Shown: positions 1 through 64,000 of the stretch, piece after piece
How positions within the stretch are numbered: position 1 is the first letter of the stretch
Layout of the letters: each line of letters starts with the position of its first letter
Source: Halorubrum californiense DSM 19288
GTDB lineage: Archaea; Halobacteriota; Halobacteria; Halobacteriales; Haloferacaceae
NCBI RefSeq assembly: GCF_000336875.1
Contig: NZ_AOJK01000041.1
Coordinates: 71,920-135,919, forward strand
DNA: 64,000 bases
Direction: 5' to 3'
The notes under the pieces: generated by a model
Told to the model about the DNA's origin: nothing
What the model saw: the letters and a program-made list of their open reading frames with translations, nothing else
Databases searched by the model: none
Position numbers and translations under genes: made by a program

Positions 1-28
1 CCCGCTCAGAGATGTGTATAAGAGACAG
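1..28. other. Sequencing adapter remnant at contig end
   Basis: Bases 10-28 read AGATGTGTATAAGAGACAG, which is the Tn5 mosaic-end sequence used in Nextera library kits. It is not expected in a haloarchaeal chromosome. The real sequence starts at about base 29, in the middle of a reading frame. The first nine bases probably belong to the same artefact. This marks an assembly end, not a biological junction. Confidence 0.97.
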
Positions 29-295
29 GGCCGCATCGATCGCCTCGTCGACGCCGGAGACGACGGTCGCCGTCGGCACGTCGACGGCGTCGACGCTCCG
101 GCTCACGACGATCTGCCGGCTCCCGGGGAGGTCGCCGCGCATCGAGTCGAAGGTGCGACGGCCGAGGATCACCGGCGACCCCGCGACGCGCTCGCGGTAC
201 TGCCTGACGTCCGCCTCGATGTGGGGCCACGGCACCTCCCCGTCTCTCCCGATCACGCGGTTCTCCGCCACGGCGGCGACGCTGACGAGTCTCAC
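29..295 (-). CDS. folA: Dihydrofolate reductase, C-terminus cut by contig end
   Basis: The minus strand reads an open frame of 89 codons from a GTG at 295 to the adapter junction at 29. It starts [19 protein letters not shown] and continues with VPWPHIEAD and [11 protein letters not shown]. These are the N-terminal strand, the substrate-side WP segment and the NADPH-side region of DHFR, which reduces dihydrofolate to tetrahydrofolate with NADPH in the cytosol. Family members are about 160-180 residues, so roughly the last half is missing. The loss is an assembly artefact, because the frame runs straight into adapter sequence. The GTG start is the first codon that aligns with the conserved N-terminus. 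Confidence 0.9.
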
Positions 296-372
296 GGGTC
301 CGATAGGGGCGCGGCGGTGAAAAACCCGCGCGTCGGGGGTGTTTGGTCGCTGCGGCCGGCGTTCGCCGGGGC

Positions 373-1431
373 TCAGCCGTCGAGGCCGAGCAGGTCGAAC
401 GGGTAGCCGTTGTCGAGTTCGTCGGCGCGCTCGTAGACGACGCGCGCGGCCGCAACGTCCTGGATCGCGAGCCCGGTCGAGTCGAAGACGCTGACGCCGC
501 TCACGCCGTCGGCGTCGGCAGGGGTACCTGGCGTACCGGGGCGGCCCGCGCGACGGCCGACGACGATCTCGCCGATCTCGCCGTAGAGGTCGTCGTCGGT
601 GAGCGTCCCCGCGGCGTAGGGGACGTTGATCTCGCCGGAGTGAGTACACTGCTCGTGGTCGTCGATGACGACGGTGGCGTCGAGCAGGAGGTCGTCCCCG
701 AGTTCGTGTTTGCCCGCCGCGTCGGCGCCCATCGCGTTGATATGGGTGTGTTCACCCACGTTCTCGGGACCGACGATCGGGTCCTCGACCGGGGTCACCG
801 TCGAGAGGACGTCGCAGTGGCCCGCCTCCGATACCGAGCCGGCGCGCACGTCGAACCGGTCCTCGAAGGCGTCGATGAAGTCCGCGACGCGCTCCTCGTC
901 GAGGTCGCTCACGACGACCTCCTCGATGTCCCGGACTGTCGAGATCGCTTCGAGCTGCGTGTACGACTGGACGCCGGCGCCGACGATCCCGAGCGAACTC
1001 GCGTCGGGGACGGCGAGGTGGTCGGTCGCGACCGCGGCGGCCGCGCCGGTGCGTTTCATCGTCAGCGTCGTCCCGTCGAGAATCGCCAGCGGGAACGCCG
1101 TCTCCGGGTCCGAGTAGATCATCGTCCCCATCACGGTCGGGAGGTCGTGGTCCGCGGGGTTGTCGGTGTGGACGTTCACCCACTTGATCCCGGCGGCGTC
1201 CCACCCGTCGCCGGCCGCGGTCTCCTCGGCGACGTCCTCCTCGCGCACGTCGAGGTAGGCGGGCATCGACCGGAAGTCGCCGTTGTACTCGGGGAGGTCG
1301 ATGTACGACTTCGCCGGCATCTTGGCGTCGCCGCGCTCGTAGGCCGTGAACGCGCCGCGGACCGCGTCGATCACGCGGTCCATCTCGGCGTTCTCGTCGA
1401 CGTCGTCCGCGTTGAGGAGCAGCGTCTGCAT
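373..1431 (-). CDS. ala: Alanine dehydrogenase, ornithine cyclodeaminase/mu-crystallin family
   Basis: A 352-residue cytosolic NAD-dependent enzyme, related in sequence and motif order to the archaeal alanine dehydrogenase of Archaeoglobus, which converts alanine and pyruvate plus ammonia. Visible features are the substrate region ([13 protein letters not shown], then [13 protein letters not shown]), a Rossmann fold ([16 protein letters not shown]), the [16 protein letters not shown] segment and the C-terminal [14 protein letters not shown] block. The start is taken at the ATG giving [11 protein letters not shown], the usual family N-terminus. A GTG at 1455 in the same frame overlaps the upstream stop as GTGA and is an alternative that would add eight residues. 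It is translationally coupled to the glycerate kinase gene. Ornithine cyclodeaminase or another imino-acid reductase activity cannot be excluded from sequence. Confidence 0.85.
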
Positions 1432-1451
1432 GCCGCAGAATTTGCCGGCCG

Positions 1452-2903
1452 TCACTTAGTCCCTTCCGAACGCGATTTCTCAGCCGGAATGACGGACACG
1501 CGGAGGTCGTTGACGTTCGTCCCGGTCGGGCCGGTCCGGAGCAGCGCGCCCGCCGCGTCGAGGGCCGGGGACGCGTCGTGGGCGTCGAGCGCCCGCTCGG
1601 CCGTCTCCCGGTCCAACGGGCGCTCGACGCCATCGCCTGCGCCGTCGCCGACGAGGCGGTCGTCGACCAGCGCCCCCGCCGCGTCCGTGGCGCCGTCGAT
1701 CCCGTCGGTGTCGACGCTCGCGACGACGACGCCGTCGCCAGCTTCACCGGCCGCGTCGAGTTCGAGCGCCGCCGACAGCGCGAACTCTTGGTTCGGTCCG
1801 CCGGCTCCGGGGTCGTTCCCGAGCGTCACCGTCACCTCGCCCGCCGAGAGGAGGACCGCGGGCGGGGCGACCGGCTCCCCGGCCGCGCGGCACTCCTCGG
1901 CGACCGCCGCGTGGGTCTTCGCCGCCTCGCGCGCCTCGCCGCGGACCCGCGAGGAGAGGACAAGCGGCTCGTACCTCCGATCCGCGGCGACCTCCCGGGC
2001 CGCGTTCAGGGCCGTCCGCGCGCTCGCGACGATCCGAACGTCGACGCCGTCGAACGCGGGATCACCCGGCTTCGGCGTCTCCGCGACCGCGCCCGCGACG
2101 CCGCGTTCGAGGCGGTCGGTCACGGCCGCGGGCGCGTCGACCCCGTGCCGGTCGAGGACCGCGAGCGCGTCAGCGAAGGTCGTCGGGTCGGGCGAGAGGG
2201 GGCCGCTCGCGATCACGGCCGGGTCGTCGCCGGTCACGTCGCTGATCGCGAGGCCGAGAACGTCGGCGGGGGCGGCCGCCCGCGCCAGCCGCCCGCCCTT
2301 CACCGCCGAGAGGTGTTTGCGGACCGCGTTGATCTCCGAGATGGTCGCGCCGCTGGCCAGTAGCGCCTCGGTCGTCTCGCGGAGGTCGTCGAGGTCGATT
2401 TCGGTCGCCGGCGCGGCCAGCAGCGCGCTCCCGCCGCCCGTGAGCAGGCCGATCACGAGGTCGTCCTCGTCGGCGTCGCCTGCGACCTCGCGCGCCGCTC
2501 GGGCGCTCTCGACGCCCGCCTCGCTCGGCGTCGGATGGTCGCCGGGGAGGACGTCGATCCGTTCGGCCTCGACGGGGTCGTCCGTGACGACCGCGCCGCC
2601 GTCGACCCGGTCGCCCAGCAGGCGCTCGACCGCGGCCGCGAAGTGGCCCGCCGCGTTGCCCGCGCCGGCGACCAGCACGCGGTCGTACGTGGCGAGGTCG
2701 CGGACCGTCTCGGTCCCGTCGACGCTCCGGACGGTGAGGCGGTCGCCGTCGAGCGAGAGCGCGTCCTCGACGACGTTTGCCGGGTGCGCCGCCTCGATCC
2801 CCGCGGTCACGCAGTCGAGCGCGAGTTCGCGCGCCGGGTCGCTCGCGTGTCCCTCGCGGTCGGCGACGGTCACGGTCGAGTCGTCGTCGGACTGCTCGGG
2901 CAT
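1452..2903 (-). CDS. Glycerate 2-kinase, MOFRL family
   Basis: A 483-residue cytosolic kinase of the DUF4147/MOFRL type, which phosphorylates D-glycerate to 2-phosphoglycerate and feeds lower glycolysis. The N-terminal domain has the glycine-rich VLVAGAGNAAGHFA motif. LPGDHPTPSEAG, LLTGGGSALL and INAVRKHLSAVKGGRLA are characteristic of the family. The C-terminal MOFRL part has LLSAGEVTVTLG, GPNQEFALSAAL, VDTDGIDG and GPTGTNVNDL. The start is placed at 2903 (MPEQSDDD). The only TATA-like box upstream (3005-3012) would start transcription near 2980, so the longer frame beginning at 2990 would start before the transcript. The alanine dehydrogenase gene follows, with coupled start and stop. Confidence 0.88.
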   Translation of the reverse strand: MPEQSDDDSTVTVADREGHASDPARELALDCVTAGIEAAHPANVVEDALSLDGDRLTVRSVDGTETVRDLATYDRVLVAGAGNAAGHFAAAVERLLGDRVDGGAVVTDDPVEAERIDVLPGDHPTPSEAGVESARAAREVAGDADEDDLVIGLLTGGGSALLAAPATEIDLDDLRETTEALLASGATISEINAVRKHLSAVKGGRLARAAAPADVLGLAISDVTGDDPAVIASGPLSPDPTTFADALAVLDRHGVDAPAAVTDRLERGVAGAVAETPKPGDPAFDGVDVRIVASARTALNAAREVAADRRYEPLVLSSRVRGEAREAAKTHAAVAEECRAAGEPVAPPAVLLSAGEVTVTLGNDPGAGGPNQEFALSAALELDAAGEAGDGVVVASVDTDGIDGATDAAGALVDDRLVGDGAGDGVERPLDRETAERALDAHDASPALDAAGALLRTGPTGTNVNDLRVSVIPAEKSRSEGTK

Positions 2904-3004
2904 TGGTTCGGTCGCCTCGGTCGGAATGCGTCCCGGCGGCTCAAGAGGATTCTGCCGCCCGTGGGACGGCTGCGCGTTCGACCGGTTCACGTCGTTGAAA
3001 TCTG

Positions 3005-3012
3005 TTTATAAA
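3005..3012 (+). promoter_or_regulatory. TATA box before structured repeat copy A
   Basis: A perfect TTTATAAA lies 30 nt before the first conserved base of the repeat at 3043, placing a predicted transcription start near 3035. The octamer is its own reverse complement, so it could also serve the divergent glycerate kinase gene (start near 2980). Copy C has the same octamer at nearly the same spacing. Confidence 0.6.
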
Positions 3013-3042
3013 TGCGTACTAGCGATCCCGCGGCGAACACTG

Positions 3043-3344
3043 CCAAAGCCCCAGCCGCGACGGCTCGGTGCGCTCGCTGCGGTCCTCGTCGTTCTCCTCG
3101 CTCACTCCTGCGGTCCTTGCGTCGCGCGCCTTCGCCCTCGCGGCTGCCCCTTTGAGTCCCACCCACCGCAACCGCACCGCAGCCTCACGCCTCCCCAGCC
3201 TCGTCGGTGGTCCTCCGCTTCGCTCCGGACCACCGACTCCAGCGAGAATCGAAGATTCTCTGGCAGCCGGCGCGTAGCGCCGGCGACCTCGCGCGTGCTC
3301 CTCGCGGCCACCGGTGGCGGCCGCTCGCAGGCACGCGCCACCGC
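3043..3344 (+). repeat. Dispersed structured repeat, copy A (candidate non-coding RNA)
   Basis: This fills most of the gene-free stretch 2991-3437. The 5' block CCAAAGCCCCAGCCGCGA (3043-3060) pairs with TCGCGGCTGCCCCTTTGAG (3138-3156). AAAG pairs with CTTT and CAGCCGCGA with TCGCGGCTG, around a CCC/CCC internal loop. A second hairpin at 3203-3237 has an 11-bp arm GTCGGTGGTCC/GGACCACCGAC and a loop containing CGCTTCGC. The 3' hairpin is closed by GCGCGTGC/GCACGCGC (3291-3338) and ends in the conserved CACGCGCCACCGC, followed by a T-tract at 3350-3355 that could terminate transcription. Related copies lie at 35200-35549, 47338-47640 and 49351-49598. The frames inside it are not shared between copies, so it is very unlikely to be protein-coding. 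Confidence 0.85.
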
Positions 3345-3437
3345 ATCTGTTTTTTATAGGAGCCGTCGTTCTCGCTCGTGGACATTTATAAACTCAAAAA
3401 CGGTGGACGGAACACTCACCGCGGCGCGTTGCCCGCC

Positions 3438-4817
3438 TCAGAGGATGATGCCGCGCGTCTGGAGCACGTAGTAGACCGCCAGCAGGACGGCGATGACGTA
3501 CTGGCCGAGCGCGACCTCGTCGGCCTCGCCGACCGCGACCTTGATCAGGGGGTAGGCGACGATGCCGGCCGCCAGGCCGTCGGCGATGGAGTAGGCGAAC
3601 GGCATCACGGTGACCGTCAGGCCCGCGGAGACCGCCCACGCGGGGTCGTCCCACTCGACCTCGACGAGCCCCTGGAGCATCATCACGCCGACGACGATGA
3701 GCGCGATGAAGGAGGCGTACGCCGGGATCGCGGCCACGAGCGGGATCAGCACGAGCGAGGCGGCGAACAGGAGCGCGACCACCAGCGCCGTCAGGCCGGT
3801 CCGTCCGCCCTCCTCGACGCCGGTCGACGACTCGATGTACGTCGTCACCGTGGAGGTGCCGAGCATCGCCCCGGCGGTCGTCCCCACCGCGTCGGCCATC
3901 AGCGGTTTGTCCATGTCCGGAAGGTCCCCGTCGTCGTCGAGGAAGTCACCGAACTGCGAGACGCCGATGAGCGTTCCGGCGGTGTCGAAGAAGTCGACAA
4001 AGAAGAACGTGAACACGACCAAAACGAACGTGAGCGGCTCGATCTGTCCGAGGCCGTCGACGAACGCCCCGGCCAGCGGCGAGATGTCGTACTGCGCGTT
4101 CGGCAGCGACTCCGGGGTGACCGTGCCGCGCCCGAACACGCCGGCGAGGGTGAGCCCCCAGCCGACCAGCGAGGTCGTCACGATGCCGATCACGATCGAG
4201 CCCGTGATCCCGCGCGCCCAGAGCCCGAAGGTAAATGCGAGTCCGAGCAGCCCGAGGATCGCCCACGGGTTTCCGAAGATCCCGCCCAGCGTAACCAGCG
4301 TCGCGTCGTCGGGAACAACGATCTGGAGCTCTTGGAAGCCGATGAACAGCAGGAACAGGCCGATACCGGCGCCGACGGACTTCTTTACCGGCTCGGGGAA
4401 CAACCGAATGACGTACTCGCGCGCGCCGACGACGGTCAGGACCATGAACAGGACGCCCTCGACGAACACCGCGGCCAGCGCCGTCTGCCACGGGATGCCG
4501 AGCCCCAGCACGACCGTGTACGCGAAGAAGGCGTTCAGCCCCAGTCCCGGCGCCAGCCCGAAGGGACGGTTGGCGTAAAAGGCCATCACGAGGGTCGCGA
4601 TCGCCGCCGACAGCACCGTCGCGATCGCGATCATCTGGAACACCTCTCCCTGCCCGTACCCCTCGATCTGGACGGCCTCCGAGAGGATTGCGGGGTTCAC
4701 CACGATGATGTACGACATCGCGAGGAACGTCGTGAGCCCGGCTATCAGTTCGGTGCGGACGTCCGACCCGTGCGCCTCCACGTCGAACCGCGCGGCCAGC
4801 GTGTCTGAAAGCCCCAT
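3438..4817 (-). CDS. NCS2 family nucleobase permease (AzgA-like)
   Basis: A polytopic membrane transporter of 459 residues in the AzgA/PbuG branch of NCS2, which takes up purine bases (adenine, guanine, hypoxanthine) by cation symport. The N-terminus (MGLSDTLAARFDVEAHGSD then ELIAGLTTFLAMSYIIVVNP) is typical of the branch. Later come GLGLNAFFAYTV, VGAGIGLFLLFIGFQ, TFFFVDFFDTAGTLIGVS and the GTSTVTTYIESSTGVEEGGRTG signature that defines it. About 12-14 hydrophobic helices are visible, as expected. The start at 4817 is the conserved MGLSD; the longer frame to 4883 has no family support. A weak TATA (CTTATCA, 4848-4854) sits about 34 nt upstream and a perfect palindrome lies at 4876-4895. It is downstream of gfcR in the same orientation. 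The substrate is inferred from the family only. Confidence 0.88.
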   Translation of the reverse strand: MGLSDTLAARFDVEAHGSDVRTELIAGLTTFLAMSYIIVVNPAILSEAVQIEGYGQGEVFQMIAIATVLSAAIATLVMAFYANRPFGLAPGLGLNAFFAYTVVLGLGIPWQTALAAVFVEGVLFMVLTVVGAREYVIRLFPEPVKKSVGAGIGLFLLFIGFQELQIVVPDDATLVTLGGIFGNPWAILGLLGLAFTFGLWARGITGSIVIGIVTTSLVGWGLTLAGVFGRGTVTPESLPNAQYDISPLAGAFVDGLGQIEPLTFVLVVFTFFFVDFFDTAGTLIGVSQFGDFLDDDGDLPDMDKPLMADAVGTTAGAMLGTSTVTTYIESSTGVEEGGRTGLTALVVALLFAASLVLIPLVAAIPAYASFIALIVVGVMMLQGLVEVEWDDPAWAVSAGLTVTVMPFAYSIADGLAAGIVAYPLIKVAVGEADEVALGQYVIAVLLAVYYVLQTRGIIL

Positions 4818-4875
4818 TGAACGCGTGGAGGTTCCCGCGGATCGGGTGATAAGCCTTGCTGAACGAGCCGAGTGA

Positions 4876-4895
4876 TGATCCACTACCGTGGATCA
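4876..4895. promoter_or_regulatory. Perfect 20-bp palindrome upstream of the permease promoter
   Basis: TGATCCAC-TACC-GTGGATCA is an exact inverted repeat (8+4+8). It lies 59-78 nt before the permease start and about 22 nt upstream of its presumed TATA element, a position used by archaeal activators and repressors. On the minus strand no T-run follows it, so it does not look like a terminator for gfcR. The cognate regulator is unknown. GfcR itself, encoded next door, or a purine-responsive factor are possible. Confidence 0.5.
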
Positions 4896-4943
4896 GAAAC
4901 ACCGTTACGGCGATTTTTTCTCGAAGAGTATGCGTGAACGTGG

Positions 4944-5657
4944 CTACTCGAACGTCGTCAGCGCCCCGACCGGCGCGTCGGTGATCGCTCGCGCGCGGTC
5001 CATCCCCTCGTCGCCGACCGCGATGAGCGCGAACACGCCGGTGACGTCGGCGTCGCCCTGGAGCGCGATGTCGAGGAGGAGCTCTTGGGTCTCGCCCGAG
5101 CGGATCAGGTCGTCGACGACCAGCACCGTGTCGCCGGCGTCGATGGCGCTCGCGGGGAGGTAGTAGGTGAGTTCGATGCCGGAGGCGAGCCGCTGGCGCG
5201 ACTCGATGAACTCCTCGACCGCGGTCTCTTTCGACTTCTTGGCGTACGCCAAGCGCGCGCCGAAGAAGGAGGCCATCGCCGCGCCCAGCGTGATCCCGTC
5301 GGTCGCGGCCGTCAGGACCACGTCCGGCGACTCGAACTCGAACGTCTCCGCGGCGACCGGCGCCACCAGGTCGAGGAACGACTGGTCGAAGACGACGCCG
5401 GAGTTGTCCACGTACCCCTCGTCGTCGAACTCAACGCGCGCGACAAGTTCGTCGGCGAGCGCCTCGCGACCGACCGACTCGACGACCTCGCTCGCGCGGT
5501 CGGTGCCGGGCAGCACGTGCCCGTTCACGTACCGGTTCAGGTCGCCCGCGGGCAGCCCCGTCACGTCGGACAGCTCCTCGTACGTGCGCGTCTCCTTCAA
5601 CATCCGCAACACGGCGACCGCCTGTAGCTGGAGGGCCGCCTTCTCTGCGCGATTCAT
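4944..5657 (-). CDS. gfcR: GfcR-type regulator: HTH plus phosphoribosyltransferase domain
   Basis: A 237-residue two-domain protein. Residues 1-60 carry an HTH (LRMLKETRTYEELSDVTGLP, then DLNRYVNGHVLPG). Residues from about 75 to the end are an orotate phosphoribosyltransferase-like fold with the PRPP loop TVLVVDDLIRSGETQ. In haloarchaea this family (GfcR, formerly annotated as PyrE-like) is known as a transcription factor that senses a metabolite through the PRTase fold and controls sugar catabolism genes. True PyrE enzymes lack the HTH. The start is the only ATG consistent with MNRAEKAALQLQAVAVL. A TATA-like TATTCATAC lies about 30 nt upstream, suggesting a leaderless or short-leader transcript. 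It precedes the nucleobase permease, so a role in purine control is also conceivable. Confidence 0.85.
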   Translation of the reverse strand: MNRAEKAALQLQAVAVLRMLKETRTYEELSDVTGLPAGDLNRYVNGHVLPGTDRASEVVESVGREALADELVARVEFDDEGYVDNSGVVFDQSFLDLVAPVAAETFEFESPDVVLTAATDGITLGAAMASFFGARLAYAKKSKETAVEEFIESRQRLASGIELTYYLPASAIDAGDTVLVVDDLIRSGETQELLLDIALQGDADVTGVFALIAVGDEGMDRARAITDAPVGALTTFE

Positions 5658-5716
5658 ACTGATGATCGCGATCGCACAAGTATGAATACGTCGAAGTCGA
5701 TCGCGGCACCGATACC

Positions 5717-5756
5717 CACGAGCGTGCGTTTCGGCGCACGAGCGTGCGCCTCGGCG
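5717..5756. repeat. Tandem 20-bp repeat of a palindromic unit upstream of gfcR
   Basis: Two adjacent copies of CACGAGCGTGCGYYTCGGCG (5717-5736, 5737-5756). Each contains CGCACGAGCGTGCG-type dyad symmetry. The central GGCGCACG-AG-CGTGCGCC is an exact 8+2+8 inverted repeat. It lies between the stop of the 5785 gene and the gfcR promoter, both on the minus strand. It may be a terminator hairpin for the upstream gene or a double operator for gfcR. Confidence 0.55.
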
Positions 5757-5784
5757 GGCGAGACCCGGAGCTACGTCGACCCCC

Positions 5785-6240
5785 TCACGCCTCGGGCGCG
5801 TCGAAGAAGACGGCGGGCTCGTCGATCGCGATCTCGACGTGGTCGCGGTCGTCGAGGGGTCGCAGGCGCACGGTGAGGGTCCCCGCCGCCTCAGCGGCCG
5901 CGCGCAGGGCGGCGAGGTCGTCGCTCGCGAGGTACGTCGGCACGCACAGCGCCACCTGCGCCGCCTCGTCGGTCGCGACCACCAGCCGGTACACGGCCCC
6001 GTCGGCGGCGCCGGCGTACACGTCGACACCGTCGATCGCGGCCTCGTCGGCCGCCGCCAGCGCCGCGTCGAACTCAGACCCGGGCAACAGCACGTCGATC
6101 CGGGCGGCGTCCGCGACGGGGTTCACCTGCCCGGGGTGCCCGGCGATCGCGGTCCAGCCGCGCTCTCGGTACGCCGCCGCCGTCGACTCCGCGTCCTCCT
6201 CGACCGCGTCCCATCGCGGTCCGGGATCGGGTGCGTCCAT
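5785..6240 (-). CDS. Haloarchaeal hypothetical protein, about 151 residues
   Basis: I do not recognise the function. The product is a soluble acidic protein with no signal peptide or membrane segment. The first part (WDAVEEDAESTAAAYRERGW) is helical. It is followed by GHPGQVNPVADAARIDVLLPG and a segment (VYAGAADGAVYRLVVATD, then VALCVPTYL) that reads as a beta-rich domain handling a small ligand or partner. The C-terminus describes a numerical beta-strand pair (LTVRLRPLDDRDHVEIAIDEP). Codon use matches the neighbours, and the frame is the only long one on this strand, so it is a real gene. It is on the same strand as gfcR, 127 nt upstream, with the palindromic tandem repeat between them. Confidence 0.75.
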   Translation of the reverse strand: MDAPDPGPRWDAVEEDAESTAAAYRERGWTAIAGHPGQVNPVADAARIDVLLPGSEFDAALAAADEAAIDGVDVYAGAADGAVYRLVVATDEAAQVALCVPTYLASDDLAALRAAAEAAGTLTVRLRPLDDRDHVEIAIDEPAVFFDAPEA

Positions 6241-6422
6241 GTCGCGCGGCTACCGTCCACGCCCGTACATAAGCGTCGGTTTCCGGATACGCCACATCCG
6301 TCTCGCCTTTCGGCCGCGCTGAATCTCGCTCGTTCGCCCCTCGCGCCCCGGAAACCGTGGCGTTCATTCTGTCAACAGATCGCCAGCAGGCGGTAGCGAC
6401 AGACGCTGTGTCCGCCGGTAGG

Positions 6423-6430
6423 TTCATAAT
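6423..6430 (+). promoter_or_regulatory. TATA-like element of the peptide transporter operon
   Basis: TTCATAAT is centred 27 nt before the ATG at 6453, predicting a leaderless transcript that begins at the start codon of the binding protein. The divergent gene at 6240 is transcribed away from it. Confidence 0.55.
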
Positions 6431-6452
6431 GCTCTGTTGTTTGAGATAGCCT

Positions 6453-8099
6453 ATGCCTACTGACAACGACGATCACGTCGACAGGCGGACGGTGCTCAAG
6501 TACGCCGGAACGGCCGGTGCGGTCGGTCTCGCGGGCTGTTCCGGAAACGGCGGCGACGGCGAGGACGGCATGGACGGCGGCGACGGCGAGGACGGCATGG
6601 ACGGCGGCGACGGCGAGGACGGCATGGACGGCGAGGACGGCTCCGACGGGGGCGACGAGGCGTTCGAACTCGGCGTCACCATGGGGCAGATGGACTCCGG
6701 ACTCGACCCGCAGGACCACGCCGAGACGAACACCGAGATCATCGTCGGCCAGCTGTACGAGGGCCTCCTCGACCGCGACAAGCAGGGCGGCATCATCGCC
6801 GGCCTCGCGAACGAGTGGGAGCGCACCGACGACGGCAGCGTCCGCTTCATGCTGCGCGACGGGCTCACCTTCCACAACGGCGACGAGGTCACGCCGGAGG
6901 ACGTTCGGTACAGCATCCGCCGGATCGTCTTCGAGGACGTCGGCATCGTCAGCCCGCAGTCCAACGACCTCGGTTCGGTCTCGGAGGTCACGACCGGCGA
7001 CGGACAGGTAACGGTCTCCTTCGAGGGGTTCAATCCGATCGCCTTCCAGCTGTTCGCGACGAACGGCCCGATCATGCAGCAGTCGTGGGTCGAGGAGAAC
7101 GGCGGCGACTACATCAACCGCAACGCCAACGGGACGGGGCCGTTCCGCCTCACGAACTACGAGTCGGGGAATCAGGTCGTCTACGAGCCGAACGAGGAGT
7201 ACTGGGACGGCGCGCCCGAGGTCGACGAGCTCACCATGACCGCCTCCAGCGAGTCGAGCACGCGGGTCAACCAGCTGCTCGCCGAGGAGACGGACATCGT
7301 GACGAACGTCCCGCCGAACGAGGTCTCCCGGGTGAACGGCTCCGACGTGGCGACGATCAACTCCGTGGCGAGCGCGCGGATCATCTTCCTGCAGATGCGG
7401 TACGACGTGGAGCCGTTCTCCAGCCAGCAGTTCCGGCAGGCGATGAACCACGCGGTCGACGTCGAGAGCATCATCGAGAACGTGCTCAACGGGTTCGGGA
7501 ACATCACCTCCCAGCCGACCCTCGACGGCCACGTCGGCTACAACCCCGACATCGACCCGTACCCCTACGACCCCGAGGAGGCGGAGCGACTCGTCGAGGA
7601 GTCCGGCCACGCGGGCGTCGAGATCACGCTGGAGACGCCGATCGGGCGCTACCTCCGCGATGTCGAGATCGCGCAGGCGGCCGCCAGCCAGATCGACTCG
7701 CTGTCGAACGTCTCCTGTGAGGTCGAACAGCGCGAGTTCTCCTCGCTCGTTCAGGACGTCACCGCGCCGAACATCGAGGACCGTCCGCACTTCAACCTTC
7801 TCGGCTGGGGGAACGGGGAGTTCGACGGCAGCCAGACGCTGACGCCGCTGCTCTCTTCGAGCGGCGCGCTCACCGTGCTGAAGAACGACGAGCTCGACGG
7901 GCTGCTCACCGACGCCGAGGCGACCGAAGACCCCGACGAGCGCGTCGACATCCTCCAAGAGGCGAACCAGCTCGCCCACGACCTCGCGCCGTGGGTGTTC
8001 ATGCACCAGCAGTTCAGCGTCTACGGCGTCTCGAACGATATCTCGTGGGAACCGCGGGCCGACGAGTTCATCGACCCGGACACCGCAACCCAGCAGTAA
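6453..8099 (+). CDS. dppA: Peptide/oligopeptide ABC transporter substrate-binding lipoprotein
   Basis: A 548-residue extracellular solute-binding protein of family 5 (DppA/OppA), which captures peptides or similar solutes for the permease encoded downstream. Residues 10-29 form a Tat lipoprotein signal: RRTVLKYAGTAGAVGLAGC, with twin arginines and the lipobox cysteine at 29. A Gly/Asp/Glu-rich linker follows, made of three exact 27-bp repeats. The folded part has the family hallmarks AETNTEIIVGQLYEGLL, VRFMLRDGLTFHNGDEVTPEDV, NGTGPFRLTNYE, EYWDGAPEVDEL and ALNxAVD-like FRQAMNHAVDVESI. It is the first gene of a five-gene operon. A TATA-like box 27 nt upstream supports this start. The true ligand (dipeptide, oligopeptide, nickel or other) cannot be told from sequence. 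Confidence 0.92.
   Translation: MPTDNDDHVDRRTVLKYAGTAGAVGLAGCSGNGGDGEDGMDGGDGEDGMDGGDGEDGMDGEDGSDGGDEAFELGVTMGQMDSGLDPQDHAETNTEIIVGQLYEGLLDRDKQGGIIAGLANEWERTDDGSVRFMLRDGLTFHNGDEVTPEDVRYSIRRIVFEDVGIVSPQSNDLGSVSEVTTGDGQVTVSFEGFNPIAFQLFATNGPIMQQSWVEENGGDYINRNANGTGPFRLTNYESGNQVVYEPNEEYWDGAPEVDELTMTASSESSTRVNQLLAEETDIVTNVPPNEVSRVNGSDVATINSVASARIIFLQMRYDVEPFSSQQFRQAMNHAVDVESIIENVLNGFGNITSQPTLDGHVGYNPDIDPYPYDPEEAERLVEESGHAGVEITLETPIGRYLRDVEIAQAAASQIDSLSNVSCEVEQREFSSLVQDVTAPNIEDRPHFNLLGWGNGEFDGSQTLTPLLSSSGALTVLKNDELDGLLTDAEATEDPDERVDILQEANQLAHDLAPWVFMHQQFSVYGVSNDISWEPRADEFIDPDTATQQ
6549..6629 (+). repeat. Three tandem 27-bp in-frame repeats in dppA
   Basis: Three identical 27-bp units (6549-6575, 6576-6602, 6603-6629) encode GGDGEDGMD three times just after the lipidated cysteine, then a partial fourth. 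They form an acidic flexible tether between the membrane anchor and the binding domain. Exact nucleotide identity points to recent expansion by slippage. Confidence 0.9.
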
Positions 8100-8129
8100 C
8101 GCGACTCACCTCTCCCCACACCGTTATTA

Positions 8130-9122
8130 ATGTCACTCGGCAGATTCGCACTCAAAAGAAGCCTCCAAGGGATCGGCGTCGTCTGGGGCGTCGTCACCGT
8201 CGTGTTCGCGCTCCGGTTCGTCACTCCCGGAAGCCCGATCAACGCGGTCGCGCCGCTCGACGCGTCACAGGAGACGCGACAGGCGATCGCCGCCGAGCTC
8301 GGCCTCGACCAGCCGCTGTACGTCCAGTACGGGCAGTACGTCTTCGAACTGCTTCAAGGGGACATGGGGCGGTCGTACATCCGCGGCCAAGACGTGACGA
8401 CGCTCGTGTTCGAGCGGCTGCCCGCCACCGTGGAGCTCGCCGTCGCCGCGAGCGTCGTGGCGATCGCCCTCGCGATCCCGCTCGGCGTCATCAGCGCGAC
8501 CCGCCGCAACGAGCCGGTCGACTACGGCGCGACGCTGCTGTCGCTCGGCGGCATCTCGACGCCGAACTTCTGGCTCGGGATCATGCTCATCCTGATCTTC
8601 GCCGTGGAGTTCAACATCTTCAACACCAGCGGCCGCGGCGTCGACGTCGGCGACGTCGCGCTGTCGGTGATAAACGCCGAGCCGTTCGTCGGGACGCTGT
8701 TGACGTGGCTCGCGTACATCACGCTGCCCGCTATCGCCTTGGGAACCTACTTCATGGCGCTCATAACCCGCCTGACGCGGTCGGGGATGCTCGACGAGCT
8801 CAGCAAGGGCTATGTCCAAGCCGCGCGGGCCAAGGGGCTCCCGCAGACCCTGATCCGGTACAAACACGCGCTCCGGAACACGCTTATCCCGGTGATAACC
8901 GTCCTCGGGCTCCAGCTCGGGACGCTGATCGGCGGCGCCGTGATCACCGAGGCGGTGTTCTCGTGGCCGGGGCTCGGCACGCTCGTCATCGAGAGCATCA
9001 ACCAGCGCGACTGGCCGGCGCTTCAGGGAAGCCTCATCGTCATCGGGACGAGCTTCGTCCTCGTCAACATCCTCGTCGACGTGGTGTACGCCTACCTCGA
9101 CCCGGAGGTGGTGACTGACTAA
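8130..9122 (+). CDS. dppB: Peptide ABC transporter permease (DppB type)
   Basis: A 330-residue integral membrane protein, the first of two permease subunits of the transporter. The N-terminus (LKRSLQGIGVVWGVVTVVFALRF region) is the first membrane helix, followed by a large extracellular segment with LGLDQPLYVQYGQYV. The DppB/DppC signature appears as RLTRSGMLDELSKGYVQAARAKGL, then HALRNTLIPVITVLG, which contains the EAA-like loop that contacts the ATPase. Five to six helices are visible, as usual. It starts 30 nt after dppA, and dppC begins 1 nt after its stop, so the genes are co-transcribed. Confidence 0.92.
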   Translation: MSLGRFALKRSLQGIGVVWGVVTVVFALRFVTPGSPINAVAPLDASQETRQAIAAELGLDQPLYVQYGQYVFELLQGDMGRSYIRGQDVTTLVFERLPATVELAVAASVVAIALAIPLGVISATRRNEPVDYGATLLSLGGISTPNFWLGIMLILIFAVEFNIFNTSGRGVDVGDVALSVINAEPFVGTLLTWLAYITLPAIALGTYFMALITRLTRSGMLDELSKGYVQAARAKGLPQTLIRYKHALRNTLIPVITVLGLQLGTLIGGAVITEAVFSWPGLGTLVIESINQRDWPALQGSLIVIGTSFVLVNILVDVVYAYLDPEVVTD

Positions 9123-9123
9123 C

Positions 9124-10143
9124 ATGGTCTCTTCACGTGTCATACGCAATCTCAAAAAGGAGTTCAGACAGAGCGGGCTCGCGAAGCTCGGGCTGGCGCT
9201 GGTGGTCCTCATCACCTTGACCGCCGTGTTCGCCCCGTTCATCGCGCCCCACAACCCGACAGACCAACAGCTCGACCAGAGCGAGCTGCCGCCGATCGGC
9301 TTCTCGCAGACGGAGGAGCGGACCTCCTCGCAGATGGTCGACGGCGAGATCCAGACCGTCACCGAGGAGGTCGAGATCAGCGCCGAACCCGACCACGTGT
9401 TCGGCACCGACGGGCTCGGTCGCGACATGTTCTCGCGGGTGGTGTACGGCGCTCGGACGTCGCTCGTCGTCGGCGTGCTCGGCACGCTCTTGGCGGCGTC
9501 GATCGGCGTTCCGGTCGGGCTGCTCGCCGGCTACCACCGCGGGCGCGTCGACGACGCGCTGATGCGGATCGCGGACATCAGCCTCGCGTTCCCCTCGCTC
9601 GTGCTGGCGGTCGCGCTGATCGGGCTGTGGGGGCGGGCGGCGGTGAACGTCCCCGACCCGTTCGTCGTCGCCGGGTTGGCGCCGGAGATGCCGGAGAGCT
9701 TCGTGTTGCCGATAACGGTGGTGATCGTCGTCGGCCTCGTCAACTGGGTGTGGTTTGCCCGGGTCGCCCGGGGAGAGGCGCTCTCCCTGCGCGGGCAGGA
9801 GTACGTGAAGGCGTCGCGCGCGCTGGGCGCCAACGATAACACGATCATCCTTCGCCACATCTTCCCGAACGCGATCACGCCGATCATCGTCCTCGGGACG
9901 GTGCAGGTGGCGGCGATCATCCTCTTGGAGAGCTCGCTGTCGTTCCTCGGCTTCTCCGGGACGACGCTGTCGTGGGGCTTCGACATCGCGCAGGGGCGCG
10001 ACTACGTCTCCTCCGGCCAGTGGTGGATCGCCTCCATCCCCGGGGTCGCGATCATGCTGTCGGTGATCGGGATCAACCTGCTCGGCGACTGGCTGCGTGA
10101 CGCGCTCGACCCCGGTATCGAAGGCGAAGGGGGTGCCGCATGA
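9124..10143 (+). CDS. dppC: Peptide ABC transporter permease (DppC type)
   Basis: A 339-residue membrane protein, partner of DppB. It has the N-terminal OppC_N-like helix (LGLALVVLITLTAVFAPFIA). An extracellular segment of about 60 residues follows and ends with the diagnostic HVFGTDGLGRDMFSRVVYGARTS, which precedes the binding-protein-dependent transport domain. The cytoplasmic loop reads EYVKASRALGANDNTIILRH with the EAA-type contact. GFSGTTLSWG and WWIASIPGVAIMLSVIGINLLGDWLRDALDP close the domain. The segment between the first helix and the motif (residues 44-90, including EERTSSQMVDGEIQTV) is longer than in bacterial DppC. The stop overlaps the next start by 4 nt. Confidence 0.92.
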   Translation: MVSSRVIRNLKKEFRQSGLAKLGLALVVLITLTAVFAPFIAPHNPTDQQLDQSELPPIGFSQTEERTSSQMVDGEIQTVTEEVEISAEPDHVFGTDGLGRDMFSRVVYGARTSLVVGVLGTLLAASIGVPVGLLAGYHRGRVDDALMRIADISLAFPSLVLAVALIGLWGRAAVNVPDPFVVAGLAPEMPESFVLPITVVIVVGLVNWVWFARVARGEALSLRGQEYVKASRALGANDNTIILRHIFPNAITPIIVLGTVQVAAIILLESSLSFLGFSGTTLSWGFDIAQGRDYVSSGQWWIASIPGVAIMLSVIGINLLGDWLRDALDPGIEGEGGAA

Positions 10144-11468
10144 GCGACGCCGAGCGGACCGACGAGCCCGCCGCCACCGACGGCGGCGGTACGGGCGACG
10201 CCTTCGGGAGCGGCGACGCAGCTCCGACGGGAACGCCCGCGGCCGGCGACGTGCTGTCGGTCCGAGACCTCTCGACCCGATTCTTCACCGAGGAGGGGCA
10301 GATCAACGCGGTGGAGTCCGTGTCGTTCGACCTCCGGGAAGACGAGATCCTCGGCGTCGTCGGCGAGTCCGGCTCCGGGAAGTCCGTGACCGCCCTGTCG
10401 CTCGTCGACCTCGTCGAGACGCCCGGGCGGATCACCGCCGGCGAGGTGTGGTACCGCGACCCCGACCTCGCCGAGGAGTTTCGCGGGAACGGCGACGTGC
10501 GGGTCGACGGCGACCACGTCGACCTCCGGACCGTGCCGCCGCGCGTCCGGCGCTCGCTGCGCGGCCCCTCGTTCAGCGTCATCTTCCAGGACCCGATGAG
10601 CAGCTTCAACCCCTCGATCACCGTCGGCGAGCAGATCGCCGAGGCGGTCGAGGTGCAGCGCCGGGCGCGGGCGAACCCCCGCTCGACGCGCTCGCGGACG
10701 CAGGGGTACGGGCTCGGCAAGTACCTCCTCGACGGGATCGTTCCCGGCCGCGACTACACCAGCGAGGAGAGCATGGAGCGGGCCGTCGAGCTGCTCGGGC
10801 AGGTCGGGATCCCCGACCCCGAAGAGCGCGTCGACGAGTACCCCGGCCAGTTCTCCGGCGGGATGCTCCAGCGCGCGATGATCGCGCAGGCGCTCGCGGG
10901 CGAGCCGGACGTGCTGATCGCCGACGAGCCGACGACCGCGCTCGACGTGACGATCCAGGCGCAGATCCTGAACCTGCTGAAAGAGATTCAGGCCGACCGC
11001 GGGATGAGCATCGTGCTCATCACCCACGACCTGGGCGTGATCGCCGAGATGTGCGACCGCGTCTGCGTGATGTACGCGGGCGAGGTCGTCGAGCGCGGCA
11101 CGCTCGACTCGGTGTTCGAAGACACGGTTCACCCGTACACACAGGGGCTCCTCGGTTCGATCCCCGACGTGGACGACCCGCGGGCGCGGCTCGAACCCAT
11201 CACGGGCAACGTCCCGAGCCTGCTCGACGCCGAGATGGGCGACCGGTGTTACTTCGCGGACCGGTGTCCGAAGGCGATGGAGGCGTGTCTCGACAAGCCG
11301 CCCGAGACGACCGTCGACGCCGCCACGGGCCACGGCGCCAAGTGCGTGCTGGCGGACCGCGAGTACGACCCGGCCGACGCGCTCCCGGACGGATACTTCG
11401 ACGCCGGTCCCGGCGACGCCGCGGCCCCCGACGAGGAGGCCGCGACCGACGGGGGTGAGGGCGAATGA
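10140..11468 (+). CDS. dppD: Peptide ABC transporter ATP-binding protein (DppD type)
   Basis: A 442-residue cytoplasmic ATPase that powers import through DppB/DppC. After an acidic disordered leader of about 38 residues come Walker A GESGSGKS, the Q-loop ([13 protein letters not shown]), the ABC signature FSGGMLQR, Walker [14 protein letters not shown] and the switch histidine ITHDLG. The C-terminal oligopeptide-ATPase extension contains [14 protein letters not shown], a cysteine motif of this subfamily sometimes associated with an Fe-S cluster. About 45 extra residues between the Q-loop and the signature ([20 protein letters not shown]) are longer than in bacterial DppD. It overlaps dppC and dppF by 4 nt each, so translation is coupled. 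Confidence 0.92.
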
Positions 11469-12799
11469 GCGACCCGCTGCTCTCCGTCGACGGGCTGAAG
11501 AAGTACTACGCGGACGACCAGTCGCTCGTCGACCGCCTGATCGGCACGGAGTCGGAGAGCGTGAAGGCTGTCGACGGCGTCTCCTTCGACGTCCACGAGG
11601 GCGAGACCCTCGGGCTCGTCGGCGAGTCGGGCTGCGGGAAATCGACGACCGGCGAGACGGTGCTGCGGCTCCGCGACCCCACCGAGGGCGAGATCACCTT
11701 CGACGGGACCGACGTCCGCGGGATGACCGACGCGGAGCTGAACCAGTTCCGACAGCGCGCACAGATCGTGTTCCAGGACCCGTTCTCCAGCCTCGACCCG
11801 CGGATGACCACCGGCGACATCGTCGCCGAGGGGCTTCGGATCCACGGGCTTCCCAAGACCAACCCGAACGTCGAGACCGTCGCCGACGTGACCGTTGAGG
11901 GCACCTCTCTCCGCCCCGGAGACGTCGAGGTTCGCGTCGACGACGACGTCGACCGCGTCGTCGACGCCAAGCAGGGGGTCGCGCGGGTCGCCGTTACCGT
12001 CCGCGAGGACGAGGAGGGCCCGCTCGCCGCTCTCGACCGGCAGGGCGACCTGCTCGCGACGACCGTCGAGACGGCCGAAGACGACACCGTCGTCGTGACG
12101 GTCTCCGTCGACGCCTCCGACCGGGAGATCCGCATGGCTCGCGTCGCGAGCCTACTCGAACGCGTCGGCCTCTCGGCCGACCAGCTCGACCGCTACCCCC
12201 ACGAGTTCTCCGGGGGCCAGCGCCAGCGGATCGGGATCGCGCGGGCGCTCGCTCTGGACCCCGACTTCGTCGTCCTCGACGAGCCGGTGTCGGCGCTCGA
12301 CGTGAGCGTTCAGGCCCAGATCCTGAACCTGCTCGAAGACCTGCAAGAGGAGTTCGGGCTCACGTTCCTCTTCATCGCGCACAACCTCGGCGTGGTCCGG
12401 CACGTCTGCGACCGCGTCGCGGTGATGTACCTCGGCGAGATCGTCGAGATCGGCCCGGTCGAGGAGATATTCGACGATCCCGCGCACCCGTACACGAAGG
12501 CGCTGCTGTCGAGCGTCCCGCGCGCAAGTACGGAGGCGCGCGACGAGGAGTTCACCACGCTCCACGGCGACGTGCCCTCGCCGCGCAACCCGCCGGCGGG
12601 CTGTCGGTTCCACACGCGCTGTCCGGAGGCGCGCGCGGCCTGCCGGGAGTCGGCGCCGCCGGCGTACGACCTCGGCGACGGTCGAGCGGCGACCTGCTTC
12701 CGGACGGACGACGACCACGCGTACTGGGACAGCGAGCCGATCGGCGAGAACGCGGCGGCCGAGGAAGCGGGCGACACCGGCGAACCGGCGGACGACTGA
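11465..12799 (+). CDS. dppF: Peptide ABC transporter ATP-binding protein (DppF type) with inserted segment
   Basis: A 444-residue second ATPase. Walker A is GESGCGKST (residues 53-61), the Q-loop [11 protein letters not shown] (103-113), the signature FSGGQRQR (248-255), then Walker [13 protein letters not shown] and IAHNLG. The C-terminal cysteine motif reads [14 protein letters not shown]. Residues about 131-222 form an extra segment of roughly 90 residues between the Q-loop and the ABC signature, where bacterial DppF has about 15. It is acidic and beta-rich ([19 protein letters not shown], then [14 protein letters not shown]) and resembles a small folded domain, not a helix extension. All nucleotide-binding motifs are intact, so the protein should be active. 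It is the last gene of the operon. Confidence 0.9.
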
Positions 12800-12949
12800 G
12801 CGGGCTCCGGGCGACCGCCTCCCGGTCAGGGCGGCGGTCTCCGCGACCGCGGTTTGTTTTATCTACTACGCACCGAACCCGTTCGTCAGTCGTACCTCGA
12901 CGCGGGAAGCCGCGCCCGGGTTATCTCTCCCCGTCCCCTCGCTTGAGAC

Positions 12950-14105
12950 ATGACGCACAGCGACTCCGGTTCCGACGGCGGCTTCGCCCGGCGAACGATC
13001 CTCCAGGCTGCCGGCCTCTCGGGCGTCGCCGGGCTGGCGGGCTGTCTGAGCGAGGCGGCCACCACCGCGACGACCGGCGACGGCGCGGACGCGGCGGAGA
13101 CCGACGACGGGGAGCCCGCGCTCCCCGAGACGGGGTCGCCGGAGGTCGTCGACCTCGACGGGCGCGGCCGCGAGGTGACGCTCCGGTCGGTCCACGCCAG
13201 ACACGCGGCCCACCCCGAGAGTTCGCTCGGCGGGCCGGTCGAGATGCCGGTAACGTGGGCGTTCCAGGCCGACGACGGCACGCCGAGCGTGCCGGGACCG
13301 GTCCTCTGAGCGACCGAGGGCGACGACCTGTCGATCACGCTCGACAACACTGACGGGGAGATGCCGCACACGCTCCACTTCCACGGGGTCTCGAAGTCGT
13401 GGAAGGACGACGGGGTCCCGTCGACGACGGGGATCACGGTGATGCCCGGCGAGAAACACACCTACGAGATCGGCGCGGACGTGCCCGGAACCCACCTCTA
13501 CCACTGCCACTTCAACACCCCGATGTACATGGACATGGGGATTGTACGGGATCCTCCGCATCGACCCCGAGGGGTACGAGGCGGCCGACGTCGAGCAGTT
13601 CATGACGCTGAAGGACTGTGACACGCGGCTCTCGCGCTCGTACGGCGGCGAGGACGCGACCTACGACCTCCAGAACCGCCGCCCCGACGCGTTCACGATC
13701 AACGGGCGCGTCGCCCCGTACACGTTCAACCCCGACCACGGCTCGCCGATCGTCGTCAGCGAGGGCGACACGGTGCGGCTCCACTTGGTCAACGCCTGGT
13801 TCATGTCGCACCCGATGTACACGCACAACCACCGGTTCCGAACCGTCGAGAAGGACGGCGCCGAGTACCCGGAGGTGATGTAACTCCCGGAGGACGTGGT
13901 GAACGTCGCGCCCGCGGAGCGGTACACCGCCGAGTTCGAGGCGGACGCGGACCCCGGCATCTACCCGATGCACTGTCACAAGGTGGACCACGTCCGGAAC
14001 GGGGGCGTCTCCCCCGGCGGGATGCTCACTGCCATCGTCTACGAGCAGGTGATGGGGACGGACGTGTTCGCGGACCTCATGGAGAAGGCGGGCTACGAGC
14101 TCTGA
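12950..14105 (+). pseudogene. Multicopper oxidase (laccase/nitrite-reductase-like), disrupted
   Basis: The frame starts with a Tat lipoprotein signal (ARRTILQAAGLSGVAGLAGC) and runs to a TGA at 13307-13309. It continues in the same frame (ATEGDDLSITLDN, then TLHFHG) to about 13541. A single extra T at 13542/13543 then shifts the frame. The shifted frame runs to a TAA at 13881-13883 and resumes as LPEDVVNVAPAERY to the true stop at 14105. All copper-ligand motifs remain: HFHG, HLYHCHF, HPMYTHNH and MHCHKVDH. Repaired, the gene would encode about 385 residues, a normal length for the family, which oxidises phenols, metals or reduces nitrite outside the cell. The two stops fit CGA to TGA and CAA (or CAG) to TAA changes. 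Either the gene is dead in this strain or the assembly carries errors here. Confidence 0.88.
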
Positions 14106-14143
14106 GGTTCGGAAACTGACCGCACGAACGCTCTTCTCTCCCC

Positions 14144-14986
14144 CTACCGCTCGCGGACGACGACGAACTCGGCGAGGTCGCGCAGGTACTCGATCGCCTC
14201 CGTCTCGGGCGGGTCGGCGTCGTCGAGGGCGGCGAGCGCGCGCTCCGACTCCGCCCGGGCGCGCTCGTTGATCTCCTCGGGTGACAGCGACGTGACCTGG
14301 AGGACCGAGGGGCGGTCCATCTCCGCGTCCTGCCCGGTCGGCTTGCCGAGGTCGTCGGCGTCGGCGGTGGCGTCGAGCACGTCGTCGCGCATCTGGAAGG
14401 CGACGCCGACCCGCTCGGCGTACTCGCCGAACGAGTCGATCGCGTGGGGGTCCGCCCCGCCCGCGACCGCGCCAAGCTCGGCGGCGGCGCGGAACAGCGC
14501 GCCCGTCTTGCGGCGCGCCAGTTCCATGTACTCCTCTTCGTTGGTCGGTCGTGCCGCGAGCTCCGTCGCCTCGCCCTCGCCGAGTTCGACCATCGCCTCG
14601 GCGACGGTGCGCATCGCGCGCGGATCGGCGGAGAACAGCGCGAACGCCTCGCCGAGCAGGCCGTCGCTGGCGATGATCGCCGGGCCGTAGCCGAACTCCG
14701 CCCACGCGGCGGCGGTGCCGCGGCGGACCTCCGAGCGGTCGATGATGTCGTCGATCACCAGCGAGGCGTTGTGGACGAACTCGATGCCGGCCGCGAAGTC
14801 GACCGCCTCGTCAGGGTCGCCGTCGAACGCCTCGCAGGCGAGGACGGTCACCGCTGGCCGGACGCGCTTGCCACCCGCGAGGACGACGTGGCCGACCTCG
14901 TCGGACAGTTCCTCGGGCTCGACGTCGTCGATGACCGACTCGATCCGGTCTTCGACCAGCCCGACCCGACGCTCCAAGTACTCCAT
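14144..14986 (-). CDS. idsA: Short-chain polyprenyl diphosphate synthase (geranylgeranyl/farnesyl type)
   Basis: A 280-residue cytosolic trans-prenyltransferase that condenses isopentenyl diphosphate with allylic diphosphates to make C15-C20 precursors of archaeal membrane lipids and carotenoids. It shows GGKRVRP, the first aspartate-rich region SLVIDDIIDRSEVRRG, and the second region AFQMRDDVLDATADADDLGKP. The first motif is followed by RRG as usual. It is shorter than the roughly 350-residue IdsA of many haloarchaea, lacking part of the N- and C-terminal helices, so it may be a paralogue with a different chain length. The start at MEYLERRV is the only suitable ATG. It converges on the multicopper oxidase pseudogene. 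The product length is not predictable from what I can see. Confidence 0.82.
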   Translation of the reverse strand: MEYLERRVGLVEDRIESVIDDVEPEELSDEVGHVVLAGGKRVRPAVTVLACEAFDGDPDEAVDFAAGIEFVHNASLVIDDIIDRSEVRRGTAAAWAEFGYGPAIIASDGLLGEAFALFSADPRAMRTVAEAMVELGEGEATELAARPTNEEEYMELARRKTGALFRAAAELGAVAGGADPHAIDSFGEYAERVGVAFQMRDDVLDATADADDLGKPTGQDAEMDRPSVLQVTSLSPEEINERARAESERALAALDDADPPETEAIEYLRDLAEFVVVRER

Positions 14987-15165
14987 CTACTGCCCGGAGG
15001 GCCCCGGCGCGCAAAGGCCTAACGGAACGCCCTCCGAACGCGGGATTCGGACGACGGCGACGACGCGGTTCACCGCTCGGTACTGCGGCGGCGCGCGCCT
15101 GCGAGCGGTCGACGATTCGGCCGTGTTCCCGGTGATCTGACAATCACTTACCGGGCGTTCGTCGG

Positions 15166-16239
15166 TCACTCCGGCGACTCCACGCCGATGAACTCGAAGC
15201 GAGCACCGCCCGCCGCGCTCTGCTCGACGCCTATCTTCCACCCGTGAGCGGTGGATATCTGCTCGACGATACTCAGTCCGAGCCCCACGCCCTCACCGCC
15301 GGCGGTCACGCCGTCTTCGAGCACCTGTCCGCGGAGGTCGTCCGGAATGCCTGCGCCGGTGTCTTCGACGTAGAACCCCTCGGCGAGCGGTCCGACCGTG
15401 ACCGTCACGTCCTCGCCTCCGTGCTGAATCGCGTTGCGGAACAGGTTCTCCAAGACCTGTCTCAAGCGGCTCTCGTCGGCGTAAATCTTCCCCTCGGCCT
15501 CGACGGTCAGCGATGCGTCTCTCGTCTCGACGCTGCCCCACGCCGATCGACTCACCGCGCCGAGGTCCACGGGAACGACCTCCTCGATCTGGTCTCCGGC
15601 CTTCGTCAGCGAAACGAGGTCGTTGATGAGCGTATTCATCCGCGTGAGGGCGTCGTCCACCGTTTCGAGGTGTTCGCTGTCCTCCTTCGACTCCTCGCGA
15701 GCGATTTCGAGCCGCCCTTGGGCGACGTTCACCGGGTTTCGGAGGTCGTGACTGGCGATGTCGACGAAATGGTCCAGCTGCTCGTTCTTCCGTTCGAGGC
15801 GGTCGTTCGCCTGTTCGAGTTCGGTTACCGTCTCCGCGAGCAGCTCGTTCGTCCGGTGAATCCGAGCCGCGTAGATGCCGATGACCGTGCCGAGCGCCGC
15901 ACCGACGCTCAACGACCCGCTGATCGAGAGCAGCGTCGACGTGTTCGTCCGAGCGGCCATCTCCCCGAACCAGGCCCCGAGAACCGTAAACGCGAGCAGC
16001 CCCGCCCCGGTCCACTTCAGCACCGTCCACCGCTTCGACTCGACGATGGTGTCCGCTCGGAGCCATCCGTAGGCGACCAGTCCGGTCCCGATACCACCCG
16101 GAACCGTGGCTTGGAGGGAGAGCACCCCCAACTCGACGTCCGCGAGTATCCCCACCGCCGCCGTTGCGACGATGATCGACGCCCCCACGACACTGACAGG
16201 ATTCACCCGGTTTCCGGGGGCCATTGTCCTATGATCCAT
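15166..16239 (-). CDS. Membrane sensor histidine kinase
   Basis: A 357-residue kinase. The first 130 residues hold about four hydrophobic helices (VVGASIIVATAAVGILA, ATVPGGIGTGLVAYGWL, GAGLLAFTVLGAWFG, LSVGAALGTVIGIYAA) without a recognisable ligand domain. A coiled coil (ETVTELEQANDRLERKNEQL) leads to HisKA with the phospho-acceptor in HFVDIASHDLRNP. The HATPase_c domain has the N box ENLFRNAIQHGG and G boxes DTGAGIPDD and GVGLGLSIVEQI. No response regulator lies next to it, so the partner is elsewhere. The start could also be the ATG at 16224 (MAPG), which fits better with the weak AT-rich element at 16255-16262. What it senses cannot be deduced. Confidence 0.85.
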   Translation of the reverse strand: MDHRTMAPGNRVNPVSVVGASIIVATAAVGILADVELGVLSLQATVPGGIGTGLVAYGWLRADTIVESKRWTVLKWTGAGLLAFTVLGAWFGEMAARTNTSTLLSISGSLSVGAALGTVIGIYAARIHRTNELLAETVTELEQANDRLERKNEQLDHFVDIASHDLRNPVNVAQGRLEIAREESKEDSEHLETVDDALTRMNTLINDLVSLTKAGDQIEEVVPVDLGAVSRSAWGSVETRDASLTVEAEGKIYADESRLRQVLENLFRNAIQHGGEDVTVTVGPLAEGFYVEDTGAGIPDDLRGQVLEDGVTAGGEGVGLGLSIVEQISTAHGWKIGVEQSAAGGARFEFIGVESPE

Positions 16240-16515
16240 CTCGCTGTCCGGTATGTTAAAAGATTGTGACGATTCCGAGTGGATGCCTATTCGCAGTTCA
16301 CCCGTCGTATCCGTCTGTTACAGATATCGAACCGTTCTGACCGGCAGTTCTTTTCAGATCTTATTCATTAATAGGCGGCGCTGTCGCACCGTCCACACGC
16401 CCGATTCGGGGAGTTCTTCGCGACAGCTACTCGGTGTTTGACTGGAGCCGAGGGGCGTCGAGTAAACGGGCGTTCCGTTCTCTTCGTTTCACACACGGAA
16501 CCGCTTCGCGCTCTC

Positions 16516-17184
16516 CTACTGGAACCTGACGCCGAGGTCGTGGAGCCCCTCGTTGTTCGAGGCGACGTTGATCAGAAGCGGCGTCAACCCCTCAATTTCG
16601 GGTGCGTTTGCGATCCCGCCGGCGTCGAGCGCGCGGAGCCCCTCGATCCCCTCGCCGACGTCCGCGACCGTCCGTTTCGCGTCCTCGTCGTCGCCGATGA
16701 CGAGCGTGTCGACGCCCAACTCGGCGTCGAGGTTCGCCAGCCGCGCGGCCGCGAGGTTGTGGAACGCGCCGACGACGGCGACGCCCCCGGGCGCCGCGCC
16801 GGCGACGATTTCCGTCACCGAGCCCGCGCCGGGCTTGTGGTAGTGGAACCCCTCTTCGTCGCGTTTCATCCCCGTCGCCGGCGAGACCAACACGTCGCCG
16901 TCGTCGAGCGCGTCCGCGACCGCCTCCACGGTGTCGCCGACGTGGTACGGCGGGACCGCGAGGACGACGATCCGCGCCTCGGCGGCGACCGCGCTGTTCT
17001 CGCCGCCGGTCACTTCCGCGTCGAGCCCGCGGCTCTCCAGTTCGGTCGTGTACTCCTCGGCCTTTGTCTCGGCCTTCTCGGCCTCTCGCGACCCGACCGC
17101 GACCCGGTGCGGCGTGTCCGCCGCCAATCGGAGCGCGAGCCCCTCGCCGATGTCGCCGGTGCCGCCCAAGATGGCGATTCTCAT
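16516..17184 (-). CDS. npdG: F420H2:NADP oxidoreductase
   Basis: A 222-residue cytosolic enzyme that transfers hydride between coenzyme F420 and NADP. The N-terminal Rossmann motif is MRIAILGGTGDIGEGLALRL, followed by VAVGSRE, which binds the NADP phosphate. The middle has VVLAVPPYHVGDTV and VLVSPATGM. The C-terminal part with VVGAFHNLAAARLANLD matches the F420-binding side of Fno. The length is normal. It is a single gene with about 275 nt of AT-richer, gene-free DNA at 16240-16515 separating it from the histidine kinase, in which I see no further feature. Confidence 0.9.
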   Translation of the reverse strand: MRIAILGGTGDIGEGLALRLAADTPHRVAVGSREAEKAETKAEEYTTELESRGLDAEVTGGENSAVAAEARIVVLAVPPYHVGDTVEAVADALDDGDVLVSPATGMKRDEEGFHYHKPGAGSVTEIVAGAAPGGVAVVGAFHNLAAARLANLDAELGVDTLVIGDDEDAKRTVADVGEGIEGLRALDAGGIANAPEIEGLTPLLINVASNNEGLHDLGVRFQ

Positions 17185-17286
17185 ACTGTTCGTGTGGTCT
17201 CTCGCGTCTTAGGGGTTGCGTGACCGGCCGTCCTCGCCACCGTTCGGAACGGGGAATTCTTTGTCGAGGCGAGAGAGGCGACACGC

Positions 17287-17592
17287 ATGGACGAGCAGGA
17301 CCGCGTCGCCGCGTTCATCGCCGAGCACGGGCTGGAGACCGACCTCGCGCACCGGGTCCTCGACCTCGAAAGCGAGGTCGGGGAGATCGCCAAGGAGGTG
17401 AACACGTCCACCGACTACGGGCACGAACCGGCCGCGGCCGCGATCGCGACCGACGAGATCGGCGACGCGCTGTTCGCGCTGCTCGCGCTCGCCGAGACGG
17501 CGGACGTCGACGCCGACGCGGCCCTCGACGAGGCGCTGGCGAAGTACGAGGCGCGGGTCGAGTCGTCCGGCGACGCCGGGTCCGGACGATAG
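17287..17592 (+). CDS. MazG-like nucleotide pyrophosphohydrolase
   Basis: A 101-residue, all-helical protein of the MazG/dUTPase-like fold, expected to hydrolyse (d)NTPs to monophosphates and so clean up damaged or surplus nucleotides. The metal-binding pattern is visible as LDLESEVGEIAKEV (ExxE) and DEIGDALFALLALAE (ExxD). It has a single domain and the usual short length. It is followed directly by a 23-bp direct repeat that duplicates the sequence around its stop codon. The divergent neighbour is npdG. Confidence 0.8.
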   Translation: MDEQDRVAAFIAEHGLETDLAHRVLDLESEVGEIAKEVNTSTDYGHEPAAAAIATDEIGDALFALLALAETADVDADAALDEALAKYEARVESSGDAGSGR

Positions 17593-17644
17593 CGACCCGG
17601 CCGGCGACCCCGAGTCCCGGCGATAGCGACCCGGCCGGCGACCC
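17588..17644. repeat. 23-bp direct repeat at the 3' end of the MazG-like gene
   Basis: GATAGCGACCCGGCCGGCGACCC occurs at 17588-17610 and again at 17622-17644 (period 34), with a degenerate third GATAGCG at about 17655. The first copy includes the TAG stop of the MazG-like gene. It looks like a local tandem duplication. Confidence 0.85.
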
Positions 17645-17709
17645 TGACTCTCCGCGATAGCGCCGCGGGGCGGGCGTCGGTTCAAGTGCTCTGGACGCGT
17701 ACCGGGCGT

Positions 17710-17880
17710 ATGACCGACGCCCCGTCGCTCGCGCTGCGCTACGTCGCCTGCGACGCCTGCGAGACGGTGTTCGCTCGGGCCGGCGCCGCCGCGGCGTCCG
17801 AGGCCTGCGACCGGTGCGGGGCCCGCGCGCTCCGCGAACTCGCCGACGTGCGGGGCCCGGACGCCTACTTCTCGCCCTGA
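17710..17880 (+). CDS. Small zinc-ribbon protein
   Basis: A 56-residue protein with two CxxC knuckles (YVACDACETVF and EACDRCGAR) that should bind one zinc ion. Haloarchaea have many such small zinc finger proteins, several with effects on biofilm or stress when deleted, but nothing here points to a specific role. The start is the ATG giving MTDAPSLALRYVAC; 24 more nucleotides of frame upstream are not needed for the fold. It stands alone between the MazG-like gene and hemAT. Confidence 0.7.
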   Translation: MTDAPSLALRYVACDACETVFARAGAAAASEACDRCGARALRELADVRGPDAYFSP

Positions 17881-17935
17881 GTTCCGCCCGCGGTCCACGG
17901 GCCGCGAGCCGTCGCGGCCGACGGCTCCGACCGAC

Positions 17936-19660
17936 TCACCGCAGGTCGTCCGTCTCTCTCTCACCGGCCGCGATCGCGCGCAGCTCTTCGTCGGAGAGGC
18001 GATCGATAACGAACTCCGGCATTCCCTCGGGAAGCCCCGAGGGGATCGATCCGCCGCCGTCGCGCTCCGCTGTCACCCGCCCACCGTCCGTGCGAGACGC
18101 CCGGGCAGGCCCGCCGTCGTTCCCGTCGTCCACGGCCAACCGGCGCACGGTCCGTTCCAGCTCGCCGACCGCCGCCGACTGGCGCTCGCTCTCGGCCGCT
18201 AACTCCTGTGTCTCCTCGGTGATGCGGTTCGACTGCTCGACCACCCCGTCGATCGTCGCGGCGATCTCCTCCGCGGCGGCGGCCTGTTCGTCGGTCACGT
18301 CGGAGACCTCGTCGATCCCGTCGGCCGTCTCCGTCACCGCCTCGGTGATGTCCGTGAGGCTCTCCGCCGCGTCGCCGACGCGCTCGCTCCCCTCGTCGAC
18401 TCGCACCGTCGTCTCCGAGAGGCTCTCGACTGTCTCCTCGGTGTCGGCCCGGATGCCGTCGACCATCGACTCGATGTCGCTCGCGTGCCGCTGTGACTCC
18501 TCGGCGAGCGACTTGATCTCGTCGGCGACGACGCCGAACCCGGCGCCGGCCTCGCCGGCCCGCGCCGCCTCGATCGAGGCGTTCAGCGCGAGCAGGTTCG
18601 TCTGGTCGGCGATCCCGTTGATCGCGTCGACGAACTCGTCGATCTCTTGGACCCGCTCTTGGAGCGCCTCGACGTCGTCCGCCACCTCGTCGACGGCGTC
18701 GCCGATATCGTCCATGGCGGCCGCGGCGTCGTCGGCCGCCGCTCGCCCGTCCTCGGCGAGTTCCTCCGCCCGGCCGCTCGTGCGCTCGACCTCGTCGGCG
18801 GTCGAGGCCACCTCCTCGACCGTCGCGGAGAGGTTCGCGACCTCCGAAGAGATCTCCGCGACCCGCTGTGACTGGTCCTCCGACGCCTCGCCGACCGCGG
18901 CGGCGCTGTCCGCGACGTCCCCCGCCGACTCGCGGAGGTCGCTGATCGGTTCTTTGACCTCGTCTTCCACCTCGGCCATCAGCCGCTCGTTCTCCTCGAC
19001 CGCCTCCGAGAGCTTCTGGCTGTACGAGTGGATATACGTGTCCGTGACGACCTGCATGTCGAGGTTGACGATCCGGAGGACCGAGAGCAGGTCCTCGATC
19101 GCGTCGTCGACCTCCGCTTCGACCGCCGTCGCGGTCGCCTCGTCGACCTCCCCGCCGGCGTCGGGAGCGAGGCGCTCGGTGAGCGAGTCGACGAGGCGGT
19201 CACCGATGAGCGGGAGGATGAGGTCGTAGTACACGCCGTACTGCCCGAGGTAGTGTTTCATCGGCATCTCCAGCATGTCGTGGATCTTGCCGATCCGCGC
19301 CCGGTCCTCGAAGTACTCCTCGCCGTACTCGCCCCCCGCGAGCGTCACGAGGTACGCCGACTGGGTCCGTTTGAGCTGTTCGAGCCCCTTGTCGGACCGA
19401 TTGAACACCTCGACCGTCTGACCGTGCTCGGTGAGGTTCTCGTAGAAGTCGTCCGCGATCTGCTCTGCGTTCTCCGCGAACGCGTCCTCGTACCGGCTCA
19501 GCCGCCGCTCGTCCTCGGCGTCGAAGCCGACGAACTCCTTTCGCCACGCGATCTCGTCCCCGTCGAGCCCAATCTCGTCGACCAGCTCACTCACGTCGAG
19601 CCCGTCGTTCAAGCCGCCCTGACCGAAGTCGTGCCGGCCGTACTCTCCCGATGTAGCCAT
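17936..19660 (-). CDS. hemAT: HemAT: globin-coupled aerotaxis transducer
   Basis: A 574-residue soluble chemotaxis transducer that binds oxygen through heme and signals to CheA. Residues about 40-190 form the sensor globin (EFVGFDAEDERRLSRYEDAF, then FEDRARIGKIHDMLEMPMKHY). The proximal histidine is in IGKIHD and no membrane helices are present. The rest is the MCP signalling domain, a long coiled coil with the conserved hairpin tip IDQTNLLALNASIEAARAGE-like ADQTNLLALNASIEAARAG and VVADEIKSLAEES. It is longer than the roughly 490-residue Halobacterium protein because of an acidic C-terminal tail (residues 510-574). A TTTATATA box centred 27 nt upstream predicts a leaderless mRNA. No che genes lie nearby. 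Confidence 0.92.
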   Translation of the reverse strand: MATSGEYGRHDFGQGGLNDGLDVSELVDEIGLDGDEIAWRKEFVGFDAEDERRLSRYEDAFAENAEQIADDFYENLTEHGQTVEVFNRSDKGLEQLKRTQSAYLVTLAGGEYGEEYFEDRARIGKIHDMLEMPMKHYLGQYGVYYDLILPLIGDRLVDSLTERLAPDAGGEVDEATATAVEAEVDDAIEDLLSVLRIVNLDMQVVTDTYIHSYSQKLSEAVEENERLMAEVEDEVKEPISDLRESAGDVADSAAAVGEASEDQSQRVAEISSEVANLSATVEEVASTADEVERTSGRAEELAEDGRAAADDAAAAMDDIGDAVDEVADDVEALQERVQEIDEFVDAINGIADQTNLLALNASIEAARAGEAGAGFGVVADEIKSLAEESQRHASDIESMVDGIRADTEETVESLSETTVRVDEGSERVGDAAESLTDITEAVTETADGIDEVSDVTDEQAAAAEEIAATIDGVVEQSNRITEETQELAAESERQSAAVGELERTVRRLAVDDGNDGGPARASRTDGGRVTAERDGGGSIPSGLPEGMPEFVIDRLSDEELRAIAAGERETDDLR

Positions 19661-19682
19661 ACTGAGACCTCTCCGCTTGGGT

Positions 19683-19690
19683 TATATAAA
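19683..19690 (-). promoter_or_regulatory. TATA box of hemAT
   Basis: TTTATATA on the minus strand is centred 27 nt before the A of the hemAT start codon at 19660, which predicts initiation exactly at the ATG. Confidence 0.7.
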
Positions 19691-19968
19691 CGGCCACCCT
19701 CCAGGTCTCACAGCTGATACCGGCGAGTCGTGCCGCCTATCCGCGACGGACGGCCGACTCCGCGGCCGCCGCGACGCTCATTCCGGCCCCGGCGCCGGCT
19801 AGGACGATCGCTCCGAGTGCGCGGATCGCTCGTGTCACGGCCCCGACTCCGGACCCCAGACCGATACCGCCCGTCGATCAGTATTGCGGGTGTTCTCTGT
19901 GAGACCCGGTCACGGGACTGGTGCGTCGTGGATCAGGCATTTGTACCCGTCGTGCTAACCCGAATCCG
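19691..19968. other. Gene-free stretch between hemAT and an HTH gene
   Basis: Apart from the hemAT promoter at its left end I see no gene, RNA or clear repeat. The short frames in it lack family support and conserved codon bias. It presumably holds the promoters of the two divergent genes. Confidence 0.5.
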
Positions 19969-20664
19969 ATGGGAACCGGAGGGAAGCCGGCGGACGACGG
20001 TGCCGCGGCCGTGCCCGGGGGCGTTCGCGCCGGCCTCGCGATCCACGGGACGGGGAACTGCCCGGTCGTCACCGCGTCGACCGCCCACGACGGCCCGATA
20101 ACGGGCGTCAACTGGACGCACGCGGGCGACACGCACACCGAGGAGTTCCGCGCCCGCGACCCGGACGCGGTCGACCGCGCGGAGGGGGTCCCGGCGCCCA
20201 CCTCGGTCGTCGACCTCGGCGACGAGCGAGTGTACCGGTACGACCGCCCGCGCAACGGGAGGTGCGCCTGCCGGATCGTCGAGGAGTTGGACTGTCCGAT
20301 CGCGGACGCCCGCGCCGAGGACGGCGTCCTCGTTCTCACGCTTCACCTCCCCGACCTCGACCGCCTGCGCGACGTCGTCTCGGCGCTCGACGGGACGGCG
20401 GAGCTCGTCGAGGTCCGATACCTCGTTCAGGGCGCGGCGCGCGGCGACGGGGCGTCGGACCGGACCCTCGTCGACCGCGGCCGCCTCACCGACCGCCAGT
20501 CCGAGGTGTTACGAACCGCCTACCGCATGGGGTACTTCGAGCGCCCCCGCGACGCCAACGCGCGCGACGTCGCCGAGGCGCTCGACATCTCCCCCTCGAC
20601 GTTCGCCGAACACCTCGCGACCGCCCAGCGGAAGCTCCTCGACGAGACGCTCGCCGAGAACTGA
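19969..20664 (+). CDS. HTH-10 (bacterio-opsin activator type) transcription regulator
   Basis: A 231-residue regulator. The C-terminal 60 residues are the Bat-type HTH: LTDRQSEVLRTAYRMGYFE, then RDVAEALDISPSTFAEHLA and AQRKLLDETL. This arrangement is common to many haloarchaeal gas-, light- and redox-response regulators. The N-terminal domain contains cysteines in GNCPVVTAST, GRCACRIVEELDCP and could bind metal or sense redox state. That is an inference from cysteine spacing only. The start at 19969 (MGTGGKP) follows from where the conserved frame begins; a longer frame to 19921 is cysteine- and arginine-rich and unlikely. It converges on thioredoxin with 20 nt between stops. Confidence 0.82.
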   Translation: MGTGGKPADDGAAAVPGGVRAGLAIHGTGNCPVVTASTAHDGPITGVNWTHAGDTHTEEFRARDPDAVDRAEGVPAPTSVVDLGDERVYRYDRPRNGRCACRIVEELDCPIADARAEDGVLVLTLHLPDLDRLRDVVSALDGTAELVEVRYLVQGAARGDGASDRTLVDRGRLTDRQSEVLRTAYRMGYFERPRDANARDVAEALDISPSTFAEHLATAQRKLLDETLAEN

Positions 20665-20684
20665 CGGTTCCGCCCCCCGCCGCG

Positions 20685-21173
20685 TCAGGCGGCGTGTTCG
20701 TCGATAGCGGCTTCGAGCGTCGCCCGGTCCTGCGCGCCGACGAACCGGTCGACCGCCTCGCCGTCCGCGTACAGGACGAGCGTCGGGATGCTGCGCGCGC
20801 CCAACTGCTGGGCGACCGCCTGATTCGCGTCCACGTCCACCTTCGCGACCGCGGCGTCGGTCTCCGCCGCGAGCGCCTCGATCGCCGGCTCCATCATCTG
20901 ACAGGGGCCGCACCAGTCGGCGTAACAGTCCACGAGGACGACGTCGTGGTCGTCGACCGCGCGGCGGAGGTCGTCCGGTCCGTTCACGTGGATCGGCTCG
21001 CTCGGGGTCGTTGCTCCGTCGTCGTCGACCGTGTCGGTCCCCGCGGCCCTCTCGGGCGCATCGCCGTCCCCGAGACGCGCCTCCAGCTCTCGGCGCTTCC
21101 GCTCCCGGATGCGCTCTCGCTCGGTCTCCGCGTCGTCGCCCGTCGGCTCGTCTGGTTCGGCTGCGTCGCTCAT
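20685..21173 (-). CDS. trxA: Thioredoxin with acidic N-terminal extension
   Basis: A 162-residue protein. The last 105 residues are a classical thioredoxin with active site YADWCGPCQMMEPAIE, the cis-proline region SIPTLVLYADGE and the KVDVDAN strand. It reduces protein disulfides in the cytosol. The first 55 residues are a charged helix (ETERERIRERKRRELEARLG) not found in bacterial TrxA but seen in some haloarchaeal thioredoxins. It may mediate partner binding. GGTATATT centred 28 nt before the ATG supports this start and a leaderless mRNA. The cobalamin operon ends 59 nt upstream on the same strand. Confidence 0.88.
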   Translation of the reverse strand: MSDAAEPDEPTGDDAETERERIRERKRRELEARLGDGDAPERAAGTDTVDDDGATTPSEPIHVNGPDDLRRAVDDHDVVLVDCYADWCGPCQMMEPAIEALAAETDAAVAKVDVDANQAVAQQLGARSIPTLVLYADGEAVDRFVGAQDRATLEAAIDEHAA

Positions 21174-21197
21174 ACCGCAGTATTGAGTGTTTAGAAC

Positions 21198-21205
21198 AAT
21201 ATACC
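21198..21205 (-). promoter_or_regulatory. TATA box of trxA
   Basis: GGTATATT on the minus strand is centred about 28 nt before the thioredoxin ATG at 21173. It shows that trxA has its own promoter downstream of the cobalamin operon. Confidence 0.6.
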
Positions 21206-21231
21206 TTGCGCCGCCGGATCCCCGCGTCGCC

Positions 21232-22782
21232 TCACTCCGCCGACCCGAGGAGGTCGCCGAGCCCGGCAGCGGCGAGGTCAACGTTGTCCGCGACGAGGTC
21301 GGCCGCCCGCTCGTACGGGGAGCGGTCGGTCCTCCCTGCGTCCGGGCGCGTTCGGCCCGCGCTCGCGAAGACCCGCTCGACGAACGCCTCGCGCACGGCC
21401 TCCGCCTCGAAGAGCCCGTGGAGGTACGTGCCGAGGACGCGGTCGGCGGCGACGCTCTCCGCACCGAGCGGCTCCGTCGCGACCGAGGACGACTCGTTCT
21501 CCTCGCAGCGCAGTCGCGTCCGCCCGGCGCGGATCTCGTAGCCGGTCGCGCGTCCCTCGGCGCCCGCGATCGGCCCCGCGCCGTCGACGGCGCAGGTCAC
21601 GCGCTCGACGCGCTTCTCCGTCGAGAACTCGGTCTCGACGGGGAGGAGTCCGACCCCGGGGACCGTCTCGCGGTCGCCGACGCCCTCGACGTAGGCGCCG
21701 ACGAGCCGCTCGCCGAGGATCTGATAGCCGCCGCAGACGCCGACCACGGGGCCGTCGAACGCCCGCAGCCGCTCGTCGAACCCCGCCTCGCGGAGCGCGA
21801 GCAGGTCGTCGACCGTGTTCTTCGACCCGGGAAGGACGGCCGCGTCGACCCCGTTGAGCGCGGCGTCGAGCGGGAGATAGGCGACGCGAATACCCGGCTC
21901 GCGCGCCAGCGGTTCAAGATCGGTGAAGTTCGAGATGCGCGGCAGCCGCGGGACGCCGATCCGGACGCTCTCCCCGTCCGGGACGCCGTCGTCGTCGCCG
22001 AGGACTCCTTCCTCACTTTCACCCTCGCCCGCCGTCTCGTCGGGCAGCGAAAGACTGTCCTCCGCCGGCAGCCCCGGGTCGTCGTGCGGGACGACGCCGA
22101 CGACCGGGACGCCGGTCCGGGCCTCGATCTCGTCGATCCCCGGTTCGAGGAGCGCGGGGTCGCCGCGGAACTTCGTGATCACGGCGCCGCAGACGCGCTC
22201 GCGGAGGTCGTCGGGGAGCAGTTCGAGGGTCCCGTAGAGGCTCGCGAACGCGCCGCCGCGCTCGATGTCGACCGCGATCAGGATCGCCGCGTCCGCGAAC
22301 CGCGCGCACTCGACGTTCGCGAGGTCGCGGTCGCGGAGGTTGATCTCGGCGACGCTCCCAGCGCCCTCCGCGACGATCACGTCGTGGTCGGCCGCGAGGC
22401 GCTCGTGGGCGGCGACCGCGGCCGCGCGGGCCTCGTCCCAGTACTCGTCGTAGTACGTCGACGCCGGGGCGTTCGCGACCGCCTCGCCGTCGACGATCAG
22501 CTGGCTCTCGCCGCCGCCGCGGGGTTTGAGCAGGACGGGGTTCATGTCGGTCGTCGGCACCGTCTCGGCCGCCCGCGCCTGGACGTGCTGGGAGACGCCG
22601 ACCTCGCCCCACTCGCCGCCGGGCGTCAGCGCCACCCGGGCGTTGTTGCTCATGTTCTGGGCCTTGTACGGCGCCACGTCGACGCCCCGCCGCGCGAGCA
22701 GCCGACAGAGCCCGGCCGCCAGCGTGCTCTTGCCGACGTGGCTCGCGGTGCCCGCGACGAGGACCGTCTCGGCGTCGCTCAT
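21232..22782 (-). CDS. cbiP: Cobyric acid synthase
   Basis: A 516-residue two-domain amidotransferase that amidates the side chains b, d, e and g of adenosylcobyrinic a,c-diamide, using glutamine and ATP, to make adenosylcobyric acid. The N-terminal dethiobiotin-synthetase-like half has the ATP motif [19 protein letters not shown], then [11 protein letters not shown] and MNPVLLKP. The C-terminal glutaminase half has the nucleophile region [15 protein letters not shown] and ends with [18 protein letters not shown]. An acidic insert at about residues 255-285 separates the halves. It is the last gene of the nine-gene operon, 19 nt after cobO. Confidence 0.93.
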
Positions 22783-22801
22783 GCGACACCGGACCGCACG
22801 G

Positions 22802-23575
22802 TCAGTACTCCGTCCCGCGGCGGGCGCGCTGGCCGTCGTCGAACGGGTGCGCGACCTTGCGGACGTTCGTTATCAGGTCGGCGACGCCGTCGAGGTAGTC
22901 GGGCTCGGCGTGGCTCCCGGTGAGGACGAGTTCGAGGTCCTCGGGCTTCGACTCGGCGAGGCGGACGACGTCGTCGGGGTCGACGAGGCCGCGGTCGGCC
23001 GCGTACAGCACCTCGTCGAGGATCAGCATGTGGACGCCCGCCTCGGGGTCGCCGTCGAGCGCGAGGGGTTCGGTCAGGTCCGCCGCCGTGGCGCCCGTGA
23101 CGAGCGTCTCCGCGCGGTCGAAGGCGGCCGCCGCCTTCGCCTCGTGTTCGTCGTCGGCCGAGCCGTCGAGCAGGCCGTGCCAGCCGTAGTGGCCGGCGTT
23201 CTCGTAGGAGAAGCCGGGGACGGCCGAAATCGCGTTGTACTCGCCCCTGACGCCCTCGACGCTGTCCGCGCCTCCCTTCATGAACTGGAGCATGTGGACG
23301 CGGTAGCCGTGGCCTGCGGCCCGGAACCCCATCCCCATCGCCGCCGTGGTCTTCCCCTTCCCGTCGCCCCAGAACGCCTGAACCAGCCCGAACTCCTCGG
23401 GCGTGGCCGGTTCGATGGGCTCCGGTTCGGGGGCCGCGCCGCCGCCCGGAGTGCGGGCGCGGTCGTGGTCGGCCTCGCTCGGTGCCTCGTCGCCGGTCGA
23501 TGTCTCGTCGGCAGCGTCGGTCGCTGCGTCTTCGGTCGATGCCTCGTCGTCGGTGTCGTCGTGGTTCGTGGTCAT
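22802..23575 (-). CDS. cobO: Cob(I)yrinic acid a,c-diamide adenosyltransferase (CobA/CobO type)
   Basis: A 257-residue enzyme that attaches the 5'-deoxyadenosyl group from ATP to the cobalt. The core from about residue 65 shows [20 protein letters not shown] (a P-loop that binds ATP in reverse), [28 protein letters not shown] and [11 protein letters not shown]. The C-terminus retains [20 protein letters not shown]. The first 50 residues are an acidic disordered leader ([19 protein letters not shown]), which is extra compared with bacterial CobA. Its start overlaps the cbiZ stop by 4 nt. The alternative PduO-type adenosyltransferase fold can be ruled out by the P-loop. Confidence 0.92.
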
Positions 23576-24351
23576 GGGTCGAAAACCTCCGCCCGCTCGT
23601 CGGTGACGACGCCGTGTTCGGCGTCGGCCGCCGGACCGGGCACGTCGCCGTCCAGATACCGCGACCGCAGGCTCGCGCGGACCGCGTCCCGGACGCAGGC
23701 GCGGGCCGCCCCGCCGACCGCCGTGGCGCTGCCGGAGAACTCGGCCGGCTCGGCCTCAGGGTCGTCGCCGACGACGACGGCGTCGCTCGTCGTCCCCGGG
23801 ACCCCGGCCGCCGCGAGCAGCGTCGCGGCCTTCGCCTCGGCCGCGACCGCGACGAGGTTCGCCGCCGCCCCGGGGCCGAGCCGCCGCGTCGCGCCGATGA
23901 TCAGGTTCACCGTTCCGGGCGAGTCGGCCGGCGAACCGGCGGCGTCGGGGGGCGAAGCGTCCGAACCTGTCGCCTCTGACACCCCATCCTCCGCCGGCTC
24001 TATCGGCAGCATCGCGGGGTTCGAGAGCCCGACCGTCGCGTACGCGACGACCGGCCCGAGCCGCGCGCCCCGGGCGTGCTCCATCGAGACGCCCGTGAAC
24101 AGTGTCGGCGGCGCGTCGCGGTCGGCCGCCGACCCCGGGGCGCGCCCCCCGTCTGCCCCGTCGGTGAACCCCGCCCGTGCCAGCCGCTCGTCGCGGTAGG
24201 CCGCGAGGTCCGTCCGGGCGAACCCTTCCGGGACACTGACGTTGTACGCGGTCGCCGCCCGCGACCGCCCGCCGTCCCACCCGGTCGAGAGCCAGCGCGT
24301 CCCCGGCCGTCGGAGCCGGAGGACGCCCTCGCTGACGGCCGCCTCAAACAT
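23572..24351 (-). CDS. cbiZ: Adenosylcobinamide amidohydrolase
   Basis: A protein of about 259 residues that cleaves the aminopropanol side chain from adenosylcobinamide or pseudocobalamin, returning adenosylcobyric acid for rebuilding. This is the archaeal corrinoid salvage route. The family pattern is seen in RWLSTGWDGGRSRAATAYN near the N-terminus, LFTGVSMEHARG, VVAYATVGLSNPA, VNLIIGATRRL and the tail AAAEAKAATLLAAAGVPGTTSDAVVVG. The start is taken at the ATG giving MFEAAVSEGVLRL; another ATG 12 nt upstream (24363) is possible. Both overlap the cobD end. Its presence in the operon says this cell both makes and salvages B12. Confidence 0.9.
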   Translation of the reverse strand: MFEAAVSEGVLRLRRPGTRWLSTGWDGGRSRAATAYNVSVPEGFARTDLAAYRDERLARAGFTDGADGGRAPGSAADRDAPPTLFTGVSMEHARGARLGPVVAYATVGLSNPAMLPIEPAEDGVSEATGSDASPPDAAGSPADSPGTVNLIIGATRRLGPGAAANLVAVAAEAKAATLLAAAGVPGTTSDAVVVGDDPEAEPAEFSGSATAVGGAARACVRDAVRASLRSRYLDGDVPGPAADAEHGVVTDERAEVFDP

Positions 24352-25411
24352 CGGCGTCGCCACCTCGATTCTCGTTGCCTCCGTCTGCTCCTCCCCTCTC
24401 GCCGCCGACGCCGAGCGCCGCGAGGAGGCGGTCGTTCTCCGCCGGGCGCCGGACCGCGACCCGGACGTGCGAGTCGAGGCCGCGGAAGGTCCGCGCGTCG
24501 CGGACGGCGACGCCCCGGTCGCGGGCGCGCTCGATCACGCCGTCGACGTCGCGGTCGCCGGCGTCGAGGAGCAGGAACGGCGCCTCCGAGGGCGCCACCT
24601 CGTAGCGCGCGCCGAGCGCGGCTCGCATCCGCTCGCGCTCCCGCCGGACGCGCTCGCGGGTCTCACGGACGAAATACTCCTGTCTGAGGCAGTACTCGCC
24701 GGTCGCCAGCGCCGGGGCGCTCAGGTTCCACGTCCGGCGCGCGCCCCGCATCGCCGCGCCGAGGTCCCCCGTCGCGACCGCGAAGCCGGTCCGGATCCCG
24801 GGGAGGCCGAACAGCTTGGTGAGCGCCCGCGCGACGACGACGCCGTCGGTCCCCGCGAGCGACTCGCGGTCGGTGAACCCGAGGAACGCCTCGTCGACGA
24901 GCAGGACGGTCCCCGCCGCGCGGCACCGCTCCGCGAACCCGAGCAGCGCCTCCCGGTCGTAGCCGGTCCCGGTGGGGTTGTTCGGCGTACAGACGACCGC
25001 GAGCGCGTGGCCGCTCGGGTCGGCGTCGAGGACGCGCTCGGCGTCGACGAACGACGGCTCGCCGCCTTGAAGCCGGACCTCGCGGGCGTACTCGCCGAAG
25101 CTCGGCGCGGGGAGCAGGGCGCTGTCGCCGTCGCCGACTGCGAGCCCGATCGCCAGTCGAATCGCCGCCAGCCCGCCCGGCGTCGGAATCACGCTCTCGG
25201 GGTCGCAGCCGACGTAGTCGGCGGCGGCCGCCCGGAACCCGGCTGGCGGCTCCGGCGGGTACGTCCGCGCTGTCTCGAAGGCCGCGCGGTACACGCGCTC
25301 GACCCCTTCGGGGACCGCTGGGTTCGCGTTCGCGCTGAAGTCGAGCAGGTCGGGGTCGTCGCTGCTGCCGTGCGGCTCGCGGCCGAGCGCCGCCGCGCGC
25401 TCACGGTTCAC
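24344..25411 (-). CDS. cobD: Threonine-phosphate decarboxylase
   Basis: A 355-residue PLP enzyme of the aminotransferase fold that makes (R)-1-amino-2-propanol phosphate, the linker CbiB attaches to cobyric acid. The N-terminus shows DLLDFSANANPAVPEGV and PTPGGLAAIRLAIGLAV. AVVCTPNNPTGTGYDREAL, VLLVDEAFLGF and RALTKLFGLPGIRTGFAV follow, the last with the Schiff-base lysine in TKLFG. Histidinol-phosphate aminotransferase (HisC) is the close relative. The DFSANANP start and the operon favour CobD. The start ATG overlaps the cobY stop by 4 nt. Confidence 0.9.
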   Translation of the reverse strand: MNRERAAALGREPHGSSDDPDLLDFSANANPAVPEGVERVYRAAFETARTYPPEPPAGFRAAAADYVGCDPESVIPTPGGLAAIRLAIGLAVGDGDSALLPAPSFGEYAREVRLQGGEPSFVDAERVLDADPSGHALAVVCTPNNPTGTGYDREALLGFAERCRAAGTVLLVDEAFLGFTDRESLAGTDGVVVARALTKLFGLPGIRTGFAVATGDLGAAMRGARRTWNLSAPALATGEYCLRQEYFVRETRERVRRERERMRAALGARYEVAPSEAPFLLLDAGDRDVDGVIERARDRGVAVRDARTFRGLDSHVRVAVRRPAENDRLLAALGVGGERGGADGGNENRGGDADV

Positions 25412-26166
25412 GAGGGCCCACCTCCCGGCGACCCGGTTCCCGCGTCGCCCGCGTCGAGCCAGTCGACCCCGCCGCTCGGGAGCGCGGACGCGTCCCGGTC
25501 GCCGGCGAGGATCCGCTCGGCCAGCCGGCGGTCTCCGGGGCGGTTGACGTTGACGGCGAGGCGGGCGTCGCGGGTCGCGCGCACGGCCTCGTTGCCAGCG
25601 CCGTCGAGCGCGCCGACGACGTTGACCCCCGCGGGGACGCGGTCGGCGGCCGAGTCATCGTCGGCCGCGCTCGCGTCGGCGGCGCCGTCCCCGTACCGGG
25701 TCGCCGCGTCGGCGCTCGCGCCCAGTTCCCGCTTGCGTGCGACGGGCACGCGGACCGACAGCGAGTCGGTCCCGGCCGCGGCGCGCGCGTCGAGGACGGC
25801 GTCGACCGCCGCCCCGTCGAGCAGCGGGAGGTCGACCGCGACGGTGAGCGTCGGCGGTTCCGGGCCCTCGGCGAGCGCCGCTTGGAGGTCTGCGACGTAC
25901 CCCTCTCCGGGCGTATCGACGACGACGAGTCCGAGCGACTCCGCCGCCGCCGTACCGCCGCCGCCGGTGCCGTCCCGGCGATCGACTATCCGTTCGCGCG
26001 TCCGCGGGGTGTGCGGCGAGACGGCGGCGTACGCGGTCTCGACGCGGCTCGCGGCGAGGGCGTCGAGCGCGCGGTCGACCATCGATCGTCCGGCGACCGG
26101 CGCCAGCGGCTTCTCGCCGTCGTCGAGCCGCGTGCCGCGGCCGCCGCACATCACGAGAGCGTCCAC
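25408..26166 (-). CDS. cobY: Adenosylcobinamide-phosphate guanylyltransferase
   Basis: A 252-residue nucleotidyltransferase, the archaeal non-homologous replacement of CobU. It activates adenosylcobinamide phosphate with GTP. The MobA-like N-terminus is VDALVMCGGRGTRLDDGEKPLAPV, followed by MVDRALDALAAS, VAVDLPLLDG and PAGVNVVGA. The start is a GTG at 26166, chosen because it begins the conserved strand; the longer frame upstream is arginine-rich shadow sequence of the overlapping gene. The start lies 16 nt inside cobS. The last 40 residues (LNVNRPGDRRLAERIL and the glycine-rich end) are typical of haloarchaeal CobY. Confidence 0.88.
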   Translation of the reverse strand: MDALVMCGGRGTRLDDGEKPLAPVAGRSMVDRALDALAASRVETAYAAVSPHTPRTRERIVDRRDGTGGGGTAAAESLGLVVVDTPGEGYVADLQAALAEGPEPPTLTVAVDLPLLDGAAVDAVLDARAAAGTDSLSVRVPVARKRELGASADAATRYGDGAADASAADDDSAADRVPAGVNVVGALDGAGNEAVRATRDARLAVNVNRPGDRRLAERILAGDRDASALPSGGVDWLDAGDAGTGSPGGGPS

Positions 26167-26948
26167 GCGATCACCCCCGCGTGGAGCCCGACGACGCGGG
26201 CAAGTTCGTTCGTCGCGCCGAGTACGTCGCCGCTGATCCCGCCGAGCCGGGCGTTCGCCCACGCGAACGCGAGCGCTGCCACGCCGGCCGCGCCGGTGAG
26301 GGCCCCCGCGACGAGGGTCCCCCCGCCGAACCGGACGACCGTCGGGCCAAGCAGCGCAGCGGGGAGGGCCACGAGCGCGACACCGAGCAACGATCGCGGG
26401 CCAGAGACCTCGGTCAGCGCGGATCCGAGGCCCTCGTGCGCGGCCTCGCCGACGCAGACGAGCGCCGCGGTCGCGGCCTTCGCCCCCACCTCCGCGACGA
26501 TGACGAGGACGATCACGCTGACGGGGTAGAGGTGGACCACCTCCGCGATCGCCGTGCCGGCGGCGGCGAGGGCGACGACTGTCAGCGCGAGCGCGACGGT
26601 CCCGCCGACGCCGAGCGCGGAGTCCTTCAGCACCTCCCGGCGGCGGTCCGCGTCACCGTGGACGACCGCCGCGTCGCCGAGGTCGGCGACGCCGTCGAGG
26701 TGGGTGATCCCGGTGATGAGGTAGGCCCACGCGGCGAACGCGACGCCGACCGTGAGGCTCGGAATTCGGACCGGGAGCAGCGTCGCGGCGGCGACGGGGA
26801 GCGCGACGAGGGCGCCGATCGCGTACCCGACCGCCGGCAGCGCGGCGGGCGTCCGCCGGAACGCCTCCCAGTCCGCGTCGGCCCGACCGACGGGGACCCG
26901 CGAGCAAAACCCGAGCGCGCCCCGGAGCGCGGCGAGCGTCAGGACCAC
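26151..26948 (-). CDS. cobS: Cobalamin (5'-phosphate) synthase
   Basis: A 265-residue integral membrane enzyme that joins GDP-activated adenosylcobinamide to the alpha-ribazole ligand, the last condensation of the pathway. It has the family motifs ALRGALGFCSRVPVGRAD, then AYLITGITHLDGVADLGDA (the catalytic DGxAD) and DSALGVGG. About six hydrophobic helices follow. The start is a GTG at 26948, just inside the end of cbiB (10-nt overlap), and the first residues match family N-termini. The 3' end overlaps cobY. The longer open frame upstream is a shadow of cbiB. Confidence 0.92.
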   Translation of the reverse strand: MVLTLAALRGALGFCSRVPVGRADADWEAFRRTPAALPAVGYAIGALVALPVAAATLLPVRIPSLTVGVAFAAWAYLITGITHLDGVADLGDAAVVHGDADRRREVLKDSALGVGGTVALALTVVALAAAGTAIAEVVHLYPVSVIVLVIVAEVGAKAATAALVCVGEAAHEGLGSALTEVSGPRSLLGVALVALPAALLGPTVVRFGGGTLVAGALTGAAGVAALAFAWANARLGGISGDVLGATNELARVVGLHAGVIAWTLS

Positions 26949-27967
26949 GCGATCACCCCCGAGAGCGCGAGGAGCCAGCCGGCGGCGGCCGCGACCGCGA
27001 CGCCGCCGGCGGCGCGGACGAGCCGGACGGCGTTGCGCGCGGCCGCGGATGTCGGCGGCTCCGTCCCCCCGTCGAGGGCGTACGCGCCCGGCTTCTCCAA
27101 CCGAACCCCGAGCGCGACCGCGGCCGTCGCCATCGGCCACCCCGAGTTCGGCGAGGCCGGTTCGCGGGCCAGCGGCCGCGCGCGCCGTAGGCTCCCGGGC
27201 GACCGGGCGGCGACGGCGAGACAGCACGCCGCGGCGCGCGCCGGGAGGAACATGGCGGCGTCGTCGAGCCGGGCGCTCGCCCGGCCGATCGGCTTCGACC
27301 GGTAGCCGAGCATCGAGTCGAGCGTGTTCACGGCCTTCGCCCAGACCGCGGCCGCGACCCCCGCTGCGAGGGCGGTCGCGGCGATTTCCGCGGTCGGCGC
27401 TTCGCCGGCGACCGCGCCGACCGCGACGGCGGCCTCGGACCCGAGCGCGAACCAGAGCAGCGGCGCGACGAACCCGTCGGCGAGGTTCTCGGCCGCGCTC
27501 TCGACCGCGGCGCTCCGGAGTGCGGCCGGCGAGAGAGCGGCGGGATCGCGCCCGACGAGCGCCCGGACCGACTCGCGGGCCGCGTCGGGGTCGGCCTCGG
27601 TCTCGGCGACGACCTCGCTCGTCACGTCGAGTAGCATCCGAAGGCTTGCGGTCGAGAAGAGGGTCCCGCCCGCGACGGCGACGGCGAGGACCGGCACATC
27701 GCCGACTCGCGGTCCGTACTCGGCCGCGAGCGCGACGCCCCCGCCGGCGGCTGCGGCCGCGGCGAGCGGGAGCGCGACCGCGACCGCGACGCCGACGAGC
27801 CCCGGACGGGTCCACTCTCGGTCGAATAGCCCGACGACGCGCCCGAACAGCGCGACCGGGTGGATCCGCCGCGGCGGCTCCGCGAACGCGAGGTCCAGCG
27901 CGACGGCGAGGAGGAGCGGACCGAGGAGCGTGACGGCCGGGGGGACGAGCGTGGCGGCCGCCGTCAT
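26939..27967 (-). CDS. cbiB: Adenosylcobinamide-phosphate synthase
   Basis: A 342-residue membrane protein that couples adenosylcobyric acid with aminopropanol phosphate supplied by CobD. Recognisable parts are VALDLAFAEPPRRIHPVALF at the N-terminus, VESAAENLADGFVAPLLWF and WAKAVNTLDSMLGYRSKP. ARLDDAAMFLPARAAA and the conserved NSGWPMATAAVALGVRLEKP region lie in the last third. Five or more membrane segments are visible. The start ATG overlaps the cbiA stop (27964-27967). Its position between cbiA and cobS follows the pathway order. Confidence 0.92.
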   Translation of the reverse strand: MTAAATLVPPAVTLLGPLLLAVALDLAFAEPPRRIHPVALFGRVVGLFDREWTRPGLVGVAVAVALPLAAAAAAGGGVALAAEYGPRVGDVPVLAVAVAGGTLFSTASLRMLLDVTSEVVAETEADPDAARESVRALVGRDPAALSPAALRSAAVESAAENLADGFVAPLLWFALGSEAAVAVGAVAGEAPTAEIAATALAAGVAAAVWAKAVNTLDSMLGYRSKPIGRASARLDDAAMFLPARAAACCLAVAARSPGSLRRARPLAREPASPNSGWPMATAAVALGVRLEKPGAYALDGGTEPPTSAAARNAVRLVRAAGGVAVAAAAGWLLALSGVIAWS

Positions 27968-29289
27968 CGCTCCACCTCGTCGAGGAACGCGTCGAACGCC
28001 CCGCTCTCGGGGTGAACGTGGCAGTACGTCCCGAGCGTCCGGTGTTCGATCAGCCCCTCCCGGTCGCCGTCGATCCCGGTCCCGCGCTCCACGTCGAAGG
28101 CGAACCGGGCGTCGGCCCCGACCTCGGCCGCGGAGTAGTGGAACTCGTGGCCGCGGAGCCGGTCGCCGGACCCCGCCGTGAGGGTCCCTCGCCGGGCGCG
28201 GAGTTCGACGTGGTCGAGCGCCTGATACCGCTCCCGGCGCTCGACGGTCGCGGGGAGGACGCCCGCCATCTCGTGGGCGTCGCCCTCGACCGTCGTCAGC
28301 GTCTCCGCGAGCGCCATCAGCCCGCCGCATTCGCCGAGGACGGGCGTTCCCTCGGCCGCGGCGTCAGCGATCGAGTCGAGCGCGGGCCCTTCGGCGAGCG
28401 CGCCGGCGTGGAGTTCCGGGTAGCCGCCGGGGAGGTAGACGCCGTCGCACTGGGGGAGGTCGTCGCCGGCAGCGGGCGCGAACGGGACCACGGTCGCGCG
28501 CTCGCGCAGGCGCTCTCGGGTGGCCGGGTAGACGAACCGGAACGCGGCGTCGTCGGCGGCCGCGATCCGCGGCGCGTCGCCGCGGTCGCCTTGGGCACCG
28601 TCACCGCCGGGGGAGCCGGGCGCTCCCGCGGCCGGTTCCCGCGCGAGATCGAGCAGCCGGTCGGTCCGGAGCGACTCGGCGGCCGCGTCGAGCGCGTCGT
28701 CGTCGAGCGGCGCCTCCTCGCCCATCCGCAGGCCGAGGTGCCGGTCGGGGATCTCCAGGTCCTCGCGCGGCGGGATTCGACCGCAGTAGGCGAGCGACTC
28801 GGGGAGCGCCTCGCGGATCCCGTCCTCGTGGCGGCCGCCGTGCGCCCGCTGGGCGATCACGCCCGCCACGTCGATGTCGGCGTCGACCTCCTCGGCGTAC
28901 GCTTCGAATCCGAGCGCGGTCGCCGCGACGCTCTCCATCCCGGCGCTCGCGTCGACGACGAGGACGACCGGGAGGTCGAGCGCGGCCGCGACCCCGGCCG
29001 TGCTGGCGGCGCTGCCGTCGTACAGTCCCATCATCCCCTCGATCACGCAGACGTCGCCCTCGCCGCGGGCGTAGTTGCGGCGGAGCCCGTCCTCGCCTTG
29101 GAGCCACGGGTCGAGCGTCCGCGACGGGCGCCCGGCGACCCGCGCGTGGTGGCTCGGGTCGATGAAGTCCGGGCCCGCCTTCGCGGGCTGGACGCTCCGC
29201 CCCGCGGCCTCTAACGCGCGCAGCGCCGCGAGCGTCGCCACCGTCTTGCCGACGCCGGAGGCCGTGCCGGCGAGGACGAGTCCCCTCAC
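27964..29289 (-). CDS. cbiA: Cobyrinic acid a,c-diamide synthase
   Basis: A 441-residue ATP- and glutamine-dependent amidotransferase that forms the a and c amides, the first amidation of the corrin ring. The P-loop is [20 protein letters not shown], followed by [16 protein letters not shown] and [13 protein letters not shown]. The glutaminase domain has [16 protein letters not shown] and the nucleophile in [15 protein letters not shown]. The family end is [14 protein letters not shown], with the catalytic histidine region. A gly/asp-rich spacer at about 225-240 is extra. The start overlaps cobT by 4 nt. Confidence 0.93.
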
Positions 29290-30383
29290 GGCGGGTCGCC
29301 TCCGTTCGCGGCGGGGCGTCCCGCTTCGCCGTCAGCCGCCGTTCGCTCCGCGAGCAGTCGGTCGGTCACGCTCGCGATCCGGTTGCGGACGGCGGCGTCG
29401 CCGACGCCCGCGCGGTCCGCGAGAGCGAGCGCCCCGCCCATGCCGACGCCCTCCTTCGCCTCGCCGCGGGCGTACGCCGCCATCGCGGGGTGGTCGCTCT
29501 CGGCGAATCCGGGGTCGGCGGCCGAGAGGGCCAGGTCGAGGTCGTCGGCGAGCGCCGGCAGGTCCGCGGTGGGGTCGCCGGCGACCAGCGACGTGGTCGC
29601 CAGCGGGAGCGGGTGATCGACGCCCGCGTGCCGGGCGAGCGCCGCCGCGGCCGCGAGTTGGGTGCCGCCCGCGAGGGTGACGTCGACCCCGGCGTCCGCG
29701 CAGCCGACGATCAGTCCGGCGACCGCGGCGAGGACGGGGTCGCCCGCCAGCCGGACCGCCTCGATCGGGTCGCCGGCCGCGTCGCCCGGGTCGAGGCCGC
29801 TCGCGTCCAGCCCCTCGTCGACGACGCGGCGCTTGCGTTCGACCGGGTTCGCCGGCAGCGACGAGGAGACGGCGGCGCGCTCGCCGAGCGCGGTCAAGGC
29901 CCCGAGCGCGGTCGTCGTCCCGCCGGGGATCGTCTCGGCGACGAGCAGTTCGGCCGGTCCGTCTTCCGTGTCACCGCCGCGCTTCGTTTCAGCCAGCTCC
30001 GGCGCCAGCGAGCGCGCGCGCTCGAAGACCGTCGCCGCTTCCGGGACCGGTTCCGGGGCGCGCACGTCGCCCCCTGGGGACGCGCCCGCGTCGCGGACGG
30101 TCGCCGCGGTCGGCGCGCCGAGTCCGGCATCGAGGAACTCGACGGGGAGCGACTCGGGGCCGAGCAGTTCCCGGACCGCCCGGGTGACGACCGCAGGGGT
30201 CGGACAGCCGCTCGGGCTCACCGGCACGGGCGAGTCCGGCGCGGGGCACCCCGCCTCGACGATCTCGAGGTCGGCGCTCGGCGTGTGGACGCGAAGCTCG
30301 GGGTCGGCGCCCGCGGCGCTGATCCCCTCGATCGCGGCCGTCTCGGTCGTCCCGGCGACGACGACGAGCCTCACGTCGCCCAT
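29286..30383 (-). CDS. cobT: Archaeal CobT: nicotinate-nucleotide-base phosphoribosyltransferase family (UPF0284)
   Basis: A 365-residue enzyme expected to make the alpha-ribotide of the lower ligand base for CobS. It belongs to the archaeal CobT branch formerly called UPF0284. Visible features include [21 protein letters not shown] at the N-terminus (shown here by its parts VVAGTTETA and GISAAGA), [42 protein letters not shown] and [18 protein letters not shown]. The end has [23 protein letters not shown] glycine/acid-rich stretch at about 130-150 is variable. It is the first gene of the operon. The presumed promoter lies in the 326-nt divergent region shared with rpl15e. Confidence 0.88.
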
Positions 30384-30710
30384 CCGGCCCCCCCTCCGTC
30401 GAGCCCGCTGAGTCCCGGCGCGGCGTCGATGTACACCACTGACGGTTCATGGATACAAGTGAACTTTAATCGGTCGACGCGCGGCGGTTCGCTCGTCTCC
30501 CCGTTCCGCTCGTCTCCCTGTCACCGTCCCCCACGCGACCCGCGGAGCGAAGCGGTTAAGAGTGAACCGCGGATAATTTCGCCAACTCGCTGGTGCGGAC
30601 ACAGCGGGCACTCGCCGCCGAGGCCGCGGTCGGACCGACCGCCGCGCGCCCCGGGACGAGACGACATGTGGCCCCTCGCGGCTGAATCGCAACCGTCCGC
30701 GCAACACACA
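30384..30710. promoter_or_regulatory. Divergent control region of cobT operon and rpl15e
   Basis: This 327-nt stretch has no gene. It holds two imperfect dyads: GTTCA-N10-TGAAC at 30445-30464 and GCGGTT-N7-AACCGC at 30552-30570. An AT-rich GGATAATTT at 30571-30579 could be the rpl15e TATA region, which would give a leader of about 110 nt. No cobalamin riboswitch-like conserved boxes are visible. The dyads are candidates for regulator sites of the cobalamin operon. Confidence 0.45.
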
Positions 30711-31301
30711 ATGGCACGAAGCTTCTACTCGCACATCAAGGAGGCGTGGCGGTCCCCCAAGGAGGGGAAATTAGCGGAGCTGCAGTGGCAGCGCAAACAG
30801 GAGTGGCGCGACCAGGGCGCCATCGAGCGCATCGAGCGCCCCACCCGGCTGGACAAGGCCCGCGAACTGGGCTACAAGGCCAAGCAGGGCGTCATCGTCG
30901 CCCGCGTGAGCGTCCGGAAGGGCGGCTCGCGCAAGCAGCGCTTCAAGGCGGGTCGCCGCTCGAAGCGCCAGGGCGTCAACCGCGTCTCGCGGCGAAAGTC
31001 GATCCAGCGCATCGCCGAGGAGCGCGCCTCGCGGAAGTACCGTAACCTCCGCGTGCTCAACTCCTACTGGGTCGGTGAGGACGGCTCCCAGAAGTGGCAC
31101 GAGGTCATCCTCGTGGACCCCGCCCACCCCGCGATCGAGAACGACGACCAGCTGAACTGGATCTGCTCGGACGACCACAAGGGTCGCGCGTACCGCGGGC
31201 TCACCTCCGCCGGCACCAAGGGCCGCGGCCAGCGCAAACGCGGCAAGGGCACCGAGAAGACGCGCCCGAGCGTCACCTCGAACGACCGGCAGGGCAAGTA
31301 G
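30711..31301 (+). CDS. rpl15e: Ribosomal protein L15e
   Basis: A 196-residue large-subunit ribosomal protein present in archaea and eukaryotes but not bacteria. The sequence is conserved throughout: MARSFYSHIKEAWRSP, then RLDKARELGYKAKQGVIVAR, RKGGSRKQRFKAGRRSKRQG, LNSYWVGEDGSQKWHEVILV and the basic C-terminal SAGTKGRGQRKRGKGTEK. It is much more basic than its neighbours, as expected for an rRNA-binding protein. The ATG follows a leader of about 110 nt and is the only start that preserves the family N-terminus. It is a single gene. Confidence 0.97.
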   Translation: MARSFYSHIKEAWRSPKEGKLAELQWQRKQEWRDQGAIERIERPTRLDKARELGYKAKQGVIVARVSVRKGGSRKQRFKAGRRSKRQGVNRVSRRKSIQRIAEERASRKYRNLRVLNSYWVGEDGSQKWHEVILVDPAHPAIENDDQLNWICSDDHKGRAYRGLTSAGTKGRGQRKRGKGTEKTRPSVTSNDRQGK

Positions 31302-31451
31302 CGCCCGCGCCGACGCCGGCGCTTTTCCTCGCGGTTCGCTCTCCCGACGAGCGGCCGCGCCGTCTCCTCCGACGAACGGCCACGGCGTCTCTCCCGACGC
31401 AAGAGCAAAGAGACCGCGTCACGTACTAGCGGACCACGTGGCGATCCACCG

Positions 31452-32912
31452 GTGACCGCGAACACCCCGATTCCGCTCGACGCGTTCGCGACCGAACTTG
31501 AGTCGCTCGACAGCGACGCGTTCGCGACGCTCGTCGGCGAGACGTACGCGGCGACCGCCGACGATGTCGAGGTCGACGCGCCGCGCGTCACGGTGTCGGA
31601 GGGTGACCGCCGGACCGAACTGCTCGCCGTCGCGGCCGCGGCCCGAGACGCGCCCGACGATCCCGTCGACATCGTCGACGTGGTCGACGCCGTCGCTCCC
31701 GACGCGATCGACGCCGTCGTCGTCGCGAGTGACTCGCTCGGCGACCTCGGCGTCGAACTCGACGCTGACCTCGTGACGCCGGCGGCCCTCCGACGGCGTC
31801 TCCTGTACGCCGTGCCGCCGGCGGAGGCGAACGCGATCGCCGACCGACTCCTCGGCACTTCGGTCCGGTCCGAAGCGTACGAGGCGGTGGATCCCGCCGC
31901 CGGCACGGCGGACGTCGAGGCGACGGATGTCGAGGCGACGGACGGCGAGGAACCGGACGACAGCGGCGTGCCGGGCGACGACGGAGCGGACGACAGCGAC
32001 GCGACCAACGACGACGTACCGAACGATGCCGCGGCAACCGGCGCCTTCGCGTCGGGCGCGACGGGAAGCGATACCGCCACCCCGCGCACCGACCGGACCG
32101 CGACCGAATCGGCCGGCGACTCGCGGACACAGGACCGACCGGCCGCCGCCGCGTCGGAGCCGAGCGGCGAGGCGACGGCGACCGCCATCGACGCGCCGAG
32201 CGATCGGCGCTCTCCGCGAACCGTCCTCGCGGCGGTCGCCGTCGCCGCGCTCCTCGTCGCGGCGGCGGGAGCCGGGTTCGCCGCCGGTACCGCCGGACTC
32301 GGCGGTCCGGACGGTATCGCCGGTGTCGGAGGCGACGGAACGACAGACCCGTCGGCGACGGACCCGGACGCGAGCGGGTCGACGAACGAAAGCGGATCGA
32401 CGAGCGACACCGACGGCGGGAGCGGGGGATCCACCGCTGACGGCGACGGCGCGAACACCGTCTCGGTCGCCGAGGGCGATCCGACCGGCGAGGCGGCGCG
32501 GAACACGGCGCTTTCCCCCACCTGCGAGCGGTCCGCGCTTCAGGTCGTCCAGATCCAGCTGAACGCGCTCCGCTACAACGACGACGAGACCAACGACGGC
32601 ATCCGGACCCTTCGGGCGTTCGCGTCGCCGGAGAACAAGGAGGCGGTCGGCTCCGTCGACCAGTACGCCGAACTGTTCGAAACGGAGCGGTACGGACCGA
32701 TGCTCACGTACGACACGGCGCAGTACTCGGTGCCGGAGATAGCCGACGACGCGGCGACCGTCGAGGTGGTCACCCGAGAGAACGGCAGCGTCACCGGCCG
32801 CTACGAGTTCCGGCTCGTCCGCGTCGGCGGCGGGAGCGGCGACACGGACACCTCCCTCGGCGACGTGGAGGACTGCTGGATGACCGACGCCGTGGCGGCG
32901 TCGAGGGAGTGA
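31452..32912 (+). CDS. Membrane-anchored haloarchaeal protein with DUF4864-like C-terminal domain
   Basis: A 486-residue protein starting at GTG. Residues 1-145 form a folded N-terminal domain (DAFATLVGETYAATADDVEV, then RRTELLAVAAAA) resembling the restriction-endonuclease-like fold used in several haloarchaeal proteins; no catalytic set is evident. Residues 150-255 are an acidic, Asp/Ala-rich linker. A single membrane helix (VLAAVAVAALLVAAAGAGFAA) follows, then another Ser/Gly/Thr/Asp-rich stretch with N-glycosylation-type sites. The C-terminal domain (VVQIQLNALRYNDDETNDGI, then RTLRAFASPENKEAVG) resembles DUF4864 and would be outside the cell. No function is known. Confidence 0.75.
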   Translation: MTANTPIPLDAFATELESLDSDAFATLVGETYAATADDVEVDAPRVTVSEGDRRTELLAVAAAARDAPDDPVDIVDVVDAVAPDAIDAVVVASDSLGDLGVELDADLVTPAALRRRLLYAVPPAEANAIADRLLGTSVRSEAYEAVDPAAGTADVEATDVEATDGEEPDDSGVPGDDGADDSDATNDDVPNDAAATGAFASGATGSDTATPRTDRTATESAGDSRTQDRPAAAASEPSGEATATAIDAPSDRRSPRTVLAAVAVAALLVAAAGAGFAAGTAGLGGPDGIAGVGGDGTTDPSATDPDASGSTNESGSTSDTDGGSGGSTADGDGANTVSVAEGDPTGEAARNTALSPTCERSALQVVQIQLNALRYNDDETNDGIRTLRAFASPENKEAVGSVDQYAELFETERYGPMLTYDTAQYSVPEIADDAATVEVVTRENGSVTGRYEFRLVRVGGGSGDTDTSLGDVEDCWMTDAVAASRE

Positions 32913-32973
32913 GTCGGCCGCGCGGCACCGCCTCGGGAACACGGTTATATCCGCGCCGGCACTGGTCACGGGC

Positions 32974-33786
32974 ATGAGCCTCTCGCTCGACGCGACCCAA
33001 CTCGACCGCTACTCCCGACACGTCATCCTCGACGACGTCGGCCCGGAGGGCCAAAAGCGGCTGCTCGACGCCCGCGCCCTCGTCGTCGGCGCGGGCGGCC
33101 TCGGCTCGCCGGCGATCCAGTACCTCGCGGCCGCGGGCGTCGGGACGATAGGCGTCGTCGACGACGACGTGGTCGAGCGCTCGAACCTCCAGCGACAGGT
33201 GATCCACGGCGACGACGACGTGGGGCGCAAGAAGGTCGACTCGGCGGCCGACTTCGTCGCCGACCTCAACCCCGACGTCGACGTCGAGCGACACGAACTG
33301 CGGCTCGACGCGGGCAACGCACGCGAACTAATCTCAGATTACGACGTCGTCCTCGACTGCTCGGACAACTTCGCCACCCGCTACGTGGTGAACGACGCCG
33401 CCCGGATCGAGGAGGTGCCGGTCTCGCACGGCGCCATCTACAAGTTCGAGGGGCAGGTGACGACGCTCTCGCCCGAGGGGCCCTGCTACCGCTGTCTATT
33501 CCCGGAGCCGCCGGAACCGGGGACCGTGCCGGACTGCGCCAGCACCGGCGTCCTCGGCGTCCTTCCCGGGACCGTCGGCTGCCTTCAGGCGACGGAGGCG
33601 GTGAAGCTGCTCATGGACGTGGGCGACCCGCTCGTCGGTCGCATGCTGTTTTACGACGCGATGGACCTCTCGTTCGAGACGGTGCCGTACGCGCGCAACC
33701 CCGACTGTCCGGTGTGCGGCGACGACGGCATCGACAGCATCGACGGGATCGATTACGCGGCCGGCTGTCAGATCGACGCGGCCTGA
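32974..33786 (+). CDS. ubaA: SAMP-activating enzyme E1 (ThiF/MoeB family)
   Basis: A 270-residue E1-like enzyme that adenylates the C-terminal glycine of ubiquitin-like SAMP proteins. In Haloferax UbaA serves both protein conjugation and sulfur transfer to molybdopterin and tRNA thiolation. The sequence has the R finger YSRHVILDDVGPEGQ, the ATP motif VVGAGGLGSPAIQYLAAAGV, VDDDVVERSNLQRQ, DCSDNFATRYVVND and the active-site cysteine in TVPDCASTGVLGVLPG. Zinc ligands are CYRC and CPVC. It lacks the C-terminal rhodanese domain, as archaeal forms do. The start at MSLSLDATQLDRY is the family start. Confidence 0.93.
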   Translation: MSLSLDATQLDRYSRHVILDDVGPEGQKRLLDARALVVGAGGLGSPAIQYLAAAGVGTIGVVDDDVVERSNLQRQVIHGDDDVGRKKVDSAADFVADLNPDVDVERHELRLDAGNARELISDYDVVLDCSDNFATRYVVNDAARIEEVPVSHGAIYKFEGQVTTLSPEGPCYRCLFPEPPEPGTVPDCASTGVLGVLPGTVGCLQATEAVKLLMDVGDPLVGRMLFYDAMDLSFETVPYARNPDCPVCGDDGIDSIDGIDYAAGCQIDAA

Positions 33787-33826
33787 TTCTCTCGGACCGG
33801 CGAGTTCGTCGACCAGCCTCGAACGG

Positions 33827-34225
33827 TCACAGCGACCGGTCGGTCATCGCGGTTTCCGCGGTGCCCCCCGACTCCTCGTCGACGAGCCCCGACCGGACGC
33901 ACCAGCGGCAGTAGCGGTAGTCGGCGCGGTTCTCGGCGCCGCAGTGGCGGCAGACGGCTGTCTCCCCGTCGGCGTCGAGCGGCGGGGGGCCGTCCTCGGC
34001 GCCTCCGTCGCTCGCTTCGCCGGTCCGGTCGGCGTCCGGCTCGCCGTCAAGTGCGAGCGCCGGCCCGACCCCCTCGCCGTCCGCGTCGGGCGACCGGGTC
34101 GCGACCGAGCCGAACAGCTCCGCGGGATCGCGGTTCCGCCTGACGAGCAGCCACGTCACCGCGAGGTTGAGCGCCGCCACGCCGACGAAGACCGCGGCGA
34201 GCGGCAGGAGCTGATCTCCCGTCAT
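33827..34225 (-). CDS. Membrane-anchored zinc-ribbon protein
   Basis: A protein of about 132 residues with one N-terminal hydrophobic helix (LLPLAAVFVGVAALNLAVTW). An acidic linker follows, and then a C-terminal four-cysteine ribbon (VCRHCGAENRADYRYCRWCV), probably cytoplasmic. The arrangement recurs in haloarchaeal small zinc proteins of unknown role. It may bind one zinc ion. The ATG at 34225 (MTGDQLLPL) is preferred to 34234, three codons upstream. It is convergent with ubaA and divergent from ridA. No function can be assigned. Confidence 0.72.
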   Translation of the reverse strand: MTGDQLLPLAAVFVGVAALNLAVTWLLVRRNRDPAELFGSVATRSPDADGEGVGPALALDGEPDADRTGEASDGGAEDGPPPLDADGETAVCRHCGAENRADYRYCRWCVRSGLVDEESGGTAETAMTDRSL

Positions 34226-34347
34226 ACGTGTCATGTTACCATTCCAGCCGCTTGTGTCTGACGGTGGGTTCGCCGCCCGCGTCCGAGATCCCGTCGCCGG
34301 CTTCCCTCCAGAGTACTCTTGAGTCCGCCGGTCGAAGACGCACCCAC

Positions 34348-34728
34348 ATGAAGGAGACCATCCACACGGACGACGCGCCGGCGGCGGTGGGCGCGTACAG
34401 TCAGGCGACGACCGACGGCGACATCGTGTTCACGGCCGGGCAGATCCCGCTGACGCCCGAGGGCGACCTGCTCGACGACGCGCCCATCGCGGTCCAGACC
34501 GAGCAGGCGCTCGACAACCTCCTCGCGGTGCTGGAGGAGGCGGGCGCCGCCCCCGAGGACGTGCTCAAGACGACGGTGTTCCTCGCCGACATGGACGACT
34601 TCGACGAGATGAACGAGACGTACGCCGGCTACTTCGACGAGTCGCCGCCGGCCCGCTCCGCGGTCGAAGCGGGCGCGCTCCCGAAGGGCGCCGGCGTCGA
34701 GATCGAGGCGGTCGCCGTCGTCGAGTAG
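34348..34728 (+). CDS. ridA: RidA family enamine/imine deaminase
   Basis: A 126-residue protein of the YjgF/UK114 family. RidA hydrolyses reactive 2-aminoacrylate and related enamines from PLP enzymes such as threonine deaminase, which is encoded at 49632. The family arginine and glycines are visible in IVFTAGQIPLTP, VQTEQALDNLLAVLEEAG, LKTTVFLADMDDFDEMNETY and the trimer-interface motif PARSAVEAGALPKGAGVEIE. The start at 34348 (MKETIHTDDAPAAVGAYSQ) matches the usual N-terminus. The next gene begins one base after its stop. Confidence 0.93.
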   Translation: MKETIHTDDAPAAVGAYSQATTDGDIVFTAGQIPLTPEGDLLDDAPIAVQTEQALDNLLAVLEEAGAAPEDVLKTTVFLADMDDFDEMNETYAGYFDESPPARSAVEAGALPKGAGVEIEAVAVVE

Positions 34729-34989
34729 ATGGTTGACGGCGGGGCGGGATCGGCGGAGCAGCCCGGCGCACCCGCGACACCGCGCGCCAGAGCGCGGTCC
34801 GCGGCGCTGTGGGGCGTCGTCGGCGGGTTCGCCTTCCTCGCGCTCGCGCAGGGGTACCGGCTCCTCGGTCCCGGATCGCTGCCGGTCGGGTACTGGGGAT
34901 TGGCACTCGTCGCGTTCGCGGTGGCGGTCGCGTCGGCGGGTCTCGCGTATGTGGCCGAGGTTCGACTCCGGGCGAAAAGAAGGACTTAA
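34729..34989 (+). CDS. Small two-helix membrane protein
   Basis: An 86-residue protein starting immediately after the ridA stop, so it is probably co-transcribed. There are two hydrophobic segments (ALWGVVGGFAFLALAQGY and YWGLALVAFAVAVASAGLAY). The N-terminus is proline- and alanine-rich and the C-terminus basic (VRLRAKRRT), which would put both ends inside the cell. It has no recognised domain. Similar small proteins are common next to housekeeping genes in haloarchaea. The gene stands 27 nt before tRNA-Ser. Confidence 0.65.
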   Translation: MVDGGAGSAEQPGAPATPRARARSAALWGVVGGFAFLALAQGYRLLGPGSLPVGYWGLALVAFAVAVASAGLAYVAEVRLRAKRRT

Positions 34990-35016
34990 CAGTCGCACCG
35001 GAGTATCATCGGGTGA

Positions 35017-35098
35017 GCCAGGATGGCCGAGTGGTAAGGCGCACGCCTGGAAAGCGTGTTCCCATCCGGGATCGGGGGTTCAAATCCCTCTCCTGGCG
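35017..35098 (+). tRNA. tRNA-Ser (GGA)
   Basis: An 82-nt class II tRNA. The acceptor stem GCCAGGA pairs with TCCTGGC, and G73 is the discriminator. The anticodon loop CTGGAAA (35047-35053) has anticodon GGA at 35049-35051. A long variable arm (TCCCATCCGGGA) identifies it as serine-type, with D and T arms intact. CCA is not encoded, in line with the CCA-adding enzyme at 58126. It has no intron. Confidence 0.95.
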
Positions 35099-35199
35099 TT
35101 TTGCTGTCGCAATAACGAGCGAGGAGCGACGGCGACGAACGGCTTCAGAGTTCCAACCGCCCGGTGATACGTGAACGTCCACTGAGCGACGACGAACAC

Positions 35200-35549
35200 C
35201 TCCAAAGCCCCAGCCGCGAGGCGGGCGCACGCTCGCTGCGCTCCTCATTCGGTCGCTGCCGCTCCCTCGTTGCGGTGCTTACATCGCCTGCGCCCGCCTC
35301 GCGGCTGCCCCTTTGAGTCCCGCCCCGACAGCACCGCAACCGCCGGAAGACGGTCCTGCTCGCTCCTTCCAGTCGCTGCGCGGGCTGCGACTTCCGTGCT
35401 CCCGCTCGCTCCCTTCGGTCGCTCGCGGGACCGCACCTCACACCTCCCCAGCCTCGTCAGTCGCCTCCGCTTCGCTCCGGTTACTGACTCCCCCGCGCGT
35501 GCTGACTCGCGGCCGCCGGAGGCGGCCGCTCGCAGGCACGCGCCACCGC
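35200..35549 (+). repeat. Dispersed structured repeat, copy B (candidate non-coding RNA)
   Basis: The longest copy (350 nt) in a 590-nt gene-free stretch between tRNA-Ser and a small gene. The 5' block CTCCAAAGCCCCAG opens a stem in which CCGCGAGGCGGGCGCA pairs perfectly with TGCGCCCGCCTCGCGG. The stem closes through CTGCCCCTTTGAG at 35307-35319. An extra module at about 35340-35432, shared only with copy C, adds a CGGAAG/CTTCCG hairpin. The second common hairpin is GTCAGT/ACTGAC around CGCTTCGC. The 3' hairpin GCGGCCGCC/GGCGGCCGC is closed by GCGCGTGC/GCACGCGC. No strong TATA lies upstream (GTGATACG at 35164-35171 is weak). Confidence 0.85.
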
Positions 35550-35688
35550 GGTTCTCTCGTGACCGATCGCTGTCGTTCGCGGGTATTTATCCGCTATATC
35601 GCTGCTGTCGGCCAGATCCACTCCTCGCTGACACGTCTTCACTCCGACACAAGACTCATATGTGTGGGTGTTGTTGTCACGGGTGACG

Positions 35689-35856
35689 ATGCCAGACACG
35701 AAATCGGGCCGCGAGCGGAAAGGGAGGAACAAGCGCCGCCAACTGGAGAACCACCTCGCACGGCGTGAACTCAAGGCGGACGACGAACCCCCGGAACCGT
35801 ATGCCGAGGCCACAGACGCGGAGTTCCTCGCCGAGTCCGAGGACGCGGCCACGTGA
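35689..35856 (+). CDS. Small charged hypothetical protein
   Basis: A 55-residue protein with a basic N-terminal half (KSGRERKGRNKRRQLENHL) and an acidic C-terminal half (PEPYAEATDAEFLAESED). It is soluble and without cysteines or a hydrophobic segment. The charge split suggests it may bind nucleic acid or a protein partner, which is only inference. The start is the ATG after AGTATAC-like AT-rich DNA, and codon use fits the genome. A longer frame from 35662 is not supported. Confidence 0.6.
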   Translation: MPDTKSGRERKGRNKRRQLENHLARRELKADDEPPEPYAEATDAEFLAESEDAAT

Positions 35857-35962
35857 CCGGCCGCGCCCGGCCCGTCCCTTCTCGCTGACCGTCCGCTGCC
35901 GAGCCTGCCCGTAATCTCGCGTCGCGAAAGCTTTAGACCCGGGAACGGCGTATCTCGGCGCA

Positions 35963-38560
35963 ATGAGTCGCGGCCCCGAGCTGATAATCACGGAGAAGGA
36001 CAACGCGGCGCGGCGCATCGCCGACATCCTGAGCGGCGAGTCCGCGACCGCGGAGCGGATGAACGACGTCAACGTCTACGAGTGGGGCGGCAAGCGGTGT
36101 ATCGGGCTCTCCGGCCACGTCGTCGGCGTCGACTTCCCCGCCGAGTACAACGACTGGCGCGACGTCGAGCCGGTCGAGCTGATCGACGCGCCCGTCACCA
36201 AGACGCCGACGCAGGAGGGGATCGTCGCCGCGCTGCGCCGGCTCGCCCGCAACGCCTCCCGCGTCGTCATCGCGACCGACTACGACCGCGAGGGCGAACT
36301 GATCGGCAAGGAGGCGTACGAACTCGTCCGCGAGGTGAACGAGGACGTCCCCGTCGACCGCGTGCGCTTCTCCTCGATCACGGAGAACGAGGTACAGGAG
36401 GCGTTCGCGAACCCCGACGACCTCGACTTCGAGCTGGCGGCCGCCGGCGAGGCGCGACAGATCATCGACCTCACGTGGGGCGCGGCGCTCACTCGCTTCC
36501 TCTCCCTGTCCGCGCGCCAGCGCGGCGACGACTTCATCTCCGTCGGCCGGGTCCAGGGGCCGACGCTCAAGCTCATCGTCGACCGCGAGCGCGAGATACA
36601 GGCGTTCGACCCCGAGTCCTTCTGGGAGCTGACGGGCGAGCTGGCGAAGTCGGGCGGCGATCCGTTCGAGGCGCGCTACTTCTACCTGAACGACGAGGGC
36701 AACGAGCGCGAGCGCGTCTGGGACGAGGCGGTCGCCGAGACGCTCGCGGATGCGCTCGACGCGGCCGACGGCGCCACGGTCGACGACGTCACCCGGCGGA
36801 CCCAGACCGACGACCCGCCGACGCCGTTCAACACCACCGCGTTCATCCGCGCGGCGGGGTCGCTCGGCTACTCCGCGCAGCGCGCCATGTCGCTTGCGGA
36901 GGACCTCTACACCGCCGGCTACGTCACCTACCCGCGGACCGACAACACGGTGTACCCGGAGGACTTGGAGCCCGAGGAGCTGATCGAGGAGCTCTCGGCG
37001 GCCTCGACGTTCGGGAAGGACGCCGCGAGCCTGCTCGACGGCGACCGCGATATCGAGCCGACCGAGGGCGACGAGGAGACGACGGACCACCCGCCGGTCC
37101 ACCCCACCGGCGAGCTCCCCTCGGCCGCCGACCTCTCCGACGACGAGTGGGAGGTGTACGAGCTGATCGTCCGCCGGTTCCTCGCCACCTGCGCCGACCC
37201 CGCGACGTGGGAGCGCCTGCGCGTCGTCGCGCTGGCGAACGGCGAGGCGACGCCAATCGCCGAGGGGGCCGACGGGCTGGCCGCCCTTCGTAATCCCGAC
37301 GACGCGGCGGGGGCGGCCGACCTCGTCGCGGACGGCGGCCTGCGGCTGAAGGCGAACGGGAAGCGGCTGCTGGAGGCCGGCTACCACGACGTCTACCCGT
37401 ACCGCTCCAGCGACGAGCGGATCGTGCCGGACGTCGAGGTCGGCGAGACGCTGTCGCTGTCCGACCGCACTACCGAGGGGAAGGAGACCCAACCCCCGCG
37501 GCGCTACGGACAGTCCCGGCTCATCGAGGAGATGGAGAAGCGGCAGCTGGGGACGAAGGCGACCCGCCACCGCACCATCGAGAAGCTGTACGACCGCAAC
37601 TACGTCGAGAGCGACCCGCCGCGCCCCACGCGGCTCGCCGAGGCGGTCGTCGAGGCCGCCGAGGAGTTCGCCGACCGGATCGTGAGCGAGGAGATGACCG
37701 CCCAGCTCGAACGGGATATGGCGGCCATCGCGGCCGGCGAGAAGGAGTACGACGAGGTGACCGAGGCCTCGCGCGACCTGCTCTCGCGCGTGTTCGACGA
37801 CCTCACGGAGTCGCGCGAGGCGGTGGGCGACCACCTCCAGAGCTCGCTGAAGGCGGACAAGACCCTCGGCCCGTGTCCCGAGTGCGGCGCCGACCTCCTC
37901 GTCCGCAAGTCGCGGCAGGGGTCGTACTTCGTCGGCTGCGACGGGTACCCGGACTGCGAGTACACCCTCCCGCTCCCGTCGACCGGGAAGCCGCTCCTCT
38001 TGGACGAGACCTGCGAGGAGCACGACCTCCGCCACGTGAAGATGCTCGCCGGCCGGAAGACGTTCGTCCACGGCTGCCCGCAGTGTAAGGCGGACGAGGC
38101 CGACGAACAGGAGGACGAAGTGATCGGGACGTGTCCCGACTGCGGGGCGGAACACGGGGGCGAACTCGCGGTCAAGCGCCTCCGCTCCGGCTCCCGGCTC
38201 GTCGGCTGTACGCGCTACCCGGACTGCGACTACTCGCTGCCGCTCCCCCGGCGCGGCGAGATAGAGATCACCGACGAGACCTGCGAGGAGCACGACCTCC
38301 CGCACCTCCGGGTCCACTCCGGCGACGAGCCGTGGGAGCTCGGCTGCCCGATCTGTAACTACCGCGAGTTCACGGCCCGACAGGAGGGCTCGGAGCTTCA
38401 GGCGGTCGAGGGGATCGGCGAGAAGACCGCCGCGAAGCTGAAAGACGCCGGGGTCGACGGCGTCGACGAGCTCAAATCCGCCGACCCGAACGACATCGCG
38501 GCCGATGTCGACGGCGTGGGCGCGGACACGGTTCGCGACTGGCAGGCCAAGGCCGACTAA
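35963..38560 (+). CDS. topA: DNA topoisomerase I (type IA)
   Basis: An 865-residue enzyme that relaxes negative supercoils by cutting one strand and passing the other. The TOPRIM domain has ELIITEKDNAARRIADIL and VVIATDYDREGELIGKEAY. The catalytic tyrosine is in AGYVTYPRTDNTVYPEDLE. DLTWGAALTRFLSLSARQR and FISVGRVQGPTLKLIVDRE are typical. Three C-terminal zinc-binding segments follow (GPCPECGADLLVRKSRQG, GTCPDCGAEHGG, LGCPICNYRE). The last 45 residues form a helix-hairpin-helix (VEGIGEKTAAKLKDAGVDGV), a common archaeal addition. CTTTAGAC is centred about 29 nt upstream, supporting this start. Confidence 0.95.
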   Translation: MSRGPELIITEKDNAARRIADILSGESATAERMNDVNVYEWGGKRCIGLSGHVVGVDFPAEYNDWRDVEPVELIDAPVTKTPTQEGIVAALRRLARNASRVVIATDYDREGELIGKEAYELVREVNEDVPVDRVRFSSITENEVQEAFANPDDLDFELAAAGEARQIIDLTWGAALTRFLSLSARQRGDDFISVGRVQGPTLKLIVDREREIQAFDPESFWELTGELAKSGGDPFEARYFYLNDEGNERERVWDEAVAETLADALDAADGATVDDVTRRTQTDDPPTPFNTTAFIRAAGSLGYSAQRAMSLAEDLYTAGYVTYPRTDNTVYPEDLEPEELIEELSAASTFGKDAASLLDGDRDIEPTEGDEETTDHPPVHPTGELPSAADLSDDEWEVYELIVRRFLATCADPATWERLRVVALANGEATPIAEGADGLAALRNPDDAAGAADLVADGGLRLKANGKRLLEAGYHDVYPYRSSDERIVPDVEVGETLSLSDRTTEGKETQPPRRYGQSRLIEEMEKRQLGTKATRHRTIEKLYDRNYVESDPPRPTRLAEAVVEAAEEFADRIVSEEMTAQLERDMAAIAAGEKEYDEVTEASRDLLSRVFDDLTESREAVGDHLQSSLKADKTLGPCPECGADLLVRKSRQGSYFVGCDGYPDCEYTLPLPSTGKPLLLDETCEEHDLRHVKMLAGRKTFVHGCPQCKADEADEQEDEVIGTCPDCGAEHGGELAVKRLRSGSRLVGCTRYPDCDYSLPLPRRGEIEITDETCEEHDLPHLRVHSGDEPWELGCPICNYREFTARQEGSELQAVEGIGEKTAAKLKDAGVDGVDELKSADPNDIAADVDGVGADTVRDWQAKAD

Positions 38561-38647
38561 TCGCGACCGCGTCACCGACCGCTTCGGTCCCGACGAGATC
38601 TATTAAACCACAACCACATATGCGCGGAGCCTCTCGACTGCCGACAG

Positions 38648-40186
38648 ATGGGTGACCGCGACGCGGACTCGTCGGCCGACGACCGATCGCCGTCGAGCGG
38701 CGACGCCGCCGCGACCGGGATCCTCCGGGCGTTCGTCGAAGCGGTGCCGACCCCGACGCTCGCCTGCGACCCGGACACGCTGGCCGTCCGCGCCGCGAAC
38801 GCGCCGGCGGCCGACCTCGTCGGCCACGATCGCGGCACGCTGACGCTGATGGGCCTCCCCGACCTCGGCGAGACCGACGCCGCCGTCTCCGGCGAGCCGA
38901 TCGCCGACGTCGCGGGCGCCGCGTCCGCGTCTGGTTCCCCCGACTCCAACGGCGCGAACGCCGGAGTCGAGCGGTTCGAGTGGGACCTCCGGCTCGGCGA
39001 CCCGGGACTCCGGGTCGACGCGGCGGTCCACACGGCGACGATCGCCGGGAGCGAGTGGCTCGTCGTCGGGCTCTCCGACGCCACCGCCCGCGTCGCCGCC
39101 GAGGCCGAGCGCGACGGGGAGCGCCGGCTCGTCGACGCGCTCGCCAACACCGTCCCGCTCGCGCTGTTCCGCTGTACCGAGGAGGGGACGCTCTCCCGGT
39201 GGAACGACCGGCTGGCGGCCGACTCGGGCTACGAGCCGACGTCGCTGTCCGGGCGGGCGCTCACGTCGCTGTTCGACGAGGCGACGCGGGACGAGGTCAG
39301 CGAGGCGCTCTCGCGGGTGTACCGTGACGGGGAGGCCGTCTCCTGCGAAGCGCGGCTGCTCACCCGCTCCGGAGAGCGCATCCCGTACCGCCTCTCGGTC
39401 GGGCCGGTGACCGACGGCGACCGGGTCGTCGGCGCGGTCGGCGTCGGCGAGGACCTCACCGAGGCGTCGCTCAGAGAGGAGCGGCTCGCGGTGTTGACCC
39501 GCGTGCTGCGACACAACTTCCGGAACGACCTGAACGTGGTCACCGGGTTCACCGGGCGGGCCATCGAGGCGGTCGACGACCCCGACCTCGTCGCCGAACT
39601 CGAACGCGTCGTCGACACCGCCGAGCGGCTGTTGCGCCTCGGCGAAACCTCGCGGAAGGTGGAGCGACTGCTCTCCCAGCGACCCTCACCGCGACCGATC
39701 ACGCTCGCGCCCGGGGTCGACGCGGCCTTCGAATCGCTCGATCAGACGCTCCGCGCCCGGGCCACCGTCGACGTCGACGTTCCGGAGGGGCTCGCCGTCT
39801 CCGCGGTCGCGTTCCTCCCCGAGGCGATCAGCGAACTCGTCGACAACGCGATACGGCACAACGACGCCGACGACCCGCGGGTCCGGGTCTCCGCCGCGGA
39901 GCTACCCAGCGAGTCGTGGGTCTCGCTCGTCGTCGCCGACGACGGTCCGGGTATCCCGCCGGCCGAACGCGCCGTCCTCACCGGCGAGGAGACGCCGCTC
40001 GACCACGCGAGCGGGCTCGGCCTCTGGTACGTGAACTGGATCGTCACCGCCGGGGGCGGGAGCCTCGACATCGCCGAGAGCAAGGCCGGCGGCAGCCGGA
40101 TCGAGCTGTCGCTGCGCGCCGCGGAAAGAGAACCGCCCGAAGACGGGGAGCTGTTCGCTCCCGACGAGTTCGGCGACGGCGCGTAG
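38648..40186 (+). CDS. PAS-domain histidine kinase
   Basis: A 512-residue soluble kinase. Residues 22-145 look like a degenerate PAS (AVPTPTLACDPDTLAVRAAN). Residues 155-280 are a clearer PAS with PAC (NTVPLALFRCTEEGTLSRWN, then CEARLLTRSGERIPYRLSVG). The HisKA phospho-acceptor histidine lies in VLRHNFRNDLNVVTGF, the haloarchaeal version. The HATPase_c domain shows ISELVDNAIRHNDAD, VADDGPGIPPAE and SGLGLWYVNWIV. No response regulator is adjacent, so it may signal to a distant partner. The sensed signal is unknown. Confidence 0.85.
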   Translation: MGDRDADSSADDRSPSSGDAAATGILRAFVEAVPTPTLACDPDTLAVRAANAPAADLVGHDRGTLTLMGLPDLGETDAAVSGEPIADVAGAASASGSPDSNGANAGVERFEWDLRLGDPGLRVDAAVHTATIAGSEWLVVGLSDATARVAAEAERDGERRLVDALANTVPLALFRCTEEGTLSRWNDRLAADSGYEPTSLSGRALTSLFDEATRDEVSEALSRVYRDGEAVSCEARLLTRSGERIPYRLSVGPVTDGDRVVGAVGVGEDLTEASLREERLAVLTRVLRHNFRNDLNVVTGFTGRAIEAVDDPDLVAELERVVDTAERLLRLGETSRKVERLLSQRPSPRPITLAPGVDAAFESLDQTLRARATVDVDVPEGLAVSAVAFLPEAISELVDNAIRHNDADDPRVRVSAAELPSESWVSLVVADDGPGIPPAERAVLTGEETPLDHASGLGLWYVNWIVTAGGGSLDIAESKAGGSRIELSLRAAEREPPEDGELFAPDEFGDGA

Positions 40187-40206
40187 GCAGGTCGCGCGGC
40201 GGTCGG

Positions 40207-40575
40207 TCACTCGTCGAGCCGGAGTTCATCGCCGACCGAGGCCGACTCGGCCGCCCCGGCCGGCAGTTCGACGACGGTGTCGGCGCGGCCGCGACCCAGC
40301 CCGATGAACGGCGCGAGCCGCTTTTTCGCCGTCACCTCGCCGTCGGCGAGCCACACCGCGTCAATCGCGAACGGCACGAACAGCATGTGGAGCCACTGCG
40401 TCTCGGGCTCGTCGAACGGGAAGACGAGAGCGTAGTCGTCCGGGATCGACCGCCGGAACATCAGCCCGCGGGCCTGTTCGAGCGTCGACCGGGCGACGTC
40501 GACGTCGCTGGCGAGGACGGTCTCGGTCCGGTCGCCCGTCGCGTCGGGGCGATGTACGAGTCGCACGCTCGCCAC
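40207..40575 (-). CDS. DUF192 family protein
   Basis: A 122-residue protein of the DUF192/COG1430 family, found in archaea and bacteria and of unknown biochemistry. The hallmarks are LEQARGLMFRRSIPDDYALVF, QWLHMLFVPFAIDAVWL and the end RADTVVELPAGAAESASVG. Bacterial members are often exported, but this one shows no signal peptide. The start is a GTG; a second GTG three codons on (40566) is equally possible. It is convergent with the PAS kinase and on the same strand as the glutaredoxin. Confidence 0.85.
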   Translation of the reverse strand: MASVRLVHRPDATGDRTETVLASDVDVARSTLEQARGLMFRRSIPDDYALVFPFDEPETQWLHMLFVPFAIDAVWLADGEVTAKKRLAPFIGLGRGRADTVVELPAGAAESASVGDELRLDE

Positions 40576-40623
40576 CTTGCCGCGGGCGGATAAATAGCCT
40601 CTCGTTCGATCGGCGCCGGCGCC

Positions 40624-40878
40624 TTAGCTCGCGCTCCCGTACGTCTCTTCGAGGTACTCGACGATGTCGTCGCTCTCGGGCATCCCCTCGACCCCGTGGT
40701 CCTCGTCGACGAGGACGGGGACGCCGGTCTGCCCGGAGACCTCCTCGACCTCGGTGCGCTCGCCGTGCGAGCGCGGCACCATGATCGACTCGTACTCCAG
40801 GTCGAGGTCCGCCAGCTTCGTCTTGACCTTCGCGCAGTACGGACAGCCTTCCAGTTCGTAGAGAGTTAGGTTTGCCAT
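40624..40878 (-). CDS. Glutaredoxin-like protein
   Basis: An 84-residue single-domain thioredoxin-fold protein with the CPYC active site (LYELEGCPYCAKVKTKL). The cis-proline region is GVPVLVDEDHGVEG, and the C-terminal helix SDDIVEYLEETYG resembles the N-terminal domain of glutathione transferases. Haloarchaea use gamma-glutamylcysteine, so the reductant is probably that thiol or thioredoxin reductase. The start at 40878 is the ATG; a GTG directly before it is also in frame. About 180 nt of gene-free DNA separates it from the thermosome end. Confidence 0.88.
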   Translation of the reverse strand: MANLTLYELEGCPYCAKVKTKLADLDLEYESIMVPRSHGERTEVEEVSGQTGVPVLVDEDHGVEGMPESDDIVEYLEETYGSAS

Positions 40879-41064
40879 CACCGTCTCGTAGGAGATGGAT
40901 CCGTAAAGAGGTGCGGCCGCGGATGCGTCTGCCGCGCACGGACGAGCGACGCTGCGCTCGTCGACGCCGCTGGCCTCTCGGCTGGTCGTGGTCGAAACGG
41001 GGGAAAACGGAGCGTCTGTGGATTGAGACAGCGGCGGGCGGTGGGAGTCAGTCTGTGACCGACT

Positions 41065-42723
41065 TCACATCGCGCCGCCCATGCCGCCCATACCGCCCAT
41101 ACCGCCGCCGGGGGCGCCGCCCTCGTCGTCGCCGCCCGCCGTCGAGAGGTCGCCCGCCGAGATGATGTCGTCGATTTTCAGGACCAGGTTCGCCGCCTCG
41201 GCCGCGGAGGCGATCGCCTGTTCCTTGGCGTGGGCCGTCTCGACGACGCCCGCGTCGGCCGTGTCGACGACCTCGCCGGCGAACACGTCGAGCCCGGCGT
41301 GCTGATCGCCCGCCTCGTGGGCCGCGCGCAGGTCGACCAGCAGGTCGATCGCGTCGAGGCCCGCGTTCTCTGCGAGCACGCGGGGGATCAGTTCGAGGGA
41401 GTCAGCGAACGCCTCGACCGCGAGCTGCTCGCGCCCGTCGACGGAGTCGGCGTAGTCGCGCAGCCGGCGCGCGATCTCGACCTCGACCGCGCCGCCGCCG
41501 GGCAGGGTGCGCCCGTCGGAGACGGTCGTCGAGACCACGTCGAGCGCGTCCTGAATGCCGCGTTCGAGCTCGTCGACCACGTGGTCGGTGGTGCCGTACA
41601 GGAGGAGCGTGGCGCCGTGGGAGTCCTCACCCTCGACGTAGAACAGCTCTTCGTCGTCGTCGCGCTCGATCGAGCCGACCGCGAGGTCGTCGGCGGTCAG
41701 CGAGTCGAGGTCGGTGACGATCGGCGCGCCGAGGACGTTCTTCAGGAACGTCAGGTCGGACTTCTTCGTGCGGCGAACCGCGAGGATTCCCTCTTTTGCG
41801 AGGTAGTGCTGCGCGAGGTCGTCGACGCCCTTCTGACAGAAGACGACGTCCGCGCCGGAGTCGACGATCTGGTCGACCTTCTCGCGGAGCTGCTCCTCTT
41901 CCTGGTCGAGGAACTTCTGGAGCTGGTCCGGCGAGTCGACGTTGACGGAGGTGTCGACGTCGGCCTCCTCGACCTCGATCGGGTCGTTGAGCAGGAGGAC
42001 GTTCGCCGACTCGAAGTCGGTCGGCATGTCCTCGTGGACCGGGTCCTTGTCGATCGCCGCGCCAGTGAGCAGGCGGGACTCGCCTGCCGCGCGGCCGGTG
42101 CGCGTCTCGATGTTGAGGTTCGCGAGGTCGACCACGTGGGAGCCGTCGTCGGCCTCGACCGTGACGCCCTGTACCGCGCGGACGACGAGGTCGGCGAGGG
42201 TCTTCTTGTCGAGTTCGGCGCCCTTCCCGGTCATCGACGTCTCGGCGACGTTCAGCAGCGTCTCCGTATCGTCGGGGTCGACGGCCGTCGCGACCTCGTC
42301 GACCTGCTCACGGGCGTACTCGCTCGCGAGGTTGTACCCGTTGATCACCGCTGTCGGGTGAATGTCCTGTTCGAGGAGATCCTGCGCGTTCTTCAGCAGC
42401 TCGCCCGCGATGGCGACCGCGCTGGTCGTCCCGTCGCCGGCCTCGTCCTCTTGGGTCTCGGCGACCTCGACGACCATCTCGGCCGTCGGGTTGTCGATGT
42501 CCATCTCTTGGAGGATGGTGACCCCGTCGTTGGTGATCGTGACGTCGCCCATCGAGTTGACGAGCATCTTGTCCATCCCCTTCGGTCCGAGCGTCGAGCG
42601 GACTGACTCGGCGACGCCGCGCGCCGCGGAGATGTTGTACTCCTGTGCGTCCTTGTCCTGGACGCGCTGGGCGTCATCGCCCATGATGATCATCGGCTGA
42701 CCCTGCTGCATTCGCTGACTCAT
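41065..42723 (-). CDS. Thermosome (group II chaperonin) subunit
   Basis: A 552-residue subunit of the cytosolic ATP-driven folding chamber. It has the equatorial motifs [31 protein letters not shown] and [16 protein letters not shown]. The apical segment and [14 protein letters not shown] with DIISAGDL close the fold, and it ends in the GGM repeat tail ([14 protein letters not shown]). Haloarchaea usually have two or three paralogues and I cannot tell which one this is. TTTATATA lies 25-32 nt before the ATG, so the mRNA starts within about two bases of the start codon. Thermosome genes are heat-inducible in haloarchaea. The start at 42723 ([11 protein letters not shown]) is standard. Confidence 0.95.
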
Positions 42724-42747
42724 ACAGCGTTTGATTGATTGTGATTC

Positions 42748-42755
42748 TATATAAA
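42748..42755 (-). promoter_or_regulatory. TATA box of the thermosome gene
   Basis: TTTATATA on the minus strand is centred about 28 nt before the start codon. A second, unassigned GTTTATATAC lies at about 42899-42908, near the end of the upstream gene. Confidence 0.75.
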
Positions 42756-42924
42756 TGTCTCGGTGAGGGCCGACCGGTCCTATTGGTGAGGCGCGGCCAC
42801 CGATCGGCGAAAACCGCACGACAACGGAGCTTTTGTCCGAAATTCATGCGAGGAGTTAGCATTGATCTCTCTCGAACCGAGAAGGCCCTTTCGCTCTCGT
42901 TTATATACTCCGCTCTCGGTTCTG

Positions 42925-43476
42925 CTACCCCGGTATCCCGCCGGCGAGGAGCGCGGCGTCGACGAGCAGTAGGACGGCCAGCCCACCGCTCGCAAGGAGG
43001 TAAGGGCGGGCGACGGACGCCAGTCGGGCACCCCCGGGAACGCTTCCGGCCCCGGCGAGCGCATCCATCGGAAACCCCTCGGTCATGTACCGACCCCACC
43101 CGACGTCGGGGTCGACCTCGCGGCGCATCCGGAGGACGCCGAGTTCGACAAGCCCGTTCATCGCGCCCCACAGCGACAGCATCGCGAGGACTGCCCACCC
43201 CTGCCCGGTCGTCACGAGGACTTCGAGCGGCGTGTACAGCCGCCAGACCATGTACGTGCCGGTGACGGGGAGGACCACCCCGGTCCAGCGCGTGATCATG
43301 AGGAGGCGGTGCGCGGCGTCGACGAACGCGTCGCGACCGAGCGTCCCGTCGGTCGCCCGCGGCAGGGTCGCGTAGACGACGTACAGCGTCGCGCCGGTCC
43401 ACAGCGCGCCGGAGAGCACGTGGAAGACGAAGGCGGTCGTGAGCAACACGGGATCGGCTGGGAGCGAGAGCGGCAA
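42925..43476 (-). CDS. CopD-like four-helix membrane protein
   Basis: A 183-residue protein with four hydrophobic helices (FVFHVLSGALWTGATLYVVY, ITRWTGVVLPVTGTYMVW, GWAVLAMLSLWGAMNG and LLASGGLAVLLLVDAALL). Conserved histidine and arginine positions in the first and second helices (FHVLSG, AHRLLMITRW) resemble the CopD family of copper-handling and heme-like membrane proteins. Such residues could bind metal or heme in the membrane. The start codon is TTG at 43476. A GTG at 43452 is an alternative, but it would cut the first helix short. It lies upstream of the thermosome in the same orientation with separate promoters. Confidence 0.7.
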   Translation of the reverse strand: MPLSLPADPVLLTTAFVFHVLSGALWTGATLYVVYATLPRATDGTLGRDAFVDAAHRLLMITRWTGVVLPVTGTYMVWRLYTPLEVLVTTGQGWAVLAMLSLWGAMNGLVELGVLRMRREVDPDVGWGRYMTEGFPMDALAGAGSVPGGARLASVARPYLLASGGLAVLLLVDAALLAGGIPG

Positions 43477-43536
43477 AAAGGCCGTCCCGGACAGGATCGG
43501 TTCGCTCGATCGGCCGGTTAGTTTTCGGCCGGCCGA

Positions 43537-44067
43537 TTAGTTTTCGTCGACCGGCACCGCGTCGAGCGCCGCTTCGACGACCCGCACCGCGTTCGCGCCG
43601 TCGCGCCGCGAGACGACGCAGACGAGCGCGTCGCCCGCCACGCCCGCGGCCGCGATGTCCACGTCCGCGGCGGCGAGTCGACCGAGCGCGTTCGCCAGCG
43701 CCGCGACGTCGACGTCGCCGGTCGCGAGGATCGCCGTGCGGTCGCCGCCGTCGACGACCGCCGCGTCGCCGACGCGGAGGAGGAGACTCTCGCCCGCTCG
43801 GTTCCCGTCCCCGTCGCTCGCGTCGTCGACCACGCCCACGCCGCTCCGCATGGTGACGCTCGCGGCCCGGGGGTCGGTCTCGTACGCCGGGAGGTCCTCC
43901 CGGAACCGGCGGAGCGCGGCCGCGATCGCATCCGAGTCGCCGTCGAGGCCGGCCCGCTCGGCGAGCCAGGTCGCGGCGGCGCTGTGGTTCACCAGTCCGG
44001 CGCGGAGCGCGTCCCGGAGGAACGGTCGCGCCCTGACCGCCTCGCGCGTCTCGGCTGCCAGCGACAT
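43537..44067 (-). CDS. Haloarchaeal conserved protein, helical N-terminus plus ACT-like end
   Basis: A 176-residue soluble protein that I do not recognise at family level. The N-terminal part is helical (LAAETREAVRARPFLRDALR, then AATWLAERAG) and resembles small DNA-binding or regulatory domains. The C-terminal 90 residues have the beta-alpha-beta pattern of ACT-type ligand domains (VGDAAVVDG, TAILATGDVDVAALANALG, VVSRRDGANAVRVVEAAL). The start at 44067 gives MSLAAETRE. The last codons are duplicated downstream: a 17-bp direct repeat (43511-43527 and 43530-43546) spans the stop codon. It converges on nothing and is divergent from cbiX. Confidence 0.7.
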   Translation of the reverse strand: MSLAAETREAVRARPFLRDALRAGLVNHSAAATWLAERAGLDGDSDAIAAALRRFREDLPAYETDPRAASVTMRSGVGVVDDASDGDGNRAGESLLLRVGDAAVVDGGDRTAILATGDVDVAALANALGRLAAADVDIAAAGVAGDALVCVVSRRDGANAVRVVEAALDAVPVDEN

Positions 44068-44257
44068 GTGCTGGGCTGCGCGTCGGGCGGGCAAGATCGT
44101 TTCGGTCGGAGGCCGCTCGCCGGAACGCGCTGACTGTTCCCGGACCGCGCGGACCGCTCGCCGCCGACGGCTCGGCGTTCTCGGCCGCGACGGCTCGGCG
44201 TTCTCGGCGCCCCGCAGCCTCCGAAGTCCCTAAGAGCGGCGCGGCCCCAGCACGGGT

Positions 44258-45127
44258 ATGCAGTCGCTCGTCATCGTCGCGCACGGCTCTCACCTCAACC
44301 CCGAGTCGAGCGCGCCGACGTACGACCACGCCGACACGATCCGCGCCACCGGTGCCTTCGACGAGGTCCGCACCGGGTTCTGGAAGGAGGAGCCCCACTT
44401 CCGAGAGGTGCTCCGCACCGTCGAGGGCGACGAGATATACGTCGTCCCGCTGTTCATCTCGGAGGGGTACTTCACCGAGCAGGTGATCCCCCGCGAGCTC
44501 CGGCTCGCCGGCTGGGACGTCTCCGAGTGGGGCTCCGACGGCCTCTCCGCCGATCAGGCCACGCTCGTCGCCGAGGACATCGACCGCGAGGTCCACTACT
44601 GCGGCCCGGTGGGGACGCACCGCGCGATGGCCGACGTGATCGTCCGGCGCGCGGAGTCGGTGACGGACGATCCCGACGTGGGCGACGGGTTCGGGCTCGC
44701 GGTCGTCGGCCACGGCACCGAGCGCAACGAGAACAGCGCGAAGGCGATCGAGTACCACGCCGACCGGATCGCCGAGCGCGACCGCTTCGACGAGGTGAAG
44801 GCGCTGTACATGGACGAGGACCCGGAGGTCGACGACCTCCCGGAGCACTTCGAGAGCGACGACGTCGTCCTCGTCCCGCTCTTCATCGCCGACGGCTACC
44901 ACACGCAGGAGGACATCCCGGAGGACGTGGGACTCTGTGAGGACCACACGGAGGGGTACGACGTGCCCGAGACGGTCGACGGCACCCGGATCTGGTACGC
45001 GGGCGCGGTGGGGACGGAGCCGCTCACGGCGGACGTGGTGTTGGAGCGCGCCGCCGACGCCGGCGCCGACCTCGGGACCGCGCTCGACGACGTGCGCGAG
45101 ACGACCCGCGTCGCCACGGGGGACTGA
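44258..45127 (+). CDS. cbiX: CbiX-type chelatase, two tandem domains
   Basis: A 289-residue protein composed of two CbiX/SirB domains in tandem. It is the class II chelatase that inserts cobalt into sirohydrochlorin (vitamin B12) or iron (siroheme). Domain one begins MQSLVIVAHGSHLNPES and has IYVVPLFISEGYFTEQVIP. Domain two has LAVVGHGTERNENS and VLVPLFIADGYHTQEDIP. The metal-binding histidines in AHGSH and VGHGT and the second set in GYH are present. Archaeal CbiX is often a single short domain, so this is the fused form. The next gene starts two bases after its stop. It is 14 kb from the main cobalamin operon but feeds the same pathway. Confidence 0.9.
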   Translation: MQSLVIVAHGSHLNPESSAPTYDHADTIRATGAFDEVRTGFWKEEPHFREVLRTVEGDEIYVVPLFISEGYFTEQVIPRELRLAGWDVSEWGSDGLSADQATLVAEDIDREVHYCGPVGTHRAMADVIVRRAESVTDDPDVGDGFGLAVVGHGTERNENSAKAIEYHADRIAERDRFDEVKALYMDEDPEVDDLPEHFESDDVVLVPLFIADGYHTQEDIPEDVGLCEDHTEGYDVPETVDGTRIWYAGAVGTEPLTADVVLERAADAGADLGTALDDVRETTRVATGD

Positions 45128-45129
45128 CC

Positions 45130-46344
45130 GTGGACGACCAGCGCCCCGAGACCGCGGACCCGACGGCGGCCCACGAGCCGGCGGTCCCGGAGGTCGACCT
45201 CCCCGGTGACGCCTTCGACGCGGTCCTCGACTCGCTCGACGACCGCGACCCGGACGAGATCCTCCGGTTCGAGGGGTTTAGCGTCGCACGCGGCGCCGAG
45301 GGCGCCGACGAGGACTTGTCCGGCGACGCGGCGGACGCGTACCGCCTCGACCCCGCCGACGGCGACCGCCGGACCGGGCTGACCGAGCGCGACCTCCACG
45401 AGGCGTTGTCCGAGCGCGCCGCCGCCGTCACCGACTGGTACGTCTTCGAGCGCGTCGTCGGCGAGTTCGGCCCGCGCCGCGCGTTCCTCCGCTGGATCGA
45501 GGACGCCGACGGCGAGACCGTGGAGACCCGGTACGCCGCGCTCGCCGAGGGGATCGAGCGCGCGTGGGGCGAACTGAAGATTACGGCCACGGTCACCGAC
45601 CGCGGGGAGCGCCGCTACGACGTGCGCCACGCCGACGACGCCGGCATCCCGGTCGACGAGCTCGACGCGTACGAGGACCCCCTCGACGCGCGCGACTTGG
45701 TCACCTTCGACGAGAAGGGGCGGTACCGCCCCCTCAAGACGGCGCCGTCGCTGGCCGGCGGCTGGGTCTTCCCCGACCTCGGCCCGCGCGACCTCTACGA
45801 GACGGTCGAGACGATCTACCCCGCGACCGTCGCCAACTGGCACCGGGAGCGCGAGGACGAACTGGACGTGACCCACTGGCGCGAGACGATGGAGCGCCAG
45901 TCGGGCATCTACGGCGTCGTGAAGACGTGGGACCGCGGCGAGGGCCACGAGCACGTCGACTGGGTCGCGGAGGCGTGCTGCGACGACTCCCAGTGCCTGA
46001 AGCGCCGCGAGTGGGAGTACGACGAGGACACCGACCTCGACGTGGACGGCGGCGACGGCGCGTTCCCCTGCCGCGAGCCCTGCTCCGTGGTCGTGTCGGC
46101 CGCGCGGAAGTGGACGCGGCTGGAGAGCGAGCAGCCGCGGACGTACGAGTTCGACCTGACGCCGAGCGAGAAGGAGCAGGTGGAAGATATCATCGACGCG
46201 GTCGCGGACGGCCGGACCGACGAGATCCGCGAGGCGGACACGAAGGAGGGCGCGAACCGGTATCGGACCCGGTTCCTCCGCGCGAAACTGTTCGACGAGG
46301 ACGGGAACCTCGGCGGCGTGCCGACCGAGCCGGACGAGGAGTGA
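45130..46344 (+). CDS. DR2241-family iron-sulfur protein
   Basis: A 404-residue protein starting at GTG two bases after cbiX. It is a member of the DR2241 family, which pairs a stabilising domain with a 4Fe-4S binding domain and is linked to CbiX and cobalamin genes in haloarchaea and Deinococcus. The cysteine set is visible as EACCDDSQCLKRREW and, about 25 residues on, FPCREPCSVVV. The C-terminal segment (LTPSEKEQVEDIIDAVADG) is helical. The partner role is not settled. It may help cobalt insertion or ring redox chemistry. Its coupling to cbiX is the main evidence. Confidence 0.85.
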   Translation: MDDQRPETADPTAAHEPAVPEVDLPGDAFDAVLDSLDDRDPDEILRFEGFSVARGAEGADEDLSGDAADAYRLDPADGDRRTGLTERDLHEALSERAAAVTDWYVFERVVGEFGPRRAFLRWIEDADGETVETRYAALAEGIERAWGELKITATVTDRGERRYDVRHADDAGIPVDELDAYEDPLDARDLVTFDEKGRYRPLKTAPSLAGGWVFPDLGPRDLYETVETIYPATVANWHREREDELDVTHWRETMERQSGIYGVVKTWDRGEGHEHVDWVAEACCDDSQCLKRREWEYDEDTDLDVDGGDGAFPCREPCSVVVSAARKWTRLESEQPRTYEFDLTPSEKEQVEDIIDAVADGRTDEIREADTKEGANRYRTRFLRAKLFDEDGNLGGVPTEPDEE

Positions 46345-46433
46345 CTCCCTCCGGGGGCTGGACCGACTGCTCCGCCCCGGAAACATCGCCGCGCCCCGCA
46401 GGCTTTTCTCGGCTCCCCTGAAACGGTGGGGCA

Positions 46434-47240
46434 ATGAACGCCATCACGTTGGGTCCCGCCGGTACGTACTCGCACCGCGCCGCGCGCGCCGTCGCCGCCG
46501 AGGTGTCGTTCCGCGAATCGGTCACCGCCATCGTCGACGCCGTCGCCGACGGCGAGTTCGAGCGCGGGGTCGTCCCCATCGAGAACAGCATCGAAGGCTC
46601 CGTCACTGAGAGCCTCGACGCGCTCGCCGACTACGACGTCGCCGTCACCCGCGAGGTCGTCACGCCGATCCGGCACGCCCTCCTCGCGCAGGACGACGCG
46701 TTCGAGGTCGTCGCGAGCCACTCGCAGGCGCTCGCGCAGTGCCGCAACTGGCTGGAGTCGAACTATCCGGACGCCGGCCTCGAAGCGGTCGCCTCGACGG
46801 CTCGCGGGGTCGAGCGCGCCCGCGAGGACGCCCGCGTCGCCGGTATCGGACACCCGGACAACACCGGCGACGACCTCGAAATCCTCGCGGCGGACATCCA
46901 GGACCGGACGTCGAACGCGACCCGGTTCCTCGTCGTCGCGCCCGAGTCCGCTCGCGCCGACGCGGGCGGAAAGACCACGCTGATCGTCTACCCGAACGCG
47001 AACTACCCCGGCCTGCTGCTCGAACTGCTGGAGGCGTTCGCCGACCGCAACCTCAACCTCTCGCGGATCGAGTCGCGTCCGAGCGGCGAGCGCCTCGGCG
47101 ACTACCTCTTCCACTTCGACGTGGACGCCGGCCTCTACGAGGACCACATGGCGAAGGCGGTCGAAGACGTCGAGGCCATCACGGACAAGGGCTGGGTCAA
47201 GGTGCTCGGCTCGTACGACACCGAACACGTGTTGGACTGA
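46434..47240 (+). CDS. pheA: Prephenate dehydratase
   Basis: A 268-residue cytosolic enzyme that makes phenylpyruvate from prephenate in phenylalanine synthesis. The catalytic domain shows MNAITLGPAGTYSHRAARAV, VVPIENSIEGSVTESLDAL and the conserved TRFLVVAPES (threonine-arginine). The C-terminal ACT domain binds phenylalanine for feedback control (TTLIVYPNANYPGLLLELLE, NLNLSRIESRPSGERLGDYL). It lacks a fused chorismate mutase domain, as archaeal PheA does. CTTTTCTC is centred 27 nt before the ATG, so the mRNA is probably leaderless. Confidence 0.93.
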   Translation: MNAITLGPAGTYSHRAARAVAAEVSFRESVTAIVDAVADGEFERGVVPIENSIEGSVTESLDALADYDVAVTREVVTPIRHALLAQDDAFEVVASHSQALAQCRNWLESNYPDAGLEAVASTARGVERAREDARVAGIGHPDNTGDDLEILAADIQDRTSNATRFLVVAPESARADAGGKTTLIVYPNANYPGLLLELLEAFADRNLNLSRIESRPSGERLGDYLFHFDVDAGLYEDHMAKAVEDVEAITDKGWVKVLGSYDTEHVLD

Positions 47241-47337
47241 GGGCTGAGCCTCGGAACGTGGTGGCCCGACCTCACTGCTCCGGTATTTAAATTACTATAC
47301 GTGTGGATGACGACGGTATATAAATGAACGCGGCTGT

Positions 47338-47640
47338 GCGGTGGCGCGTGCCGACGAGCGCCCGGAGGGCGCGAGGAGCACGCGCGAGGGAGTCGGTGGT
47401 CCGGAGCGAAGCGGAGGACCACCGACGAGGCTGGGGAGGCGTGAGGCTGCGGTCCGACGAGCGGAGCGAGCGGGAGCACGGAAGTCGCAGCCCGCGCAGC
47501 GAAGCGAGCAGGAACGTCTTCCGGCGTTGCTGTCCGGGCGGGACTCAAAGGGGCAGTCGCGAGGACGACGCAGGCGACGCAAGGGCCGCAAGGAGCGAGC
47601 GCAGCGAGCGTGCGTCGTCCTCGCGACTGGGGCTTTGGAG
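47338..47640 (-). repeat. Dispersed structured repeat, copy C (candidate non-coding RNA)
   Basis: A 303-nt copy read on the minus strand, filling most of the 504-nt gap between pheA and cysS. The 5' block CTCCAAAGCCCCAG leads into TCGCGAGGACGACGCA, which pairs exactly with TGCGTCGTCCTCGCGA and closes with CTGCCCCTTTGAG. The extra CGGAAG/CTTCCG module shared with copy B spans about 47453-47528. The second hairpin is identical in sequence to that of copy A (GTCGGTGGTCC arms). The 3' hairpin is GCGCCC-TCC-GGGCGC, closed by GCGCGTGC/GCACGCGC. A TTTATAAA box lies 28 nt before the first conserved base. A TATATAAA also lies just beyond the 3' end at 47318-47325. Confidence 0.85.
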
Positions 47641-47668
47641 GCGTTCTCTCCTGATCCGTCGGCAGCTG

Positions 47669-47676
47669 TTTATAAA
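47669..47676 (-). promoter_or_regulatory. TATA box before structured repeat copy C
   Basis: A perfect TTTATAAA 28 nt upstream of the conserved CTCCAAAG block, predicting transcription from near 47646. The spacing in copy A is 30 nt. Confidence 0.6.
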
Positions 47677-47744
47677 CGAGCGACCGAGACATCCACTACT
47701 ATCGCCATACTGACGATCCCTCCGACGAAAGTCGAATTACCGTC

Positions 47745-49253
47745 TTACTCGAACCGGTACGTCGCGCCGTCCGGGCCGTCCTCGATTTCGACGCCGACCT
47801 CGCGGAGCGCGTCCCGGAGCTCGTCCGCGCGCTCGTAGTTGCCGGCCTCGCGCTCGGCCTCGCGCACGTCGAGGACGAGCTCGACCAGCTCGCCCGCGAG
47901 GTCGACGTCGCCGTCGCTCGGCGACTCGAACTGGAGCCCGAGCACGTCGCCGGCGAGCGCTTCGAACGCCTCGACGGCCTCGCGCAGGCCGCGGTAGTCG
48001 TAGGCGGGCTCGGCGCCACCGCTTTCGGCCGCCGCGCCGCCCGCCTCGTCCACGTGCCGGTTCACCGCGTCGGTGAGGTCGAGGAGCGCCGCGGTCGCCT
48101 CTCGGAGGTTGAGGTCGTCGTTCATCGCGGCCGCGAAGTCGCCGCGGGCGGCCTCGACCGCGTCGCGGAGGTCGCTGTCTGTCGCCTTCGCGCCGGCGTC
48201 GGTCGAGTCGAGCGCGTCGACGGCGCGGTCGTAGGTGCGCGAGAGCCGCTCCCAGCGCTCCTCGGCCTCGGCGATCGTCTCCTCGGTGAGCGCCTGCTCG
48301 GAGCGGTAGGCGGCCCCCGCGTAGAAGGTCCGGATCACGTTGACGCCGAGTTCGTCGAGGGCGTCCGGCACGGTCCAGAAGTTGCCGATCGAGGAGGACA
48401 TCTTCTCGCCGTCCATCTCCAGTAAGCCGACGTGAAGCCAGTGGCGCGCGAACGCCTCGCCGGTGGCCGCCTCCGACTGTGCGATCTCGTTTTCGTGATG
48501 CGGGAACACGAGGTCGCGGCCGCCCATGTGAATGTCGAGCGTGTCGCCGAGATGCGTCGTCGACATCGCCGAGCACTCGACGTGCCACCCGGGGCGCCCC
48601 TCGCCCCACGGCGACTCCCACGTCTCGCCCGCGGGCGTCTCGGCGCCGTGGTCGTGTTTCGCGTGTTCGCGCGCGGCGGTCTCGCTCACGCCGTCGGCCT
48701 TCCAGAGCGCGAAGTCCGCCGGATTCCGCTTCTCCGACCGCTCGTCGGGCTCGCCCTGCGCTTCGAGCGCGTCGAGGTCTTGGTTCGAGAGCTTCCCGTA
48801 CTCGTCGAAGGTCGTCACGTCGAAGTAGACGGAGCCGTTCGACTCGTAGGCGTACCCCCGCTCGATCAGGGTCTCCACGAGGTCGACGATCTCCGGCACG
48901 TGTTCGGTGACGCGGGGGTACACCTCGGCGCGCTTCAGGTTCAGCCCGCGCATCGAATCGAAGACGCTCGCCGTGAACGTCTCGGCCACGTCGCGCTCCG
49001 CGGTCCAGCCGTCGCGCTCGCCGACCCGGGCCGTGATCTTCTCGTTGACGTCCGTGACGTTCTCGACGTGGCGCACGTCGTAGCCGACGTGGTCGAGCCA
49101 GCGGTGGAGCACGTCCGCGTGGAACCACAGGCGGGCGTGCCCGAGGTGGGGGTCGTCCGACACCGTCAGGCCGCAGACGTACAGCGTGACGTCGCCGTCG
49201 GCCGTGAAATCGACGCGCTCGTCTTCCAGGGTGTCGGTAACGACGAGACTCAT
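47745..49253 (-). CDS. cysS: Cysteinyl-tRNA synthetase
   Basis: A 502-residue class I synthetase that charges tRNA-Cys. The HIGH motif is PHLGHARLW and KMSKS appears as MDGEKMSSSIGNF. Zinc and cysteine-binding residues are in VTLYVCGLTVSDDPH, GWHVECSAMS and HHENEIAQSEAA. The C-terminal DALR domain and the small terminal region (VDLAGELVELVLDVREAERE) complete it. Some archaea lack CysS and use the SepRS route, so its presence is informative. The start at MSLVVTDTL is the family start. It is flanked by two copies of the structured repeat in inverted orientation. Confidence 0.95.
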   Translation of the reverse strand: MSLVVTDTLEDERVDFTADGDVTLYVCGLTVSDDPHLGHARLWFHADVLHRWLDHVGYDVRHVENVTDVNEKITARVGERDGWTAERDVAETFTASVFDSMRGLNLKRAEVYPRVTEHVPEIVDLVETLIERGYAYESNGSVYFDVTTFDEYGKLSNQDLDALEAQGEPDERSEKRNPADFALWKADGVSETAAREHAKHDHGAETPAGETWESPWGEGRPGWHVECSAMSTTHLGDTLDIHMGGRDLVFPHHENEIAQSEAATGEAFARHWLHVGLLEMDGEKMSSSIGNFWTVPDALDELGVNVIRTFYAGAAYRSEQALTEETIAEAEERWERLSRTYDRAVDALDSTDAGAKATDSDLRDAVEAARGDFAAAMNDDLNLREATAALLDLTDAVNRHVDEAGGAAAESGGAEPAYDYRGLREAVEAFEALAGDVLGLQFESPSDGDVDLAGELVELVLDVREAEREAGNYERADELRDALREVGVEIEDGPDGATYRFE

Positions 49254-49350
49254 TACGACGTGGTTGCCGAGGTGAGCGTTTCAAATCGTCGGATCTAACA
49301 AGACGAGGAAGCTGTACCCGATCCGGTTGGGAATCGGTGGCGACGGGCAC

Positions 49351-49598
49351 CTCCAAAGCCCCAGTCGGGAGAGCGCCGTACGCTCGCTGCGCTCCTCACT
49401 CGGTCGCTCCGCTCCCTCGTTTCGGTGCTTACGTCGCCTACGGCGCTCTCCCAACTGCCCCTTTGAGTCCCGCCCCATCCGCACCGCACAGCAGCCTCAC
49501 GCCTCCCCAGCCTCGCCGCTCACGCCCTGCGGGCGTTCGCGGCGTCCCTCGCGCGTGCTGCTCGGCCGCGGTGCGGCCTCGCAGGCACGCGCCACCGC
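49351..49598 (+). repeat. Dispersed structured repeat, copy D (candidate non-coding RNA)
   Basis: The shortest copy (248 nt), in the 378-nt gap between cysS and ilvA and divergent from cysS. The 5' block CTCCAAAGCCCCAG leads into TCGGGAGAGCGCCGTA, which pairs with TACGGCGCTCTCCCA except for one mismatch and closes with CTGCCCCTTTGAG (49456-49468). It lacks the extra module of B and C. The second hairpin has entirely different arms (GCCGC and ACGCC with GGCGT and GCGGC) that still pair. The 3' hairpin is GGCCGC-GGT-GCGGCC with the common closing stem. No clear TATA precedes it. Confidence 0.82.
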
Positions 49599-49631
49599 AG
49601 TTATTCTCAGGAGCAGATGCGATCTCCCCCC

Positions 49632-50894
49632 TCACATTTCCTGCGTCGTCCACGCCACCTCGTACCCCGCCTCGCGCACCGCGTTGAGGACGCGGTCGAC
49701 GTGCGCCGGGCCGTTCGTCTCCACCTCGAACACGAGGTCGGCGTCGCCCACCGGCAGGTCCGAGCGGCTCCGCTCGTGGCGCACGGTCCGGATGTTCGCG
49801 CGCTCCGCGCCGATCAGGGTGGCTATCTCGCCCATCGTCCCGGGCGTGTCGTCGATCCGGACGGAGAGCTCGATCAGCTGGTCGCGGTCGACGAGGGCGT
49901 GGGTCACCACCTCCTTCAGCGTCGTCACGTCGATGTTGCCGCCACAGAGGAGGGGGACGACGGTCTCGTCAGCGAGGTCGAGGTCGGCGACCGCATCGTC
50001 GTTCAGCAGGGCTGCCGCGGCGGTCGCGCCCGCGCCTTCCACCATCTGCTTCGCGCGCTCCAAGAGCAGCAGGATCGCGTTCGCCACGTCGTCGTCGCTC
50101 ACGACGACCACGTCGTCGAGATGTTCGTCGAGGAGACCGAAGGTGAGTTCGCTCAGGCCGCCGGTCGCGATGCCGTCCGCGATGGTGTCCGGCTCGTCGC
50201 GCGTCACGAGTTCGCCGGCCGCGAGGCTCTCCGAGAGCGTGGAGGCGCCCGCCGTCTGGACGCCGACGACCCGCGTCCCGGGCGAGCGCGCCTTGATCGC
50301 GGTCGCGACGCCGCCCGCGAGTCCGCCGCCGCCCACCGGAACGAGGACGGTGTCGACGTCGGGCACCTGGTCGAGTACCTCCAGCCCGAGCGTCCCCTGC
50401 CCGGCGACCACGTCCGGGTCGTCGAACGCGTGGACGAACCGCGTTCCGGGGTCGTCGGTCAGCGTCCGCGCGTGCGCCATCGCCTCCGGGAACGCGCTCC
50501 CGCGGAGCACGACCTCGGCGCCGTACGCGCGGGTCGCCTCGATCTTCGCCGCCGGCGCCGACTCCGGCATCACGATCGTCGCGTCGATCCCGGCGTCCGA
50601 CGCCGCCAGCGCCACCCCCTGCGCGTGGTTGCCCGCGCTCGCCGCCACGACGCGCTCGATCGCGGGCTCGCCGGACCTCTCCTCCGACCCGTCAATCGCC
50701 AGCGAAATCGCGTTGTACGCGCCGCGCGTCTTGAACGAGCCGGTGCGCTGGAGGTGTTCCATCTTCAGGCGCACGTCGGCGCCGCACCGCTCGCTCAGCG
50801 ACCGGCTCCGCTCGACGGGCGTCCGCTGGACGATGTCGGTGCCGGCGAGCCGCTCGGCGGCGGCCTCGACGTCGTCGATCGTGACTGGGGACAT
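49632..50894 (-). CDS. ilvA: Threonine ammonia-lyase (catabolic/biosynthetic type) with ACT domain
   Basis: A 420-residue PLP enzyme that turns threonine into 2-oxobutanoate and ammonia for isoleucine synthesis. The PLP lysine is in RTGSFKTRGAYNAI, followed by ASAGNHAQGVALAA, VVLRGSAF, VLVPVGGGGLAGGVATAIK and VVPLLCGGNIDVTTL. The C-terminal ACT domain (IELSVRIDDTPGTMGEIATLI, given by its parts RIDDTPGTMGEIATL) is single, as in catabolic TdcB-related archaeal forms. The start at 50894 (MSPVTIDDV) is the standard N-terminus; the long upstream frame is shadow sequence. RidA (34348) is its functional partner in removing 2-aminoacrylate. Confidence 0.92.
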   Translation of the reverse strand: MSPVTIDDVEAAAERLAGTDIVQRTPVERSRSLSERCGADVRLKMEHLQRTGSFKTRGAYNAISLAIDGSEERSGEPAIERVVAASAGNHAQGVALAASDAGIDATIVMPESAPAAKIEATRAYGAEVVLRGSAFPEAMAHARTLTDDPGTRFVHAFDDPDVVAGQGTLGLEVLDQVPDVDTVLVPVGGGGLAGGVATAIKARSPGTRVVGVQTAGASTLSESLAAGELVTRDEPDTIADGIATGGLSELTFGLLDEHLDDVVVVSDDDVANAILLLLERAKQMVEGAGATAAAALLNDDAVADLDLADETVVPLLCGGNIDVTTLKEVVTHALVDRDQLIELSVRIDDTPGTMGEIATLIGAERANIRTVRHERSRSDLPVGDADLVFEVETNGPAHVDRVLNAVREAGYEVAWTTQEM

Positions 50895-50995
50895 AGCGGA
50901 GCCGTTCTCGGTGGCCCCCGAAAAGGACTCGGTTACGGAACGCGGTTTTCCCCACCGTTTCGGGTCGAGCCGCCGCTCGCGGTCGCTCCGCGGCG

Positions 50996-52381
50996 TCAGC
51001 GCTTCCCGAGCGCCTCCTCGAAGACGCGCTGCGCCCGCTCGTACCCCTCGTTCCGGTCGACGATCGGGTGCGGGTAGTCGGGCGCCAGCTCCTCGCGCTC
51101 CGCCCGCGAGAGGGTCGGCCAGTCGACGACCTTGCCGGCCGGTACGTCCGACAGCTCCGGGACGTACTCTTTCACGAAGCGCGCGCCGTCGTCGTACTTC
51201 GACATCTGGCTCACCGGGTCGAAGATGCGCACGTCGACGGAGTCGGTCCCGGTCGAGGCGGTCCACTGCCACGCCCCGTGGTTCGAGGCGTAGTCGTGGT
51301 CGATCAGCTGCTTCGTGAAGTAGCGCGCCCCGCGCCGCCAGTCGATCAGGAGGTGTTTCGCGAGGAAGCTCGCGACCACCTGACGCGGGCGGTTGTGGAT
51401 GTATCCCTCTTCGTTCAGCTGTCGCATCCCGGCGTCGACGAGCGGGTAGCCCGTCTCGCCCCGCGTCCACGCCGCGAAGTCGTCGTCCGCCTCCCGCCAC
51501 GCGATCTCGTTGGGGAACGACTTGTAGTTCGAGACGGCCAGGTCCGGGTTGTAGTACAGCAGGTGATACATCTGCTCGCGCCACGACAGCTCGTACCGGT
51601 ACTTGTCGACGTTGCGGCGCTCGCCGCCGGTCGCGGCGTCGTAGGCGTCGCCCGCGCCTGCCCACAGCTCTCGGATCCCGATCGCTCCCGTGGCGAGATA
51701 CGGGGACATCCGCGAGACCGCGCGCGTCGGGGCCTCGACGGCCTCCGCGAGGTCGTCGCGGGTGTCGTTGTACGAGGTGATCCCGTCGTCGAGGAACTCG
51801 TCGAACCGCTCGCGCGCGGCCTCGTACCCTGCCGCCGGGAGGTCGATGTCCGCATCGGGCTCGGGAACGGTCTTCCCGTCCCGCACGTCGGCCAGCGCGC
51901 CCGGGTCGGGTTCGGCGTACGGCCCGCGCTTCGGCACCGCCTCCCAGTCGTCGTGGAACTGACTGTGGTTCGGATACCGCTCGTTCAGTCGCCCGGGATC
52001 GACCAACACGAGGTCCGTCCGCGAGTCCGTCTCGACGCCCGCCCCCGCGAGCGCGCCCTCGACCGCCCGCTGTCGGTTCCGACGGGCCGGTCGGTAGTGG
52101 TCGTTGTAGATCACCGCCTCCGCGTCGTACTCCGCGGCGAGGTCGACGAGAACGTCTTCCGGGTCGCCCGCGCGGACGATCAGGTCGCTTCCGAGGTCGC
52201 GGTACCGCGCCTCCAGTCGCTTCACGTGCCGGAGGAAGAACGCGCGCTGGCGCGCACCGACCGTCGCGAGCAGGTCGGAATCGTAGACGAAGACCGGTAC
52301 GACATCCCCCTCCCGGGTCGCGGCCGCGAGGCCGGCGTTGTCCCGCGTCCGCGCGTCGCCTCGGTGCCAGAACAGGCGCAT
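50996..52381 (-). CDS. phr: Deoxyribodipyrimidine photolyase
   Basis: A 461-residue FAD enzyme that repairs cyclobutane pyrimidine dimers with blue light. The N-terminal antenna domain begins MRLFWHRGDARTRDNAGLAA and has AVIYNDHYRPARRNRQ. The FAD-binding helical domain shows SRMSPYLATGAIGIRELW, RNVDKYRYELSWREQMYHLL, TGYPLVDAGMRQLNEEGYIHNR and WQWTASTGTDS. Residues such as W in LSWREQMY and the RRGARYF loop match class I CPD photolyases. A cryptochrome-like photoreceptor role is possible for paralogues. Solar UV is strong in salterns, so this gene fits the habitat. The start at 52381 is the only one preserving the first strand. Confidence 0.92.
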   Translation of the reverse strand: MRLFWHRGDARTRDNAGLAAATREGDVVPVFVYDSDLLATVGARQRAFFLRHVKRLEARYRDLGSDLIVRAGDPEDVLVDLAAEYDAEAVIYNDHYRPARRNRQRAVEGALAGAGVETDSRTDLVLVDPGRLNERYPNHSQFHDDWEAVPKRGPYAEPDPGALADVRDGKTVPEPDADIDLPAAGYEAARERFDEFLDDGITSYNDTRDDLAEAVEAPTRAVSRMSPYLATGAIGIRELWAGAGDAYDAATGGERRNVDKYRYELSWREQMYHLLYYNPDLAVSNYKSFPNEIAWREADDDFAAWTRGETGYPLVDAGMRQLNEEGYIHNRPRQVVASFLAKHLLIDWRRGARYFTKQLIDHDYASNHGAWQWTASTGTDSVDVRIFDPVSQMSKYDDGARFVKEYVPELSDVPAGKVVDWPTLSRAEREELAPDYPHPIVDRNEGYERAQRVFEEALGKR

Positions 52382-52507
52382 ACGATCGAGTAGGGCGCGA
52401 GCGGATAGTGTCTGTCGGCCGGCCGTGCGGTCGGCTCCGGGCGCGGTCGTTTCCGGGCGCGGTCGCGCCAGTACGTTCAAGACGCTCCGTCCCGAATCCT
52501 GTCCTGT

Positions 52508-53032
52508 ATGACCCGACGCGATCCCTTCGACGAGATAGAGGACCTGCTCGAACGGATGGGCCGCGAGTTCGAGGAACTCGGCGGCACGCTGGAGGGGACC
52601 GGTCCCGAAGTCCCGCGCTTCCCCGGCGCCCGCGACGTCGACGTCGACGTGATCGAGGACGACGAGGCGGTCACCGTCGTCGCCGACCTCCCCGGGTTCG
52701 ACGCCGACGACGTCGAAGTCGAGTTTCGCGACGACGCGCTCGTGATCACCGGCTCCCGCGAGGAATCGAGCGAGTTCGAGGTCGCGGATGCGGACGACGA
52801 CGCCGGTGCGACCGACGCGGGCGACGCAGCCGACGGCGCACACGAGGCCGACGACGAGGTCCGCTACCACCGACGCGAACGTCGCCTCCGGTCCGTCTCA
52901 CGGCGTGTCCCGATCCCGGAACCGATCGAGGCCGACGCGGCGACGGCCTCGTTCGACGCCGGCGTGCTCACCGTCACACTCCCCAAGCGCTCGTCCGAGG
53001 ACGACCGCGGGCACACGATCGACGTCAGTTGA
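52508..53032 (+). CDS. Hsp20/alpha-crystallin small heat-shock protein with acidic insert
   Basis: A 174-residue small chaperone. The alpha-crystallin domain has VTVVADLPGFDADDVEVEF and VLTVTLPKR near the end. Between beta strands, residues about 92-118 form an acidic Asp/Ala insert (DADDDAGATDAGDAADGAH), longer than usual. Family members assemble into large oligomers that hold unfolding proteins. It sits directly upstream of a second Hsp20 gene, 91 nt apart, with the same orientation. The ATG is the only plausible start. Confidence 0.9.
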   Translation: MTRRDPFDEIEDLLERMGREFEELGGTLEGTGPEVPRFPGARDVDVDVIEDDEAVTVVADLPGFDADDVEVEFRDDALVITGSREESSEFEVADADDDAGATDAGDAADGAHEADDEVRYHRRERRLRSVSRRVPIPEPIEADAATASFDAGVLTVTLPKRSSEDDRGHTIDVS

Positions 53033-53123
53033 ACGCCGGCGGCGCCGCGCACGGCGTCGGCCGCGGCCGCGAGATAGCACGCGTCAGTCACCCTTTACTA
53101 TCTCACGGCGCGTTCCTGTTGCT

Positions 53124-53537
53124 ATGAACACGACGAATCCCTTCGACGAGATCGAGCAGTTCCTCGGGCGCACTCCCTTCGCGGGTGACCGAGCCTGGGG
53201 TCGCGACCTCCGCACGGCCGACATCGACGTCGCCGAGTACGACGACGAGTTCGTCGTGATGGCCGACCTCCCGGGGTTCGACCGCGACGAGATCGACGTT
53301 CGCGCCCACGAGGGCCGGCTCACCATCGCCGCCGAGCGCGACGCGGAACGCGAGGACGCGGACCGCCGGTACCTCCGACGCGAGCGCCGCCACGAGTCCG
53401 TCACCCGGACCGTCGACCTCCCCGCGACCGCCCGTCTCGACGACGCGGCCGCGACGTACCGACACGGCGTGCTCACCGTGACGATCCCGCTCGACGCCCC
53501 CGACGCGGATGAGGGACACCGGATCGACGTGAACTAA
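53124..53537 (+). CDS. Hsp20/alpha-crystallin small heat-shock protein
   Basis: A 137-residue small chaperone without an insert. NPFDEIEQFLGRTPF is the short N-terminal arm. The crystallin domain shows EFVVMADLPGFDRDEIDVRA, RYLRRERRHESVTRTVDLP and HGVLTVTIPLDAPDA. It shares the FDEIE motif near the N-terminus with the preceding gene, indicating a tandem duplication followed by divergence. The two probably form mixed or separate oligomers. The start is the ATG at 53124; the longer upstream frame is non-coding. Confidence 0.9.
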   Translation: MNTTNPFDEIEQFLGRTPFAGDRAWGRDLRTADIDVAEYDDEFVVMADLPGFDRDEIDVRAHEGRLTIAAERDAEREDADRRYLRRERRHESVTRTVDLPATARLDDAAATYRHGVLTVTIPLDAPDADEGHRIDVN

Positions 53538-53605
53538 ACGGACCAAATCGCCCCCCTTTCCCTCCGGCCGGTGCTTTCTCCACGCTCCCCGTGCTAACTA
53601 CCCGC

Positions 53606-54238
53606 ATGAACGACGCCGACCGCGCGGCCGCCAGACGCGAACTGGTGAGCGCGCTCCGCGACCGCCTCGACGCGAGCGAGCGGACGCTGTCGGCGATCGG
53701 CGCCGTCCCGCGCCACGAGTTCGTCCCGGAGGCGCAGCGCGCGTCGGCGTACGCCGACCGCCCGCTCCCGATCGGCCACGATCAGACGGTCAGCGCGCCG
53801 CACATGGTCGCATTGATGTCCGACCTCCTCGGCGTTGAGCGCGGCGACCGCGTCTTCGAGGTGGGGACCGGCTGCGGTTACCACGCCGCCGTCGTCGCCG
53901 AGATTGTCGGTCCCGGGAACGTCTTCTCCGCCGAGCGGGTCCCGGAACTGGCCGCAGCCGCCCGCGAGCGGCTCGCCTGGCTCGGCTACGACGTGACCGT
54001 CGCGACCGGCGACGGCCGCGAGACGTTCGCCGACGAGGCGCCGTTCGACGCCGCCTACCTCACCTGCGCGGCGCCTGAATCGGTCCCGGACGCGATTGTT
54101 GACCGCGTGCGGACGGGCGGCCGCGTCGTCGCTCCCGTCCGGGAGGGCGGCCGACAGCGGCTCGTCCGGCTCACGGTCCGCGAGGACGGGATCGACCGCG
54201 AGGACCGCGGCGGCGTGCGGTTCGTCCCGATGCGGTAG
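53606..54238 (+). CDS. pcm: Protein-L-isoaspartate O-methyltransferase
   Basis: A 210-residue repair enzyme that methylates isoaspartyl residues formed by protein ageing, using S-adenosylmethionine. The substrate-side motifs are VPRHEFVPEAQRASAYADRP and PIGHDQTVSAPHMVALMSDL. The SAM motif VFEVGTGCGYHAAVVAE and the later DAAYLTCAAPESVP and GGRVVAPVR are standard. The start is the ATG at 53606 (MNDADRAAAR); five codons upstream in frame are less likely. A divergent paralogue follows 49 nt downstream. Confidence 0.92.
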   Translation: MNDADRAAARRELVSALRDRLDASERTLSAIGAVPRHEFVPEAQRASAYADRPLPIGHDQTVSAPHMVALMSDLLGVERGDRVFEVGTGCGYHAAVVAEIVGPGNVFSAERVPELAAAARERLAWLGYDVTVATGDGRETFADEAPFDAAYLTCAAPESVPDAIVDRVRTGGRVVAPVREGGRQRLVRLTVREDGIDREDRGGVRFVPMR

Positions 54239-54287
54239 TCGGCCCGCCGAACGCACGGTTTTAGAGGACCGAGCCCCGAAAGCGGTC

Positions 54288-55064
54288 ATGGACGACGCGT
54301 CGCTCAGGGCGGACATGATCGAGGGGCTCGAACACCAGATCGGCGAGCCGATCGAGCCGCCCGTGCTGACCGCCCTCCAGCGCGTCCCGCGCGACCCCTT
54401 CGTCGACGACTTACCCCGGACCGCCGACGGCGACGACCCGCACTCGCTTGCGCTCCCGACACTGGTCCGACTCCTCACCGCACTCGACGCCGAGGAGGGC
54501 GACTCGGTCCTCATCGTCGGCGCAGGGGTCGGCTACTCGGTCGCGACGCTCGCGGAGATCACTGGCGCGCGCCACGTCCACGCGATCGACATCGATCGGT
54601 CCGCCGTCGTCGCCGCGCGGTCGAACCTCGACGCGGCCGGCTACGGAGCGGTCCTCGTCGACCGCGCGGACGGCGCCGACGGGCTCCCCGCGTACGCGCC
54701 CTACGACCGGATCCTCCTCGAAACCGCCGTCGTCGAGCCGCCGCGCCCTCTCAGAGAACAGCTGGCGTCCGGCGGCCGGATCGTCTACCCGCGCGGCGCG
54801 GGCGTTCAGACGGTCGCGGCGATAGAGCCGACGGCCGAGGCGAACACCGACGCGGTCGACGCGGACGACGACCCGGCGCCCGAAGGCTTCGCAACGGTCG
54901 AGACGCACGGGCCGGCGCGGCTCCAGCCGATGCTCGTCGACGGCGAACAGCCCGGGGCGGAACGGAACCGGACCCGGCGAGAGGAGGCCGAACGCGCCGA
55001 GCGGGGCCGTCAGCGCCGACACGGATGGGAACAGGACTGGATCGACTGGGACGACCGGCTCTGA
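54288..55064 (+). CDS. PIMT-like methyltransferase paralogue, substrate motifs altered
   Basis: A 258-residue protein related to the previous gene. It keeps VPRDPFVDDL in place of VPRHEFVPE and a SAM-binding motif VLIVGAGVGYSVATLAEI. The segment corresponding to the isoaspartate-binding GHDQTVSAPHMVA reads HSLALPTLVRLLTAL, so the key residues are not there. The C-terminal tail (ERNRTRREEAERAERGRQRR) is highly charged and extra. It may methylate something else or have lost catalysis. Both genes run in the same direction and have probably arisen by duplication. Confidence 0.8.
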   Translation: MDDASLRADMIEGLEHQIGEPIEPPVLTALQRVPRDPFVDDLPRTADGDDPHSLALPTLVRLLTALDAEEGDSVLIVGAGVGYSVATLAEITGARHVHAIDIDRSAVVAARSNLDAAGYGAVLVDRADGADGLPAYAPYDRILLETAVVEPPRPLREQLASGGRIVYPRGAGVQTVAAIEPTAEANTDAVDADDDPAPEGFATVETHGPARLQPMLVDGEQPGAERNRTRREEAERAERGRQRRHGWEQDWIDWDDRL

Positions 55065-55094
55065 CCGGAGTCCGTCTTTTGATCGCCCGCGGCG

Positions 55095-55571
55095 TCACTC
55101 CTCGACCACGAGCACCTCGGTGTTCCCCCGCTCGTCGACGTAGTCGCCCTCCGCCGGCGGCTTGACGTCGATTGTGAGCGTTCCGTCGGCCTGATTCGGG
55201 CCGAGTTCGGGGTCGACGTCCACGGTCGCGACTCCCTCCCCGTTCGTTTTCGCGGTGACGACGCCGTCGATCTGTGCCGAGCCGCCGCGGACGATGACCG
55301 TCGCGTCCGCGACGCGGGCACCGTCGGGGTCGACGACCGCGACGTCGATCGACTGGTCGCCGGGCGTGGTCACCTCCGGCTGCGGCTGCGCGTCGAGTTC
55401 GGTCGCGGCCAGTCCGTCGATGTCGCCGATCATCCCCATCATCACGCTGAGGCTGGCGACACCGACGACGAGCGCGATGACGAGCCTGACCGGGAGCCCC
55501 TCGATCGCGCGGGTGTCGGTGCTGAACGTCCGGCGGTTCGCGGTCCGCGAGTCGTGTGTTCGATCGGACAT
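55095..55571 (-). CDS. Membrane-anchored protein with pilin-like N-terminus
   Basis: A 158-residue protein. The N-terminus (RAIEGLPVRLVIALVVGVAS with MMGMIGDIDG) resembles the hydrophobic helix of archaeal pilin-like proteins with a basic flank. The prepilin peptidase site is not clear. The outside domain is Ig-like or a carboxypeptidase-regulatory-type beta sandwich (IDVAVVDPDGARVADATVIV, VVTAKTNGEGVATVDVDP, LTIDVKPPAEGDY). Such domains are found on haloarchaeal surface proteins. The start is the ATG at 55571 (MSDRTHDSR). The function is unknown. It is convergent with the PIMT-like gene. Confidence 0.7.
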   Translation of the reverse strand: MSDRTHDSRTANRRTFSTDTRAIEGLPVRLVIALVVGVASLSVMMGMIGDIDGLAATELDAQPQPEVTTPGDQSIDVAVVDPDGARVADATVIVRGGSAQIDGVVTAKTNGEGVATVDVDPELGPNQADGTLTIDVKPPAEGDYVDERGNTEVLVVEE

Positions 55572-55692
55572 ACGGCCCGCTGGCCGCGGCATTGCTTATA
55601 AGGAGTCGGACGGACCGGACGGCGGCGAAACGGGTGCCAGCGAGACGCGCTCGCCGCCGGGGGGGAAGGGTACCGTCCCGACCGCCCGACCG

Positions 55693-55700
55693 TTTTTATT
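55693..55700 (+). promoter_or_regulatory. TATA-like element that fixes the GTG start of the HerA-like gene
   Basis: TTTTTATT is centred 27 nt before the GTG at 55724. This supports a leaderless transcript and the GTG over any upstream codon in the long open frame. Confidence 0.6.
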
Positions 55701-55723
55701 CGATACCGCGGCCACCCGTCCGC

Positions 55724-56899
55724 GTGTACGTACTCGGCCGCGGCGGAACGGACCCGGACGGCGACGGAACGGAACCAGACCGCGACGGAACGAACACCGA
55801 CCGCAACGCCGTGAGCATCCCCGACCGTCCGCCCCACACCGCACGGATCGGATCCTTCCTCGCCCGCGACGGGAGCGCCGGCGCGGCGGTCGGCGTCGAC
55901 CTCGACCGCCCGCACGCGGGCGTCGTCTTCGGGAAGCGCGGGACCGGGAAGTCGTACACGCTCGGCGTCCTCGCGGAGGAGCTCGCCGACGCCGACGGCG
56001 TCGTCCCGGTCGTCGTCGACCCGATGGGCGTCTTCGGCGGCCTCGAGGCGGCCGGCGACCGCGTCGTCGACCCTGCGGTCCGGCCCGCCTCGATACCCCC
56101 GTCCGCGTGGCCGGACCTGCTCGGGCTCGATCCGGCGAGCGGCCCCGGGAGCCTCGTCTGGCGCGTCGTCGCGGACGCGGTCGACGCCGAGGGCGGTGCC
56201 GGGAGCGGTACCAACGACGCCGCGGGAGGGAATCTCTTGTCCCCGTCGCTCGCGGCGCTCCGCGAGGCGGTCGACGCGGTCGACGCCCCCCCGGAGACGC
56301 GGCGCGCCGCGGCGAACCACCTCCGGCTGGCGGAGTCGTGGGGGGTCTTCGACGCCGACGCGCCGCCGGTCGCGTCCCTCGCGACCGACGGCGATCCCGC
56401 CGTCCTTGACCTCGCCGGGGTCCCGGACGCCGCCGCGTCGGCCGTCGTCCGCGCGGTCGCTCGCGGGCTCTACGACGCGCGGATCGACGGGGGTCTCGAT
56501 CGCCTTCCGTGGCTGCTCGTCGACGAGGCACACGCCTTCTTCGGCGGGGTCGCGGACCCGGCGCTCCGGACGCTCCTCACCCGCGGCCGCGCGCCCGGCG
56601 TCTCGGTGGTCTGTGCGACCCAGCGGCCGGCCGCGCTGCCGAGCGTCGCCGTCTCCCAGTCCGACCTCCTCGTCTCCCACCGCCTCACGGCCGCGCGCGA
56701 CGTCGACCGCTTGGCGGAAGCGGAGGCGACGTACCTCGCCGGCGACCTCGCCGCGCGGCTCCCCGAGGGCGTCGGCGAGGCGCTCGTCGTCGACGACGCG
56801 ACCGAGACGGCCCACACGGTCCGGATCCGAGAGCGTCGAACGCCACACGAGGGGGAGAGCCCGCGTGCGAGTCGGTTGTCGGACGGCGAGTCCCGGTGA
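55724..56899 (+). CDS. HerA-like AAA+ ATPase
   Basis: A 391-residue ATPase of the HerA/FtsK superfamily (COG0433). Walker A is VVFGKRGTGKSYTLGVLAEE, Walker B WLLVDEAHAFFGG, and the sensor/arginine-finger segment is LTRGRAPGVSVVCATQRPAAL, then QSDLLVSHRLT. The N-terminus VYVLGRGG followed by an Asp/Thr-rich stretch of about 25 residues, and the last 20 residues, are variable. HerA proper resects DNA ends with NurA, but no nurA is nearby. Related haloarchaeal ATPases are thought to move DNA or secretion substrates. The start is decided by the TATA at 55693. Confidence 0.82.
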   Translation: MYVLGRGGTDPDGDGTEPDRDGTNTDRNAVSIPDRPPHTARIGSFLARDGSAGAAVGVDLDRPHAGVVFGKRGTGKSYTLGVLAEELADADGVVPVVVDPMGVFGGLEAAGDRVVDPAVRPASIPPSAWPDLLGLDPASGPGSLVWRVVADAVDAEGGAGSGTNDAAGGNLLSPSLAALREAVDAVDAPPETRRAAANHLRLAESWGVFDADAPPVASLATDGDPAVLDLAGVPDAAASAVVRAVARGLYDARIDGGLDRLPWLLVDEAHAFFGGVADPALRTLLTRGRAPGVSVVCATQRPAALPSVAVSQSDLLVSHRLTAARDVDRLAEAEATYLAGDLAARLPEGVGEALVVDDATETAHTVRIRERRTPHEGESPRASRLSDGESR

Positions 56900-56942
56900 C
56901 GCGACACGGAACGCACAAGCCGTCCCGGACGCACGCACGGGC

Positions 56943-57311
56943 ATGGAACGGACGCCGTACGGGTTCCTGCTCGTCGCGGCCGGCGGCTTCCTCGGTGCGG
57001 TCGCCAGACACGCGGTCGACGTCGGCGCTGGCGCGGTCCTCAGCGGTACCCCGACCGGCGCGGGAACGCTCGTCGCGAACGTCGCCGGATCGTTCGCCCT
57101 CGGGCTCCTGTTGACCCGCGCGTCGAGCGATCGAACTTTCCTGTTCGTCGGCACCGGCGCGCTCTCGTCGTTCACGACGTACAGCACGTTCGTCGCCGAC
57201 GCGGTCGCGCTCGGAACGCCCGCCGGCGCTTGGTACGTCGCCGTCAGTTACGCGACCGGATTCGCCGCGGCCGCGCTCGGACTCGCGGTGGGAGGCCGAA
57301 ACCCCCGATGA
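56943..57311 (+). CDS. crcB: CrcB/Fluc fluoride channel, subunit 1
   Basis: A 122-residue membrane protein with four helices. The family motifs are AGGFLGAVARHAV, LVANVAGSFALGLLL and TGALSSFTTYSTFV, the last carrying the Phe-box and Thr residues that line the fluoride pore. Fluc channels are dimers. This one would pair with the next gene product, forming a heterodimer. The start ATG is 43 nt after the HerA-like stop. No fluoride riboswitch is visible in that gap. Confidence 0.92.
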   Translation: MERTPYGFLLVAAGGFLGAVARHAVDVGAGAVLSGTPTGAGTLVANVAGSFALGLLLTRASSDRTFLFVGTGALSSFTTYSTFVADAVALGTPAGAWYVAVSYATGFAAAALGLAVGGRNPR

Positions 57312-57670
57312 CCGCCGCACCGATCTTCGCGACGGCGCTCGTCGGCGTCGGCGGCGCGCTCGGCGCCGTCTCCCGGCACGCGGTCGGGCTCCGCGTCGAG
57401 GGGCGCCGGTCGGTCCTCCTCGTCAACGCGCTCGGGAGCTTCGCCCTCGGCGCCATCACCGCAGCGCCGATCGGGTCGACGGCGGCGCTGCTCCTCGGTG
57501 TCGGCTTCTGCGGCGCGTTCACGACGTTCTCGTCGTTCGCGGTCGGGACCGTACGGGCGGCGAGCGAGACGGGCGCCCGCGCCGGCGCGGCCGTCGCCGC
57601 GTCGAACATCGCGGCCGCGCTGCCCGCGTTTCTCCTCGGCTCGTTCCTCGTCGCCGAGAGCTTCGGCTGA
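57308..57670 (+). CDS. crcB: CrcB/Fluc fluoride channel, subunit 2
   Basis: A 120-residue membrane protein with VGGALGAVSRHAVGL, LLVNALGSFALGA and GFCGAFTTFSSFAVG. It overlaps the first crcB gene by 4 nt, so the two are translated together. The asparagine and phenylalanine positions match the fluoride-selective channels. Paired crcB genes are usual in archaea and make an antiparallel heterodimer. The two copies differ at about half of the positions, so they are an old duplication. Confidence 0.92.
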   Translation: MTAAPIFATALVGVGGALGAVSRHAVGLRVEGRRSVLLVNALGSFALGAITAAPIGSTAALLLGVGFCGAFTTFSSFAVGTVRAASETGARAGAAVAASNIAAALPAFLLGSFLVAESFG

Positions 57671-57748
57671 CTGACGATCCCTCACCACCCGACCGACGCC
57701 GCCTCGGCAAGCGATAGGTACAGCATCCCCCGTCCCCTATCAAATCCC

Positions 57749-58063
57749 GTGACCGATACCGACCGCTCCGTCGACGGCGAGTCGACAGATCCGACCGACT
57801 CGGGACCGCGCTCCGACGAGCCGGACCCCGACGATGTCCCCGAGTTCGGCGACCTCTCGATCCCCCAGCGCGCGTTCGTCGCCGCCGCGCAGAATCCCTC
57901 TCGCGGACTGCTTGTCGTCGGCCTGTTCGCGTTCGCGCTCGCCTTCTACGCCGCGTTCTGGCTGTCGTTCCCCCGCGCCGCCGGGCTCCTCTCCGCGGTC
58001 GCGCTGATCGTCGCCGCCGTCGCCGCGCTCGTCTACCGGCTCCTCGACGGCGTCTCTCGCTGA
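57749..58063 (+). CDS. Small two-helix membrane protein
   Basis: A 104-residue protein starting at GTG. The first 45 residues are acidic (SVDGESTDPTDSGPRSDEPD). A short amphipathic segment (FGDLSIPQRAFVAAAQNPSR) and two hydrophobic helices (LLVVGLFAFALAFYAAFW, then LLSAVALIVAAVAALVY) follow. No family is recognised. It is a typical haloarchaeal orphan of the DUF type and may be an accessory of a membrane complex. It is convergent with the CCA-adding enzyme. Confidence 0.6.
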   Translation: MTDTDRSVDGESTDPTDSGPRSDEPDPDDVPEFGDLSIPQRAFVAAAQNPSRGLLVVGLFAFALAFYAAFWLSFPRAAGLLSAVALIVAAVAALVYRLLDGVSR

Positions 58064-58125
58064 TCCCCGGTCGCTCGTCGCCCTTCCGATTCGGCGCGAC
58101 GCGGCGGTCTGTCCCTCGACGGCGC

Positions 58126-59571
58126 TCACGGTCGCGGCTCGTAGAACTCCCGAAGCGGTCGGCCGAACGCGGGCGCGAGCGTCGCGACCGCCTCCCCGAC
58201 CAACACGTCGCGGTCGGCGAACGCCGGCTCCACCTGCGCGCCGAGCGCGACGTCGCTCGCGGCGTCGCTCTCCAGGTATTCCCGGACCGTGGCAAACTCC
58301 CGCTCCCGCTCGACGACGTACCGATTCTCGTCGATGAAGGGGCCGTAGGTGTCCGGGTCGACATCGTCGACGTACGACTCGTAGAAGCTCGCGGCGTGCT
58401 TCCGGACCGCGACCGGCGGCCCCTCGTGGCGCTCGACCGCCGGCCGCTCGGTCACCTCCAGTTCCGCGTACAGCGCGGCTCGGATCGCCCCGCCGGACAG
58501 GTTGCGGTCGGCCGTTGCCCCTCCGTCGCTCGTCCCGGCGTTGCTCGTCCCGACGGCGCCCGCCGCTCCCGTCGCGTTCGTCATCGCTCGCGCCCGGAGA
58601 ACGTCGAAGCCGTGATCGTTCAGCCCGCCGACGATCCCGTCAAGCGAGCGGCGGAGCTGCGGCCACAGCTGGTCGTCGACCACCTCGGGCGCGTCGAAGA
58701 CGACCGCGACCGGCGTCGTCCCCCGCCGGTCGAGGTGGGCGCGGACCTCTTTGGAGTCCAACGGCTCCGGCTCGGCCGGCTCGAAGAGCGCCTCGCTCGG
58801 GGCCGCGAGCAGCTCTCGCGCGTAGTGTTGGAACCGCGCGAGGTTCGCCGCCGACAGCACCGCGGCGACGTTCCGCGTCGGGTCCGTGGGGTCGACCACG
58901 ACGAGCGGGTCCTCGAACGTGCGCTCGGCGTGCCCCTCGGGGTCGAACTCCACCGGCGGGTGCCAGCTCCGCGCCGACTCGACGAGCGGGACGAACCCGC
59001 CCAGTTCCAGCACGAGCAGCTCCGTGAGATACCCCGAAAACCCCTCCGTGCGGAGGTCGCTCCCGTACGCGCCGATACCCTTCAGGAACGCCTTCGCCAG
59101 CACCACGTCCCCCGCGAGGCCGTCGTCGAGCCGCGCCGAGAGGTACGCGTCGTGGAACGGGGTCCGGTCGACCGCGGAGACCAGTTCGGCCGCCGTCTCC
59201 ACGTCGTGACAGGGGACTAGGTCGACGTCGAACCCCTCGTAGCTCCCCTTCACGTACGGGTGTTCGGCGTACTCCTCGTGACCCTCGGGGAGGACAGCGT
59301 GGCCGACCGCGAGGCCGTACTCCTCCAGTTCCGCGCGGTCGAGGTCCGCGTCGAACCGGACGAAGAGATCGATGTCGCGGTCGCCCGCGACCCACGTGCC
59401 GCGCGCCGTCGACCCGACTTGGACCACGTCGGCGTCGACGGGGAGGTCGGCGATGGCCTCGCGGGTCCGCTCGGTCAGCGTCGCAGCCGCCTCGCGCAGC
59501 CGTTCACGCTCCTCCGGCTCCGGGAGGACGCGCTCGCGGACCCGCGACAGCACCGCCTCCAACTCGTCCAT
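58126..59571 (-). CDS. cca: CCA-adding enzyme (archaeal class I tRNA nucleotidyltransferase)
   Basis: A 481-residue enzyme that adds CCA to tRNA 3' ends without a template, which this genome needs because its tRNA genes do not encode CCA. The class I nucleotidyltransferase motif is VQVGSTARGTWVAGDRDIDLFV, with the metal aspartates in DRDIDLFVRF. DVDLVPCHDV, FLKGIGAYGSDLRTEGFSGYL and VVDPTDPTRNVAAVL follow. The C-terminal tail with DNRYVVEREREFATV-like ENRYVVERER closes the arch. The acidic insert with Gly/Ala/Thr at about 340-370 is variable. The start at 59571 is the family start. Confidence 0.93.
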   Translation of the reverse strand: MDELEAVLSRVRERVLPEPEERERLREAAATLTERTREAIADLPVDADVVQVGSTARGTWVAGDRDIDLFVRFDADLDRAELEEYGLAVGHAVLPEGHEEYAEHPYVKGSYEGFDVDLVPCHDVETAAELVSAVDRTPFHDAYLSARLDDGLAGDVVLAKAFLKGIGAYGSDLRTEGFSGYLTELLVLELGGFVPLVESARSWHPPVEFDPEGHAERTFEDPLVVVDPTDPTRNVAAVLSAANLARFQHYARELLAAPSEALFEPAEPEPLDSKEVRAHLDRRGTTPVAVVFDAPEVVDDQLWPQLRRSLDGIVGGLNDHGFDVLRARAMTNATGAAGAVGTSNAGTSDGGATADRNLSGGAIRAALYAELEVTERPAVERHEGPPVAVRKHAASFYESYVDDVDPDTYGPFIDENRYVVEREREFATVREYLESDAASDVALGAQVEPAFADRDVLVGEAVATLAPAFGRPLREFYEPRP

Positions 59572-59721
59572 ACCGACCCGTCTCGCGGTCCGGCCGAAAA
59601 CGTGTCGGTCGTCGCGGCGGTGCGGTGAGGCGGTCGATGCGAGTCGTCTTACTGCGTTCCGCCCCCCGCCGTCGGGCGGAAACGAAAGCCATATCAAAAC
59701 GACGCGAGTACGCGGAAGTGA

Positions 59722-59830
59722 GCCGAAGTAGCTCAGTTGGTAGAGCGCCTCGCTGTTACGACGTTCGGCGGAACTTCCCCCGACCGTCACAGTCACGAGG
59801 CGGTCCCAGGTTCGAGTCCTGGCTTCGGCG
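59722..59830 (+). tRNA. tRNA-Asn (GTT) with a 36-nt canonical intron
   Basis: Exons 59722-59758 and 59795-59830 make a 73-nt tRNA. The acceptor is GCCGAAG/CTTCGGC with G73, and the anticodon stem is CCTCG/CGAGG. The loop CTGTTA-A after splicing has anticodon GTT at 59755-59757. The intron 59759-59794 sits between positions 37 and 38. A bulge-helix-bulge is formed by CTGT (59753-59756) pairing with ACAG (59789-59792). The 3-nt bulges are TAC and TCA, and an outer helix pairs GACG with CGTC. This is the exact substrate of the archaeal splicing endonuclease. CCA is not encoded. Confidence 0.92.
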
Positions 59831-59891
59831 TCCTTCCGTACCGCTCCGCTCGTAGCCACATCTCTTGTCCGATACCGGCACAGACGGTCGT

Positions 59892-60356
59892 ATGTCGCTC
59901 CTCGAACGATACGACCGCCTCAAAGAACCACAGAAGCGCGGCCAAGCGACGGAAGCGATCGTCACGGCGGAACTGATCGCTCGCGACGTTTCCGTACTTA
60001 CGCCGGCGTACGACAACGAACCATACGATCTCGTCATCAGGATCGCCGACGAATTCTATCGGTTACAGGTCAAGACGGCGTACGACGGAAAAAACGACGG
60101 TGCGGTGGAGTTCCGAACTCGGAGCGTCCGAACGAAGAGCGACGGATACGAACGGGAGGGGTACGGCGGAAAGATCGACTACTTCGCGGTTTTGAACGTC
60201 CGAACGGAGGATGTGTATCTCGTCTCGATCGACGACGCGGGGTCGGCGGCGACCACGATCCGGTACGAACCCGCCGCGAACAACAACCGATCGAACGTCA
60301 ACTGGCACGCGGAGTACCGGCTCGATACGGTTCTCGACGGGCTTCGGTCGGGGTAA
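59892..60356 (+). CDS. PD-(D/E)XK nuclease-like protein (PDDEXK_5, group I intron endonuclease family)
   Basis: A 154-residue protein. The fold of the family is seen in GQATEAIVTAELIARDVSV, then EPYDLVIRIADEFYRLQVKT, giving the catalytic D and the Q/E-x-K pair (PYD, LQVKT). KIDYFAVLNVRTEDVYLV matches the remainder. Members are known as group I intron-encoded homing endonucleases and as stand-alone proteins. Its GC content and codon use are lower than the neighbours and it lies between two tRNA genes, so it was probably acquired recently. The start at MSLLERYDRL follows from the conserved frame. Whether it cuts DNA is unknown. Confidence 0.78.
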   Translation: MSLLERYDRLKEPQKRGQATEAIVTAELIARDVSVLTPAYDNEPYDLVIRIADEFYRLQVKTAYDGKNDGAVEFRTRSVRTKSDGYEREGYGGKIDYFAVLNVRTEDVYLVSIDDAGSAATTIRYEPAANNNRSNVNWHAEYRLDTVLDGLRSG

Positions 60357-60398
60357 TGCGGTAACCTAAAGAACGTCCCTCGTGTATCCAATATCGTC

Positions 60399-60474
60399 GG
60401 GCCTTTAGCTTAGTCTGGCTCAAAGCCCTCCGCTCATAACGGAGTGATCGCCGGTTCAAATCCGGCAAGGCCCA
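60399..60474 (+). tRNA. tRNA with CAT anticodon, probably tRNA-Ile2 (agmatidine-modified)
   Basis: A 76-nt tRNA. The acceptor stem GGGCCTT pairs with AAGGCCC and A73 is the discriminator. The anticodon loop CTCATAA has CAT at 60435-60437. The anticodon stem is CTCCG/CGGAG and the T arm GCCGG/CCGGC. It has no intron. The GGGCC acceptor and D-arm GCTTAGTCTGGCT differ from the elongator tRNA-Met of haloarchaea, which carries an intron, and from the initiator. This favours tRNA-Ile2, whose C34 is modified to agmatidine. That assignment is inference. Confidence 0.8.
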
Positions 60475-60561
60475 TCGTCTCCGAACTCGCTACCGGTTGG
60501 TCTCCAGTTCGTCTGTCGCCGAAATGAATGATCGTCGAAGTCCGATCCCCGTCGCGCCTGT

Positions 60562-61020
60562 CTACTCCTGTCGAAGCGTCACGTCGGTCGCGGTCTCGTT
60601 CGCGAGGTTGTCGCTCACCGGGCACCGCTCCTCGACGGCGGCGGTGAACTCGGCGAGCGCCTCGTCGTCGACGTCGCCCGCGAAGTCGACGTCGACGGAC
60701 GCCTCCACGCCTTGGTAGCCGGCGCGTGGGTCCCCGTCGCGGCCGAGGTGCTTCCGCGGGTTGAACTCGCCGGCGACCTCGACTGCGACGCCCTCGACGT
60801 CGAGGTCGAAATCGGGCGCGGTCGCGCGGACCGTCGCGTTGAGACAGCCGCTCCAAGCGGCGAGCAGGTACTCGACCGGCATCGCGCCCGCGTCGTCGCC
60901 GCCCATCCCCTCGGGGTCGTCCATCACCAGTTCGTGGCCTCTGGCTTCGGCGACGAACTTCGACTCGCTGTCGCTCTCGCCGCTGACCGCCATCCGCTGC
61001 GTCGCGTTGGCTTCGCTCAT
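60562..61020 (-). CDS. OsmC family peroxiredoxin-like protein
   Basis: A 152-residue thiol peroxidase of the OsmC/Ohr superfamily, which reduces organic hydroperoxides. The two catalytic cysteines are in AAWSGCLNATVRATA and EERCPVSDNLAN. HELVMDDPEGMGGDDAGAMP and EYLLAAW precede the first. It is OsmC-like and not the Ohr type. The start at MSEANATQRM is the only ATG in the first 80 bases. It is convergent with tRNA-Ile2. The thiol donor is unknown in haloarchaea. Confidence 0.88.
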   Translation of the reverse strand: MSEANATQRMAVSGESDSESKFVAEARGHELVMDDPEGMGGDDAGAMPVEYLLAAWSGCLNATVRATAPDFDLDVEGVAVEVAGEFNPRKHLGRDGDPRAGYQGVEASVDVDFAGDVDDEALAEFTAAVEERCPVSDNLANETATDVTLRQE

Positions 61021-61278
61021 TACCCGTCGTAGTGCCCGGACTGGCGTAAACCGTCCACGTCGCTCGGATTCGTGCCGGTGGCCGTGACGCGGCCGCATCC
61101 TCGCGTGAACGCCGTCCGTAACGGCTAAACCCGTCTGACACGCCGTTTCAGGCGATCGAACCGATCGCGACGCGTCCCGGATAGCGGCGATTTCCGCGAT
61201 CGACTTGGGAAGCCGTCAGGGAGTAACCGAGCTAACGTGCGAGACGCGGGGGTCCGAGTCGTCGCGATACGCGGCCGA

Positions 61279-62142
61279 TTACTCCACCAACTCCACCAGT
61301 TCGTTCACGTCGTCGATCACCGCGTCGGCCCCGTTCTCGGCGAACTTCTCGCGGCCCGCCTCACCGGTGAGGCCGCCGGTAAGGATACCGATACCGTAGT
61401 AGACGCGTGTCTCGTCGGCCTCGTCTGCGTTGCGCGCGGTCCGCACGTCGTCGAGGGTGTCGCCCGCGAACGCGACTCGCTCGGCGCCGAACCGCTCCGC
61501 GAGTTCGACGAGCGCCCGCGGGTGCGGCTTCCCCTCCTCCCAGTCGTCCATCGTGAACCGCCGGTCGTCGGGCACGTCGAGGCCGACGCGCTCCAAGGCG
61601 ATGTCGGCCTCCGCGGCCGGGCGCCCGGTGAGGACGCCGACGTCGAACCGTGCGGTGAGGTCCGCTATCGTCTCGGGGTCGACGAGCGTCGGCTCGTCGT
61701 GGATATACCCGTCCGTCTCCAGTGGCGGCTCGTCACCCTCCAGCTCGCGGTACAGCTCAGCGCCGAGGTATAACGCCTGGAACGTCTCGCGGAGCGCGTC
61801 TCTGTCCCACTGGTCGCGGACGCGGGCCTGCGCGACCCGCGGGAGGTCGCCGACGACCTCCTTGGCGGCGTCGAGCCCGCCCCCGAGGTCGGCGACGCGG
61901 TCGGTGAACTCGTCGACGTCCATCCCGAGCCCCTCGCGGCGGGCCAACACGTACAGCGCGGCCGCGTCCGTCAGCTCCCAGTCGTTGTTGAACCCGCCGG
62001 CGTCTTTGAACGCCTGGACCGCGTCGCGGTCGATCGGCTTGCCGCAGACCCGGTCGACCGATTCGAGGATCGCCCGACGGTAGGAGTCCGCCACGTCGAC
62101 CAACACCCCGTCGATATCGAGGACCACTGCGTCGACCTGCAT
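61279..62142 (-). CDS. HAD superfamily hydrolase (TIGR01548-like)
   Basis: A 287-residue phosphatase-like protein. The HAD motifs are [20 protein letters not shown] (motif I, nucleophile Asp), [17 protein letters not shown] (motif II), [15 protein letters not shown] (motif III lysine) and [14 protein letters not shown] (motif IV). A helical cap lies between residues 20 and 150. It matches the archaeal family named TIGR01548, of unsettled substrate, which in haloarchaea is sometimes near histidine genes. The start is the ATG giving [12 protein letters not shown]. The substrate cannot be predicted from sequence. Confidence 0.88.
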
Positions 62143-62278
62143 ACCGCTACCCCGCCCGGCGGCGGAATGAACGTTCGGGTTCGCGGCCGGCGTCGCCGGT
62201 TCGAGTGCGTTGCTGGAGCGGTCGCCGGTCCGTCACCGGGCGACGGACGCGAGAGTCATCAGGTGACGGACGCAACGA

Positions 62279-62767
62279 TCACCGGGCGACGTACACGACA
62301 GTCTCCGACTCCCCCGACCGCCGGCGGACGTCGACGACCGGCTCCTCGAAGCCGAGCGTGGTGAACAGGCAGGCGGCGTCGAGCCGTTCCGCAAGCGCGA
62401 CGGTCGGCCGCTGGAGTTCCGCGGGGAGGTTCCGCGCGTACACGGCGTCGACGGCGAGCGCGTCCGAGTCGGCCTCGCCGCTTGCGCCGAGTCCCAGTCC
62501 GTCCCGCATCGCCCGGTCGTCGTCGGTCGCAAGCGCCGTCACGTCCGCCGTGACGACGCGGAGCGATCCGGCGGTCGACGCCCGGGTCTCGGTCGCGGCG
62601 TCTCGCGCCGCCTCGCTCACGCCGACGTCGACGGCGACGACCTCGCGGGCGCGCTCGGCGAGCGCGCGAGCGACCTCCGGGCGCCGCCCGATGCCGACCT
62701 CGATCAGTCGCTCGTATCGGTCGAGCGCGGCGACGAGCGCCCGTTCCGACGGCGGTGGTTGGCCCAC
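62279..62767 (-). CDS. UPF0146 family protein (methyltransferase-like fold)
   Basis: A 162-residue protein starting at GTG. It has a SAM-methyltransferase-like N-terminus (LIEVGIGRRPEVARALAER, then VVAVDVG) and VYARNLPAELQRPTVALAE. The end LGFEEPVVDVRRR completes the archaeal UPF0146 family. The family is widespread in euryarchaeota and has no known activity. The GTG at 62767 is chosen because TTTTGA lies about 27 nt upstream. The longer open frame runs into the amzA gene. It is divergent from amzA, sharing 39 nt of spacer. Confidence 0.85.
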   Translation of the reverse strand: MGQPPPSERALVAALDRYERLIEVGIGRRPEVARALAERAREVVAVDVGVSEAARDAATETRASTAGSLRVVTADVTALATDDDRAMRDGLGLGASGEADSDALAVDAVYARNLPAELQRPTVALAERLDAACLFTTLGFEEPVVDVRRRSGESETVVYVAR

Positions 62768-62775
62768 GGCGCGGC

Positions 62776-62783
62776 CTTTATGA
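62776..62783 (+). promoter_or_regulatory. TATA-like element of amzA
   Basis: CTTTATGA is centred 27 nt before the amzA ATG, so the mRNA is probably leaderless. The same spacer should also hold the divergent promoter of the UPF0146 gene. Confidence 0.6.
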
Positions 62784-62806
62784 CCGCGGCGGTCAAAAGC
62801 GATTCC

Positions 62807-63328
62807 ATGCTTGTGGACATCGTCCCGGTCGGGGAGGTCACCCCCCGAGTGAAACGGGAGGCCTCCGGTGCGCTGCGTTCCGTATACGACTGCGACGTGA
62901 CGGTCCACGACGATCAGGCGATCCCCGACTCCGCGTTCGACGCCGACCGCGACCAGTACCGCGCCGAGGACCTCATCGAGACGGTCACGCGGGTCGGCGG
63001 CGGCGAGAAGAACATCGGCATCACGCCCGAGGACCTCTACTACCGCCGCCGGAACTACGTGTTCGGGCTCGCATACCTCAACGGCAGCGGCTCCGTCATC
63101 TCCACCCACCGTCTCCGCACCTCCTCGGACGGCGGCGTCTCGACCAAGCCTGCGGCCGACGTCTTCGGCGACCGCGTCCGCAAGGAGGTCGTTCACGAGA
63201 TCGGCCACACCCTCGGCCTAGAACACTGCGACAACAGCAAGTGCGTGATGTCCTTTTCCCCGACCGTCCGCGAGGTCGACGTGAAAGAGGAGAACCTCTG
63301 TGGCACCTGTTCTCGGATCGTTCGCTGA
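62807..63328 (+). CDS. amzA: Archaemetzincin metalloprotease
   Basis: A 173-residue zinc protease of the metzincin clan. The active site HEIGHTLGLEHC followed by NSKCVMSFSPTV gives the three zinc histidines, the glutamate and the methionine turn. The C-terminal ENLCGTCSRIV and the Cys in EHCDNSKC bind a second zinc in this family. The N-terminal half (VKREASGALRSVYDCDVTV) carries YRAEDLIETV. Natural substrates are unknown. A TATA 27 nt upstream sets the start at MLVDIVPVGEV; the longer frame from 62759 is not needed. Confidence 0.93.
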   Translation: MLVDIVPVGEVTPRVKREASGALRSVYDCDVTVHDDQAIPDSAFDADRDQYRAEDLIETVTRVGGGEKNIGITPEDLYYRRRNYVFGLAYLNGSGSVISTHRLRTSSDGGVSTKPAADVFGDRVRKEVVHEIGHTLGLEHCDNSKCVMSFSPTVREVDVKEENLCGTCSRIVR

Positions 63329-63392
63329 TCTCCCCTCCTCCTCGCTCGTCGACGAGCGTCGCCCGATCGCCCCGCTCGTCGCTTCCCCCGCT

Positions 63393-63432
63393 CCGACGTT
63401 GGTTTCTCTCCCCCGACGTTGGTTTCTCTCCC
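63393..63432. repeat. 20-bp tandem direct repeat downstream of amzA
   Basis: Two exact copies of CCGACGTTGGTTTCTCTCCC (63393-63412, 63413-63432) lie in the gap between amzA and the next gene. The pyrimidine-rich run CTCTCCC follows again at about 63450-63459. This may mark a termination region or slippage. Confidence 0.85.
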
Positions 63433-63498
63433 GCCGTGACGCCGGGTCTCTCTCCCGTCGCCGGTAGACGTAAAGTCCGCCCCGTGTAAGGGCCACGC

Positions 63499-63798
63499 AT
63501 GGCCGCAAAGCCGGAATACCGCGACCGGCCGGACGTCGAAGTCGCGCTGCTCGACGCGCTCGTCGACCGCGGCGACGAGGGGATGACCGTCCTCGAACTG
63601 CGCGCGGCCGTCGACGCCGATATCGACGCCGTCGAGGAGGCGCTCTCGGCGCTGAAAGAGGACTCGCTCATCACCGTCGAGTCCGAGGAGCGCGTCCGGG
63701 TGTATGCCCACGACCGGGTCGTTCCGGACCCCGAGGCGCCGGACGACGACCCCTCGGAGAGTCTCGTCGACGCGATCCGCGACCGTCTCGGACTGTAG
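63499..63798 (+). CDS. Small winged-helix-like haloarchaeal protein
   Basis: A 99-residue protein with a wHTH pattern: PDVEVALLDALVDRGDEGMT, then VLELRAAVDADIDAVEEALS (recognition helix) and LKEDSLITVESEERVRVYAHD (wing). The tail is acidic with DPSESLVDAIRDRLGL. It resembles haloarchaeal DUF6432-type proteins that have a DNA-binding fold but no known target. The ATG is 170 nt after amzA. It may be a transcription factor or an accessory of the following gene. Confidence 0.75.
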   Translation: MAAKPEYRDRPDVEVALLDALVDRGDEGMTVLELRAAVDADIDAVEEALSALKEDSLITVESEERVRVYAHDRVVPDPEAPDDDPSESLVDAIRDRLGL

Positions 63799-63845
63799 CC
63801 GCCGGAGACGGCGCCCTTTTGGCTCTCGCTCGCGTCCCTCCGACC

Positions 63846-64000
63846 ATGACGCTCGTCTCCGGCACCCACGACGCGCACGACGCCGTGTATCGCGACCGCG
63901 GCGGCCGCGAGGTGGTCGATCACTACGGGAAGCCCGTCCGCGTCGGCAAAGCGGTCCGCAACATCGCTGGCGTGATCGAGATGGGGTACGGCGTCCTCGC
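63846..64000 (+). CDS. Aminomethyltransferase-family protein (GcvT/YgfZ-like), cut by window end
   Basis: The first 51 residues of a protein beginning MTLVSGTHDAHDAVYRDRGG, followed by REVVDHYGKPVRVGKAVRN and VIEMGYGVLA. Haloarchaeal proteins with this N-terminus belong to the folate-binding GcvT/YgfZ family, which acts either in glycine cleavage or in Fe-S cluster repair. The catalytic part lies beyond the window, so I cannot say which. The start ATG is clear. The frame is open to the last base. Confidence 0.75.
   Translation, partial: MTLVSGTHDAHDAVYRDRGGREVVDHYGKPVRVGKAVRNIAGVIEMGYGVL

Follow-up and report, generated by a model that had tools for sequence, protein, structure and literature searches.

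The genome of Halorubrum californiense DSM 19288 (3.68 Mb, 83 contigs) harbors a repeat family whose hairpin stems vary in sequence from copy to copy yet stay complementary. Four intergenic copies (A–D) of this ~310–360 bp repeat lie within the 64-kb window, by which we mean the whole stretch of 64 000 nucleotides that was analyzed. The covariation of the stems is real, strong and genome-wide, and is more than the copying of a fixed element would give. On balance, with a probability of roughly 0.55, we consider the family to be an old, non-coding, chromosomal interspersed repeat of haloarchaea, the stems of which are kept complementary mainly by DNA-level re-copying of one arm from the other.

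Architecture of the repeat

All four copies share one block order, namely A5, a variable stem with its loop, A3, an optional insert, M, hairpin 2, G1, hairpin 3 and G2. The conserved blocks are A5 = CCAAAGCCCCAG, A3 = CTGCCCCTTTGAGTCCC, M = CCTCAC(A/G)CCTCCCCAGCCTCG, G1 = CTCGCGCGTGCT and G2 = GGCACGCGCCACCGC. The positions of the copies and of the parts of copy B are given in Table 1. When the fold of copy B was compared with those of 100 dinucleotide shuffles, it surpassed all 100 on either strand (z = –4.6 and –3.9).

Table 1. Copies of the repeat in the window, parts of copy B and genes flanking it
Feature	Position	Strand	Remarks
Copy A	3038–3344	+	Two additional perfect hairpins inside; TTTATAAA upstream, 3005–3012
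tRNA-Ser gene	35017–35098		Flanks copy B
Copy B	35196–35549	+	Between tRNA-Ser gene and topA
Copy B, block A5 (CCAAAGCCCCAG)	35202–35213	+	Outer stem CAAAG, CCC side of the 3×3 internal loop, CAG
Copy B, variable first stem, 5΄ arm	35214–35229	+	
Copy B, first-stem loop	35230–35288	+	A-poor on +, purine-rich on –
Copy B, variable first stem, 3΄ arm	35289–35304	+	
Copy B, block A3 (CTGCCCCTTTGAGTCCC)	35305–35321	+	
Copy B, optional insert	35322–35435	+	Contains further hairpins
Copy B, conserved block M (CCTCACACCTCCCCAGCCTC)	35436–35455	+	
Copy B, second hairpin (GTCAGT...ACTGAC)	35456–35488	+	Arms 35456–35461 with 35483–35488
Copy B, closing stem	35492–35549	+	GCGCGTGC (35495–35502) with GCACGCGC (35536–35543); encloses third hairpin
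Copy B, third hairpin	35509–35529	+	Arms 35509–35517 with 35521–35529
topA	35963–38560		Flanks copy B
Copy C	47338–47643	–	TTTATAAA upstream, 47669–47676
Copy D	49348–49598	+	

Some parts of the repeat have counterparts elsewhere. Sequences similar to the insert of copy B (about 77–88% identity) occur in many further haloarchaeal genera, in part outside the repeat (for example, at eight loci). Double-hairpin modules, which are optional and differ in sequence, occur inside loops and stems of the repeat (window positions 3240–3290 and four further loci). In some Halorubrum species, RNase P RNA also has one or two additional near-perfect hairpins at a single place (alignment columns 135–275; seven loci), and these resemble the extra hairpins inside the repeats.

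Distribution among haloarchaea

When up to two mismatches were allowed, block A3 matched 91 times in the source genome and 194 and 152 times in two relatives; the reversed A3 pattern, used as a control, gave 0–2 matches per strand. The block was matched in 52 of the 52 genomes of the genus sampled, and the named matches to it were nearly all from Halorubrum. The spread of the family is order-wide: its core hairpin (AAAGCCCC-N70–100-GCCCCTTTNAGTCCCRCCC) was found in 98 of 195 haloarchaeal genomes and in 33 of 66 genera, with no match of the reversed core pattern in the same genomes. In another genus, the interior is different: a conserved ATAT/ATAG loop is surrounded by two stems that covary. 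The family accordingly occurs in half of the haloarchaeal genomes sampled, and its 90–190 copies of ~330 bp occupy ~1–2% of a Halorubrum genome.

A viral or plasmid element was considered and rejected, with no matches among phage records or viral contigs and three plasmid records matching in part. Apart from tRNAs, neither the window nor copy B gave an Rfam match above chance. Literature searched by words and by sequence, with subscription journals and preprints outside its range, yielded no description of the repeat or its sequence. As far as that search reached, the family is apparently undescribed, and the present work would put a name to it.

Covariation between paired arms

We compared pairing within copies with that of rearranged arms. 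Among 132 distinct arm pairs, within-copy pairing covered 11.6 of 16 positions, compared with 8.4 when arms were dealt to other copies (permutation sd 0.15, an excess of ~21 permutation sd) and 5.2 when letters were shuffled within an arm. Across 294 distinct copies, all 16 pairs of stem 1 were complementary beyond shuffled partners (z = 8–21 per pair), although these cell counts are inflated by shared ancestry, the copies being related by descent and not independent; two invariant outer pairs are uninformative on covariation. The outer stem covaries as well (CAAAG/CTTTG, CGAAG/CTTCG and GAAAG/CTTTC), as does the CAG/CTG position (CAA/TTG and CGG/CCG). Class I comprised 185 of the 294 distinct copies, and about one third formed a second class, like copy A, in which the inner stem is unpaired in simple register.

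Because shared ancestry inflates the counts of copies, we placed orthologues at one site on the tree of the flanking gene and counted changes by parsimony. There were 31 both-arm versus 2 one-arm changes at the topA site (copy B), and 56 versus 10 at the site of copy D. A sequence-only reading of the window had described stems that vary and remain paired, had noted an imperfect first stem in copy A and had argued that simple copying of a mobile element would not produce this pattern. The arms that it quoted are present, the imperfect one of copy A included, and the covariation that it described holds at the scale of the genome.

Marks of probable copying between arms

Covariation of this kind does not establish selection on RNA, because the two arms of a palindrome can undergo template switching, which yields the same matched double changes and whose footprints are present here. 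Published footprints of the process are multiple compensatory changes, inversion of the loop and insertion in a stem half (PMC8794818). The further proposal of the sequence-only reading, that selection on RNA structure produced the pattern, is only partly supported.

A direct pattern search of the arms showed 12 copies in which a one-base stem insertion (G, A or T) was matched by its complement in the opposite arm, and 1 copy with an insertion on one side alone. In ~15 of 339 copies, from the source genome and from other species, the loop was inverted while A5 and A3 on either side stayed fixed, and inverted loops also occurred in other genera (e.g. locus L445); two copies, L157 and L022, have arms in common and loops in opposite orientation. 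Copies with loops at least 97% identical had stems that differed by 94 both-arm versus 14 one-arm changes. Transversions were at least as frequent as transitions among these both-arm changes (54 versus 40). GU cells accounted for 0.6% in class-I stems versus 3.6% in the RNase P RNA of the same genus. Stem mismatches did not climb as the blocks decayed (rho = 0.07, P = 0.19), and copies with decayed blocks were paired as well as intact ones. The CCC/CCC internal loop had turned into CCC/GGG in two copies. Orthologous copies A in related species carry unrelated stems, and whole-hairpin exchange between copies therefore probably also occurs.

The matched stems are most simply explained by DNA arm copying in an element whose blocks, and perhaps whose reverse strand, are under selection. 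The conserved blocks A5, A3, M, G1 and G2 would frame hairpins whose stems drift freely in sequence; one arm would be re-copied from the other, through template switching during replication or conversion within the palindrome, and sometimes a whole hairpin would be swapped with another copy. Selection would then act on the blocks rather than on the stem sequences, in favor of mobility or a host function. We infer this account from counts over copies and orthologues. The strand bias of the mismatches (see below) is unexpected from neutral copying alone, and one-arm states would also be few if purifying selection on pairing had been strong over long times.

Possible folding strand and conserved C-tracts

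Mismatches in six sets, including one from another genus, fell into 42 GT versus 127 AC cells as written, a bias in which two positions dominate and whose weight is limited by the kinship of the copies. By set, the GT:AC counts were 26:52 for stem 1 together with its outer pairs, 8:47 for the closing stem, 3:7 for hairpin 2, 0:3 for hairpin 3 and 5:18 for the independent set from another genus. The 127:42 bias corresponds to GU wobbles favoring the reverse strand (101:16 in the RNase P control), and wobbles are rare in the repeat. Loops on the reverse strand contain 29% A, 40% G and 5% T, and the positions left unpaired in RNase P RNA are similarly poor in T and rich in A. Four C-tracts, which are G-tracts on the reverse strand, are each found in 96–98% of copies, the third and fourth being separated by one variable base.

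Because of the wobble bias, the purine-rich loops and the four regularly spaced G-tracts, the folding strand, if there is any single one, is more likely the reverse strand, opposite to the one followed in the sequence-only reading. The 3×3 CCC/CCC loop and the 1-nt C-tract spacing are conserved inside or beside the hairpins, which argues that the fold or the blocks are selected in some way. One improbable candidate suggested by the tract pattern is an order-wide folded nucleic acid on the reverse strand, in the form of a G-quadruplex closed by a hairpin (GGG-N1-GGG-N7-GGGG-hairpin-GGGG). High internal potassium would favor such a fold, and, on this equally improbable extension, only the pairing of the hairpin would matter, so that its sequence would be free.

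In Halorubrum, a TATA-like TTTATAAA box lies ~37 nt before A5 in many copies, oriented to drive the + strand, and a further TTTATAAA box follows G2. A + strand RNA with a TATA promoter was rejected: the mismatch bias favors the other strand, and the upstream box is absent in the other genus examined. Some copies (four loci) are preceded by tandem units of 55–57 bp comprising an A5-like block, often a TATA-like box, and GAACACC; some of these units are identical and thus recently expanded.

Presence and absence at orthologous sites

Copy D occupies the same place and orientation in most of 30 species, and copy C in about half. Copy B is present in most of the 18 nearest species; of about 15 close species, 5 have copy A. 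Filled and empty orthologous sites exist, for example L204 against L205, L206 and L211, but no clean target-site duplication was readable, the intergenic flanks being too diverged. Related species have one or more repeats of the 3΄ end of the tRNA-Ser gene in the interval that separates the tRNA from the repeat (window positions 35077–35141; five loci), and these repeated ends look like attachment-site scars of integrative elements.

Alternative explanations

A structured RNA family transcribed from the reverse strand, with stems held by compensatory evolution and single-stranded blocks serving as binding or catalytic parts, would account for base pairs that covary beyond chance, for a mismatch bias that fits reverse-strand GU in stem 1, the closing stem and the other genus alike, for purine-rich and U-poor loops resembling the unpaired positions of RNase P, and for an internal loop and linkers fixed across the order. 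We nevertheless regard it as rather unlikely, in view of the rarity of wobbles, the loops that invert without visible decay, the mirrored stem insertions and the decayed copies whose stems remain equally well paired. It likewise lacks an Rfam match, and the TATA-like box of Halorubrum would drive the opposite strand.

The hairpins might instead act as DNA. Sites such as attC and the ends of IS200/IS605 provide a model for hairpins that are recognized by shape, and a non-autonomous mobile element whose single-stranded fold or cruciform is read by a transposase, recombinase or nucleoid protein would explain why conserved blocks adjoin hairpins conserved in shape. Such an element would also fit the presence and absence of copies at orthologous sites and their neutral orientation between genes (77 same-sense versus 76 opposite in tandem settings). 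This possibility remains doubtful, however: besides the want of a clean target-site duplication, no autonomous relative, sought as M or G2 lying far downstream of A3, and no encoded protein were found within the loci, and three genomes (G001, G028 and G149) carry the repeat with no match to the Y1 transposase (PF01797), which speaks against that enzyme as a requirement. The same even split of tandem settings rules against an intrinsic terminator with a fixed downstream orientation. GC-rich hairpins in intergenic DNA and a slight overrepresentation between convergent genes (86 of the 280 copies placed, versus 20% of all gene pairs) could point to a transcription terminator or an mRNA 3΄ element of the neighboring genes, but with tandem copies showing no orientation bias and 41 copies sitting between divergent genes, we consider this role highly improbable.

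Comparison with known systems

In integron attC sites, structure is kept while the stem sequence varies, and a single-strand fold carries fixed flanking motifs. The haloarchaeal repeat may be likened to them in all of these respects; unlike attC sites, its copies are dispersed, and no cassette arrays were seen. Rfam structured RNA families combine covarying helices with conserved linkers, as the repeat does, although no Rfam model matches it. Haloarchaeal MITEs resemble the repeat in being small, non-coding, multicopy and present or absent at intergenic sites, whereas no terminal inverted repeats or target-site duplications were readable for the repeat at filled and empty sites with diverged flanks, and it has three internal hairpins and fixed blocks instead.

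REP units are conserved in sequence. Together with BIMEs and their RAYT (Y1) transposases, they share with the repeat a palindromic, interspersed and intergenic nature, many copies and composite modules. However, PMC3733652 gives REP units as 20–40 bp, and the haloarchaeal unit exceeds 300 bp and has hypervariable stems. Because some repeat-bearing genomes are without any Y1 match, a dependence of the REP/RAYT kind is disfavored.

The closest likeness in mode of change is to template-switch hairpins (Monttinen and Löytynoja 2022, PMC8794818), which show the same multi-position compensatory changes, inverted loops and stem-half insertions. The three marks of that process, namely few one-arm intermediates (31:2 and 56:10), loop inversion and mirrored insertions, were all found in the repeat. 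The published cases concern rRNA and microRNA genes, whereas here the hairpins belong to an archaeal repeat that is non-coding, dispersed and present in hundreds of copies. If our reading is correct, DNA copying inside dispersed repeats can generate in bulk the covariation that serves as standard proof of a working RNA structure, and the family would provide a natural test set, each genus offering hundreds of paralogues and orthologues.

Follow-up and report, generated by a model that had tools for sequence, protein, structure and literature searches.

I-Ssp6803I is a PD-(D/E)XK enzyme whose own gene sits in a group I intron, that of the Synechocystis tRNA-fMet gene (passages of PMC1995217), and its target is described, in the title of a reference, as the anticodon region. 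A different arrangement is known from cyanophages, where the free-standing nuclease F-CphI, whose gene lies beside a psbA gene with an intron, cleaves psbA alleles that lack it and is kept by the intron from cutting its own host gene (passages of PMC6083498 and PMC3984707); the first of these papers uses the term 'collaborative homing'. In archaea, protein-spliced rRNA introns are mobilised by a homing nuclease, and the same source, as far as its passages go, gives tRNA introns a length of 11-175 nt (PMC2738675). Unlike the rRNA introns, introns of this size are too short to hold a nuclease gene. The mechanism of tRNA-intron transposition in the Thermoproteales was called unknown in a passage of a 2014 review (PMC4090602). 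A search for literature on archaeal tRNA introns with homing endonucleases, at the level of titles, the beginnings of abstracts and passages, with subscription papers largely outside its scope, found no link between a nuclease and such an intron.

The window analysed here, a stretch of 64,000 nucleotides from Halorubrum californiense DSM 19288, carries a gene for a putative nuclease of the I-Ssp6803I family just after a tRNA-Asn gene with a protein-spliced intron (Table 1). The parts are those of the F-CphI/psbA system, namely a nuclease, an adjacent gene and an optional intron, and here too the free-standing nuclease gene adjoins the intron-bearing gene. However, the cyanophage nuclease is unrelated (Endo VII motif), its intron is of group I and the interrupted gene encodes a phage protein, whereas the putative haloarchaeal system involves an archaeal chromosome, tRNA genes of five isotypes and an intron of the bulge-helix-bulge (BHB) type. 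The gene of I-Ssp6803I lies within a self-splicing group I intron; the haloarchaeal gene, in contrast, stands by itself behind the tRNA, and the intron close to it is short, protein-spliced at a BHB and without an ORF. The archaeal rRNA-intron nucleases are also unlike the tRNA-linked gene in being encoded within the intron and in having rRNA genes as their home. With the Thermoproteales the likeness is the gain of introns by archaeal tRNA genes, but there similar introns are found across different isodecoders while the haloarchaeal intron stays at one isotype. As joint transfer of intron and gene was not detected (r 0.007, see below), the pair is proposed to work like collaborative homing and not to be an instance of it.

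The tRNA-Asn locus

Table 1. Features of the tRNA-Asn locus and its surroundings, in coordinates of the window
Feature	Coordinates	Strand	Evidence
tRNA-Asn(GTT) 5' exon, positions 1-37	59722..59758	+	Rfam RF00005 match 59722-59830; boundary from intron-less relatives
BHB-type intron, 36 nt, between positions 37 and 38	59759..59794	+	absent in intron-less relatives; pre-tRNA fold
tRNA-Asn 3' exon	59795..59830	+	Rfam RF00005 match; comparison with intron-less relatives
Putative free-standing PD-(D/E)XK (PDDEXK_5) nuclease gene, 154 aa, ATG start	59892..60356	+	PF11645, Foldseek, PADLOC, dN/dS
tRNA-Met(CAT), without intron, bounds the insertion site	60399..60474	+	ARAGORN
CCA-adding enzyme gene, conserved upstream neighbour, linked control	58126..59571	-	PF09249, PF21133, PF01909
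OsmC-like gene, downstream neighbour	60562..61020	-	PF02566

Though missed by a plain ARAGORN run without the intron option, the tRNA-Asn over its whole length scores 61.1 bits against the Rfam model. In its folded precursor a 7-bp anticodon stem is followed by a 3-nt bulge, then by a 4-bp helix, a second 3-nt bulge and an intron helix, which is a canonical BHB; the intron is almost invariant, and so the assignment comes from fold and position and not from covariation. A preliminary description of the locus, made from the sequence of this one stretch, had taken the intron to be of the protein-spliced type, with which the fold agrees. Its coordinates, its 61-nt gap between the end of the tRNA and the start of the nuclease gene and the arrangement as a whole are confirmed, and the arrangement of intron and gene is found again, beyond what chance would give, in 20 of the 50 genus genomes and in other genera.

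The nuclease gene has, as had also been remarked, a lower GC content than its surroundings (0.600 with a GC3 of 0.766, against 0.723 and 0.927 for the neighbouring CCA-adding enzyme gene), and its dN/dS is approximately 0.12. The low GC3 taken with this ratio makes the gene foreign-looking yet under selection. No duplicated tRNA 3' end, which would mark an integration site, had been seen in the preliminary description, and a renewed search at the window's tRNA-Asn locus gave only weak, chance-like repeats; the tRNA-Asn loci of the genus likewise lack a tRNA 3'-end repeat (0/50). The uninterrupted tRNA-Asn site, taken as a 21-mer with up to 3 mismatches, has no occurrence anywhere in the window's own genome, which is consistent with the intron blocking the predicted target. 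The anticodon arm is near-palindromic, with 16 of 23 positions symmetric, as other anticodon arms are, and the intron lies in its middle.

The protein encoded matches the PDDEXK_5 profile PF11645 with an E-value of 1.7e-30 and 106.3 bits, the cut-off being 26.1. With its AF2 model (pLDDT 87.6), the top four Foldseek matches are all to 2OST, the structure of I-Ssp6803I (E 4e-10, TM 0.73, with 18% identity in the structure alignment), followed by SPARDA nucleases and Hjc resolvases at E-values of approximately 1e-3. 2OST is also the sole PDB match at the sequence level (E 0.0029), and the single PADLOC model to match is 'homing endonuclease' (HEase; E 5e-5). The protein carries E21, D46, Q59 and K61, the last three of which align with 2OST; among 38 homologues D46 is invariant, and Q59 and K61 are each present in at least 90%. 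Its likeness to I-Ssp6803I thus extends over the fold, an aligned YD...QxK motif and a tRNA gene as home. Profile, modelled fold and catalytic D and QxK residues all place the predicted nuclease in the PDDEXK_5 / I-Ssp6803I family, as the preliminary description had it.

Gene and intron within the genus

Fifty-two genomes of the Halorubrum group were searched and 50 of them gave a tRNA-Asn match, G070 and G071 being without one. Two genes were called intact by hand, one (G002) despite a missing ATG at the expected place and the other (G011) despite a change of W138 to G. The intron is present in 23 of the 50 loci. In the other 27 the exons are joined directly, in 26 of them with no other change in the exons and in one (G030) with a single exon substitution. 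An intact nuclease gene accompanies 20 of the 23 intron-bearing alleles, as against 3 of the 27 intron-less alleles (Fisher p 6.6e-8). Copies decayed by a stop, a frameshift or truncation, or left as a remnant, number five in the genus and all are at intron-less loci; gene-bearing loci with the intron then have 20 intact and 0 decayed copies, and those without it 3 and 5 (p 5.7e-4). Within the genus the catalytic QxK is mutated in G022.

The insertion site itself is constant. tRNA-Met is downstream of tRNA-Asn in 49 of 50 genomes, at a distance of 68-153 nt where the gene leaves no trace and of approximately 560-600 nt where it is full-length, and the CCA gene is approximately 90-220 nt upstream in all 50 loci. 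The OsmC gene is near tRNA-Asn in 8 of the 50, which is too few for it to serve as a second flank control, and it was dropped as such. An optional gene and an optional intron therefore occur together at a fixed site, with exceptions: intact genes are beside intron-less tRNA-Asn in G021, G024 and G064, and 3 of the 23 intron-bearing loci are without the nuclease gene. The suggestion in the preliminary description of a link between the nuclease and intron-less alleles gains support from this distribution, which is not independent.

Species tree, gene tree and transfer

The species tree was derived from RNA polymerase genes (7,533 nucleotide columns, 51 genomes). There is no RNA polymerase match in G013, and so the tests on this tree have n=49 and the Mantel tests include 19 of the 20 genomes with intron and gene. 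In L160 and L161 (from G022 and G061) the RNA polymerase subunit is matched as two pieces that overlap, possibly through a frameshift or an assembly error. On the species tree the intron changes at least 15 times and the intact gene 13 times. Among 13 independent pairs that differ in the intron, the gene agrees in 10.5 on average and opposes in 0.1 (median sign p 0.002, or 0.016 when decayed copies are scored as present), and the association of gene and intron survives the species-tree test. On the tree of the CCA gene the intron changes 16 times, and there the pair test taken by itself is weak (5.2 agree, 0.1 oppose, median p 0.06) since the supported pairs number just 8. Distances in the CCA gene, about 150 nt upstream, track species (r 0.85), and the flips of intron and gene are therefore local.

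All three species clades put to an AU test on the nuclease gene are rejected (p 4.6e-6, 4e-91 and 0.008), which indicates that the gene crosses horizontally between species groups. The intron sequence follows species (r 0.57, p 2e-4) and CCA-gene distances. With species controlled for, a partial Mantel test of intron against gene distances gives r 0.007 (p 0.46), in 19 genomes and with its power limited by the 36-nt length of the intron; as intron sequence does not track the gene, co-transfer of the two is not seen. G061 and G029, for example, have introns one base apart and nuclease genes that differ at 40% of sites. Taken together the two sets of histories are those of a gene that is gained and lost horizontally and persists where the intron is present. 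The preliminary description had considered a tRNA-associated mobile cassette: movement between species groups stands, but with histories that differ in this way a single cassette, in which gene and intron are one inseparable unit, is rejected as the main account.

Other genera and other isotypes

The preliminary description dealt with one locus, which is a member of a family associated with no fewer than five tRNA isotypes. Across the order (392 genomes, those without an intron pattern being taken as intron-less) a homologue of the nuclease is found in 189 genomes. From outside the genus 52 loci (L166-L217) were chosen in order of E-value, with several skipped, and adjacency was counted by hand from coordinates; the numbers of gene-bearing genomes given for taxa outside the genus are minimum values. 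A tRNA gene lies within 1.3 kb in 47 of the 52 loci and within 0.9 kb in 46, nearly always upstream and on the same strand, where the chance expectation is approximately 2% (45 tRNAs in 3.68 Mb). The five loci without a tRNA neighbour are L183, which is at a contig edge, L187, L205, L206 and L212. The neighbour is tRNA-Asn with an intron in 11 cases and without one in 10, tRNA-Lys with an intron in 11, tRNA-Arg with an intron in 2, tRNA-Asp in 11 and tRNA-Pro in 2. A tree of 70 proteins, of which 65 have a tRNA beside them, requires 4 changes of neighbour isotype, which is the minimum for 5 isotypes, and the lowest number in 100 shuffles is 26. Each nuclease clade goes with one isotype (Asn, Lys, Arg, Asp or Pro).

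The tRNA-Lys intron pattern is present in 28 of the 392 genomes and the nuclease gene is adjacent in at least 11 of the 28. All 11 Lys-type nuclease loci examined have the intron, and among the loci examined, which cover part of the 364 genomes without the Lys-intron pattern, there is no gene beside an intron-less tRNA-Lys. A further genus, with 15 genomes, repeats the pattern: where tRNA-Lys has the intron the gene adjoins it in 4 of 6 genomes, and where the intron is absent in 0 of 9 (p 0.011). At tRNA-Asn outside the genus the gene accompanies at least 11 of 46 intron-bearing and at least 10 of 314 intron-less alleles (p 6e-6), and up to 35 of the 46 introns are without it.

Loss of catalytic residues in homologues, a point that the preliminary description had singled out for checking, follows the same division. 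Outside the genus QxK is intact in 11 of 11 tRNA-Asn loci with the intron versus 5 of 10 without (p 0.012), the mutated copies being those of L178, L182, L184, L185 and L192. It is mutated solely where the tRNA-Asn is intron-less or where no tRNA was found, save in one tRNA-Lys copy, L196, in which the K is changed. Two genes beside intron-bearing tRNA-Asn, in L180 and L190, have QxK intact and other damage. A seemingly active gene is beside intron-less tRNA-Asn in L167, L168, L174, L179 and L181; the anticodon stems of the first three differ, which might or might not be relevant. The Asp and Pro nuclease clades flank intron-less tRNAs, and so the intron is not the sole way to live with such a nuclease.

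Five loci of the Halorubrum group (L021, L022, L027, L028 and L029) have a second, longer PDDEXK_5 protein, with open frames of approximately 390-450 aa, located some 300 nt after a tRNA-Pro(TGG) that is without an intron; between the two there is, by eye, an apparent short antisense gene. An Asp-type nuclease gene is between two identical tRNA-Asp copies in L023 (1204-2108), L209, L210, L216 and L217, and L023 also has a tRNA-Asp 3' fragment. A copy of a tRNA 3' end is approximately 80-200 nt downstream of the tRNA in L167, L168, L171, L173, L176, L189, L193, L194 and others, and such downstream copies are also present in the gene-less genomes G279, G344 and G372. Two tandem intron-bearing tRNA-Asn genes with different introns occur at G279:C28:38115-38434 and G401:C1:1348983-1349304, with no nuclease gene found there. 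The downstream tRNA-Met also has an intron in L172, L167, L168 and L184, and in L172 the nuclease gene is between two intron-bearing tRNAs (1313-1415 and 1989-2092).

Proposed mechanism and alternatives

The gene probably encodes a free-standing, homing-type nuclease that targets the anticodon-arm DNA of intron-less tRNA-Asn and is tolerated where an intron masks the site. The predicted target would be the arm in the uninterrupted gene. By splitting it, the 36-nt intron would shield the host's only tRNA-Asn gene, and with the host gene shielded an intact nuclease gene would be expected to persist only, or nearly only, in intron-bearing alleles. An incoming intron-less allele would be cut and then repaired from the copy that has both intron and gene, and such cutting and repair would maintain the pair and could spread it. 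Haloarchaea have multiple chromosome copies per cell, and many copies would make the conversion efficient. Tolerance would be confined to cases where the intron, decay of the nuclease or a changed target stops self-cutting. The intact or seemingly active genes beside intron-less tRNA-Asn, in the three genus genomes and the five outside loci named above, count against this reading, as do the introns without a gene, the intron sequences that do not track the gene and the intron-less tRNAs beside the Asp and Pro clades.

Gene and intron are approximately 100 bp apart, in one short tract, and the nuclease gene is clearly exchanged between species groups; as haloarchaea recombine freely, the two might be co-exchanged by homologous recombination with no functional tie. 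Linkage of this kind is unlikely to be the whole explanation, as it predicts neither decay solely where the intron is absent nor a recurrence of the pairing at tRNA-Lys and in further genera, and the discordance of intron haplotype and gene type in G061 and G029 is contrary to it. Somewhat less likely again is that elements which integrate at tRNA genes left the gene behind or carry it, with the intron a host defence against integration and not a partner of the nuclease. That tRNA genes are common integration sites and that a protective role has been suggested for introns (passages of PMC3293823) would fit, as would the extra tRNA 3'-end copies at 22 of the 49 tested loci that are not genus tRNA-Asn loci and the ability of the nuclease gene to sit between two tRNA-Asp copies. 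At the genus tRNA-Asn loci, however, the 3'-end repeat is absent throughout and the insert consists of one small gene whose empty site is clean, while one clade per isotype together with purifying selection fits an active, target-bound gene.

Carriage by viruses or plasmids was also considered and rejected: viral contigs gave 3 pattern matches, none of them confirmed as a relative, and there is no relative of the nuclease in the plasmids. A phage collection yielded seven records: five belong to haloarchaeal viruses, at 34% identity across 71% of the query, and the remaining two to one Enterococcus phage (29% identity). It is very improbable that the nuclease has another role, of the Holliday-junction or defence type, and uses the tRNA transcript or promoter region by chance. 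SPARDA nucleases and Hjc resolvases are indeed its next fold matches, but they are far weaker than I-Ssp6803I (E approximately 1e-3 versus 4e-10), the lone PADLOC match is to a homing endonuclease, and patchy presence with an isotype-specific site is ill-suited to a housekeeping role.

Implications for archaeal tRNA introns

Why archaeal tRNA genes acquire introns and retain them has long been asked, and a nuclease tied to the intron-less allele would offer one answer that can be put to a concrete and cheap test. Such a nuclease would also carry collaborative homing beyond the group I introns of phages, to introns of archaea that are spliced by proteins. A more general proposal, made tentatively and with somewhat less than even confidence, is that a family of free-standing anticodon-arm nucleases, with one clade for each isotype, maintains the position 37/38 introns of haloarchaeal tRNA genes and restores them locally, with intron and nuclease forming an addiction pair. 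Loss of the intron under an active nuclease would expose the only tRNA-Asn (or tRNA-Lys, or tRNA-Arg) gene to cutting, and in cells with many chromosome copies each intron-less one would be converted back. If true, the existence of tRNA introns in archaea would have a selfish reason. The nuclease clades that go with Asn, Lys, Arg, Asp and Pro genes would also be a natural set of enzymes with one scaffold and different DNA specificities.
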